The position numbers were made by a program, and so were the translations under genes. From Pseudomonadota bacterium (GTDB lineage Bacteria > Pseudomonadota > Gammaproteobacteria > Burkholderiales > JAKAFK01): a stretch of 33,817 nucleotides of DNA. Below the pieces are notes generated by a model that was given only the letters and a program-made list of their open reading frames with translations, searched no databases and was not told the DNA's origin. Each line of letters begins with the position of its first letter. Position 1 is the first letter of the stretch. The stretch spans positions 1-33,817 of the forward strand of contig JAKAFK010000044.1 of the NCBI GenBank assembly GCA_021817985.1, read 5' to 3'. Below are positions 1 to 33,817 of this stretch, in pieces.

Positions 1-795
1 CAGGGCCTCGACGCTCGTGAGCGGCGCCGCCGAGTTGGGGAGGATCGCCGCCCCGTAGCTGAACGTCCAGTCGACCCCCATGGGGCTGACGTACGAGCCC
101 AGCCCCTGGCCGTTGGCCGCCGCAGTGACCGAGAACTGCGAGTTGTACGAGCGGACGAGCTTCAGGGGAAATGCGCCGCCGCCCGTGAAGTCGGCCTGCC
201 GCTCGTAGGCGTTCCCGGTGGCGTTGTCCACCGGGTCACCCGAGGAGCTTCCGGGCCCCACCTTGCAGGAGCTCCCGGGCGCCTTGGGGTTGCCTAACTC
301 CTTGGCGCCCGCGCCAGCTGGCTTTTGGCAAATATAATCTCCGTAATGAGCGTTGTAGGAATATGAAGTTAAGCCCGCTGGGCATCCCGCATAATGCCAT
401 TCCATGCAATTGGTGAAGCCATCAACAGCTCCCCAGCCAGGACCGTATTGATATATTACGACGGGAAATTCCGCCATTATCTCGCCAACCGGTGTGGATC
501 CCCAGCCCAAATCGTCTGGGGGGACAGATCCATCATGCGGGAAATTGCAGTTTTGCGCGTAATCATACGTCAACCACGCAAAAGCCTTGCAGCCATTCTG
601 GAATGTGCAGTCGTCTGCGTGAACAATATTGGTTACACATCCAACGAGCAAGGCTGCGAGCAGCGAACAAAAAATGAAGACGTCCTTCTCTAGAAACGAA
701 AGGTTCACAGGATACTTAACACAAAAGCTAGGGCGGCTCATTGGAAGATCCGGGACGAAAAACGACAATACCCGGCACATGTTGGACGATTTCAT
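1..795 (-). CDS. RHS-type (DUF6531) exported protein, 5' part only
   Basis: An open frame of 265 codons runs from an ATG at 795 to the window edge without a stop, so the protein is cut off. AGGGAG lies about 9 nt upstream of the ATG; in-frame ATGs at 780 and 741 are alternatives. Residues about 38-60 form a hydrophobic segment (FIFCSLLAALLVGCVTNIVH) ending in ADD, which looks like a signal peptide preceded by a long N-terminal extension. A region with several cysteines follows, with no match I recognise. Near residue 180 the sequence GDPVDNATGNAYERQADF begins, then LKLVRSYNS. This is the typical start of DUF6531/RHS-repeat proteins, which wrap a C-terminal toxin or form large surface proteins. 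The C-terminal part, where a toxin would lie, is outside the window. The 5' third is clearly less GC-rich than the RHS core, which suggests a swapped-in N-terminus. Role as a secreted or polymorphic toxin is inference. Confidence 0.75.
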   Translation of the reverse strand, partial: MKSSNMCRVLSFFVPDLPMSRPSFCVKYPVNLSFLEKDVFIFCSLLAALLVGCVTNIVHADDCTFQNGCKAFAWLTYDYAQNCNFPHDGSVPPDDLGWGSTPVGEIMAEFPVVIYQYGPGWGAVDGFTNCMEWHYAGCPAGLTSYSYNAHYGDYICQKPAGAGAKELGNPKAPGSSCKVGPGSSSGDPVDNATGNAYERQADFTGGGAFPLKLVRSYNSQFSVTAAANGQGLGSYVSPMGVDWTFSYGAAILPNSAAPLTSVEAL

Positions 796-1264
796 GGAGC
801 GACACTCCCTTTGTTTTTGTTTTCTATCTTCACTTACCCGTCGCACAAACAATGAGCCTTTCGAGCGAGTGGCAATCTTTTTATCGTCAGCGCGCAAGCA
901 CTCGGCAGTCACAGGCAAGGAAAAGAGGAATGTCCAGGAGAGGCACACGACCGCAATCAGAGGCGCGACCTCTTGCGTCTGGCAATCCCGCCGTCATAGA
1001 GCACTCCCCATGCCCCTTAGACCGGTAACTTTGCGCCCAATGCTTTTCAGCCCTGGTAGCCATTTTCAGACGTGCAGCTTCATTGAAACAGAAAACACCA
1101 AACGTTACAAGAACTTCATGAACGAGGAGGAAGTCGCGGCAATTGTGACGAGAGGCGGCCCGTCCGTCTACCTGGCTAATCGGCTAGGTGGTCTAAGGGC
1201 ACGGGCGGTGATAGTCGATGCCTTAAGAACGCACCCAAATCATGACGCCCGAGCGAGGACTCTC
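796..1264. other. Intergenic stretch without a convincing gene
   Basis: About 470 bp between the XRE regulator and the RHS-type gene. Open frames exist on both strands, but none has a good ribosome binding site, family resemblance or coding-like composition. It presumably holds the promoter of the minus-strand RHS gene, but I cannot assign one. No strong terminator hairpin is visible. Confidence 0.5.
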
Positions 1265-1627
1265 CTACCTTCGCTTTTTACCTTTGCTACCCGTGTCTCC
1301 GTCCTGCTGCGCGAGACACCTCCCGATTCTTTGCCATACCGCGAGGTTTTCCGGCGACAAGCGAGCTGCCACCTCCAACGTTCCAGCGTCCCCCTTCGCC
1401 AGTTCCATTGATCCTTTCCCCGTCTGCAGCCACTCCCCACTGATCCCGTATACATGCTCGATCGCAAGCAAGACGAGTTTTCGCAAGGGAATCCGCCCGG
1501 CCTCGCATTTACTCACACCGGCTTGCGTGAGCCCGATCGCCTCGCCGAAGTCTTCTTGACTCACCCCTAGCGTCTCTCGCGCCTGGCGCAATCGCTCCCC
1601 GGCTGCGAGGTGCTCTCTATCGATCAT
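1265..1627 (-). CDS. XRE/Cro-C1 family transcriptional regulator
   Basis: This 120-residue protein has a Cro/C1-type helix-turn-helix at about residues 10-65: RLRQARETLGVSQEDFGEAI, then GLTQAGVSKCEAGRIPLRK. The S-Q-E-x-F-G and Q-x-x-V-S-K-x-E-x-G pattern is typical of the family. The C-terminal half (LSPENLAVWQRIG and a basic tail) is probably a short dimerisation part. The ATG at 1627 has only a weak ribosome binding site. The gene is transcribed away from the trb operon, and the 290 bp between them contains an 18-bp inverted repeat and a likely trb promoter. By analogy with divergent repressors of conjugation operons it probably represses trb and itself; that role is inference. Confidence 0.85.
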   Translation of the reverse strand: MIDREHLAAGERLRQARETLGVSQEDFGEAIGLTQAGVSKCEAGRIPLRKLVLLAIEHVYGISGEWLQTGKGSMELAKGDAGTLEVAARLSPENLAVWQRIGRCLAQQDGDTGSKGKKRR

Positions 1628-1737
1628 GTAACAGTCCAGTCATATTGCATGTCCCCGAAGTTTACAAAACACGTATCGCTGTCCCCTTCCTGCTCGAACG
1701 ATTCTTTAATTATTGTTATTCATAACCTAGTATTGAT

Positions 1738-1783
1738 ATTGGCCGTATCCAATGCGATCGTCTTACCTATCCCATCGGATAGG
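1738..1783. promoter_or_regulatory. Inverted repeats, candidate operators of the XRE regulator
   Basis: Two inverted repeats lie between the divergent regulator gene and trbC. CCTATCC-CATC-GGATAGG (1766-1783) has perfect 7-bp arms, and ATTGG-N6-CCAAT (1738-1753) lies beside it in AT-rich DNA. The size and symmetry suit a dimeric HTH repressor. Assignment to the adjacent XRE protein rests on position only. Confidence 0.5.
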
Positions 1784-1805
1784 GCATGAGCCAGTCATTT
1801 TCACC

Positions 1806-1833
1806 TTGATGAACTATCGGACATGTCTATAAC
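1806..1833 (+). promoter_or_regulatory. Putative sigma-70 promoter of the trb operon
   Basis: TTGATG (1806-1811), a 16-bp spacer and TATAAC (1828-1833) lie about 80 bp before trbC and just downstream of the inverted repeats. Both hexamers match the consensus at 5 of 6 positions. A repressor on the palindrome at 1766-1783 would sit directly upstream of this promoter. Confidence 0.5.
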
Positions 1834-1913
1834 TGTTGGAGTACGCGCCGTATCCGTCTGACGCCCATTCCCTCATTGCCCCGTTGTTTTCACCAACGCA
1901 AAAGGAGAAACCA

Positions 1914-2228
1914 ATGCGTGTACGTGCAGCTTTGTCTCGTCTTCTGGCTCTCGTTGCACTGCTTGGCATGGCAACGGTCGCCAATGCCGCCGCCACTGGT
2001 ATGCCATGGGAAGCCCCGCTCACCGCTTTTCTTAACTCGCTCACTGGCCCCGTCGCTCAGGTCGGCGGTGTTGCAGCAGTTGTCGTCTGCGGACTTGGCA
2101 TTGCCTTCTCAGATGGTGGATCCGGGCTTCGGAGGCTCATTTGGGTGGCCTTCGGCCTCTCGATCGCTTTCGCGGCCAGCACTTTCTTCCTTCCCCTCTT
2201 CGGCTTCGCGGGCGGCGCCGCATTTTAA
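1914..2228 (+). CDS. trbC: TrbC/VirB2-type conjugative pilin
   Basis: A 104-residue precursor of the major pilus subunit of a type IV secretion system. A signal peptide (MRVRAALSRLLALVALLGMA to NAAA) is followed by GMPWEAPLTAFLNSLTGPVAQ and two hydrophobic segments (VGGVAAVVVCGLGIAFSDGG, then LIWVAFGLSIAFAASTFF) joined by a short loop with SDGGSGLRR. This is the standard TrbC/VirB2 architecture. I chose the ATG at 1914 because AAAGGAG lies 9-10 bases before it and it begins the signal peptide; the longer open frame from 1836 lacks a binding site. It is the first gene of the trb operon. trbB, normally just upstream, is absent. Confidence 0.9.
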   Translation: MRVRAALSRLLALVALLGMATVANAAATGMPWEAPLTAFLNSLTGPVAQVGGVAAVVVCGLGIAFSDGGSGLRRLIWVAFGLSIAFAASTFFLPLFGFAGGAAF

Positions 2229-2242
2229 GGAGAGAGCGCATC

Positions 2243-2515
2243 ATGGCGGCAGCCCCCGAGGAATACCCCCAGGGATTCATCATTCCAATTCACGCATCCT
2301 TGACCAAGCGTCTTCTCATGGCCGGGGTTCCGCGTGAGCTTGCCATCACCAACTGGACCTTTGCGGCGGCGCTCACCATTCCGCTACACAGTTGGTACGG
2401 CATCCCTCTTGGGCTACTCGTCCACTCCGTTGCCCTGTATGCGGCAAAGAAAGACCCCGATTTCTTCGACGTTTTCCGTCGGGGCATCCGGTACAAGACT
2501 TTCTACAGGAGATAA
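2243..2515 (+). CDS. trbD: TrbD/VirB3-type T4SS inner-membrane protein
   Basis: A 90-residue protein starting with MAAAPEEYPQGFIIPIHASL, followed by LTKRLLMAGVPRELAITNWT and hydrophobic stretches (FAAALTIPLHSW and IPLGLLVHSVALYAA). The H-x-S-L-x-R/K-x-x-L-x-x-G-V-x-R pattern is characteristic of TrbD/VirB3, which sits in the inner membrane and works with the VirB4 ATPase. GGAGAG stands 10 bases before the ATG, 15 bp after the trbC stop. The end, DPDFFDVFRRGIRYKTFY, is also typical. The stop is only 5 bp before the trbE start, so the two are probably translationally coupled. Confidence 0.9.
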   Translation: MAAAPEEYPQGFIIPIHASLTKRLLMAGVPRELAITNWTFAAALTIPLHSWYGIPLGLLVHSVALYAAKKDPDFFDVFRRGIRYKTFYRR

Positions 2516-2520
2516 TCGCC

Positions 2521-5052
2521 GTGTTCCTTCTGTTCGCCCTTCTTGCCCTTGCCCTCGCCGGATTTCTTGCTTATGCCTTCCTGACCCCCAACGGGTTTGA
2601 GCTATTTACGCTCACCGAGCACAAGCGGCGTTCCACCACCTTTGCCGACCTGTTGCCATGGGCCCGGTTTGTTGCGCCCGGCGTCATCATGAACAAGAAC
2701 GGCAGCCTCCAGACGACCATGCGCTATCGTGGGCCGGATCTGTATAGTGCCACACCCAACGAGCTCCTGATCATCTGCGCGCGCCTCAACAATATTTTCA
2801 AGCGCCTCCCCGGCGGTTGGGCGCTCTATGCGGAAAGCGATCACTACAGGGTCGCAAGCTATCCAGATTCCGTATTCCCGGACCCGATCACGCACCTTAT
2901 CGATCAGGAGCGACGCCTTTCTTTCGAAACCGGTGAGTTTTATGAGAGCGACTACTACCTGACGCTCATCCATATCCCCCCTCGCGACACGATAAGCAAA
3001 ATTGCCGCCCTTTTCTATGAGGGCGAGGATCGCCAGGAGACGGACCAAGCCCGTCACGTCATCACCACGTTCCTGCGCGAGCGAGCGCGCATCGCGGACC
3101 TTGTGCAAAGCATTCTGCCCGAGTTTTCATTGCTCGACGACACGGAGACGCTCACTTATCTGCATCACTGCATTTCCCCGAAACGGCAGCTTGTCCAGGC
3201 TCCGGAGGTTCCTGTATACCTCGATGGGCTCTTGCCCGACACGCCCTTCATCGGCGGGCTCGCCCCCCAGCTTGGCAAGCATCATATCGCCGTGCTCACC
3301 GTCTTCGGGTTCCCGAGCACCAGTCAACCCGGCCTTCTCGACGCGCTCAACAGCCTCACAATCTCTTATCGCTGGGTTACGCGCTACATCCCACTCGACA
3401 AGATCGACGCGGAAAAAGAGCTCTCCAGCTATCAACAGAAATGGCTGTCCGCCCGCAAAAAACTGCTCGGCGCTTTCAAGGAAGCGGTTTTCGGCGAAGA
3501 GTCCCAGATCAAGAACACCGATGCCGTGAACAAGGCGGCAGACGCCGACGCGGCGCAGCAGGAACTATCCGCCGATGCCGTCTCCTATGGCTATTTCACC
3601 CAAACCATCGTTGTCACCGACGACGATCCCGCGCGCCTCGAGCGCAACCGCGCCGCGATCGCGAGCGTCTTTGAAAAGCTGGGCTTCACAGTCGCCGATG
3701 AAATCCAAAACCACAACTGTGTCGACGCGTTTCTTGGCTCCATTCCTGGCAACACCGCGAACAATGTCCGCCACCCCATCGTCAACACTTTGAATCTCAG
3801 CCATCTGTTCCCGCTGTCCGCTGTCTGGGCAGGTCCCAAAGGAGATGCCAACCTGGGCGGCCCACCGCTGGCGCAGACAGTCGCCGAGGGGAATACCCCG
3901 TACCGCATCACCCTCAACGTGGGCGACGTGGGGCACGCCATACTCTTCGGCCCCACCGGGATGGGCAAATCCGTCCTCCTCAATTTCCTTGAGGCCCAGT
4001 GGCGACGCTATCCAGACGCGCAGGTGTATGGCTTCGACAAAGGCGCCAGCTGCCTCACGCTGACCACAGGCGTCGGAGGCGACTTCTACGATCTCGGGTC
4101 GGACAGCGCCGGCCTCGCCTTCCAGCCGCTCGCCCATGTCGACCGCGAGGGCGAGCGGACATGGGCGTTCGAGTGGGCCCAGATGATCCTTATCCACGAA
4201 GGCCTGGAGCTTACCCCGGAGCGTAAGGGCGACATCTGGACGGCCCTCGGCAAAGTGGCCAACGCCCCGCGCGACCATCGCACCATGACGCAGCTCATGA
4301 TGTTCACGTCCGATCCCAAGGTCAAGGAAGCCATCAAGCCCTACACGGTCGAGGGGCCCTATGGACACTTCCTCGATGCGGAGCATGACACGCTCGCCTA
4401 TGGGCGCTGGCAGTTTTTTGAAATGGGCGAGCTCATGGCGAGCTACCCCCATGTGGTCATGCCCGTTCTCACCTTCCTCTTTCATCGCCTCGAGGAGCGT
4501 TTCACGGGCGTCCCCACCCTCATGGTCATCGACGAGGGATGGCTATTCCTCGATCACCCTGTCTTTGCGCCAAAACTGCGCGAATGGCTCAAGACGCTGC
4601 GCAAGAAGAAAGTCTACGTCGTCTTCGCCTCGCAAAGCCCCGCCGATGTTGCGAAAAGCCGCATCTTCGAAACCGTCCTCGAGAGTTGCTTTACGCGCAT
4701 CTTCCTGCCCAACCCGGAGGCCTGCGACCCGACTGTTGCCCAGTTCTACAAGCTTTTTGGCCTCAATGACAGGCAGCTGCAGATTATCGCGATGGCGATC
4801 CCCCACTTGCAATACTACTACTCCTCACCTTTGGGCAATCGCCTGTTCGATCTCCACCTCGGACCGCTCGCGCTCACCTATTGCGGCGCCACAGGCGAAG
4901 CGGACCGCGTGCTCGCGACCCAGCTGCGCGCAGCACACCCCAACCATTTCAATACGACGCTCCTTCGCACCAAAGGCCTCGCCTGGGCGGCCGACATCGT
5001 CGCCGAATTTGAGCCCAAGACCGCGGCCGAAGAGGAACTCACGGCCGCATAA
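2521..5052 (+). CDS. trbE: TrbE/VirB4-type T4SS ATPase
   Basis: A VirB4-family ATPase that energises pilus assembly and substrate transport. From a GTG at 2521 with ACAGGAG upstream it has 843 residues, the normal VirB4 size. The open frame reaches further upstream, but that part lies inside trbD and lacks a binding site. An N-terminal hydrophobic segment (FLLFALLALALAGFLAYAFL) may anchor it in the membrane. The CagE/VirB4 N-terminal domain is followed by Walker A GPTGMGKS near residue 477 and Walker B LMVIDEGWLFLD near 671. FASQSPADVAKS, the conserved sensor-like stretch, comes after that. All catalytic motifs are intact. It is the only T4SS ATPase in the window. Confidence 0.95.
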   Translation: MFLLFALLALALAGFLAYAFLTPNGFELFTLTEHKRRSTTFADLLPWARFVAPGVIMNKNGSLQTTMRYRGPDLYSATPNELLIICARLNNIFKRLPGGWALYAESDHYRVASYPDSVFPDPITHLIDQERRLSFETGEFYESDYYLTLIHIPPRDTISKIAALFYEGEDRQETDQARHVITTFLRERARIADLVQSILPEFSLLDDTETLTYLHHCISPKRQLVQAPEVPVYLDGLLPDTPFIGGLAPQLGKHHIAVLTVFGFPSTSQPGLLDALNSLTISYRWVTRYIPLDKIDAEKELSSYQQKWLSARKKLLGAFKEAVFGEESQIKNTDAVNKAADADAAQQELSADAVSYGYFTQTIVVTDDDPARLERNRAAIASVFEKLGFTVADEIQNHNCVDAFLGSIPGNTANNVRHPIVNTLNLSHLFPLSAVWAGPKGDANLGGPPLAQTVAEGNTPYRITLNVGDVGHAILFGPTGMGKSVLLNFLEAQWRRYPDAQVYGFDKGASCLTLTTGVGGDFYDLGSDSAGLAFQPLAHVDREGERTWAFEWAQMILIHEGLELTPERKGDIWTALGKVANAPRDHRTMTQLMMFTSDPKVKEAIKPYTVEGPYGHFLDAEHDTLAYGRWQFFEMGELMASYPHVVMPVLTFLFHRLEERFTGVPTLMVIDEGWLFLDHPVFAPKLREWLKTLRKKKVYVVFASQSPADVAKSRIFETVLESCFTRIFLPNPEACDPTVAQFYKLFGLNDRQLQIIAMAIPHLQYYYSSPLGNRLFDLHLGPLALTYCGATGEADRVLATQLRAAHPNHFNTTLLRTKGLAWAADIVAEFEPKTAAEEELTAA

Positions 5053-5082
5053 CCTCCGCATGTGAAACACTAAGGAGAGAGC

Positions 5083-5829
5083 ATGAAACGCAGCCTCGCA
5101 GGCCTTCTGACTATCGCCACCCTGCTTGCCGTGGCGCCCGCGCGTGCGCAAATTCCAGTCACGGACGTGCTCAATCTCGTCCAGAACACGCTGAACGAAG
5201 CCAACACGCTCCAGACGACCGTCAATCAGGCGACGCAGATCTTCAATCAAATGCAGTCGCTCGCGAATGAGGCCCAAAACCTCAAGTCCATGAGCCCGAC
5301 CGCGGCCGCGACGCTGCTTGGCAATTTCAACACTGAGCTTTCCAACCTCAACACCGCAATGGGGAGTATCGGCGGGCTCGCCAACAATCTTGCCTCGCTC
5401 ACGTCGAACTACAACGGCCTTTACCCGACTTCGAGCGGCCGGCTTACCAGCGCGCAGCTGCAAGCGCAGATAGCGAGCTGGCTTGCCGAGGCCAGGAAAA
5501 CCACGATCGGCGCCTACCAGGTCACCGGCCAGGTGATGGCCGATCTCCCCAATAATCAGGCCGACATCAACACCGCCGTATCCGCCTCCAACGCCGCAAC
5601 CGGCAATCTCCAGGTCGCGCAGACCGGCAATCAAATCCTTGGGCAGATTGCGGAGCAGCTGGTACAGCTCAACGCGCAGCTCGCCGCCTTCATCCAGGCG
5701 CAAACCGACATCATGAGCCAGCAAGTGCAAGCCACCGCATTCAGCCAACAGTATCAGGCGCAAGACAATGCCGCCTGGACAGCCCCTCGCACGCCCACGG
5801 CATCCGTCGGCCAACCCCTTCTCCATTAA
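5083..5829 (+). CDS. trbJ: TrbJ/VirB5-type T4SS minor pilus protein
   Basis: A 248-residue exported protein. MKRSLAGLLTIATLLAVAPA with RAQ is a clear signal peptide; AAGGAGAGAGC precedes the ATG. The mature part starts IPVTDVLNLVQNTLNEANTL and contains long helical Q/N/L-rich stretches (FNQMQSLANEAQNLKSM), as in TrbJ/VirB5, a minor pilus-tip or adhesion component in the periplasm. The position between trbE and a TrbK-type lipoprotein fits. The protein ends in VGQPLLH, the same seven residues that end the next gene. Confidence 0.9.
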   Translation: MKRSLAGLLTIATLLAVAPARAQIPVTDVLNLVQNTLNEANTLQTTVNQATQIFNQMQSLANEAQNLKSMSPTAAATLLGNFNTELSNLNTAMGSIGGLANNLASLTSNYNGLYPTSSGRLTSAQLQAQIASWLAEARKTTIGAYQVTGQVMADLPNNQADINTAVSASNAATGNLQVAQTGNQILGQIAEQLVQLNAQLAAFIQAQTDIMSQQVQATAFSQQYQAQDNAAWTAPRTPTASVGQPLLH

Positions 5830-5844
5830 AAGCAGGGAGTCATC

Positions 5845-6132
5845 ATGCGCGTATTCGTGGTTTATTTCGCAATCCTCGCGGCCTTTGTTGCCGGTTGTTC
5901 CAAGCAACCTGTCGCTTCTTCCAAGCAGCCGCTGCCTATTCCGGCGAGCGAAATGACGCTTGCCCAGGCGAAGTCTTATGAGGCGCGGTGCTTTCAATAC
6001 GGCAGCTTGAGTGATCCGCGTGTTCCTTACTCCGTCGAAGATTGTCAAGCAGTCTATAGGCGCGCGGATGACCTCACGTGGCGACAACCTCCCGCGCCCA
6101 CTAAACCGGTTGGACAACCCCTGCTCCACTGA
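5845..6132 (+). CDS. TrbK-like small lipoprotein, possible entry-exclusion protein
   Basis: A 95-residue predicted lipoprotein. MRVFVVYFAILAAFVAGCSK has a lipobox VAGC with Cys18. CSKQPVASSKQPLPIPASEM is followed by LTLAQAKSYEARCFQYGSL-like sequence and a second Cys-containing segment (YSVEDCQAVYRRA). Trb operons carry the TrbK entry-exclusion lipoprotein exactly between trbJ and trbL, so position and type agree, although I see no clear sequence signature. AGCAGGGAG lies before the ATG. The last residues VGQPLLH duplicate the TrbJ C-terminus. Confidence 0.6.
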   Translation: MRVFVVYFAILAAFVAGCSKQPVASSKQPLPIPASEMTLAQAKSYEARCFQYGSLSDPRVPYSVEDCQAVYRRADDLTWRQPPAPTKPVGQPLLH

Positions 6133-6144
6133 GGACCCACGCTC

Positions 6145-7551
6145 ATGCGCGCGCTTTGTCGAAAGAGCCTGTTTTTCGTCGCCTTGCTGTTGCTGCCGGC
6201 AACGGCATTTGCTGCACCCTTGCCAATGGATGCCGGCATTCTCACGACGGTCCTCGACAGCTTTCTTGCGATCTTTAGCGGCGGTTATTCCGCTCTTTTG
6301 CCGCATGCCGAGAGGCTTCTGTTTCTGATCGCCGCCATCGAGCTCACGCTTGCCGCGCTCTACTGGGCACTCAAGGGCGACAATTTCATTGTCGATGCGA
6401 TCCGGAAAACGCTTGTCATCGGCACCTTCGCCTATTTCGTCCTCAACTGGCCGACCCTCATCAATGCCGTCTTGAGCGGTTTCATTTATGCCGGCCAGAC
6501 GGCGGGCACCGGTGGCGGCGGCGGAGCTATCCTCGCCCTTACGGACCCGTCACAAATCATTTCAGATGGTCTCCATGCCGTTCGACCCATCACCACAACT
6601 ATTCAGTCACTCACCCGTGGTTGGGGCTTTCTAACAAATTTCGTTTCGGTCATTCAGCTTGGTTGGGCGCTGATCTTCACCCTGATGGCTTTCTTTATTC
6701 TGGGCATCCAATGCTTCATGTCGTATCTCGAGTTCTACATCGTTGCGGTGCTCGCGCTTATCCTCGTGCCTTTCGGGGTATTCCGGCACACCGCCTTCCT
6801 TGCGGAAAAATCTCTTGGCGTGATCATTTCACACGGCGTCAAGCTCATGGTGCTGGCATTCATCGTCAGCGCCGCCAGCCCAATCCTAGCGGAAGTGGCC
6901 ACCGCTCTCCCCGGCACAATTGTTCAAACCTCGCAAGCCTTCTCGATCATGCTTGCCTCCATGGCAATCGCTTTCCTTGCCTGGCATGCACCCGCCGTTG
7001 CCGGCGGCATGATGAGCGGCGGCCCCAGCCTCAATGCCGGCACCGCCATCTCGACCGCCGTCTCTGCAGGCATCGGGGCCGCTCTCGGTGCGACCGGAGC
7101 CGCGTCGGCCGCACGCGGGATCGCCAGCGACGGCGCCCAAGCGACCCTTGCAGCCACTCGAGCGCTCGGCGCAGGCACCACCGCAGCGCAGATGGGTGCC
7201 GCCTCCGCCGCCATGGGCGGGGCCGGCGCTCTGGGACAAGCGGCCGGCGCTGCCCGTGGCGTGGCCACACTCGCGGGCGGTGCCGCGCGAAGCGCCGTCA
7301 CGACGCCGGCCGGCGCGGTTGCGCAATCCTTCAAGGATGCCTGGGACTCCGGGCGTCTCTCGGGCTACCGCAATACCGGGGGCGTCACCGCCGCTCAGAT
7401 CAACCGCACCCCTCCCCCGCCTCCCCCATCTGCTCCGAGAGCCACGAGCTCAGCCCGGGAAGCCATGAGCGCCATACATCTTGCCCAAGCGGCGGTACCG
7501 CCAACCGCCAGCCCTGGGCCAGGCATCAACGTGCCGCTCGGCGGCGCTTAA
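6145..7551 (+). CDS. trbL: TrbL/VirB6-type polytopic T4SS protein
   Basis: A 468-residue inner-membrane channel component. A signal-peptide-like N-terminus (MRALCRKSLFFVALLLLPAT) is followed by FLAIFSGGYSALLPHAERLL and at least five or six membrane segments up to about residue 285. The SGGPSLNAGTA region begins a long Gly/Ala-rich tail (about residues 290-468). The tail is probably cytoplasmic and of low complexity, as in many TrbL proteins, and ends with a Pro-rich stretch. The gene starts 12 bp after the TrbK-like stop and is followed closely by trbF. The GC content of the Ala-rich tail is high, which creates many long meaningless open frames on the other strand. Confidence 0.92.
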   Translation: MRALCRKSLFFVALLLLPATAFAAPLPMDAGILTTVLDSFLAIFSGGYSALLPHAERLLFLIAAIELTLAALYWALKGDNFIVDAIRKTLVIGTFAYFVLNWPTLINAVLSGFIYAGQTAGTGGGGGAILALTDPSQIISDGLHAVRPITTTIQSLTRGWGFLTNFVSVIQLGWALIFTLMAFFILGIQCFMSYLEFYIVAVLALILVPFGVFRHTAFLAEKSLGVIISHGVKLMVLAFIVSAASPILAEVATALPGTIVQTSQAFSIMLASMAIAFLAWHAPAVAGGMMSGGPSLNAGTAISTAVSAGIGAALGATGAASAARGIASDGAQATLAATRALGAGTTAAQMGAASAAMGGAGALGQAAGAARGVATLAGGAARSAVTTPAGAVAQSFKDAWDSGRLSGYRNTGGVTAAQINRTPPPPPPSAPRATSSAREAMSAIHLAQAAVPPTASPGPGINVPLGGA

Positions 7552-7572
7552 CCCAGATACCGCGAGGACATC

Positions 7573-8289
7573 ATGGCACTCACCAATCTCACCAAAGAGC
7601 TCATGACCAAAAGGCCTCCCACGACCCCGGCTTCGGCCCCGCATACGCCTTACCAGCGCGCCGAGGAAATATGGAATGACCGCCAGGGCAGCCTCATCAA
7701 GAATGCCGCCAACTGGCGCAAGGCGTTTTTCGCGACCCTCGTTTTTGCGGGTGCGCTCGTCGCCGGCCTCGTATACGAATCCACCCGGTTGAGCGTCGTC
7801 CCCTACTTCGTCGAGGTCAACCGCGCATCGGGTGAGGTCCATGTGGTCGGCAACATCAGCCAGATCCACTACGTCCCCGGAAACGCGGAAACCGCCTACT
7901 TCCTTTCCAAGTGGGTCGAGTGGGTACGTTCCGTCCCTCTTGATCCCGTGCTGGTCAAGCAGCGCTGGCTCAGCGCATACGCCTTCATGCGCCAGTCCGC
8001 CGCCAATGAGCTTAACCAGTGGGCCCGCACCGACCACCGCTTGACCCAGATCGGCCAACAAACCGTCGCGGTCCAGGTCCGTTCCGCCGTCCCCATTGCC
8101 AACAGCAAGAGCTATCAAGTGCGCTGGCACGAGATAGTCCGCAACGCCCAAGGCGCCATCGCGAAGCAATACGACATGACGGGCACGTTTACCGTCGACT
8201 ATCAGATCCCCCACGACGTCAAAACGCTTTCCGTCAATCCGATCGGCCTCTACATCGTGAGCTACCAATGGGCGCGGGATAACCCTTAA
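7573..8289 (+). CDS. trbF: TrbF/VirB8-type T4SS protein
   Basis: A 238-residue bitopic inner-membrane protein. A cytoplasmic N-terminus (PYQRAEEIWNDRQGSLIKNA) is followed by a single membrane segment at about 51-68 (AFFATLVFAGALVAGLVY) and a periplasmic VirB8-like domain (VVPYFVEVNRASGEVHVVG, then WVRSVPLDPVLVKQRW). The motif SYQVRWHEIVRNAQG near residues 178-192 matches the conserved strand of TrbF proteins. VirB8 proteins nucleate the assembly of VirB9 and VirB10. The spacing to trbL is 21 bp. Confidence 0.92.
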   Translation: MALTNLTKELMTKRPPTTPASAPHTPYQRAEEIWNDRQGSLIKNAANWRKAFFATLVFAGALVAGLVYESTRLSVVPYFVEVNRASGEVHVVGNISQIHYVPGNAETAYFLSKWVEWVRSVPLDPVLVKQRWLSAYAFMRQSAANELNQWARTDHRLTQIGQQTVAVQVRSAVPIANSKSYQVRWHEIVRNAQGAIAKQYDMTGTFTVDYQIPHDVKTLSVNPIGLYIVSYQWARDNP

Positions 8290-8343
8290 CGGGTCATTTT
8301 CTCGCCCGTGACCGATCTTTTCGATTACACCGAAGGAAATGCC

Positions 8344-9519
8344 ATGACCCGACTGCGAATTCTCCCTCTCTTGCTCTTCACCGCATCGATCGCCGCCCCC
8401 GCCCTTGGAGATCCCGTCGTGCCGGCGCCGGGCGCGGCTCCCACGGCCGCTTACATGCAGTCCCAGATCCGCGCAGCACAGGTGGCCCTCGCACGAGCCA
8501 ACGAGCGCCTGGCCGCTACAAAGACCGCCACGGAAAAGCGCCTTCACGCTTCCGCAGATCCGGCCGCCCCCAGACTTGCGTCCGTCTCGCAAACACCCCC
8601 CTGCCCTCTCGTCGCGCAGGCAAGACCCTCCCATCGGTACAGGCCCGCCTCCGCGGCTGCCCGCGTCAATGCGCTTGCGCGCGAGCTGGCGCAGGCCAAG
8701 AGCCAGTTGGCGCTCTTCCAGCACACCCACGACGCCGTGCAGGATGCGACGGATGCCACCTACATCGGCGCCAAGAGCCTCTTCGCCTATTCCCCCGACA
8801 TGGTTTACCACATCAACACCGCGATCGGGCACGAAACCAACATCGAACTCGAACCGGGCGAAGTCATCACAGGCAGCAGCAAACTCCCGCTCACCGGAGA
8901 CAGCACGCGCTGGACCGCCGACACCACCACCGCGGGTTCGCCCCCCAACCAGGTGACGATCGTCGTGGTCAAGCCTCTCTGGCCCGGCATCAATACCAAC
9001 ATGCTCATCACGACCAACAAGCACATCTACAACATCACCGTGAGCTCGGGCGACAGCGTGGACTCCCCCTATATGCCCGTCGTCGGATGGACTTATCCCT
9101 TCGACGAGCAAAAGGCTCAAATGAAGCTCGCCGCCGAAAAGACGCGCGAGACCGCCAGCCGCGAACGCATCGCCGTCGATCCTGCCCACCTCGCCTTCGC
9201 CTACGCCATCCACGGCGATGATTATCCATGGAAGCCGCTGCGCGTCTTCGACGACGGGACCAAGACCTACATCGAAATGTCTCCCCTCATGAAAAGCTAC
9301 GACGCCCCCGCGCTGTTCGTGATGAGCAGCGACAATACCCCCTTCCTCGTCAACTACCGCGTCAAGGGCAACTACTACATCGTCGACCGCTTGTTCCGAA
9401 AGGCCCAGCTTCGCATCGGCAAAGAAAGCGTGGACATCGTCAACAAGGATGCCCCGCATACGGCCCATAGCACCGCCCCCTGGTCCACCCATCATTCCCC
9501 CTTCTTCACGAACAGCTGA
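8344..9519 (+). CDS. trbG: TrbG/VirB9-type T4SS outer-membrane core protein
   Basis: A 391-residue periplasmic/outer-membrane protein. I chose the ATG at 8344 because GAAGGAAA precedes it and the signal peptide MTRLRILPLLLFTASIAAPA starts there; an in-frame ATG at 8308 would add 12 residues. After a helical, Ala/Gln-rich stretch (about 35-130) the VirB9 N-lobe is visible (SPDMVYHINTAIGHETNIEL near 150-169, the nine-residue GHETNIELE being typical). The C-terminal domain has LRVFDDGTKTYIEMSPLM (299-316), NTPFLVNYRVKGNYYIVD and the end IVNK, all diagnostic. The helical insertion at the N-terminus makes it longer than the usual 300 residues. It has a paralogous C-terminal domain in the lipoprotein encoded at 11497. 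Confidence 0.93.
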   Translation: MTRLRILPLLLFTASIAAPALGDPVVPAPGAAPTAAYMQSQIRAAQVALARANERLAATKTATEKRLHASADPAAPRLASVSQTPPCPLVAQARPSHRYRPASAAARVNALARELAQAKSQLALFQHTHDAVQDATDATYIGAKSLFAYSPDMVYHINTAIGHETNIELEPGEVITGSSKLPLTGDSTRWTADTTTAGSPPNQVTIVVVKPLWPGINTNMLITTNKHIYNITVSSGDSVDSPYMPVVGWTYPFDEQKAQMKLAAEKTRETASRERIAVDPAHLAFAYAIHGDDYPWKPLRVFDDGTKTYIEMSPLMKSYDAPALFVMSSDNTPFLVNYRVKGNYYIVDRLFRKAQLRIGKESVDIVNKDAPHTAHSTAPWSTHHSPFFTNS

Positions 9520-9533
9520 CCCTGGAGCCCACC

Positions 9534-10859
9534 ATGCTCGATCAGAGAATCGAACCGACGATCCAGGACGACACGCCAGGTGAGGCGCCCCCCGGGCAGG
9601 ATGAGGAGTTCTACATTCCTCCCCATGACGTCAAGTCGCTCACCGACCCGCCGCCACTGCCGCGCGTCAAACGCTTCAACCGCCGCACGGCCGCGATCCT
9701 TCTGGTTGTTTTCGGGTTTGTGGCCATCCTGTCGCTGTCCAAGGCGTTTCGCCCCCGTACGATCAAGACGCCACCCCCAGACAACGCCCAGATCAGCGCG
9801 GCGCGGAATCCGTCACCCGACGACATGGTTGCGCATCTTCCCGGGAGCTACGCACAGGTGCCGAAGCTAGGCCGCCCGCTTCCCGGCGATATCGGCGTCA
9901 TCGCCCGCGACGCCGCCTCGAGAACCGCAGCCACGGGCGGAACGGAAGGCGTGCCAGGCGAATTTGCGCAGACCCCGCGGGCCGCCGCACCGCTGACACC
10001 ACTCCAGCAATACGAGCAGCAACAACAGATCGATGCGCTGAAACAACAGCAAGCGGCGCTGGAAAGCCACGTGAGTTTTAGCGGCGGCAGCGGCAATGCC
10101 GACAGCCCGGACATTGCCAGCCTGCTTCCCGGCGGGAATCATACGGGCGCCATGCCCGTCGCCGCCAACGGCCAGCAGGATGGGGGTTCGTCCTTTGATC
10201 GCGCCAATCAACAGGCCGGTAAGGACCGCTTTCTGAATCAGCGGAGAACCGGGAAATTCAAGCTCCACCATGGCGTCTACTACCCGACATCTCCCTTCAC
10301 CCTGCAGGCCGGCACGATCATTCCTGGGGTTCTTGAAACCGGGATCAACAGCGACTTGCCCGGCCAGATCAAGGGCCGGATCACCGAGAACGTCTACGAC
10401 ACCGTAACGGGCACCCATCTGCTGTTGCCCCAGGGCACGGTCCTGCTTGGCACCTACGACAGCCATGTCACCTACGGTCAAAGCCGCGTCCTCGTCGTCT
10501 GGACACGGATTTGCCGCCCCGACGGCAGCTGCATCGACACCGAGGGGATGCCCGGCACCGACCTGTCCGGCTATGCCGGCCTCACCGGCAAGCTCGACCG
10601 GCACTACCTGCAGCTCTTGGGTGGCGTCGTCGTCGCCTCGATCCTGGGCGCCGGCACCCAGATGGCGACGGGGGCCAACACGACCACCCCCAACTTCGGA
10701 CAGCTTGCGGCCCAGGGCGCTGCGATCACCATCAACAACGCGGGCCAGCAGATCACGCGCAAGGAGCTTAACGTGCAGCCCACCATCATCGTGCATCCGG
10801 GCGAACGTTTCACGGTCTTCACGACCAAGGATATGGTCATTCCGCCGTATCGAGGATAG
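9534..10859 (+). CDS. trbI: TrbI/VirB10-type T4SS core protein
   Basis: A 441-residue VirB10 homologue that spans the envelope. A cytoplasmic N-terminus is followed by one membrane segment (AAILLVVFGFVAILSLSKAF, about 53-72), a Pro- and Gln-rich linker with a coiled stretch (QQYEQQQQIDALKQQQAALE-like, about 160-180) and the C-terminal barrel domain from about residue 255. The barrel carries LQAGTIIPGVLETGINSDLP, GTHLLLPQGTVLLGTYDS and the final HPGERFTVFTTKDMVIPPY. These are signature stretches of TrbI/VirB10. It begins 14 bp after trbG with GGAG before the ATG. Confidence 0.95.
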   Translation: MLDQRIEPTIQDDTPGEAPPGQDEEFYIPPHDVKSLTDPPPLPRVKRFNRRTAAILLVVFGFVAILSLSKAFRPRTIKTPPPDNAQISAARNPSPDDMVAHLPGSYAQVPKLGRPLPGDIGVIARDAASRTAATGGTEGVPGEFAQTPRAAAPLTPLQQYEQQQQIDALKQQQAALESHVSFSGGSGNADSPDIASLLPGGNHTGAMPVAANGQQDGGSSFDRANQQAGKDRFLNQRRTGKFKLHHGVYYPTSPFTLQAGTIIPGVLETGINSDLPGQIKGRITENVYDTVTGTHLLLPQGTVLLGTYDSHVTYGQSRVLVVWTRICRPDGSCIDTEGMPGTDLSGYAGLTGKLDRHYLQLLGGVVVASILGAGTQMATGANTTTPNFGQLAAQGAAITINNAGQQITRKELNVQPTIIVHPGERFTVFTTKDMVIPPYRG

Positions 10860-11013
10860 CTGGGGCGGTTCCTATCGAAACCATTACGACACATGAGCGA
10901 TTGCCAGCGATCCGGCATGGTGGGCCTCGTGATGCCGATACCCCAGCGCTACGCGCCGAGCCGTGACCCATGCCGCACTGCACCGCGTTTCACCATACTC
11001 AGGAGATCCGATA

Positions 11014-11274
11014 ATGCCAAAACAAGCCACCTCCCGTTTTCCCGCAATTGCAGTCGACGACGAGGTGATCAAGCTGAAGGTCGACATCACCCGCGAACTG
11101 CAACAGGAAATCGAGCGCTACACCGCCTACTTCACCGAGCAAACCGGCAAGAAACCGCGCTCCCAGGAAGCCGTCATCGCCGGCCTCCTCGGCGATTGCC
11201 TTGACCGCGACAGCGCGTTTCAGAAGTGGAAGAAGCAGCGCGGCGACAAGGCCCAGCCCAAGGCCCCGTCATGA
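11014..11274 (+). CDS. DUF2274-like protein of the trb operon
   Basis: An 86-residue soluble protein from an ATG at 11014, with CAGGAGATC upstream. VIKLKVDITRELQQEIERYT, then a stretch ending ALxGL-like and the final DRDSAFQKWKKQR resemble DUF2274 proteins. These often follow trbI in integrated conjugative elements; their function is unknown. The fold resembles a small ribbon-helix-helix-type or helical protein with a basic C-terminus. About 150 bp without a gene separate it from trbI. Its stop overlaps the start of the next gene (ATGA). Confidence 0.7.
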   Translation: MPKQATSRFPAIAVDDEVIKLKVDITRELQQEIERYTAYFTEQTGKKPRSQEAVIAGLLGDCLDRDSAFQKWKKQRGDKAQPKAPS

Positions 11275-11483
11275 CGGCTGTCATCGAGCGGCTTCGCGCC
11301 TCTCCGAAAACGGTCCAGGTGGCGCTCGTCCTCGGCGCCGCATGGGTGCCCTACTTCTGCCTGCCGATGCATCCGATCCTCGGCATCATCGCGTTCGGCG
11401 GATTCACCACGGCCTTCCTCGCCGCACAACCCTTGCGCCGCCGAAACCCCGCCCCATCCGCAGCCGATGGGGAATCGGAATAA
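11271..11483 (+). CDS. Small two-helix membrane protein
   Basis: A 70-residue protein whose ATG overlaps the preceding stop in an ATGA, which suggests translational coupling. The sequence has two hydrophobic segments, about residues 15-32 (VQVALVLGAAWVPYFCLP) and 35-51 (PILGIIAFGGFTTAFLA), followed by a basic and then acidic tail. I do not recognise a family. Its place between two T4SS-associated genes suggests an inner-membrane accessory protein. Confidence 0.6.
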   Translation: MTAVIERLRASPKTVQVALVLGAAWVPYFCLPMHPILGIIAFGGFTTAFLAAQPLRRRNPAPSAADGESE

Positions 11484-11496
11484 GGAGAGTTTTCGC

Positions 11497-12357
11497 ATGC
11501 GCAATTTCCGCCTCCTTCCGCTCACGTTCCTGCTCCTCGCATCCTGCGCCGCACAGCGGCCGCAGCCCCAAAAGTTGTCGGCCGTCCTCGCGCATTACCA
11601 CTTCAGCTATCGCATGACGGATCGCCGTGCGGTGTCCCTTATCCAGGTCTTCGACGATGGCACCCGTACCTATCTCCAATTCAAGGAGCCCTATGCGGCG
11701 CCCGTCATCACGGCGGACAACACCAACACCCCACTGCCGTACTCGCGGCAAGGCCTCTTCGCAATCGTCGATGGCGTTTATTCCTCCTTGACGGTTACGA
11801 CCGTTGGCCACCGCACTGTTGTGCACAACGACAGCCGGGGGGCTCTGACCCCCCTGCCCGCTCCGGTCGCCGCGGTCATCCATCGTCCGCGCGTTGAATC
11901 GTTGCCGCCGGCACTGGTTCCCTCGCCCACTCCTCCGGCCTCCCATCCGGCGACGCCGTTTCTTGCATCCCTGTGGGCTGCGCCTGGCGGCCGCAGCAGC
12001 GTCGGGTTCGATGTCCCGTTCGCCCGAAGGGCCCTCAGGCTTGGCCCCGAAGGGGATGCCGTGCTTAACAAGGCCGCGCCGATCGCGGCCGCTGCCCAAC
12101 ACATCACGCTTTATGGGCGCGCGACGTCCGGCAATGCGGAGAGCCTGTGTGCAACCGACCGGCGCGCGCTGCAGCGCGCCTGGCTTGTCATGGCGGACCT
12201 CGTCAGGCACGGCGCGGATCCGGGCAAATTCCGAGTGTTCTATTCGGGCAAGAAGGGTGTCGATCTGGTCGAGGTCAGGATCGACAAGGGCGCCACCTCT
12301 ACAGCCAGCTTATCAGGCGCGAGCGCTCTCGAGACGGCGCGCACGGCAAAGGAGTGA
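11497..12357 (+). CDS. Lipoprotein with VirB9-like domain fused to OmpA-like region
   Basis: A 286-residue predicted lipoprotein: MRNFRLLPLTFLLLASC has a lipobox LASC (Cys17); AAGGAG precedes the ATG. Residues about 46-112 align with the C-terminal domain of the neighbouring TrbG: VFDDGTRTYLQF versus VFDDGTKTYIEM. The APV...NTPLPYS...LFAIVD and VVHND pattern then matches TrbG APA...NTPFLVN...YYIVD and DIVNK. A Pro-rich linker follows (about 118-155). Residues about 165-255 resemble OmpA/Pal-type peptidoglycan-binding domains, with ITLYGRATSGN, then TDRRALQRAWLVMADLVRHG and a YSGKKG end. The Asp normally found in the GxTD motif is not visible there, so peptidoglycan binding is uncertain. It could take the place of VirB7/TrbH as the lipoprotein partner of the outer core, anchoring it to the cell wall. 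Confidence 0.75.
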   Translation: MRNFRLLPLTFLLLASCAAQRPQPQKLSAVLAHYHFSYRMTDRRAVSLIQVFDDGTRTYLQFKEPYAAPVITADNTNTPLPYSRQGLFAIVDGVYSSLTVTTVGHRTVVHNDSRGALTPLPAPVAAVIHRPRVESLPPALVPSPTPPASHPATPFLASLWAAPGGRSSVGFDVPFARRALRLGPEGDAVLNKAAPIAAAAQHITLYGRATSGNAESLCATDRRALQRAWLVMADLVRHGADPGKFRVFYSGKKGVDLVEVRIDKGATSTASLSGASALETARTAKE

Positions 12358-12363
12358 GAACCC

Positions 12364-12627
12364 ATGGCCTTGTCGTGCAACCCCAGCAAGCCCGCCGCGA
12401 CTCGTCTGGCTTCGCGGAAGACGGACTCATTGCAAGACAAACGACTGGCTTGTGACATCGCTGCGGGGCGAGGGGCCGCCGCCGGCCCGAGAGGGCGGCG
12501 GGGTTTCGGGCCCGTCCACGGCGGCGATGCCGTCCCGGCCGCAGGCCGCCCGCAGGGCCGCGCCGCCGACCGGCGCGGGGACATGGCCGTCCGGGCACTG
12601 ACCGTGGATGCGCTCCATCGGTTGTAA
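12364..12627 (+). CDS. Doubtful small basic open frame
   Basis: An 87-residue frame whose ATG follows AAGGAGTGAG, a good ribosome binding site that overlaps the preceding stop. The sequence is Arg/Gly/Ala-rich with no hydrophobic core and no family resemblance; the DNA is very GC-rich with several inverted repeats. It may be an unconstrained frame through structured DNA rather than a gene. Confidence 0.3.
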   Translation: MALSCNPSKPAATRLASRKTDSLQDKRLACDIAAGRGAAAGPRGRRGFGPVHGGDAVPAAGRPQGRAADRRGDMAVRALTVDALHRL

Positions 12628-12698
12628 GCGTGTCAAGGAGATTGATTTCTCCCTGATGACCCTGCGCGTTACCGCGTTCTGACAAGGAGACTCTTTCC

Positions 12699-13169
12699 AT
12701 GAAGTGCAAAATGCTCAAGGTTGTGCTTCCAGGGTTTCTCGCAATTGCAGCCCATGCGGCCTTTGCCGCGTCTCAAAACGAGTGTGCCATCTGGCTATGT
12801 CTTCCCGATGGCTTCCCCAGCGGCTGTGGGGCGGCCCATTCGGCGATGATCAATCGGATCAGGCACCGCAAGTCACCGCTGCCCGACTTCGGTTCCTGCA
12901 GCGCCAACCCCAGGGCCGTGGGGGGCGCACGGCTCTCTTACCAGCAAGGCTACGCGGCGTACATCCCGCCGCATGAGGAATGTTCGTACGACTGGTTCGG
13001 CACCCCGACCAGTTGCAGCCGTGTTCCCGCGCAGTATGTGGACGGTCAGTGGTGCACCTTCGATGACGGCGGGAGTGGGACGCCAGCCGGCTGCACGGGC
13101 ACGGCCAGCTTCATCAAGGTGTTCACGGGCGGCCGTCAGGCCGGGAAGACGTATTACTGGGGCATGTGA
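12699..13169 (+). CDS. Exported Cys-rich conjugation-associated protein
   Basis: A 156-residue protein with AAGGAGAC before the ATG and a signal peptide (MKCKMLKVVLPGFLAIAAHA, cleavage near FAAS). The mature protein starts ASQNECAIWLCLPDGFPSGC, then GAAHSAMINRIRHRKSPLPD. It holds eight cysteines, enough for four disulfides. I recall this kind of sequence from conjugative elements, where it is sometimes annotated TraL; I cannot verify the name and leave the symbol empty. It closes the transfer operon. A periplasmic or outer-surface role is likely. Confidence 0.65.
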   Translation: MKCKMLKVVLPGFLAIAAHAAFAASQNECAIWLCLPDGFPSGCGAAHSAMINRIRHRKSPLPDFGSCSANPRAVGGARLSYQQGYAAYIPPHEECSYDWFGTPTSCSRVPAQYVDGQWCTFDDGGSGTPAGCTGTASFIKVFTGGRQAGKTYYWGM

Positions 13170-13690
13170 GGGACAAGGGTTTTCTGAGGATGGGTGTCAG
13201 TTCCCCCTCGGTGCGGTCGGGAGGGTTGCCGGAGGTTCTGGGTATCCGGGCGGGCTGTCGCGCTTCGCGTCGAGTCGCCGGGAGGGCGGCAGAAGATTCA
13301 GTCGGTGCGTAGCGCCAGGGCAGCGCACGGGGAAGTGGCCCGACCCCGAGAGGATTGTATGTGAGCGGAAGGCGTGGCGCCGGGGAGGTTCCCTCCACTG
13401 CGTCGGCGAAAATCTTTGACGGTGTTAGTTCGCGGGGGCTGCGCCCCCCTGTCCTACGGGCCTGCGGCCCTCGGCGAACTCGACCCCCGGGGGGAGGGCG
13501 TGCCCTCCCCCCGCCTACGGCGGCTCCCCTCACCCCGCGCCTTCGGCGCAGGTTGGGCAAGGAAGGGGGGCAGGAAACGTGCGCGGTCAGGGGTTTCGAG
13601 GGTCGAGTATGTCAAGGAAAAGGACTAGACAAGGAGGGATAATCGGCTATAACGGAATCATGGGGGGCGGAAGAAAGGATACGAATAAAC
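13170..13690. repeat. Non-coding stretch with GC-rich triloop hairpins
   Basis: No convincing gene lies in these 520 bp. Between about 13432 and 13555 short perfect inverted repeats with loops of three or four bases follow one another: GGGGGC-TGC-GCCCCC, GGGCC-TGC-GGCCC, an arm GGGGGGAGGG with its complement, CGCC-TAC-GGCG and GCGCC-TTC-GGCGC. A similar cluster is at 19115-19345. They may act as transcription barriers between modules or be remnants of small mobile palindromes. Confidence 0.55.
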
Positions 13691-13691
13691 A

Positions 13692-14171
13692 ATGGTCAAC
13701 ATCAGCCCAGGGAGCGCAAAGGTGGCCGAAAATCTGCTGGGCCAAATCGAGGAAGCGATTCCCGTTCTCGGCCCGTTCGTTTCCCCGTGCCAGCTGAAAC
13801 TGATGACGAACGCCGCCCATGGAGACGGCGAGGAAGGCGAGGCCATGATGAGGCTAATAGTGGACATGGCCAATCGGATCAAGGGTGCGGGGAGGACCGA
13901 CCGTCAGGGCGTGGAAAACGAAGAGGCGATCGTGACCCTGCATTACTTCCTCGGTCGGGCGGACTGGTACATCATCGAGAAGGGCAAGGATGGCCGTGCA
14001 GAACCCGCCTACGGTTTTGCGGTGCTCAACGGCGACATCGGCATGGCCGAGTGCGGTTACATCAGCATCGAGGATCTCACCCGCAAGGGCGCCGTGCTGG
14101 ACCTGCATTTCACCCCGTGCACACTGCGCGAGGTGCGCGCGAAACATGAACTGCTCCGCGCCGGCTACTAG
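13692..14171 (+). CDS. DUF2958-like plasmid/ICE protein
   Basis: A 159-residue soluble protein. The core at about residues 80-147 (LHYFLGRADWYIIEKGKDG, YGFAVLNGDIGMAECGYISI, then EDL and LDLHFTPCTLREV) resembles DUF2958: Phe near a W-Y-x-x-E motif, an E-x-GY-x-S-x-E-L pattern and a D-x-x-F ending. The N-terminal 75 residues are longer than usual for the family. These proteins are common in plasmids and integrative elements; their function is unknown. The ribosome binding site is weak (GAAAGGATACG). Alternative: a new family sharing only the core. Confidence 0.6.
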   Translation: MVNISPGSAKVAENLLGQIEEAIPVLGPFVSPCQLKLMTNAAHGDGEEGEAMMRLIVDMANRIKGAGRTDRQGVENEEAIVTLHYFLGRADWYIIEKGKDGRAEPAYGFAVLNGDIGMAECGYISIEDLTRKGAVLDLHFTPCTLREVRAKHELLRAGY

Positions 14172-14564
14172 CCCAGCCCCCCCACCCCGTGGAGTACAGG
14201 GCACGGAGCCCAGGCACCGTAGTCGTTCGGTGAGGGCGGATTCCGGGAGTGGAGGTGATGTCATGTTCCCGTCCGACGGCACGCCCGGGTGCGAAGACGG
14301 AACGCCTGCGGCGTGGCGTGCCTGGCGCGTGTCCTCGAGGGCGGCGCGGCCGCCTGCGGGGGCTGCCGCCTACCGGCGGGGCCAGGAGGGCCAAAGCACG
14401 AAGGACATCCGCCATCTGGGATCTGGGGCAAGGGCCCGGGCGGGAGGTATGCTCTGGCTACGATACGTTGAAATCCGTAGGTCTGTCGGTTGACCCGTTT
14501 TCTACCGCCGCCGACGCTGCGCGCTCGGCGTATTCGATACTCACGTAAGAAAGGAATCCACCCG
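14172..14564. other. Intergenic stretch, GC-rich, no gene seen
   Basis: About 390 bp between the DUF2958-like gene and the glycine-zipper gene. The DNA is very GC-rich and holds short inverted repeats such as CGCC-TGC-GGCG. Open frames on both strands look like noise. A promoter for the next gene is expected here but I cannot point to a clear one. Confidence 0.4.
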
Positions 14565-15041
14565 ATGAAGCGCTCTGCCCTACTCTCCGTCATTTTGGCG
14601 GCGGTCGCCACGAGCCCGGCGCGCGCCGCAGACTTCGAGACGACCGCGCGCGTGCTCAGCGCCACGCCGCGCATGGAAACGTACAGCGTGCCGCACCAGG
14701 AGTGCACGACCGTGGCCCCGACCGCTTCGAATAATCGCAGCGTCGCCGGCTCCATCATCGGCGGCATTGCCGGCGCCCTGCTCGGGGCGCAGGTGGGCCA
14801 GGGGAACGGCCGCGTGGCCGCCGCCGCGGTGGGCGCGGGGACCGGGGCGATCGTCGGGGACCGCATGCAGAACGGAAACGGGCAACCGGGCCAATCCTGC
14901 ACGACGGTTTACCAGCAGGAACAACGCCCGAGCGGGTACATGGTGACGTACCAGTACCATGGCCAGACCGTTACGGACTGGCTGCCGAACGATCCGGGCG
15001 CGTTTGTCCACGTGCGCGTCCACCTTCAAGCCGTCGACTGA
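14565..15041 (+). CDS. Glycine-zipper envelope protein, 17-kDa surface antigen type
   Basis: A 158-residue exported protein with a signal peptide (MKRSALLSVILAAVATSPAR, cleavage near RAAD). The centre has a glycine zipper: SIIGGIAGALLGAQVGQGNG followed by VAAAAVGAGTGAIVGDRM. This is the double hydrophobic glycine-zipper of the Rickettsia 17-kDa antigen/SlyB-like group, inserted in the outer membrane or periplasm. The C-terminal half has SCTTVYQQEQRPSGYMVTYQ and a short beta-like end (TDWLPNDPGAFVHVRVHL). There is no lipobox Cys at the end of the signal peptide, unlike SlyB. AAAGGAATC precedes the ATG. It lies on its own between transfer genes and plasmid control genes. Confidence 0.8.
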   Translation: MKRSALLSVILAAVATSPARAADFETTARVLSATPRMETYSVPHQECTTVAPTASNNRSVAGSIIGGIAGALLGAQVGQGNGRVAAAAVGAGTGAIVGDRMQNGNGQPGQSCTTVYQQEQRPSGYMVTYQYHGQTVTDWLPNDPGAFVHVRVHLQAVD

Positions 15042-15153
15042 GGAGGACGGGCCGCGCTATCTGGACACGCGCGAAGGCATGGGGCGGAGCCGCTGCGTTT
15101 CAGGGTGTGCGCCGGGTGGGTCCGCCGCCGTCACCTTTCCGCGGAGGGGCGTG

Positions 15154-15561
15154 ATGCGAAAGAAGAGGCGAATGAGCGCCAGCGAGTTCGAGGCGGTGCG
15201 GCCGCTCCTGAATATCTCCCAGGAGCGTGTCGAGGCGGCCCGGCTTGCGCTGGTGGACGACCGGACGTTCCAGACTGTGGGCGAGCGATACGGGTGGAGC
15301 CGGCAAGCGGTCTGGGATGCCGTGGGTGTGGTATGGAAGCAGTTTGGGCGGTACAAACGGGCGCTGGCTGCGATGGAGGGCGGCGTGGCCCTGCCGCCCG
15401 GGTGGGAAAGTGCCACCATCGCGGCGCCCACGGCGATGATTGCCCGTTTCCGGCTGGAAGCGGCCGAGGCGGCTGCGGCCGCCGGATGGGTGGCGTCGAA
15501 CGGGGGTCGGGCCGGTGAAAGGGGTGCCGAGGCATCGATGCGCCGAAACGCGGGAGATTGA
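15154..15561 (+). CDS. TrfB/KorA-like transcriptional repressor (first copy)
   Basis: A 135-residue protein with GGAGG before the start. RMSASEFEAVRPLLNISQER, VEAARLALVDDRTFQTVGER and YGWSRQAVWDAVGVVWKQF form the TrfB/KorA-type helix-turn-helix: a short conserved first helix, the phrase AR-x-x-LVD, and SRQAV in the recognition helix. KorA proteins repress replication, partition and transfer promoters of IncP-type plasmids. The protein continues with an Ala-rich C-terminus. GTG at 15151 just before the chosen ATG is an alternative start. It is followed by a second paralogue; the -35 box of that gene's promoter overlaps the end of this one. Confidence 0.75.
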   Translation: MRKKRRMSASEFEAVRPLLNISQERVEAARLALVDDRTFQTVGERYGWSRQAVWDAVGVVWKQFGRYKRALAAMEGGVALPPGWESATIAAPTAMIARFRLEAAEAAAAAGWVASNGGRAGERGAEASMRRNAGD

Positions 15562-15592
15562 CAATAGACTACCGCATTCCTATAGTCATAGG
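15558..15592 (+). promoter_or_regulatory. Strong sigma-70 promoter with palindromic -10, shared operator
   Basis: TTGACA (15558-15563), 17-bp spacer, TATAGT (15581-15586): a near-consensus promoter for the second korA-like gene. CCTAT-AGTC-ATAGG forms an inverted repeat over the -10. The 20 bases from the -35 box (15558-15577) match the promoter before the DUF932 gene at 19476-19495 in 18 of 20 positions, which marks a common operator. Confidence 0.7.
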
Positions 15593-15625
15593 GCCAGACC
15601 TGGAAAACGTACCGAAGACTCCCCT

Positions 15626-15961
15626 ATGCCCAAAGCCACCCTACTCGCCGGATCGATGACGGCAGAACAGTTTGACGCCATCGCAGCACGTTTCGCCCAA
15701 ATGTCGGCGCGTGGGAAAGCGCTCGCCCGTCGTGTGCTGGTCGACGGTCTGTCGATCGCCGATGCGGCCCGGGAGTTTGGGTTGAGTCGGGAGCGGGGCA
15801 CGCAGTGTGTCAGGAAGTTCGATAACGCCCTCTACCCCGCCGATTGGGTGAGCGCCGTCGTACGCCTTCCGCCGGCGCTCATGCTGGCGGTGCAGGAGAT
15901 GGAAAAGGAGGCACTGGCGAAATGGCGCGCCGAACGGGCAGCCGTCCTGGAAAAGCGATAG
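15626..15961 (+). CDS. TrfB/KorA-like transcriptional repressor (second copy)
   Basis: A 111-residue protein. MTAEQFDAIAARFAQMSARG, KALARRVLVDGLSIADAARE and FGLSRERGTQCVRKF are a TrfB/KorA-type helix-turn-helix. The order (MT/SAxxF, ARxxLVDG, FGLSR) parallels the protein encoded just before, so the two are diverged tandem paralogues. Start ATG at 15626 lies about 40 bp after a strong promoter with a palindromic -10, which suggests autoregulation. There is no clear ribosome binding site (GAAGAC only). In IncP plasmids korA stands beside incC/parA; here too parA follows. Confidence 0.8.
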   Translation: MPKATLLAGSMTAEQFDAIAARFAQMSARGKALARRVLVDGLSIADAAREFGLSRERGTQCVRKFDNALYPADWVSAVVRLPPALMLAVQEMEKEALAKWRAERAAVLEKR

Positions 15962-16053
15962 GCGGTACCATACAAGCGCCATGCGGGTACGGTAGCAGCA
16001 TCGCATAGGAACCAGACCAGTACCACACCAGTACGGCACGCAGACAGTACCGG
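15962..16053. repeat. RTAY repeats in 11-bp phase, upstream block
   Basis: GTAC or GTAT tetranucleotides begin at 15965, 15987, 16020, 16031 and 16053; all intervals are multiples of 11 bp. AGTACCACACCAGTAC (16019-16034) is the exact reverse complement of 16155-16170 in the downstream block. Probably binding sites of a partition or KorA-type protein. Confidence 0.6.
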
Positions 16054-16154
16054 TATGGTAGTGTGGCGCGGTTGCGCGTCGCAGGGGGTTGCGGCGGTTG
16101 ATCTCCGGGGTGGGTCGGTGGCATGGTTCGCGGGTTTTCTATCACCGCAAAATG

Positions 16155-16246
16155 GTACTGGTGTGGTACTAGATTGACACAAGTCGCGTACCCGTCGCAT
16201 ACTGGCGCGATACGGCTACCGTACTAACATGATATTGGAGCGATAC
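16155..16246. promoter_or_regulatory. 11-bp-phased RTAY array over the parA promoter
   Basis: Tetranucleotides starting at 16155 (GTAC), 16166 (GTAC), 16188 (GTAC), 16199 (ATAC), 16210 (ATAC), 16221 (GTAC), 16232 (ATAT) and 16243 (ATAC) are spaced by exactly 11 bp; only the position at 16177 (ACAC) deviates. A promoter is embedded: TTGACA (16174-16179), 18-bp spacer, CATACT (16198-16203). The last unit ends two bases before the parA ATG. One protein per helical turn could coat this DNA, as ribbon-helix-helix partition proteins do. It is therefore a candidate operator and centromere-like site. Confidence 0.7.
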
Positions 16247-16247
16247 G

Positions 16248-16886
16248 ATGATCCTGCTCGTTGGGGGTGAGAAGGGGGGGACTGGGAAGTCGACAGCCGC
16301 GACGAATCTGGCGGTTTGGTGTGCGCTCGAGGGAATGAACGTCATTTTGCTCGACGCGGATTCGCAAGGCACGTCCCGCAACTGGAACGATCGTCGCCAG
16401 CAGGCGGGGCTTCCCAACATCCCTTGCCAGGCCGGCACCGGAAACATCTTCAACCATGTGCAGGATCTGGCCAAGCTGTACGAGCATGTGATCATCGACG
16501 CCGGTGGCCGCGACTCCAAGGAACTACGTTCCGCGGCCGTTGTGGCGGACATCTGGTACACCCCGGTACAGGCGTCCCAACCCGATCTCGAAACGCTCGC
16601 CAAGGTGCGCGAACTCGCGCAGCAGGCCCAGGCCATGAATCAGGCCTTGAGCATCCATGCGTTTGTCACCCGGGCGCCAACGCACCCGAACATCGACGAG
16701 CTCGCCGAAGCCAAGAACCTCATTGCGGATTTTCCGGATTTTCCGGAATTGCAGCTGGCCGATTCGGTGATCTTCGAGCGAAAGGTCTACCGCGATGCGA
16801 TGATCGAGGGGAGGGGAGTGATCGAGACCGGCAATTCCAAGGCGAAGGCCGAAATCCAATTGTTGGCGCAGGAGATATTTCAATGA
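16248..16886 (+). CDS. parA: ParA/MinD-type partition ATPase
   Basis: A 212-residue Walker-type ATPase for plasmid partition. It has the deviant Walker A at residues 9-15 (KGGTGKS) in VGGEKGGTGKSTAATNLAVW, the A' motif VILLDADSQGTSRNW near 33-47 and Walker B-like HVIIDAGGRD near 81-90. It lacks an N-terminal DNA-binding domain, so it belongs to the short (type Ib-like) ParA group; such proteins pair with small ribbon-helix-helix proteins. TTGGAG precedes the ATG at an adequate distance, inside the phased repeats. The stop overlaps the next start (ATGA), consistent with a parA-partner operon. Confidence 0.92.
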   Translation: MILLVGGEKGGTGKSTAATNLAVWCALEGMNVILLDADSQGTSRNWNDRRQQAGLPNIPCQAGTGNIFNHVQDLAKLYEHVIIDAGGRDSKELRSAAVVADIWYTPVQASQPDLETLAKVRELAQQAQAMNQALSIHAFVTRAPTHPNIDELAEAKNLIADFPDFPELQLADSVIFERKVYRDAMIEGRGVIETGNSKAKAEIQLLAQEIFQ

Positions 16887-17197
16887 GCAAATTCAGAGTG
16901 GCGAAAAGCGTGGATCCCGCAAAACTGGATGCGTTCGTCGAAGGGGCAGGGCGGCCGGCCGTCCAAGCGGTTGCTCCGGCGCCGGCGGCCAACCCGGCTG
17001 CGGCGCCCCGTGCGGATAACGAACATCCGTGGGAGAATTTCGCTCCCGATGCGCTCCCCAAGACCGGCATCAACCTGCGGCTCAACGACTACGAGCATCA
17101 AGCCTTGAAGTGGCTTGCCGAGAGGGATGACCGCAGTTTGCAATACACGCTGAAACGGCTGCTCAAGCAAGCGCTCGAAACGGAGCTGCCCCGCTGA
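16883..17197 (+). CDS. Small ribbon-helix-helix-type partition partner
   Basis: A 104-residue protein translationally coupled to parA by an ATGA overlap. The N-terminal part (MSKFRVAKSVDPAKLDAFVE) is followed by an Ala/Pro-rich linker and a C-terminal segment GINLRLNDYEHQALKWLAER plus SLQYTLKRLLKQALE. A beta strand followed by two helices is the ribbon-helix-helix arrangement of ParG/CopG-like centromere binders. It probably binds the 11-bp-phased array before parA and stimulates the ParA ATPase. The basic N-terminal tail could carry the ATPase-stimulating arginine finger as in ParG; I infer this only from gene order. Confidence 0.75.
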   Translation: MSKFRVAKSVDPAKLDAFVEGAGRPAVQAVAPAPAANPAAAPRADNEHPWENFAPDALPKTGINLRLNDYEHQALKWLAERDDRSLQYTLKRLLKQALETELPR

Positions 17198-17204
17198 TCG
17201 CACC

Positions 17205-17229
17205 GTACGGTATGGTACTGGTATCGTAC
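17205..17229. repeat. GTAC repeats between the par genes and repA
   Basis: GTAC occurs at 17205, 17215 and 17226, with GTAT at 17210 and 17221; spacing is 10-11 bp. This resembles the arrays before parA and may be another target of the same protein, linking partition to repA expression. Confidence 0.45.
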
Positions 17230-17282
17230 TATCCGAAGCGGGCAGGCGAGGGCACGTTGCGACAGGCGACTGATCCGGAACG

Positions 17283-17297
17283 GCACACGATAGACGA
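17283..17297 (-). promoter_or_regulatory. Inverted iteron copy in the repA leader
   Basis: GCACACGATAGACGA is the exact reverse complement of the iteron TCGTCTATCGTGTGC found in the origin. It lies 16 bp before the repA ATG in the opposite orientation. Many iteron plasmids carry such a site where the initiator represses its own gene. Confidence 0.65.
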
Positions 17298-17312
17298 CAA
17301 AGGGGTTCGGTA

Positions 17313-18242
17313 ATGGCGAAGCTGGAGAATGACCATTTTTCCGAAGGTATGACCATCGTTGAGGATGTCGTGCAACTGGAATTGTTCGTGCCGGCGGATA
17401 ACCCGGATCTGGCATTCAAAGAGGACAATTCCTCCCTCGAACTGCCGCTGTTCAGCCTCTCGAAGAACAAAGACATCCGGATTCGCGAATTCACCAGGGG
17501 AGGGCGCTTCGTCCGCATCGTCCCCAGCGTCGTCGGCGCGGCGACCCAGTTCGACAAGGACTTGCTCATCTACGCCGTGTCGAAGATCGTCCAGGCGAGA
17601 GAGGAGGGGAGGCCGATCTCCCGCCGCATCCGCATCAAGACGTTCCCGTTCCTTGAAGCCACCCGGCGAAGCCAGGGCGGCGCCGCCTATACCCGAGTGG
17701 TCGAGACCTGCATGCGCCTCAAGGGCACGACCCTCGTGACCAACGTCAAGAGCACAGAGGAAGAGAGTACCGAAGGCTTCGGCTTCCTCGACGACTTCAA
17801 GGTGACCCGCCGCACCAAGAACGGAAAAGGCGCGATCGAGGTCGAAGTCACGATTTCCGAGTGGCTCTATCGCGCCACCCTCGCCAACGACATCCTGACG
17901 CTCAATCCCGAGTACTTCTCGCTCAGCCAGCCCCTGGAGCGGCGCCTGGCCGAGCTCGCCCGCAAGCATTGCGGCGACAAGGCATTCTGGAAGATCGGCA
18001 TCGATCTGCTGCATGAAAAAACGGGCAGCCAACAAACGCCGCGCCGCTTCAAGCAGGAGCTCAAGGGGATCATCGCCGCCAATCGCCTCCCGGACTACCG
18101 TGTGACGCTGGACGAGGCAAACGGCCGGTGCGACGTGGTTTTCCTGACGAAAAATACCCGCAAATTGCTCGCCGAAATGGTCAAGGGCCCAAACGCGGCA
18201 TGGCTCCAACGCGTGGCCATGCCCGCCATCACGCAGCCCTGA
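17313..18242 (+). CDS. repA: Plasmid replication initiator RepA (RPA family)
   Basis: A 309-residue initiator. LELPLFSLSKNKDIRIREFT, followed by the segment from VGAATQFDKDLLIYAVSKIV, then SEWLYRATLANDILTLNPEY and FSLSQPLERRLAELARKHCG, are typical of the RPA (replication initiator protein A) family of plasmid initiators. Two winged-helix domains are expected. It starts 16 bp after an inverted iteron, and its start has GGGGTTCGG as a weak binding site. The iteron origin lies directly downstream, so protein and origin form one replicon unit. The gene is intact, which implies that the element can replicate as a plasmid at least for part of its life. Confidence 0.9.
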   Translation: MAKLENDHFSEGMTIVEDVVQLELFVPADNPDLAFKEDNSSLELPLFSLSKNKDIRIREFTRGGRFVRIVPSVVGAATQFDKDLLIYAVSKIVQAREEGRPISRRIRIKTFPFLEATRRSQGGAAYTRVVETCMRLKGTTLVTNVKSTEEESTEGFGFLDDFKVTRRTKNGKGAIEVEVTISEWLYRATLANDILTLNPEYFSLSQPLERRLAELARKHCGDKAFWKIGIDLLHEKTGSQQTPRRFKQELKGIIAANRLPDYRVTLDEANGRCDVVFLTKNTRKLLAEMVKGPNAAWLQRVAMPAITQP

Positions 18243-18259
18243 GAGAGCCCGCTGGCTTG

Positions 18260-19030
18260 AGGTCTTATCGTCTATCGTGTGCTTTCCAGCGCACTGCGGG
18301 TAGGAATATAGCCAGTCGTTTATCGTGTGCCCTGGGCGTGCGACCAATGCTGGGGGTTAAAAGGCTGGAATCCATGACTGGTGCGTCATTCGAGGCCACC
18401 TGGCTGCCGATTTCCGGCTATTTCCCGGCCACGGGCCCCGGATTGGCCATGGATCGGGTCAAGATACGCGCCGGGATCGCCGTTTTTAGCTTAGGTGCTG
18501 TCTGCCATCCTGGTAAAGGAAGGCGGCTCGGGACTTCGCCGCGTCTTTCGCTCCAGAGCGCGCCTATGATGCATACCGCAATGCCTTTTATTACAAGCAC
18601 TTACGAAACTCGTCCGCAGTCGGACCACACGTACACTGCGCAACTAAATGAATTGACGAACAATTTAACTTGGCGGGTGTTGATCGAGGGCTGTTCGTTC
18701 GTCTATCGTGTGCTTTTTGGGCCATTGGAGCGGATGGCTTCGTTCGTCTATCGCGTGCCTGGGCGCTCGTCTATCGCGTGCTTTTCCCGGGCGATTTTGA
18801 CGCACGTAACCGCTTATTTCGGATGGCGTTTATGGCAACTGCCTGATAATTCGCTTGAAGGAGGCGGCAGATTTTCCCCCATAAAAACAGTCGTCTATCG
18901 TGGAACAATCGGCCCGTTTTGTGGATAACTCCACCCCCGTTCGTCTATCGCGTGCCGCTCAGTCGTCTATCGCGTGCTTCGCGCCTCGTCTATCACGTGC
19001 CTCGCGCCTCGTTTATCGTGTGCTTTTGCC
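18260..19030. other. Iteron-type replication origin (oriV)
   Basis: The 15-bp motif TCGTYTATCRYGTGC begins at 18268, 18316, 18699, 18744, 18767, 18941, 18963, 18986 and 19009, and a partial copy at 18891. All are in the same orientation. Within clusters the spacing is 22-23 bp or about twice that (45, 48), two DNA turns, as usual for iterons. A perfect DnaA box lies at 18920-18928. An AT-richer stretch (about 18640-18675, including AATTGACGAACAATTTAAC) may be the melting region. The long open frame across this region has no gene features and I reject it. Confidence 0.88.
18920..18928 (-). promoter_or_regulatory. DnaA box
   Basis: TGTGGATAA is the reverse complement of the perfect DnaA-box sequence TTATCCACA. 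It lies inside the iteron array, between the partial iteron at 18891 and the one at 18941, where host DnaA would help the plasmid initiator. Confidence 0.75.
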
Positions 19031-19114
19031 GCCCGGAAACCCGCGCCAGTCGGGCGTCGCCGGATTTGTAACACGCGCGCGTTTAACAGTTCTTCTTTTA
19101 ACGTTTTAACAGCG

Positions 19115-19345
19115 CCGCCTCTTGGGGGCTACGCCCCCGCCGGCTCGACCCCACCCGATCGGCCTACGGCCGATCACCCGGCATCCCCCAATCGGTGCGC
19201 GGCTTTGCCGCGCCAGTCCTTTCACCTACGCCGTGCCCCAACGGACAACGCGCTACGCGCGCCCTACGGGTGGGGTTGGCGCGCGTCCTACGGCCGCTTC
19301 CAACCCCATTGTCGGGCTTCGCTCGCCCGCGAGGCCTTCGGCCTC
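19115..19345. repeat. Cluster of GC-rich triloop hairpins
   Basis: Perfect short inverted repeats with three-base loops follow one another: GGGGGC-TAC-GCCCCC, ATCGGCC-TAC-GGCCGAT, GCGCGGC-TTT-GCCGCGC, CGCGC-TAC-GCGCG and GAGGCC-TTC-GGCCTC. The loop is mostly TAC or TTC. No gene is visible in the stretch from the origin to the DUF932 promoter (19024-19475). The same type of array stands at 13432-13555. Confidence 0.6.
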
Positions 19346-19475
19346 TTGTCGAGCTGCCGATGGGCGTGCCCATCCGTGGACAACCTCCACCAGCAAGAAA
19401 TCCACTCCTGACCTGTTTAGCAGGGAATGGGTTGTTCAGTCTTTGCTAATATACACGCACTCTATGCCGGTATCC

Positions 19476-19503
19476 TTGACATTAGACTACCGTATGCTAT
19501 AAA
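19476..19503 (+). promoter_or_regulatory. Strong sigma-70 promoter of the DUF932 gene
   Basis: TTGACA (19476-19481), 16-bp spacer, TATAAA (19498-19503). The first 20 bases match the korA2 promoter block (15558-15577) at 18 positions, which suggests co-regulation by the same repressor. Confidence 0.7.
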
Positions 19504-19510
19504 GAATCAT

Positions 19511-19550
19511 GGTCATCAACGATGACCGCCGTCCGGGGCGGTTTCCCCGG
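19511..19550 (+). promoter_or_regulatory. Two hairpins at the start of the DUF932 transcript
   Basis: GGTCATC-AAC-GATGACC (19511-19527) and CCGGGG-CGGTTT-CCCCGG (19533-19550) lie directly after the expected transcription start and before the ribosome binding site TTAGGAG. They could be a stabilising 5' RNA structure; the first could also be a DNA operator. Confidence 0.45.
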
Positions 19551-19570
19551 CTAACTTTAGGAGCCTTTAC

Positions 19571-20389
19571 ATGGAACTTGCAAGCCGTTTTCGTGATGCC
19601 CACGTCCTTCGGTCCAACAGCCCTTTGAGCGATGACCAGATCAGGGCGGTTGCCCCATCGATCTTCGCCGAGGAAAAGCACACCAGCCGCTCGGCCCGAT
19701 ACACCTACATTCCCACCATCGACGTATTGGCAGGGCTCAAGAAAGAGGGCTTTCAGCCCTTCATGGTGTGCCAGACCAAGACCCGCGACGAGAGCCGCAG
19801 CGAGTTCACGAAGCACTTGCTCCGACTCCGCCACGCCGACCAGATCAACGGCGACGAGGCGAACGAAATCATCCTGCTGAATAGCCACGACGGGACGAGC
19901 AGCTATCAGATGCTCGCAGGCTGTTTCCGCTTCGTGTGCCAAAACGGCATGGTGCGCGGCAACACGACGCACGATATCCGCCTGCCGCACAAGGGCAACA
20001 TCGTCAACGACGTGATCGAAGGGGCCTTTACCGTGCTGGACGAGTTCGAGGACATGGCCGGCGAGGTGGAAGGCATGAAGGCCCTGCCGCTGACCACCGA
20101 AGAACAAGGCATCTTTGCACGGCACGCCCTGGCGGCCAAATACGAGGACAGGGCCGCGCCCATCACCCAAGAGCAGGCCTTGCGTGCCCGCCGCTTCGAG
20201 GATCGCGGCAGCGATCTTTGGTCGACCTTCCAGCGCGTGCAGGAAAACGTGATCAAGGGGGGCCTGCAGGCCCGCACCGCCAACGGGCGGCATACCCGCA
20301 CGCGCCCCGTGCAAGGTATCGACCAAAGCGTAAGGCTTAACCGCTTGCTGTGGTCTCTTGCCCAGGAAATGCGCGCCCTCAAGGCCTAA
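19571..20389 (+). CDS. DUF932 family plasmid/phage protein
   Basis: A 272-residue protein with RYTYIPTIDVLAGLKKEGFQ, then a stretch including RHADQINGDEANEIILLNSH, DGTSSYQMLAGCFRFVCQNG and MVRGNTTHDIRLPHKGNIV. The N-S-H-D-G-x-S-x-Y and F-R-x-x-C-x-N-G pattern is the signature of DUF932 (phage/plasmid-like protein). Members are common on plasmids; their role is unknown. The ribosome binding site TTAGGAG lies before the ATG. A strong promoter precedes it, which suggests high expression early after entry unless repressed. Confidence 0.85.
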   Translation: MELASRFRDAHVLRSNSPLSDDQIRAVAPSIFAEEKHTSRSARYTYIPTIDVLAGLKKEGFQPFMVCQTKTRDESRSEFTKHLLRLRHADQINGDEANEIILLNSHDGTSSYQMLAGCFRFVCQNGMVRGNTTHDIRLPHKGNIVNDVIEGAFTVLDEFEDMAGEVEGMKALPLTTEEQGIFARHALAAKYEDRAAPITQEQALRARRFEDRGSDLWSTFQRVQENVIKGGLQARTANGRHTRTRPVQGIDQSVRLNRLLWSLAQEMRALKA

Positions 20390-20396
20390 AGCGGCC

Positions 20397-20414
20397 GTCC
20401 CCCGAAAGGGGGAC
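20397..20414 (+). terminator. Hairpin after the DUF932 gene
   Basis: GTCCCCC-GAAA-GGGGGAC: 7-bp stem with a GNRA loop, just after the stop. No T-run follows, so it may stabilise the mRNA end or cause partial termination before the ParB-like gene. Confidence 0.35.
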
Positions 20415-20466
20415 ACCCCGGCTTCCGGTGGGGCGATCCGCCACCTACTGATCGGAGATACGGAAA

Positions 20467-22368
20467 ATGTCCAGCAAAGAAACCACTGCGAACAATGAAA
20501 AACTTGCGCAGTTGCCCCTTTCGTCCCTGTTTCGCTCGCCACTCAACGTGCGCACGAAGCGAGGGACCAACCTCGCAGAGCTCGCTGCCTCCATGCTGGC
20601 CCATGGCGTCCTGCAAAATCTGGTTGTGACCCCGGAGCTCAAGAAGCGCAAACCGACCGGCCGCTATGGCGTCGTGGCCGGAGGCCGGCGCCTGGACGCG
20701 CTTACGCGGCTGCACGGCGAGGGGAAGATCCCAGAAGCCTATCCCGTGGCCTGCAAGATCATCGGCGAGCGTGAGGCGGTCGAGCTCAGCCTTGCGGAAA
20801 ATTGCGGGCGCGAAGCGCTCCACCCCATCGACCAGTTTCAGGCATTCAAGGCCCTGGTCGATGGGGGAAAAAGCGTCGAGGACGTGGCGGCCGCGTTCGG
20901 CGCGACACCATTGACCGTCAAGCGCAGGCTCAAGCTCGCCAACGTCGCGCCGCGCTTCCTCGATCTTTACCGGAACGACGAAATCACGCTTGAGCATCTG
21001 ATGGCGTTGGCGCTCACGGACGATCATGCCCGCCAAGAAGAGGTGTGGGACAGCCTCGAAGGCTATGCATGCCAGCCGTGGAGAATCCGGCAGCTGCTCA
21101 CGGAACAGGAAATCGACGTTTTGCGCGATCCCATGGCGCGGTTTGTCGGGGTGGACGCCTACGAGGCCGCCGGCGGGATCGTGCGCCGAGACCTTTTCAG
21201 CGATGCCGACGAGGGCGGGTTCATGACCGACAAGGCCCTGCTCGAACGGCTCGCCCAGGAAAAGCTTACCAGCGCAGCGGCAACCGTCCAGGGGGAGGGC
21301 TGGGCATGGGTGGAGGTCAGGCCTCGCGTGGACTTCGCGGAACTGTCCGCTTATGGCCGCGTGGAGCCGGAGCGCCGCGAACCCACGCCCGAGGAACAGG
21401 AAAGACTGGAAGCCATCGGCAAGGAGATGAACGAGCTTCAGGAGAAAATCGATAACGGCGAGATCTCGGAAGACGATGACGAGGCCCTGGCGCGCTTTGA
21501 TGCGCTGGAAGCCGAGCACGAAGCGATTGGCGAAGGCCTCCTCGTCGCATCCGAGGAAGACCACAGCTTGGCGGGCGCTTTGGTCACCATCGATTCGAGC
21601 GGCAGCCTTCATGTCAGGCGCGGCCTTATCCGCCCGGGCGACAAGGTGTCGGCCAGCAGCCAGGCGGGGGAGGGGGCGAACGTTGAGCGCAAGAAGCCGA
21701 TCCACTCGGAACGCTTGACGCGGCAGCTCACCGCGCATCGTACCGCCGCGATGCAGGCATCCCTCGTCAATTCCGCGGACGTGGCGATCGCCACGCTTGC
21801 CGCGCGGCTGGCCGCGCAGGTGTTCTACCCCTTGAGCTCGTTGCGTTGGGAAAACGTCACGCAAATCCGGATCGAAACGCCCGATCTGGCCAAGGATGCG
21901 CCGGACTTCGCGGAGAGCCCGGCCGCCAGTGCGTTGAACGGTGCGCGTGAGCGCTGGCAAGCCAGGCTGCCGGTCAAGGCCGAATTTCTTTTTGGGTGGA
22001 TGCTCGAGCAGCCACAGGAAACCGTATTTGAGCTGTTGGCTTTCTGCACGGCGACCACGATCAACGCGGTCTATCCTCGTGATTGGACAACGGAGGCCGC
22101 AGACCAGCTCGCCCAGGCGCTTGACCTCGATATGGCGCAGTGGTGGAAGCCCACCAAGGAGAGCTATCTCGCGCACGTGCCCAAGTCGCGGATCGTAAGC
22201 GCCGTGGCCGAGGTGGCACCGGAGAAGGCCGCCAGACTCGCGACCATGAAAAAGGATGCGCTGATCGAGGCCGCAGAGCGGCATCTGGGCGGTTCCGGGT
22301 GGCTTCCGGAACCGTTGCGTGGCATGTGTGCTCCTGACGCCTCGCAGGAGGGTATAGGCGCGGCATAA
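20467..22368 (+). CDS. ParB/RepB/Spo0J-family protein of plasmid type
   Basis: A 633-residue protein. The ParB N-terminal (CTPase-fold) domain covers about residues 15-115: LPLSSLFRSPLNVRTKRGTN, the YGVVAGGRRLDAL box with GGRR at 72-75 and LSLAENCGREALHPIDQFQA. A helix-turn-helix follows near 137-160 (SVEDVAAAFGATPLTVKRRL). An acidic coiled-coil stretch lies at about 305-360. The C-terminal half is long and unlike chromosomal ParB, as in large ParB-like proteins that accompany DUF932 on plasmids. GGAGATACGG precedes the ATG. It is not next to parA, so its role may be regulation or DNA processing rather than classical partition. Confidence 0.88.
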   Translation: MSSKETTANNEKLAQLPLSSLFRSPLNVRTKRGTNLAELAASMLAHGVLQNLVVTPELKKRKPTGRYGVVAGGRRLDALTRLHGEGKIPEAYPVACKIIGEREAVELSLAENCGREALHPIDQFQAFKALVDGGKSVEDVAAAFGATPLTVKRRLKLANVAPRFLDLYRNDEITLEHLMALALTDDHARQEEVWDSLEGYACQPWRIRQLLTEQEIDVLRDPMARFVGVDAYEAAGGIVRRDLFSDADEGGFMTDKALLERLAQEKLTSAAATVQGEGWAWVEVRPRVDFAELSAYGRVEPERREPTPEEQERLEAIGKEMNELQEKIDNGEISEDDDEALARFDALEAEHEAIGEGLLVASEEDHSLAGALVTIDSSGSLHVRRGLIRPGDKVSASSQAGEGANVERKKPIHSERLTRQLTAHRTAAMQASLVNSADVAIATLAARLAAQVFYPLSSLRWENVTQIRIETPDLAKDAPDFAESPAASALNGARERWQARLPVKAEFLFGWMLEQPQETVFELLAFCTATTINAVYPRDWTTEAADQLAQALDLDMAQWWKPTKESYLAHVPKSRIVSAVAEVAPEKAARLATMKKDALIEAAERHLGGSGWLPEPLRGMCAPDASQEGIGAA

Positions 22369-22374
22369 AGGCTG

Positions 22375-22398
22375 GGTGCGCCGGGCGACCGGCGCACC
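22375..22398 (+). terminator. Hairpin after the ParB-like gene
   Basis: GGTGCGCCGG-GCGA-CCGGCGCACC: perfect 10-bp stem with a GNRA loop, 7 bp after the stop codon. No T-run follows. A transcript end or RNA-stabilising hairpin is likely. Confidence 0.45.
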
Positions 22399-22429
22399 GT
22401 ACCGCACGAGTTCTCAGGAGTGCCTTACC

Positions 22430-22507
22430 ATGTTCTGCAAGGCTTTTGGAACAAAGAGCGAATTAAGGCGTAATGGAGCGGAAAATACCGTTAAACCGAT
22501 GGCATGA
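22430..22507 (+). CDS. Possible 25-residue small protein
   Basis: ATG at 22430 follows CTCAGGAG at good distance. The frame MFCKAFGTKSELRRNGAENT plus five residues ends at a TGA at 22505. It is basic, without a membrane segment, and I recognise no family. It could be a leader peptide for the next gene. Support is only the ribosome binding site. Confidence 0.25.
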   Translation: MFCKAFGTKSELRRNGAENTVKPMA

Positions 22508-22586
22508 CACCTGTTCGCCCGCCGGATTGCGCGGCGACAACGGCTGGGCTCGTTCGGACCGGCCATGACCAAAATGGAGGGGTGCT

Positions 22587-22922
22587 ATGGACAAGTTTGA
22601 ATTGTTGCATGACCTCGAAGCGGATCCGGTCCAACGAATCCGCATGGAAACCGCCGAAGCGTGGGAGGATGCGCAAAGGGCGAAACTTCGCGCCCTGGCG
22701 GAGCGGTTTTCGGTTACGCTCGACGAGGCGGCCGAATACCAGCGGCTCGCCATAGTGGCGCAGGAGCGTAAGATGCGCGCCAGCGCGAGAATCGAGCAAT
22801 ACATCCGCACGGTGGCGCCTGGTGCGGAAATCGATTCCGTCTTGCTGAAAGACATCGTGGGCCTCGTGGCGGATGCCGCCGCCGCCCAGGCGATGCAAAT
22901 TATGCTGACTGGGGTACTCTGA
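22587..22922 (+). CDS. Hypothetical helical protein
   Basis: A 111-residue protein with ATGGAGGGG before the ATG. It begins MDKFELLHDLEADPVQRIRM and is almost wholly helical and charged (ETAEAWEDAQRAKLRALAER), with no signal peptide and no recognised family. Its stop overlaps the start of the next gene by one base (TGATG), so the pair is translationally coupled. It lies at the end of the plasmid backbone. Confidence 0.65.
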   Translation: MDKFELLHDLEADPVQRIRMETAEAWEDAQRAKLRALAERFSVTLDEAAEYQRLAIVAQERKMRASARIEQYIRTVAPGAEIDSVLLKDIVGLVADAAAAQAMQIMLTGVL

Positions 22923-23185
22923 TGGACGCAACAAAATCAACCTACCGGGTGTACCTGCGATGGCCAGGTTCGCGGGTGAGCGAGAAAACGGTCACGCAAA
23001 GCCCGCTCATTGCTGCCGCCGCCTTCCGAGAGTTGCTTGCCCGGGAGGATCTTCGCGGCAGCGAGGCAGGGCTTGCACTTACGCGCGATGGCAAGCAAGT
23101 ATATTACCATCGGTTTGAGAAGGAGCCGGACTACGGGGCGATCGAAACGCAGCTGGCAGGGGTCGTCTCAGAAAACGAAAAATAA
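22922..23185 (+). CDS. Hypothetical small protein coupled to the previous gene
   Basis: An 87-residue protein whose start overlaps the previous stop. TYRVYLRWPGSRVSEKTVTQ, then SPLIAAAAFRELLAREDLRG and LALTRDGKQVYYHRFEK look like a small alpha/beta protein (strand, helix, strand). I do not recognise the family. No signal peptide. Confidence 0.6.
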   Translation: MDATKSTYRVYLRWPGSRVSEKTVTQSPLIAAAAFRELLAREDLRGSEAGLALTRDGKQVYYHRFEKEPDYGAIETQLAGVVSENEK

Positions 23186-23191
23186 AGCACG

Positions 23192-23533
23192 CTAAGCATG
23201 CGCGGAAGCCGGCACCCAGCGGTACAGCGTGGGAACGGACACGCCGAGATTCTTGGCCACGTCGCGAGGCGGCACGCCGCTGGCGAGCAGTTTCTTGGCC
23301 GACTCTATCTTGCTGTCGGTCATCTGGCGCTTGCGTCCACCCTTCCGGCCGAGCTTACGCGCGACTTCCAGCCCGGCGCGCGTGCGCTTGACGGTCAGTT
23401 CACGCTCCATCTCGGCCAGGCTCGCCATGACGTGGAAGAAGAAGCGGTCCGAAGGGGTGCCGGTGCCGATGGCGTCGGTCACGCTTTTGAACTGCACGCC
23501 TTGCTTGTGCAGCTCGCCGACCAGATTGACCAG
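23192..23533 (-). pseudogene. Truncated Tn3-type serine resolvase (C-terminal part)
   Basis: The frame reads LVNLVGELHKQGVQFKSVTD, then SDRFFFHVMASLAEMERELT, VKRTRAGLEVARKLGRKGGR and KRQMTDSKIESAKKLLASGV up to the HTH end VPTLYRWVPASAHA. These match the end of the catalytic domain, the long E helix and the DNA-binding HTH of Tn3-family resolvases and invertases. The N-terminal part with the catalytic serine is missing: a TAG stands directly before LVNLVG. It is a remnant of a transposon, cut at about 23533, and marks a recombination junction at the right side of the plasmid-like genes. A 101-residue frame starting at 23497 remains open but cannot be catalytic. Confidence 0.85.
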
Positions 23534-23701
23534 CTATTTCCCAAAAAGACAATAAAATCGCATGCCTTCGCGCAAGCGTAGGTTTGGCGATAGTCCGCCG
23601 ACCTCGCAGCGTGTCACGAGGTCGGCGCGTCGGTGCCCTAGCCTAGCGGCATAGACCATAGCAGCAGTAGCACAAACAACAACAGCAATAGCATTTTTCA
23701 T
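23534..23701 (-). CDS. Small exported peptide running into the resolvase scar
   Basis: A 55-residue frame with a very good ribosome binding site (AAAGGAGATCTCG before the ATG). MKNAIAVVVCATAAMVYAAR looks like a signal peptide; the rest (LGHRRADLVTRCEVGGLSPN and so on) is basic. It ends at the TAG that directly precedes the resolvase fragment, in the same frame. The 3' part may therefore be chance sequence, and the gene may be the 5' end of a small exported protein truncated by recombination. Confidence 0.4.
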   Translation of the reverse strand: MKNAIAVVVCATAAMVYAARLGHRRADLVTRCEVGGLSPNLRLREGMRFYCLFGK

Positions 23702-23913
23702 CGAGATCTCCTTTGTAATCCGTCACGACAGTGGCGGAGGAGCCCTTACAGGCTTTGATCCCGTTTTCACGCTGTTGAGGTCAAATCTGGCCTTTCTCGT
23801 TGGGCCGGGGTAGGTAAAACAAGCGGTCGTGTCATCAGTCGGCATCTTGTGATCGAATCGGCCCGTCTTCTCGGGTTTACCCCCCGAAGGGATTGAGATA
23901 AGCTGTACCGATC

Positions 23914-25110
23914 ATGGCTTTTACGACCCCCGCAGCGGGTCGGGTCGGGACCAAGACGATGGCGGCTGAACTCTCGCGGCTTCAAAGCCCTTCAGCGATA
24001 CAGGATGCGTTGGACGAATTCGTCAGACTGGGAAGGGCAGATTTCCTTGCGCGGTACGGATTCGGCAAGTCCCGCGACTACCTGGTTCGAGACCCACGGT
24101 CTGGTGAACTTTGCGACTCGAAAGCGATTGTCGGTGTGGCTTTCGGACGTCAATTTCCCGAAGAGGGGCCCCTGTCGCCAGAAGAGTTCTCCGGCGGAGA
24201 GGCGACGGTTGTACCGAAGCTTCGAGCCTTGGGGTTTGAGGTAGTCAAGGTTGGGGAAGATTGGAGTCAGGACGAAGTCCGCGCCACCGTAGCGTCCTAC
24301 TTCGAAATGCTCAGACTCGAGGCGCTTCAATTCAGCTACAAGAAGACCGAATTCAACGCCGCCTTGCGCCAGGATCTGAAGGGGCGCAGCAAAGCCTCAG
24401 TCGAACTCAAGCACCAAAACATCAGTTCTGTGCTCTACAGCATGGGGTTGCCATTCATTCCTGGCTACAAGCCTAGGAGCAACGCCCAGCTTCTTCTGCG
24501 TAAAGCGGTTCAGCAGTTCGTGCTCGACAACCCCGAACTGCTCAGGCAGATCGTGGATGCCCTGGAGGAAGTCAAGCCACCGTCCGAGCATATGTTCAAC
24601 GCCGTGGTCATTGCTCCCCCTGCCCTTGAGTTAGTCGCTCGAGGAGAGCCGGCAGGCCCAAAAATACGTCTCCCGCGCAAGGTCGATTTCGCTGCCAGAG
24701 ACGAGTCCAACCGAAAACTCGGCCGTGCCGGCGAACAATGGGTCATCGACTTCGAGCACCAACGCTTAATCGAAGCCGGACAAGCGGAGTTGTTCCAGCG
24801 GGTGGACTGGATATCCGACCATCTCGGGGATGGCGCAGGGTATGACATCCTGTCCTACGACGCCCCCAGCCAACCGCGATACATCGAAGTCAAGACAACC
24901 AATGGGCCGTATGCGAGTCCCTTTATCATCAGCCGGAACGAACTGGATTTTTCGCAAGAAGCGGGGGACGCCTTCTTCCTGTACCGGCTGTTTCAATTCC
25001 GTCAAACCCCGTCGCTGTACATACTTCGGGGCGACATCTCCAGACAACAGTTACACCTGGAACCAATCGATTACCGTGCGTCGTTTCGGCGTTTGGCGAG
25101 CAACGCATAG
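23914..25110 (+). CDS. Predicted restriction-like nuclease, McrA-type N-terminus plus DUF3883
   Basis: A 398-residue protein with three parts. Residues about 25-112 (AIQDALDEFVRLGRADFLAR, YGFGKSRDYLV, CDSKAIVGVAFG, then EEFSGGEATVVPKLRALGFE) resemble the N-terminal head of ScoMcrA-like HNH restriction enzymes. Residues about 119-195 (EVRATVASYFEMLRLEALQF, GRSKASVELKHQNISSVLYS, then GLPFIPGYKPRSN) are a module often found in the same proteins. The C-terminal DUF3883 (about 265-398) has a PD-(D/E)XK-like site: GRAGEQW with E274, GYDILSY with D311 and YIEVKTT with E325 and K327. It is probably a solitary defence nuclease, perhaps against modified DNA. Start at 23914 or the in-frame ATG at 23959; neither has a good binding site. 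Confidence 0.75.
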   Translation: MAFTTPAAGRVGTKTMAAELSRLQSPSAIQDALDEFVRLGRADFLARYGFGKSRDYLVRDPRSGELCDSKAIVGVAFGRQFPEEGPLSPEEFSGGEATVVPKLRALGFEVVKVGEDWSQDEVRATVASYFEMLRLEALQFSYKKTEFNAALRQDLKGRSKASVELKHQNISSVLYSMGLPFIPGYKPRSNAQLLLRKAVQQFVLDNPELLRQIVDALEEVKPPSEHMFNAVVIAPPALELVARGEPAGPKIRLPRKVDFAARDESNRKLGRAGEQWVIDFEHQRLIEAGQAELFQRVDWISDHLGDGAGYDILSYDAPSQPRYIEVKTTNGPYASPFIISRNELDFSQEAGDAFFLYRLFQFRQTPSLYILRGDISRQQLHLEPIDYRASFRRLASNA

Positions 25111-25159
25111 CCTGTGGGGATGAAGACGTCAGTGCCACACGGGACAGCTGGCAATCAGC

Positions 25160-25186
25160 GGATGAAGGGGCGCCGGGGCTTCATCC
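25160..25186. terminator. Hairpin between convergent genes
   Basis: GGATGAAG and CTTCATCC form an 8-bp stem with an 11-base loop. It lies between the ends of the convergent nuclease and cytochrome genes. No T-run on either side, so termination is only possible. Confidence 0.3.
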
Positions 25187-25307
25187 CGGGGCAGCATGCG
25201 CCTGCAGTGCGCCCGGTGTCGTCGGCATGGCCTCCCCTTCTCCGCGCTTACGGCATGCTGCGGGTGGGAAATGGCTTACACAGGCACTTGTCCACTCCGG
25301 TCATGGT

Positions 25308-25652
25308 TTACTGGGCGAGCACCCATTTCGCCATCGCCTCTGCCTGAGCGACGGTCAGGGTGGGGTGAGGCGTCATTGCCAGGCCGCCGGTCATACCGTT
25401 CCAGTGGCCATTGCCGCCTTTGATGATCTTTTCTGCAAGCATGGCAATTGTGGCGGTGGACGCGTGTGAACCATGGTAGCGCGCGGCCACGTCCTTATAG
25501 GCGGGGCCTACGATCTTTTGCTCCACGGCATGGCAGGAAAAGCAGTCGTTCTGATTCATCATGGCGAACGTTTGCGGGTTTCCCGCAGCATTCGCCATGC
25601 TTGAAAAGGCAAGCCCCGCAGTCGCCGCCAGCAGAGCGATTCTAAGTTTCAT
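25308..25652 (-). CDS. Monohaem c-type cytochrome (c551/c552 type)
   Basis: A 114-residue exported class I cytochrome c. Signal peptide MKLRIALLAATAGLAFSSMA with cleavage near NAA; haem motif CFSCH at 37-41; axial Met in LAMTPHPTLT (M93). IVGPAYKDVAARYHG is typical of small c551/c552 electron carriers. GGAGATCGTC precedes the ATG. An FNR/DNR-type box lies about 120 bp upstream, as before norC, so it is probably induced under denitrifying conditions. It may be the periplasmic electron donor to the neighbouring nitric oxide reductase. Confidence 0.9.
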   Translation of the reverse strand: MKLRIALLAATAGLAFSSMANAAGNPQTFAMMNQNDCFSCHAVEQKIVGPAYKDVAARYHGSHASTATIAMLAEKIIKGGNGHWNGMTGGLAMTPHPTLTVAQAEAMAKWVLAQ

Positions 25653-25772
25653 GACGATCTCCTAAATGATGGGGTTGTGCAGATCAATCACCTCGCGCGA
25701 CGACTGGTGACCTGTCTTTGCGCGACGATGTCCTACGCCAGGAATGGTAAATGGGGAACTGCATCGCTGCCT

Positions 25773-25786
25773 TGATCTAAGTCAAC
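25773..25786 (-). promoter_or_regulatory. FNR/DNR-type box before the cytochrome gene
   Basis: TTGATCTAAGTCAA matches the FNR/DNR consensus TTGAT-N4-ATCAA at 9 of 10 arm positions. On the minus strand a -10-like TACCAT stands at 25750-25745, the distance expected for a site centred near -41.5. Confidence 0.7.
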
Positions 25787-25930
25787 AGTGCCGAACCTAG
25801 ATGCTTCACGGGTTTTCAGGGGGATATTTTACGGCGTCGGTTGCTTGCAGGGGAGCGGCCGATGCTAACGCCAGCCAGGCGCTTCCATTCCCGCAAAGTC
25901 GGTATGCCATAGGCTGATCTGGAAGGTAGT

Positions 25931-25944
25931 TTAATCTAGATTAA
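25931..25944. promoter_or_regulatory. Palindrome TTAATCTAGATTAA
   Basis: A perfect 14-bp palindrome with the geometry of a CRP/FNR site (5-4-5) but with TTAAT arms. It lies in the 440 bp between the cytochrome gene and the end of norD, where I see no gene. It may be a degenerate FNR-like site or a site of another regulator. Confidence 0.35.
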
Positions 25945-26096
25945 TGGCGGTTCGAGTTCGTAGGGTCGCGGAGTGCGGTTTGATTACAGCGGTGACGCTG
26001 CGGTGCGAGGGAACGTGCGTTATTGACGCACCAAGCCGCTGTATGTATTTTTCGTATGCGCCCCGTATGTCGCGCATCGAGTGCTGCGCAGGCGGC

Positions 26097-27911
26097 CTAT
26101 TGGCGCGAAAGATGGGCATAGAGCAGGGTAAGGCGAGCGGGGAGTTCGGCCGCTTTGCGAATGATTACAAAATTGTGCCGTCCAAAAATATGGGGAAGGT
26201 AGTCATGGGCGTATTGATCGATCGTTATGCAGAACGGACGCAGCCCCTGGCGTCGTGCGTCGATAAACGCGTGGCGCGTGTCCTCGATGCCGAATCGTCC
26301 ATCGTAGATATCTGCGTCATTGGGCTTGCCGTCCGTGAGCAGCAGTAGCAAGCGGTCGCGCATCCTCTCCTGAGAGAGCACGCGCGTGGCGGCGCGTATT
26401 GCCGCACCCATACGGGTATAATAACCTGGTGAAATTCCCAGAATGCGTGCGCGCACGCGAGGACTATAGGGCTCATCGAAGGTTTTGAGGGGATGGAAGC
26501 GAACATCCATACGGGTGCGGGAGCTGAATCCGTAGACGGCGAATCGGTCACTCGTCATCGCCAGAGTTTCCGCAAAGAGAATCAGGCTGTCGCGAATGAC
26601 GTCGATGACTTGGCGTTCGTTGTCGACCGCAGCGTCCGTAGATAACGACAGATCCGCAAGCAACAGGCAGGCGAGATCACGGTTGCGCGGGCGTTCGTCG
26701 CGATAGAAGCGATTATTGCTGTGACCATCGGCGAGAAAGCGCAGATAGGGGTCAAGGTCGATTTCGGGGCCGTCGGGCTGTGCGCGCAGGCGCAGCGGGT
26801 ACGGCGTGGCCGAAGACAGATGCGCATGGAGGTGCTTGCGCACCTGCCTCAGATGCGCCGGGAATTCGGCGGGCCCAGCGGCTTCTGCGGCGGCGTATTC
26901 TCGGAGGGCACAGTGTCCGTCTCTCAGGATTCTTTTGCGATAGTCCCACTCGGGCAAGAGGATCTCGCCAAGGGCCAATCCGTCGTCGTTTCCTGTGGCC
27001 ACAGGCTCGAGATCCATTCGCAGCCGCTTCGCGGGGGCTTGTCCGTGCCGACTCACCGCCAGCACGTCCATGTCATCGGCTGAAGCTGGGGGCAATCCCT
27101 CGTCGTCCTGCGTCTGGCCGTCGAGGTCGAAGTATTGGGTCCAGGTGAAAATCGTTTCTGGCCGCGGCAGAAAGAAGCCCGCCCGGCGCTGGCGCTCCTC
27201 AACAGGGTTGGCGAGGCGGCGTTTACCGTCGCCTTCACTTTGGGGGACTTTCATGGGCGCAGGCGTCATGTCAACCTTTGAATGATCCGCTTCGCATAGC
27301 CGCGGCGGATTAGGATGCAGCCATATCCGTACCGGGTGCCACACGCGTTTCGCCTGGGGAAGCGCGTGCACCGTCCCGGGGTGGCGCAGCGCTCGCCGAA
27401 TAGCCGCCTCCTGCGCGGCCTCGTCGCTCCGGAGTGAATCGGGATTCGGGCGGTGCGCGATCTCGGCGTCTGCAAGGCGCTTGTAGCACGCCTCGAGGCC
27501 CGGGAATGACTGCAGGACGGATAGCGTAGCCTGCTGGCTGGCAACAATCCACGGATGGGTGGATCCGAAGGCATGGGCGGCAAGGGCGCTTAGCCAGAGG
27601 TATAGGTCATGATTCAAAGACGCGTCCGGGTAGGCGTCGATCACCGCCGGTAGCCGCAGAGCTTGTTCATCCACCCACGCGAGAGCAACCCTGTCCCCGG
27701 TTCCCGCAAGCCGTTCCCGTAGCGTGCGCTTGTGGCCCGAGATGGCTTTTGTACCCGCGACGACTTGGATTCCCGGAGGGCCGCCGAAAGCGCGGAACCA
27801 GAGAGCGGCACGGCGGGAGATGTTCGCGAACGTTACGGCGCTTTCCGGAAAACCTCTCCCGGCTGCCACAGTAATCAATTGGTGCCACCAAAGGCCGACC
27901 CTTTCTTCCAT
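26097..27911 (-). CDS. norD: NorD, VWA-domain activator of nitric oxide reductase
   Basis: A 604-residue protein. The C-terminal von Willebrand A domain has an intact MIDAS motif DLSLST (D420, S422, S424) and the TDGKPNDADIYDGRFGIEDT segment. The N-terminal 400 residues are the variable NorD/CbbO part. NorD works with the AAA+ protein NorQ to activate the NorCB complex, probably through insertion of the non-haem iron. It starts 14 bp after norQ, as last gene of the cluster. Length is normal for NorD. Confidence 0.92.
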   Translation of the reverse strand: MEERVGLWWHQLITVAAGRGFPESAVTFANISRRAALWFRAFGGPPGIQVVAGTKAISGHKRTLRERLAGTGDRVALAWVDEQALRLPAVIDAYPDASLNHDLYLWLSALAAHAFGSTHPWIVASQQATLSVLQSFPGLEACYKRLADAEIAHRPNPDSLRSDEAAQEAAIRRALRHPGTVHALPQAKRVWHPVRIWLHPNPPRLCEADHSKVDMTPAPMKVPQSEGDGKRRLANPVEERQRRAGFFLPRPETIFTWTQYFDLDGQTQDDEGLPPASADDMDVLAVSRHGQAPAKRLRMDLEPVATGNDDGLALGEILLPEWDYRKRILRDGHCALREYAAAEAAGPAEFPAHLRQVRKHLHAHLSSATPYPLRLRAQPDGPEIDLDPYLRFLADGHSNNRFYRDERPRNRDLACLLLADLSLSTDAAVDNERQVIDVIRDSLILFAETLAMTSDRFAVYGFSSRTRMDVRFHPLKTFDEPYSPRVRARILGISPGYYTRMGAAIRAATRVLSQERMRDRLLLLLTDGKPNDADIYDGRFGIEDTRHAFIDARRQGLRPFCITIDQYAHDYLPHIFGRHNFVIIRKAAELPARLTLLYAHLSRQ

Positions 27912-27925
27912 TGTCTGGTCTCTTC

Positions 27926-28747
27926 TTACTGGCCGCCAAATACCGCGGCGGACACTCGCGAGAGGGCTTCAATCGTTTCCGTGTCATCCGACAGGCATTC
28001 CAGGATCGCGACTCGGCACGCCTCTTGCGGCCCGCATCCAAGCACCATCAGCTTGGCCGCGTTGACGAGAAGACGTGTGCCGGGTGCTTCTTCGAGGTCG
28101 TGCTCGGCGCTCTGACGCAAGGCGTGCGCGAGACGCGCGAGACGCTTGGCGCGCTCCGCGTCGAGTCCGGCCTCCTTGATGATGATGGACGTTTCTCGAA
28201 CGGATTCGGGGAAGCCGAAGCTAAGCGATATGAAGCGCTGGCGCGTGCTCGGTTTGAGTCCTTTCAAGAGGTTCTGGTAGCCGGGATTGTAGGAGACCAC
28301 CAGCATGAATTCTGGCGGCGCGCGCAGAAGCTCGCCGGTTCTGTCGATCGGCAGCATACGACGGTCGTCCGACAAGGAGTGGAGGATGACCGTTGTATCC
28401 TTGCGTGCCTCGACCACCTCATCGAGATAGCAGATGCCCCCGGCGCGAACGGCGTTGGTCAGGGGGCCATCGACCCAGTAGGTGCCCTTTTCGCCGATCA
28501 GGTGCCGGCCCACGAGGTCAGTCGCGCTCAGATCGTCATGGCATGACACAGTGAGAAGAGGGCGCCCGAGGCGTGATGCCATATGTTCGACGAAACGCGT
28601 TTTGCCGCATCCGGTCGGACCTTTGATAAGGAGCGGCAGCCGATTGCGATAGGCGTATTCAAAGATTGCGATCTCATTGCCAGAGGGCACGTAGGCGGGC
28701 CCGTCGAACGTGTGCGTAGTCGCAGGGACAAGGGGGGCGGATTGCAT
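27926..28747 (-). CDS. norQ: NorQ, MoxR-type AAA+ activator of nitric oxide reductase
   Basis: A 273-residue AAA+ ATPase of the NirQ/NorQ/CbbQ group. Walker A GPTGCGKT at 43-50, Walker B GGICYLDEVVEA with D109 and E110, then FMLVVSYNPGYQNLLKGLKP with the sensor Asn, and the typical TRQRFISLSFGFP segment. The protein cooperates with NorD in cytoplasmic maturation of the reductase. It starts 15 bp after the norF stop. The start ATG was kept because the next downstream Met would remove the conserved FDGPAYVPSGNE segment. Confidence 0.94.
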   Translation of the reverse strand: MQSAPLVPATTHTFDGPAYVPSGNEIAIFEYAYRNRLPLLIKGPTGCGKTRFVEHMASRLGRPLLTVSCHDDLSATDLVGRHLIGEKGTYWVDGPLTNAVRAGGICYLDEVVEARKDTTVILHSLSDDRRMLPIDRTGELLRAPPEFMLVVSYNPGYQNLLKGLKPSTRQRFISLSFGFPESVRETSIIIKEAGLDAERAKRLARLAHALRQSAEHDLEEAPGTRLLVNAAKLMVLGCGPQEACRVAILECLSDDTETIEALSRVSAAVFGGQ

Positions 28748-28762
28748 AAAAGGATCCTTCGA

Positions 28763-29023
28763 TTACGACAGCAGGTAAGGCGCAGCGATGAGTGCTGTCA
28801 CCAGCACCAGATAGCTCGCGAGCGCTGCGCGCCAAATGGGCCGCACCCGACGCAATCCCATGAAGTAGTCGACCACGAGCTGCCCTTTTGCCAATGTAAG
28901 GGCCAGGACGCAGACCATGAGGATGCGCTGGGGGGGGCCTTCGCTCAAGCGATAGGTGGCTGCGGTCAAGCCGATGATCGCGGCCCACGCGATGGTACAT
29001 GGGCGAGGCCGTCGTATAGGCAT
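28763..29023 (-). CDS. norF: NorF-like small membrane protein
   Basis: An 86-residue protein with three hydrophobic segments: AWAAIIGLTAATYRL, ILMVCVLALTLAKGQLVVDY and ALASYLVLVTALIAAPYLLS. ALTLAKGQLVVDYFMGLRRV is characteristic of the COX4/NorF group. The place beside norE supports the call. A strong AGGAGG stands 17 bases before the ATG, which is unusually far. The true start may therefore lie a few codons upstream or translation may depend on coupling with norE. Confidence 0.8.
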   Translation of the reverse strand: MPIRRPRPCTIAWAAIIGLTAATYRLSEGPPQRILMVCVLALTLAKGQLVVDYFMGLRRVRPIWRAALASYLVLVTALIAAPYLLS

Positions 29024-29050
29024 GAGGTTGATGACCGTTTCCTCCTTGTT

Positions 29051-29632
29051 TCAGTGGATTACGTACACCAGGGCGAACAAGATGATCCAGACGAGATCGA
29101 CCATGTGCCAATAGGCTCCACCCGTTTCGACGCCGGTATAATTCGCCGCATCGTAGCGGCCGGCATAAGCCTTAACGGTGACGACCGAGAGGATCACCAT
29201 ACCCATGAGTACGTGCATGAAATGAAAGAATGTCAGGCAGAGGTAAAACATATAAAAAAGATTGCCTGAGAGGGTGATGCCGTGCGTGTAGTCCTGATGA
29301 AATTCCGTCAGCTTGACCCCGATGAAGCCCGCGCCGAGAAGGAGGCTGGCTGTGAGCCAATGCCCGCAGGCGAGACGATGTCCTGCCTTGATCGCGGTGG
29401 TGGCGCGTGCGACGAAATAGCTGCTGGTCACGAGGAGAACCGTGTTCCACAGCCCATAGACCCGGTTAAGGGCCCGCTGCGAGGCATCGAAGAGTGCTAC
29501 ATGCTCACTGCGCGTGATCGCGTAGGCGGCGAATAGCACGGCAAACACGGTCAGCTCCGCGAAGATGAACACCCATATTGCAAAATCGCCCGGCAGGCCA
29601 GGTTTCCCGTCGACTGCCAGTTCTTGAGCCAT
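29051..29632 (-). CDS. norE: NorE-like haem-copper oxidase subunit III homologue
   Basis: A protein of 193 residues (196 from an alternative GTG at 29641) with five hydrophobic segments. FAIWVFIFAELTVFAVLFAA, LWNTVLLVTSSYFVARATTA and the C-terminal GAYWHMVDLVWIILFALVYV are typical of COX3/NorE proteins. I prefer the ATG at 29632 because GGGGTGGA stands at suitable distance before it. The subunit is not part of purified NorCB but supports its activity. A strong hairpin separates it from norB. Confidence 0.88.
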   Translation of the reverse strand: MAQELAVDGKPGLPGDFAIWVFIFAELTVFAVLFAAYAITRSEHVALFDASQRALNRVYGLWNTVLLVTSSYFVARATTAIKAGHRLACGHWLTASLLLGAGFIGVKLTEFHQDYTHGITLSGNLFYMFYLCLTFFHFMHVLMGMVILSVVTVKAYAGRYDAANYTGVETGGAYWHMVDLVWIILFALVYVIH

Positions 29633-29652
29633 CTGATCCACCCCGTTTCAAG

Positions 29653-29678
29653 CGGGGGCGAGGCGTTCCTCGCCCCCG
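29653..29678 (-). terminator. Strong hairpin between norB and norE
   Basis: A perfect 11-bp stem (CGGGGGCGAGG with its complement) and a four-base loop lie 9 bp after the norB stop. No T-run follows. It can protect norCB mRNA or reduce read-through, giving more of the structural subunits than of the accessory proteins. Confidence 0.5.
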
Positions 29679-29686
29679 TTTCTGAC

Positions 29687-31099
<1,413 letters not shown>

Positions 31100-31120
31100 T
31101 TACGGAGAATTGAAGAACCA

Positions 31121-31549
31121 TCAGCCTTGAATGTTGGGCGGCCAGTGATTGGTGTCGACATTCGACAACCATTGCAGATAGGCGACGATGTCGCCGATCT
31201 GCACCTGGGTGAATTTGAAGTGCGGCATTTGTCTGCGGCCCGGAACGCCGGTCGGCATCGCGGGAATCCAGGCCTTGATGAACGCAGGCCCTCGCCGCTT
31301 GTAGACGTTGTCGAGCTCGGGCGCGTAGTAGGCCCCTTCGCCGTTAATCGTGTGGCAACCCATGCAATCGTTCGTATCGACGAGATATTTCCCTTCGATC
31401 ACGGCGGGGGTCATGGCGGCTGCATGATCGCGCGCCGGAATCTGCTGCCATGTGTCGTAGGTGAGCACCAGATAAATGATGAGAAAAAATCCGGCACCGC
31501 CGAGAAAGATGTTGCGCGCCATAGATTTCGTGAACACCTGCTGCTGCAT
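31121..31549 (-). CDS. norC: NorC, cytochrome c subunit of nitric oxide reductase
   Basis: A 142-residue protein with one N-terminal membrane anchor (about 13-30, NIFLGGAGFFLIIYLVLT) and a periplasmic haem domain. CMGCH at 62-66 and the axial Met in RRQMPHFKFT (M108) are intact; CHTINGEGAYYAPELDNVYK is highly typical of NorC. It feeds electrons to NorB. AAGGAGG precedes the ATG. It is the first gene of the norCBEFQD cluster and is preceded by an FNR/DNR-type box. Confidence 0.96.
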   Translation of the reverse strand: MQQQVFTKSMARNIFLGGAGFFLIIYLVLTYDTWQQIPARDHAAAMTPAVIEGKYLVDTNDCMGCHTINGEGAYYAPELDNVYKRRGPAFIKAWIPAMPTGVPGRRQMPHFKFTQVQIGDIVAYLQWLSNVDTNHWPPNIQG

Positions 31550-31666
31550 ATTCGCCTCCTTGCGATGAGTAAAAAACTCCGGCCGCCGTCGGCCCTGCCA
31601 CGATTGGCTGTCGTGCCGAAACCCCGCTGTGGTTGTAACTTGTACAGGAAATACATCTTATGGGCC

Positions 31667-31680
31667 TTGATCTGGGTCAA
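31667..31680 (-). promoter_or_regulatory. FNR/DNR-type box of the nor promoter
   Basis: On the plus strand TTGATCTGGGTCAA, 9 of 10 arm positions as in the box before the cytochrome gene; both have a GTCAA right arm. A -10-like TACAAG at 31644-31639 of the minus strand fits a site centred near -41.5. Likely bound by DNR/NNR or FNR. Confidence 0.7.
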
Positions 31681-31699
31681 GCGGGCAGGGGCAACGATG

Positions 31700-32377
31700 T
31701 GCGTCAGCGCGCGTTGTCGGTTGCCGGGTGGGGGCACTGCAGCCTTGAACTATGGGGCGGCGTCGGTGGGTGTCCGACTGGGAAGCGCGCCGCGATGTTG
31801 GCGGCGCTTCAGTATGATGATCCGCACGGGTCGGCCCGGCTCCATGTGCGTCGGACGGTCATCGCCATCATGCCGCAGGGGCCAGCACTGCAAAGGAAGC
31901 GCCACATGGTGGGTTGGCAGGTATGTGGGAAAATTCCCCGGCCTCGGGGGCACGCCCGTGCCGTGATGCCGTGCAAGACCAACCTCTTGCGCCGGTCTGC
32001 AGACTCGGTGATGGGCCGAGGCCGACGGGTTACGGTCCGTGAGTGTGTCTGCATCCTTGAAACGCCTCTTCTCAACGGCAACAGGAGCGTTTCATGTACC
32101 CAGGCACTCAAGGTGCTTTGCGCGGCGTCAATTTCCATCAGACACCCACCGCGGCACCGCGGCGGACATCGTAGCGACACGCCCCGGGGACTCCGTGCTC
32201 GTGCTCGACGATGGTGACCGAGACACCCTGGCCGACCTAGTGTCGACGTTTCACGGTGCCGCTCACGCGACAGCGCGCATGACTCGGGGCCAGACTGGCT
32301 TGCTAGGCCTTGTCTGTATTGAGAATTGCATTCACTGCGGGCATCGATCTGGCAATGGCAGCCTTTCTGGTACAGGG
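31700..32377. other. No recognised gene; probably decayed DNA
   Basis: About 680 bp between the nor promoter and the narI remnant. A plus-strand frame at 32039-32554 contains ATRPGDSVLVLDDGDRDTLA, which looks protein-like, but it has no good start and no family that I recognise, and it runs over the narI remnant in the other direction. I regard the stretch as remnants left by rearrangement. Confidence 0.4.
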
Positions 32378-32530
32378 CTATTGCGCTCGGCGCGTGACCA
32401 GTGGCCGCTTGGTTCGCGTGATCTGGTAGGCGCGCCCGAGATAGCCGATGGGCAGGCTCCAGATATGGACGAGCCGCGTGAAGGGAAGAAGTGCGAACAC
32501 GCTCATGCCAAGAAAGAGATGGATCTTGAA
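32378..32530 (-). pseudogene. narI: 3' remnant of narI, nitrate reductase gamma subunit
   Basis: The minus strand reads FKIHLFLGMSVFALLPFTRL, then VHIWSLPIGYLGRAYQITRT and a basic end. This is the C-terminal end of NarI, the haem b membrane subunit of respiratory nitrate reductase, including the His of the last helix and the RLVHIWS phrase. Nothing of the preceding 170 residues is present: upstream of about 32530 the sequence no longer resembles NarI. An open frame starting at 32578 is fused to unrelated DNA. The loss of narGHJ suggests a deletion that left nor in place. Confidence 0.8.
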
Positions 32531-32658
32531 AATTTGGGTATCCAAATTCCGTGATTGATGACGGTCAAATTTCCCCATTCTCGATCATGCGCGCCAGTGT
32601 TGAAATATCTACCCCGTAGTTCTTGGCCCCGTATTTATGCTTCACACGCGCAGAGCCC

Positions 32659-32790
32659 TTAAGATGCTCAGTGATATCAATGGATTGCGAACCACTCGAA
32701 GGAACTGTCGTGTCGTCACACGTTCGAGGTCCGAGGTCGGCGTCGTGTTGTCGTGTTTAAGATGCTGTTGTAATTCAATGGCCTGCGAAT
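32659..32790. repeat. Two imperfect 34-bp direct repeats in decayed DNA
   Basis: 32659-32692 and 32757-32790 share TTAAGATGCT, TCAATGG and GCGAA at equal spacing (24 of 34 positions). On the minus strand both read as SQ-x-I-x-x-x-x-HLK in two different frames. The stretch 32579-32931 otherwise shows no gene. It may be an old gene fragment with a partial duplication. Confidence 0.35.
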
Positions 32791-32931
32791 CTACTGCGAC
32801 CCCTTCCGTCCGGCCTCGCGTTACACGACCGCACAAATTGGGGTCAGCTCACGAAACGGAAAAATTCGTACGCTAAGATCCGATGCACTCAATTAACCTG
32901 TTGAAGTCGCCTGAGCGGTCAATATAAAGAC

Positions 32932-32963
32932 AAAGCCCCACCAGCAAGAACTGTTGGGGCTTT
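32932..32963 (-). terminator. Rho-independent terminator after the folB-like gene
   Basis: AAAGCCCCA and TGGGGCTTT form a 9-bp stem with a 14-base loop. A T-rich run follows on the minus strand (TTTGTCTTTAT) and on the plus strand (TTTATTTATT), so it may work in both directions. It closes the glyA-folB unit. Confidence 0.8.
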
Positions 32964-32973
32964 ATTTATTCGA

Positions 32974-33324
32974 CTAGACACTACGCGCAATCCGCACTCC
33001 CACCCGCGCGAGGTCGCCTAGCGCTCCTGGCTTCTCGATACCGATCACAACGTGGTGGCACGGCCATTCTCGCAACATGCGCTGGGCAAGATGGCCGGCT
33101 AGCGCTTCCAGTAAACGGAAGCGGCAGGGTTCGAGCCACGCTGCCATCCGTGCCGCAATCTCGGTTTGGGAAAGGTTGAACGACTCCGGCGTGGTCAGGT
33201 GCACGTCGAAAACGAGAGGCCGCAGAGCCTCCCGTTCCCACTCAAACACGCCGATCAGGGCGTGCAACTCAATTCCCGTGCAGCTTTGAGTATGCACTTT
33301 CGGGCGGCGCCCCGGGTCAACCAT
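32974..33324 (-). CDS. folB: FolB-like dihydroneopterin aldolase family protein, shortened
   Basis: A 116-residue protein. [40 protein letters not shown] and [20 protein letters not shown] match FolB, with the pterin-binding Glu (LLEALA) and the Lys of the KPGAL motif. The central loop, which in FolB contains a catalytic Tyr in the phrase TLDY, is about nine residues shorter and has no Tyr. The start overlaps the end of glyA by 8 bp. The ATG at 33324 is preceded by a sequence within glyA. Dihydroneopterin aldolase activity is therefore uncertain; an epimerase-like or non-folate role is possible. Confidence 0.75.
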
Positions 33325-33817
33325 AGACCGGGAACGCCCCCGTCAACTTTGCCACGCGCTCGCGTACCTGTGCGATGCGGCTGGCATCCTGCGGAGCGTC
33401 GAGCACGTCGGCGACCAGGTTGCCGACAAGACGGGCCTCCTCTTCCCCGAAGCCGCGGGTGGTCATGGCTGGCGTGCCGAGGCGGATGCCGGAGGTGACG
33501 AAAGGCTTTTCCGGATCGTTTGGGATGGCGTTCTTGTTGACCGTGATATGCGCCTCTCCCAGCACGCGTTCGGCTTCCTTGCCGGTGATCTGTTTGGCGC
33601 GCAGATCGACGAGCATGACATGGCTCTCGGTGCGGCCGGAGACGATACGCAGTCCGCGCCCGATCAGCGTCTCGCCCAGCAGGTTGGCGTTTTTGACGAC
33701 CTGTTGTTGGTAGGCCGTGAACTCCGGCGACATGGCTTCCTTGAAGGCCACTGCCTTGCCTCCGATCACGTGCATCAGCGGGCCGCCCTGCAGGCCGGGG
33801 AAAATGGCGCTGTTGAT
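33317..33817 (-). CDS. glyA: GlyA, serine hydroxymethyltransferase, C-terminal part
   Basis: The frame is open to the window edge and reads [20 protein letters not shown], then [50 protein letters not shown] and [13 protein letters not shown]. These are highly conserved stretches of GlyA, a PLP enzyme that converts serine to glycine and methylene-tetrahydrofolate. The 5' part (about 60 percent, including the PLP lysine) is outside the window. Its stop overlaps the start of the folB-like gene, which fits a shared folate-related operon. Confidence 0.97.

Follow-up and report, generated by a model that had tools for sequence, protein, structure and literature searches.

In type Ib partition systems, the ribbon of a ribbon-helix-helix (RHH) protein binds a DNA array, the operon is repressed, and a flexible N-terminal arm of the protein activates the partner ATPase (PMC5016525, PMC7602700, PMC3235114, PMC5393062). 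The size limits given for this type are 192 to 308 aa for ParA and 46 to 131 aa for its partner (PMC3235114). In pB171 and pSM19035, both of type Ib, arrays lie upstream and downstream of par, and the upstream array of pB171 takes part in transcriptional regulation (PMC7602700); construct names for this plasmid give the order parC1-parA-parB-parC2 (PMC4270457). In the delta-omega system of pSM19035, RHH dimers occupy contiguous repeats that lie on promoters (PMC5016525, PMC9499535), and full stimulation of the ATPase requires at least four contiguous repeats (PMC9499535). TP228 carries repeats upstream of its operon and another such region (OF) with a role in both partition and transcription control (PMC5016525), pESBL has arrays upstream and downstream on which one ParB complex forms per repeat unit by EMSA (PMC7602700), and in pP62BP1 17 8-bp repeats precede parA, and the partner has a ParG domain (PMC3346939). 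For the type Ib ParB of pCXC100 from Leifsonia, a centromere of direct repeats only is described (PMC5016525).

Against this background we analyzed a partition locus within a DNA stretch of 33,817 nucleotides (JAKAFK010000044.1 of assembly GCA_021817985.1, positions 1-33,817, forward strand), hereafter the window, to which all coordinates refer. Judging from its sequence, the region 15965-16246 is very probably both the centromere (parS/parC-type) of a type Ib system with an RHH-type ParB and the operator from which the parA-rhh operon is controlled. This agrees with the preliminary description, which had regarded the region as a probable centromere and operator for the small RHH protein, a reading now supported by the array itself, the ParF-type ATPase, the RHH partner, and the recurrence of such arrays in relatives.

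Table 1. Features of the partition locus and its neighbors in the window
Feature	Positions	Strand	Description
Second KorA/TrfB-domain protein	14959..15558	+	Pfam; context
KorA/TrfB-domain protein (PF16509)	15440..15961	+	Pfam; context, rival DNA binder
Distal block	15965..16056	.	9 steps of 11 bp, RTAY 5/9, RYRY 7/9; probable core centromere
Exact 16-nt inverted repeat, left arm	16019..16034	.	partner 16155-16170
Proximal block	16155..16246	.	9 steps of 11 bp, RTAY 8/9, RYRY 9/9; probable operator and centromere
Exact 16-nt inverted repeat, right arm	16155..16170	.	partner 16019-16034
Promoter-like site TTGACA-18-CATACT	16174..16203	+	inside proximal block; sole one found in 15900-17340
parA	16248..16886	+	212-aa ParF-type Walker ATPase
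RHH partner gene (ParG/ParB-like)	16883..17197	+	104 aa; overlaps parA by 4 bp
Third RTAY cluster	17205..17229	.	RTAY at 17205, 17210, 17215, 17221, 17226; half-turn interleaved; between RHH gene and repA
repA, Replication initiator protein A (PF10134)	17313..18242	+	Pfam; context

The gene content and layout of the locus are those of type Ib. The closest PDB match of its ParA is ParF of TP228 (4dzz, E 4.6e-16, aligned residues 8 to 211), and the protein has the small size of type Ib ATPases and no N-terminal DNA-binding domain. A partner of suitable size is encoded directly downstream, and its identification as a small RHH protein holds notwithstanding weak Foldseek E-values; upstream of parA, a repeat array lies on a promoter-like site. 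On its own, the 104-aa protein gave no significant family in Pfam, PHROGs, or single-sequence PDB searches (FitA-like_RHH reached E 0.029). A profile built from 16 partner proteins of related loci, by contrast, retrieved ParG (1p94) as its top PDB match (E 5e-5), followed by CopG-type RHH proteins. In the AF2 model (mean pLDDT 79.5, pTM 0.46, block pLDDT means of 90 to 98 over residues 61-100), an N-terminal helix (12-22) and two further helices (69-82 and 86-101) are predicted, and no strand was assigned in the monomer. Foldseek against the PDB found nothing at E 0.001 or better with this model (best 0.32), its best listed rows being mostly RHH proteins with weak E-values. VIA-align, a re-examination of Foldseek's own list in which missing families carry no evidential weight, likewise placed mostly RHH domains on residues 59-104, with a best Z of 7.0, omega at 5.5, and ParG at 4.9 (41 residues, rmsd 0.8), all below the Z of 8 under which matches are possibly unspecific. 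Profile and predicted fold together support a ParG-like RHH protein, in line with the RHH nature proposed for it at the outset.

The contig is plasmid-like, since KorA/TrfB genes, repA, a large ParB_N/HTH_ParB protein, and type IV secretion genes surround the locus; a search for an exact terminal repeat of 15-300 bp, the sign of a closed contig, found none. The large protein (633 aa, 20467-22368, with ParB_N and HTH_ParB domains), whose gene lies about 3.3 kb past that of the RHH protein, gives the contig two ParB-type proteins, the RHH partner being the other. The two KorA/TrfB frames are consecutive and overlapping, each with a repressor domain, a tandem that seems unusual. Near a full CagX gene at 8308 there is a second, partial CagX-like match at 11467-12357 (E 6e-8, below the Pfam cut-off). 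Beside the plasmid backbone, on the minus strand at 26097-31084, lie genes for a norQ/cbbQ-like AAA protein, a VWA protein, and a COX1-family protein, the last of which is possibly a nitric oxide reductase.

The array consists of two blocks. In the proximal block, RTAY recurs at exact 11-bp steps (16155, 16166, 16188, 16199, 16210, 16221, 16232, and 16243), with ACAC at 16177 as the one exception, just as had been noted before. The comparison with shuffled sequence leaves little room for chance: when the 299-bp region was dinucleotide-shuffled 5000 times, no more than five of nine steps ever carried RTAY at period 11, against eight observed, and in 300 shuffles of the whole window the maximum was four. 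No other period from 5 to 39 exceeded 4/9 RTAY steps in the real window. When the proximal block was shuffled alone (n = 5000), RTAY reached at most five and RYRY at most seven steps, compared with the eight and nine observed. For the distal block, whose RTAY and RYRY counts were equalled in 1 and 2 of 5000 shuffles, respectively, the earlier claim of the same period in another phase was borne out; the phases truly differ, since the 102 bp from 16053 to 16155 are no multiple of 11. In a motif-free column-information score, no stretch of the window scores higher at period 11 than the distal block (Z 7.05), and the proximal block reaches Z 6.56. In terms of density, 15 RTAY fall within 15962-16247 (52.4 per kb), compared with 237 in the window (about 7 per kb).

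At first sight, the ACAC step interrupts the series. Under the wider core RYRY, however, all nine proximal steps fit, so that ACAC is no clear break. The preliminary description had held that only four bases are fixed per turn: a four-base box per 11 bp does stand, and its fixed part is more accurately described as RYRY with a preference for TA. The motifs RTAY and RYRY are each identical to their reverse complement, which would fit the site expected for a two-fold symmetric dimer. The two blocks are further joined by the exact 16-base inverted repeat that had been reported between them, and by a second, 25-nt one at 80% (15980-16004 / 16207-16231). Finally, an 18-bp composite, GGTACTGGTRTSGTACTA, made of two boxes and a conserved spacer, has three copies in the window, exact at 16154-16171 and 17214-17231 and with 2 mismatches on the minus strand at 16018-16035; 100 shuffles yielded none, up to 3 mismatches being allowed.

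The array had also been said to cover the -35 and -10 elements and to end at the start codon. The promoter-like site does lie inside the proximal block, with the ACAC step overlapping its -35 hexamer as part of TTGACAC, and the last base of the block is one base before the parA start codon. The promoter itself is likely from its place; in the searched interval one such site was found, against 0.5 expected by chance.

A third RTAY cluster, downstream of the operon, and the composite had both escaped the preliminary description. The 115 bp after the RHH gene hold five RTAY, all starting within the 22 bp of 17205-17226, the densest such group in the window, and five were equalled in 1 of 200 whole-window shuffles. 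Scored as an 11-bp array of RYRY, by comparison, 70 of 200 shuffles were as good. The cluster ends about 85 bp before repA and may be a second centromere or a repA operator, both of them candidate roles. Among 21 relatives tested, seven (L010, L029, L030, L035, L037, L038, and L039) have an 11-bp RYRY array after the RHH gene, equalled by no more than 3 of 200 shuffles.

Is this architecture peculiar to one contig, or does it recur beside related parA genes? A DNA-level plasmid search gave one short match in one record. Searches with the 104-aa protein found 2 plasmid records, one genome in 100 (its own), and none among phage records, and tblastn gave 5 matches over 63 relative loci. ParA was found in 13 of 399 genomes across the order (E 1e-25) and, as an alignment, in 3 of 398 across the phylum (E 1e-60), the source genome included in both. 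The single ParA sequence returned two distant loci (24-26% identity) from genome contigs and none from viral contigs, where a ParA alignment used instead returned 79 loci. Related loci were drawn from named plasmids and IMG/VR contigs: 57 of the 79 viral loci were used (22 were left out as partial or distant), and only some of the plasmid matches listed entered the comparison. For the period survey, 79 loci were taken and 15 near-duplicates dropped, leaving 64 distinct parA-upstream regions; the nominal parA start is non-ATG in eight of these, of which L119 and L120 are not true upstream regions. Most of the related parA genes are followed by a small RHH-like gene.

The results of this survey revealed that 11 bp is the strongest of 16 periods in 20 of the 64 upstream regions, including one false call, L009, whose visible array is ACTC and which also counts among the 19 and the 18 given below. 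The same period led in 1 of 64 parA coding controls, where multiples of 3 came top in 54, as expected, and in 6 of 122 other non-coding control segments. A z above 3 at 11 bp was reached by 19 of the 64 upstream regions, compared with 1 of the 122 control segments. These segments were taken from the 64 loci and from L003, L004, and L014-L028, the last group stemming from the search across the order, and a few of them may lie near a parA because the exclusion zone around parA was misplaced in L003 and L004.

As for the repeated unit, RYRY has the highest mean z (3.49) among 48 two-letter tetramers over the 18 period-11 loci besides the window, followed by YRYY (3.31). It ranks first in 4 of 19 such loci, the window included, and is not the main periodic unit in L012 (rank 48), L055 (23), L038 (20), L050 (20), or L073 (16). 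When the Enterobacterales plasmids L029, L030, L032, L035, and L039 are aligned in lines of 11 bp, each counted from its own ATG, boxes resembling GATACC, GGTACT, or GGTATC fall in one column, and these boxes end at the parA start codon, as in the window. A core starting at position -5 from the parA start is shared by the window and 11 of 23 other loci, most of the 11 being related Enterobacterales-type loci; the shared phase is weak evidence, because it is mainly common to related loci.

On a ParA tree of 62 rows, the 24 rows of the 11-bp group, five of them assigned by hand after their RYRY rows had been viewed, require 13 changes, compared with 19.6 in shuffled labels (0 of 500 as low). The label is therefore clustered, yet it does not form one clade, because at least 9 changes are forced by well-supported branches; on this tree, built from ParA sequences, 11-bp spacing arises, or is lost, many times. 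Nor is the period strictly inherited with ParA, because the nearest ParA relatives lack 11-bp arrays and use other steps: among those 54-58% identical, L005 shows a 10-bp period and L040-L042 show periods of 5, 10, or 15 bp, whereas ACTC arrays are seen in L006-L009, of which L006 and L007 are Burkholderia loci (53-55% identical). Upstream of parA, L040, L041, L042, L077, L081, and L083 have 5-, 10-, 15-, or 20-bp periods with units like ATATC or ATGG/CATGCC, apparently another spacing class. The Marinobacter plasmid L010 has, at 1745-1888 and upstream of its 11-bp array, a strong separate 18-bp period of CACCTTGCACGGTGTA-like units.

With these relatives at hand, other origins of the array can be weighed. 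The boxes could be the operator for one of the two KorA/TrfB-domain repressors encoded just upstream, as part of a plasmid-wide regulon. Two such proteins are indeed near, and GGTACTGGTRTSGTACTA appears again before repA, as a shared operator would; the analysis turned up nothing further in favor of KorA. The 259 bp before the first korA hold just 3 RTAY, or 11.6 per kb, against 52.4 in the array region and about 7 in the window, and a tblastn search with the two KorA proteins (E up to 0.01) gave no match in the 63 relative loci, many of them with arrays, within upstream flanks of about 0.2-2.5 kb. KorA operators, moreover, are single 12-bp palindromes and not arrays, and we consider this origin improbable. 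Even less credible is that the clusters are iterons or RepA operators controlling replication from the adjoining repA. The position of the third cluster just before repA would suit such a role, but a repA homologue lies within the flanks of only 2 of the 63 relative loci while arrays are repeatedly seen upstream of parA, it is parA and not repA at which the main blocks end, and four-base boxes are shorter than usual iterons. That the period reflects only the weak general 11-bp background of non-coding DNA in bacteria, due to curvature or supercoiling, is very far-fetched: bacterial genomes do show 11-bp dinucleotide periodicity, but the 122 control non-coding segments have none (mean z at 11 bp -0.02), and the array region has 57-58% GC and a periodic signal made of a short box instead of A-tracts.

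We therefore return to the centromere and operator as the preferred reading and can sketch how it might work. Dimers of the 104-aa protein would insert their two-stranded ribbon into the major groove at every RYRY box, with a preference for RTAY. The boxes being one helical turn apart, the dimers would stack on one face of the DNA and probably bind cooperatively; an 11-bp step, unlike one of 7 or 8 bp, should place successive dimers on nearly the same helical face. A filled proximal block would cover the -35, the -10, and the start region and so repress the operon (autoregulation), and a filled array would show many N-terminal arms, which could interact with the ParF-type ATPase and promote its hydrolysis of ATP; the plasmid would thereby be moved over the nucleoid. 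It is tempting to speculate that the third cluster and the inverted arrangement of the two blocks may permit pairing, looping, or coupling to repA.

A broader proposal, which we offer tentatively and with more doubt than conviction, is that the centromeres of type Ib systems form a set of discrete spacing classes (about 7, 8, 5/10, and 11 bp), of which the 11-bp class would be widespread and mostly undescribed, its one-face dimers reading little beyond a palindromic RYRY core with a deformable central YR step and its last box often being locked to the parA start codon. If this is true, plasmids can change the sequence of their centromere yet keep its geometry. RHH centromeres are hard to find by similarity because their boxes are tiny and fast-changing, and a fixed 11-bp beat with an RYRY core would give a recognition rule for those beside parA genes. 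It also raises a structural question, namely, how ParA is activated by RHH dimers one turn apart as opposed to those on the 7-bp omega and 8-bp ParG sites. What may be new in this work is the recurrent 11-bp class together with its RYRY core: we found no description of 11-bp type Ib arrays in the open literature, which does not prove that such arrays are absent from print, since key papers on the pB171, pCXC100, and pTAR sites are closed.

The locus can be compared with the described systems one by one. TP228 (ParF-ParG-parH) has an ATPase and an RHH partner of the same families. Its units are ACTC tetramers at an 8-bp step, whereas the window has RTAY at 11 bp and its proximal block gives no signal at period 8 in the motif-free score (Z -1.3). 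The contiguous 7-bp heptads of pSM19035 likewise differ from the 11-bp spaced boxes of the proximal block, which shows no signal at period 7 (Z -0.43). Like the window, pESBL and pP62BP1 combine a small ParB with repeat arrays at the par operon, but their repeats are octamers instead of four-base boxes at 11 bp. As to Leifsonia, we take the Microbacteriaceae plasmids of Clavibacter (L031) and Herbiconiux (L036) to be akin to it; their ParAs are 46 and 45% identical to that of the window, and the Herbiconiux locus has a period-11 region (z 4.8), with the Clavibacter locus weak (z 1.4). The par2 locus of pB171 (ParA-ParB, with parC1 upstream and parC2 downstream) resembles the window in its ParA, its small type Ib ParB, and its array before the operon, and it has a downstream array where the window has a short, dense, half-turn interleaved cluster that 70 of 200 shuffles match at 11 bp. 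An E. coli locus (L038) presumably resembles pB171: parM and a further partition gene lie upstream, parA is preceded by 11-bp rows, and an array follows the RHH gene. Compared with the window, the spacers of L038 are AT-rich as opposed to mixed and its boxes are like GATACC/GGTGCT as opposed to GTAC/ATAC. Taken together, the device looks like one of an ordinary kind, a type Ib partition centromere, whose exact spacing recurs in many distant plasmids.
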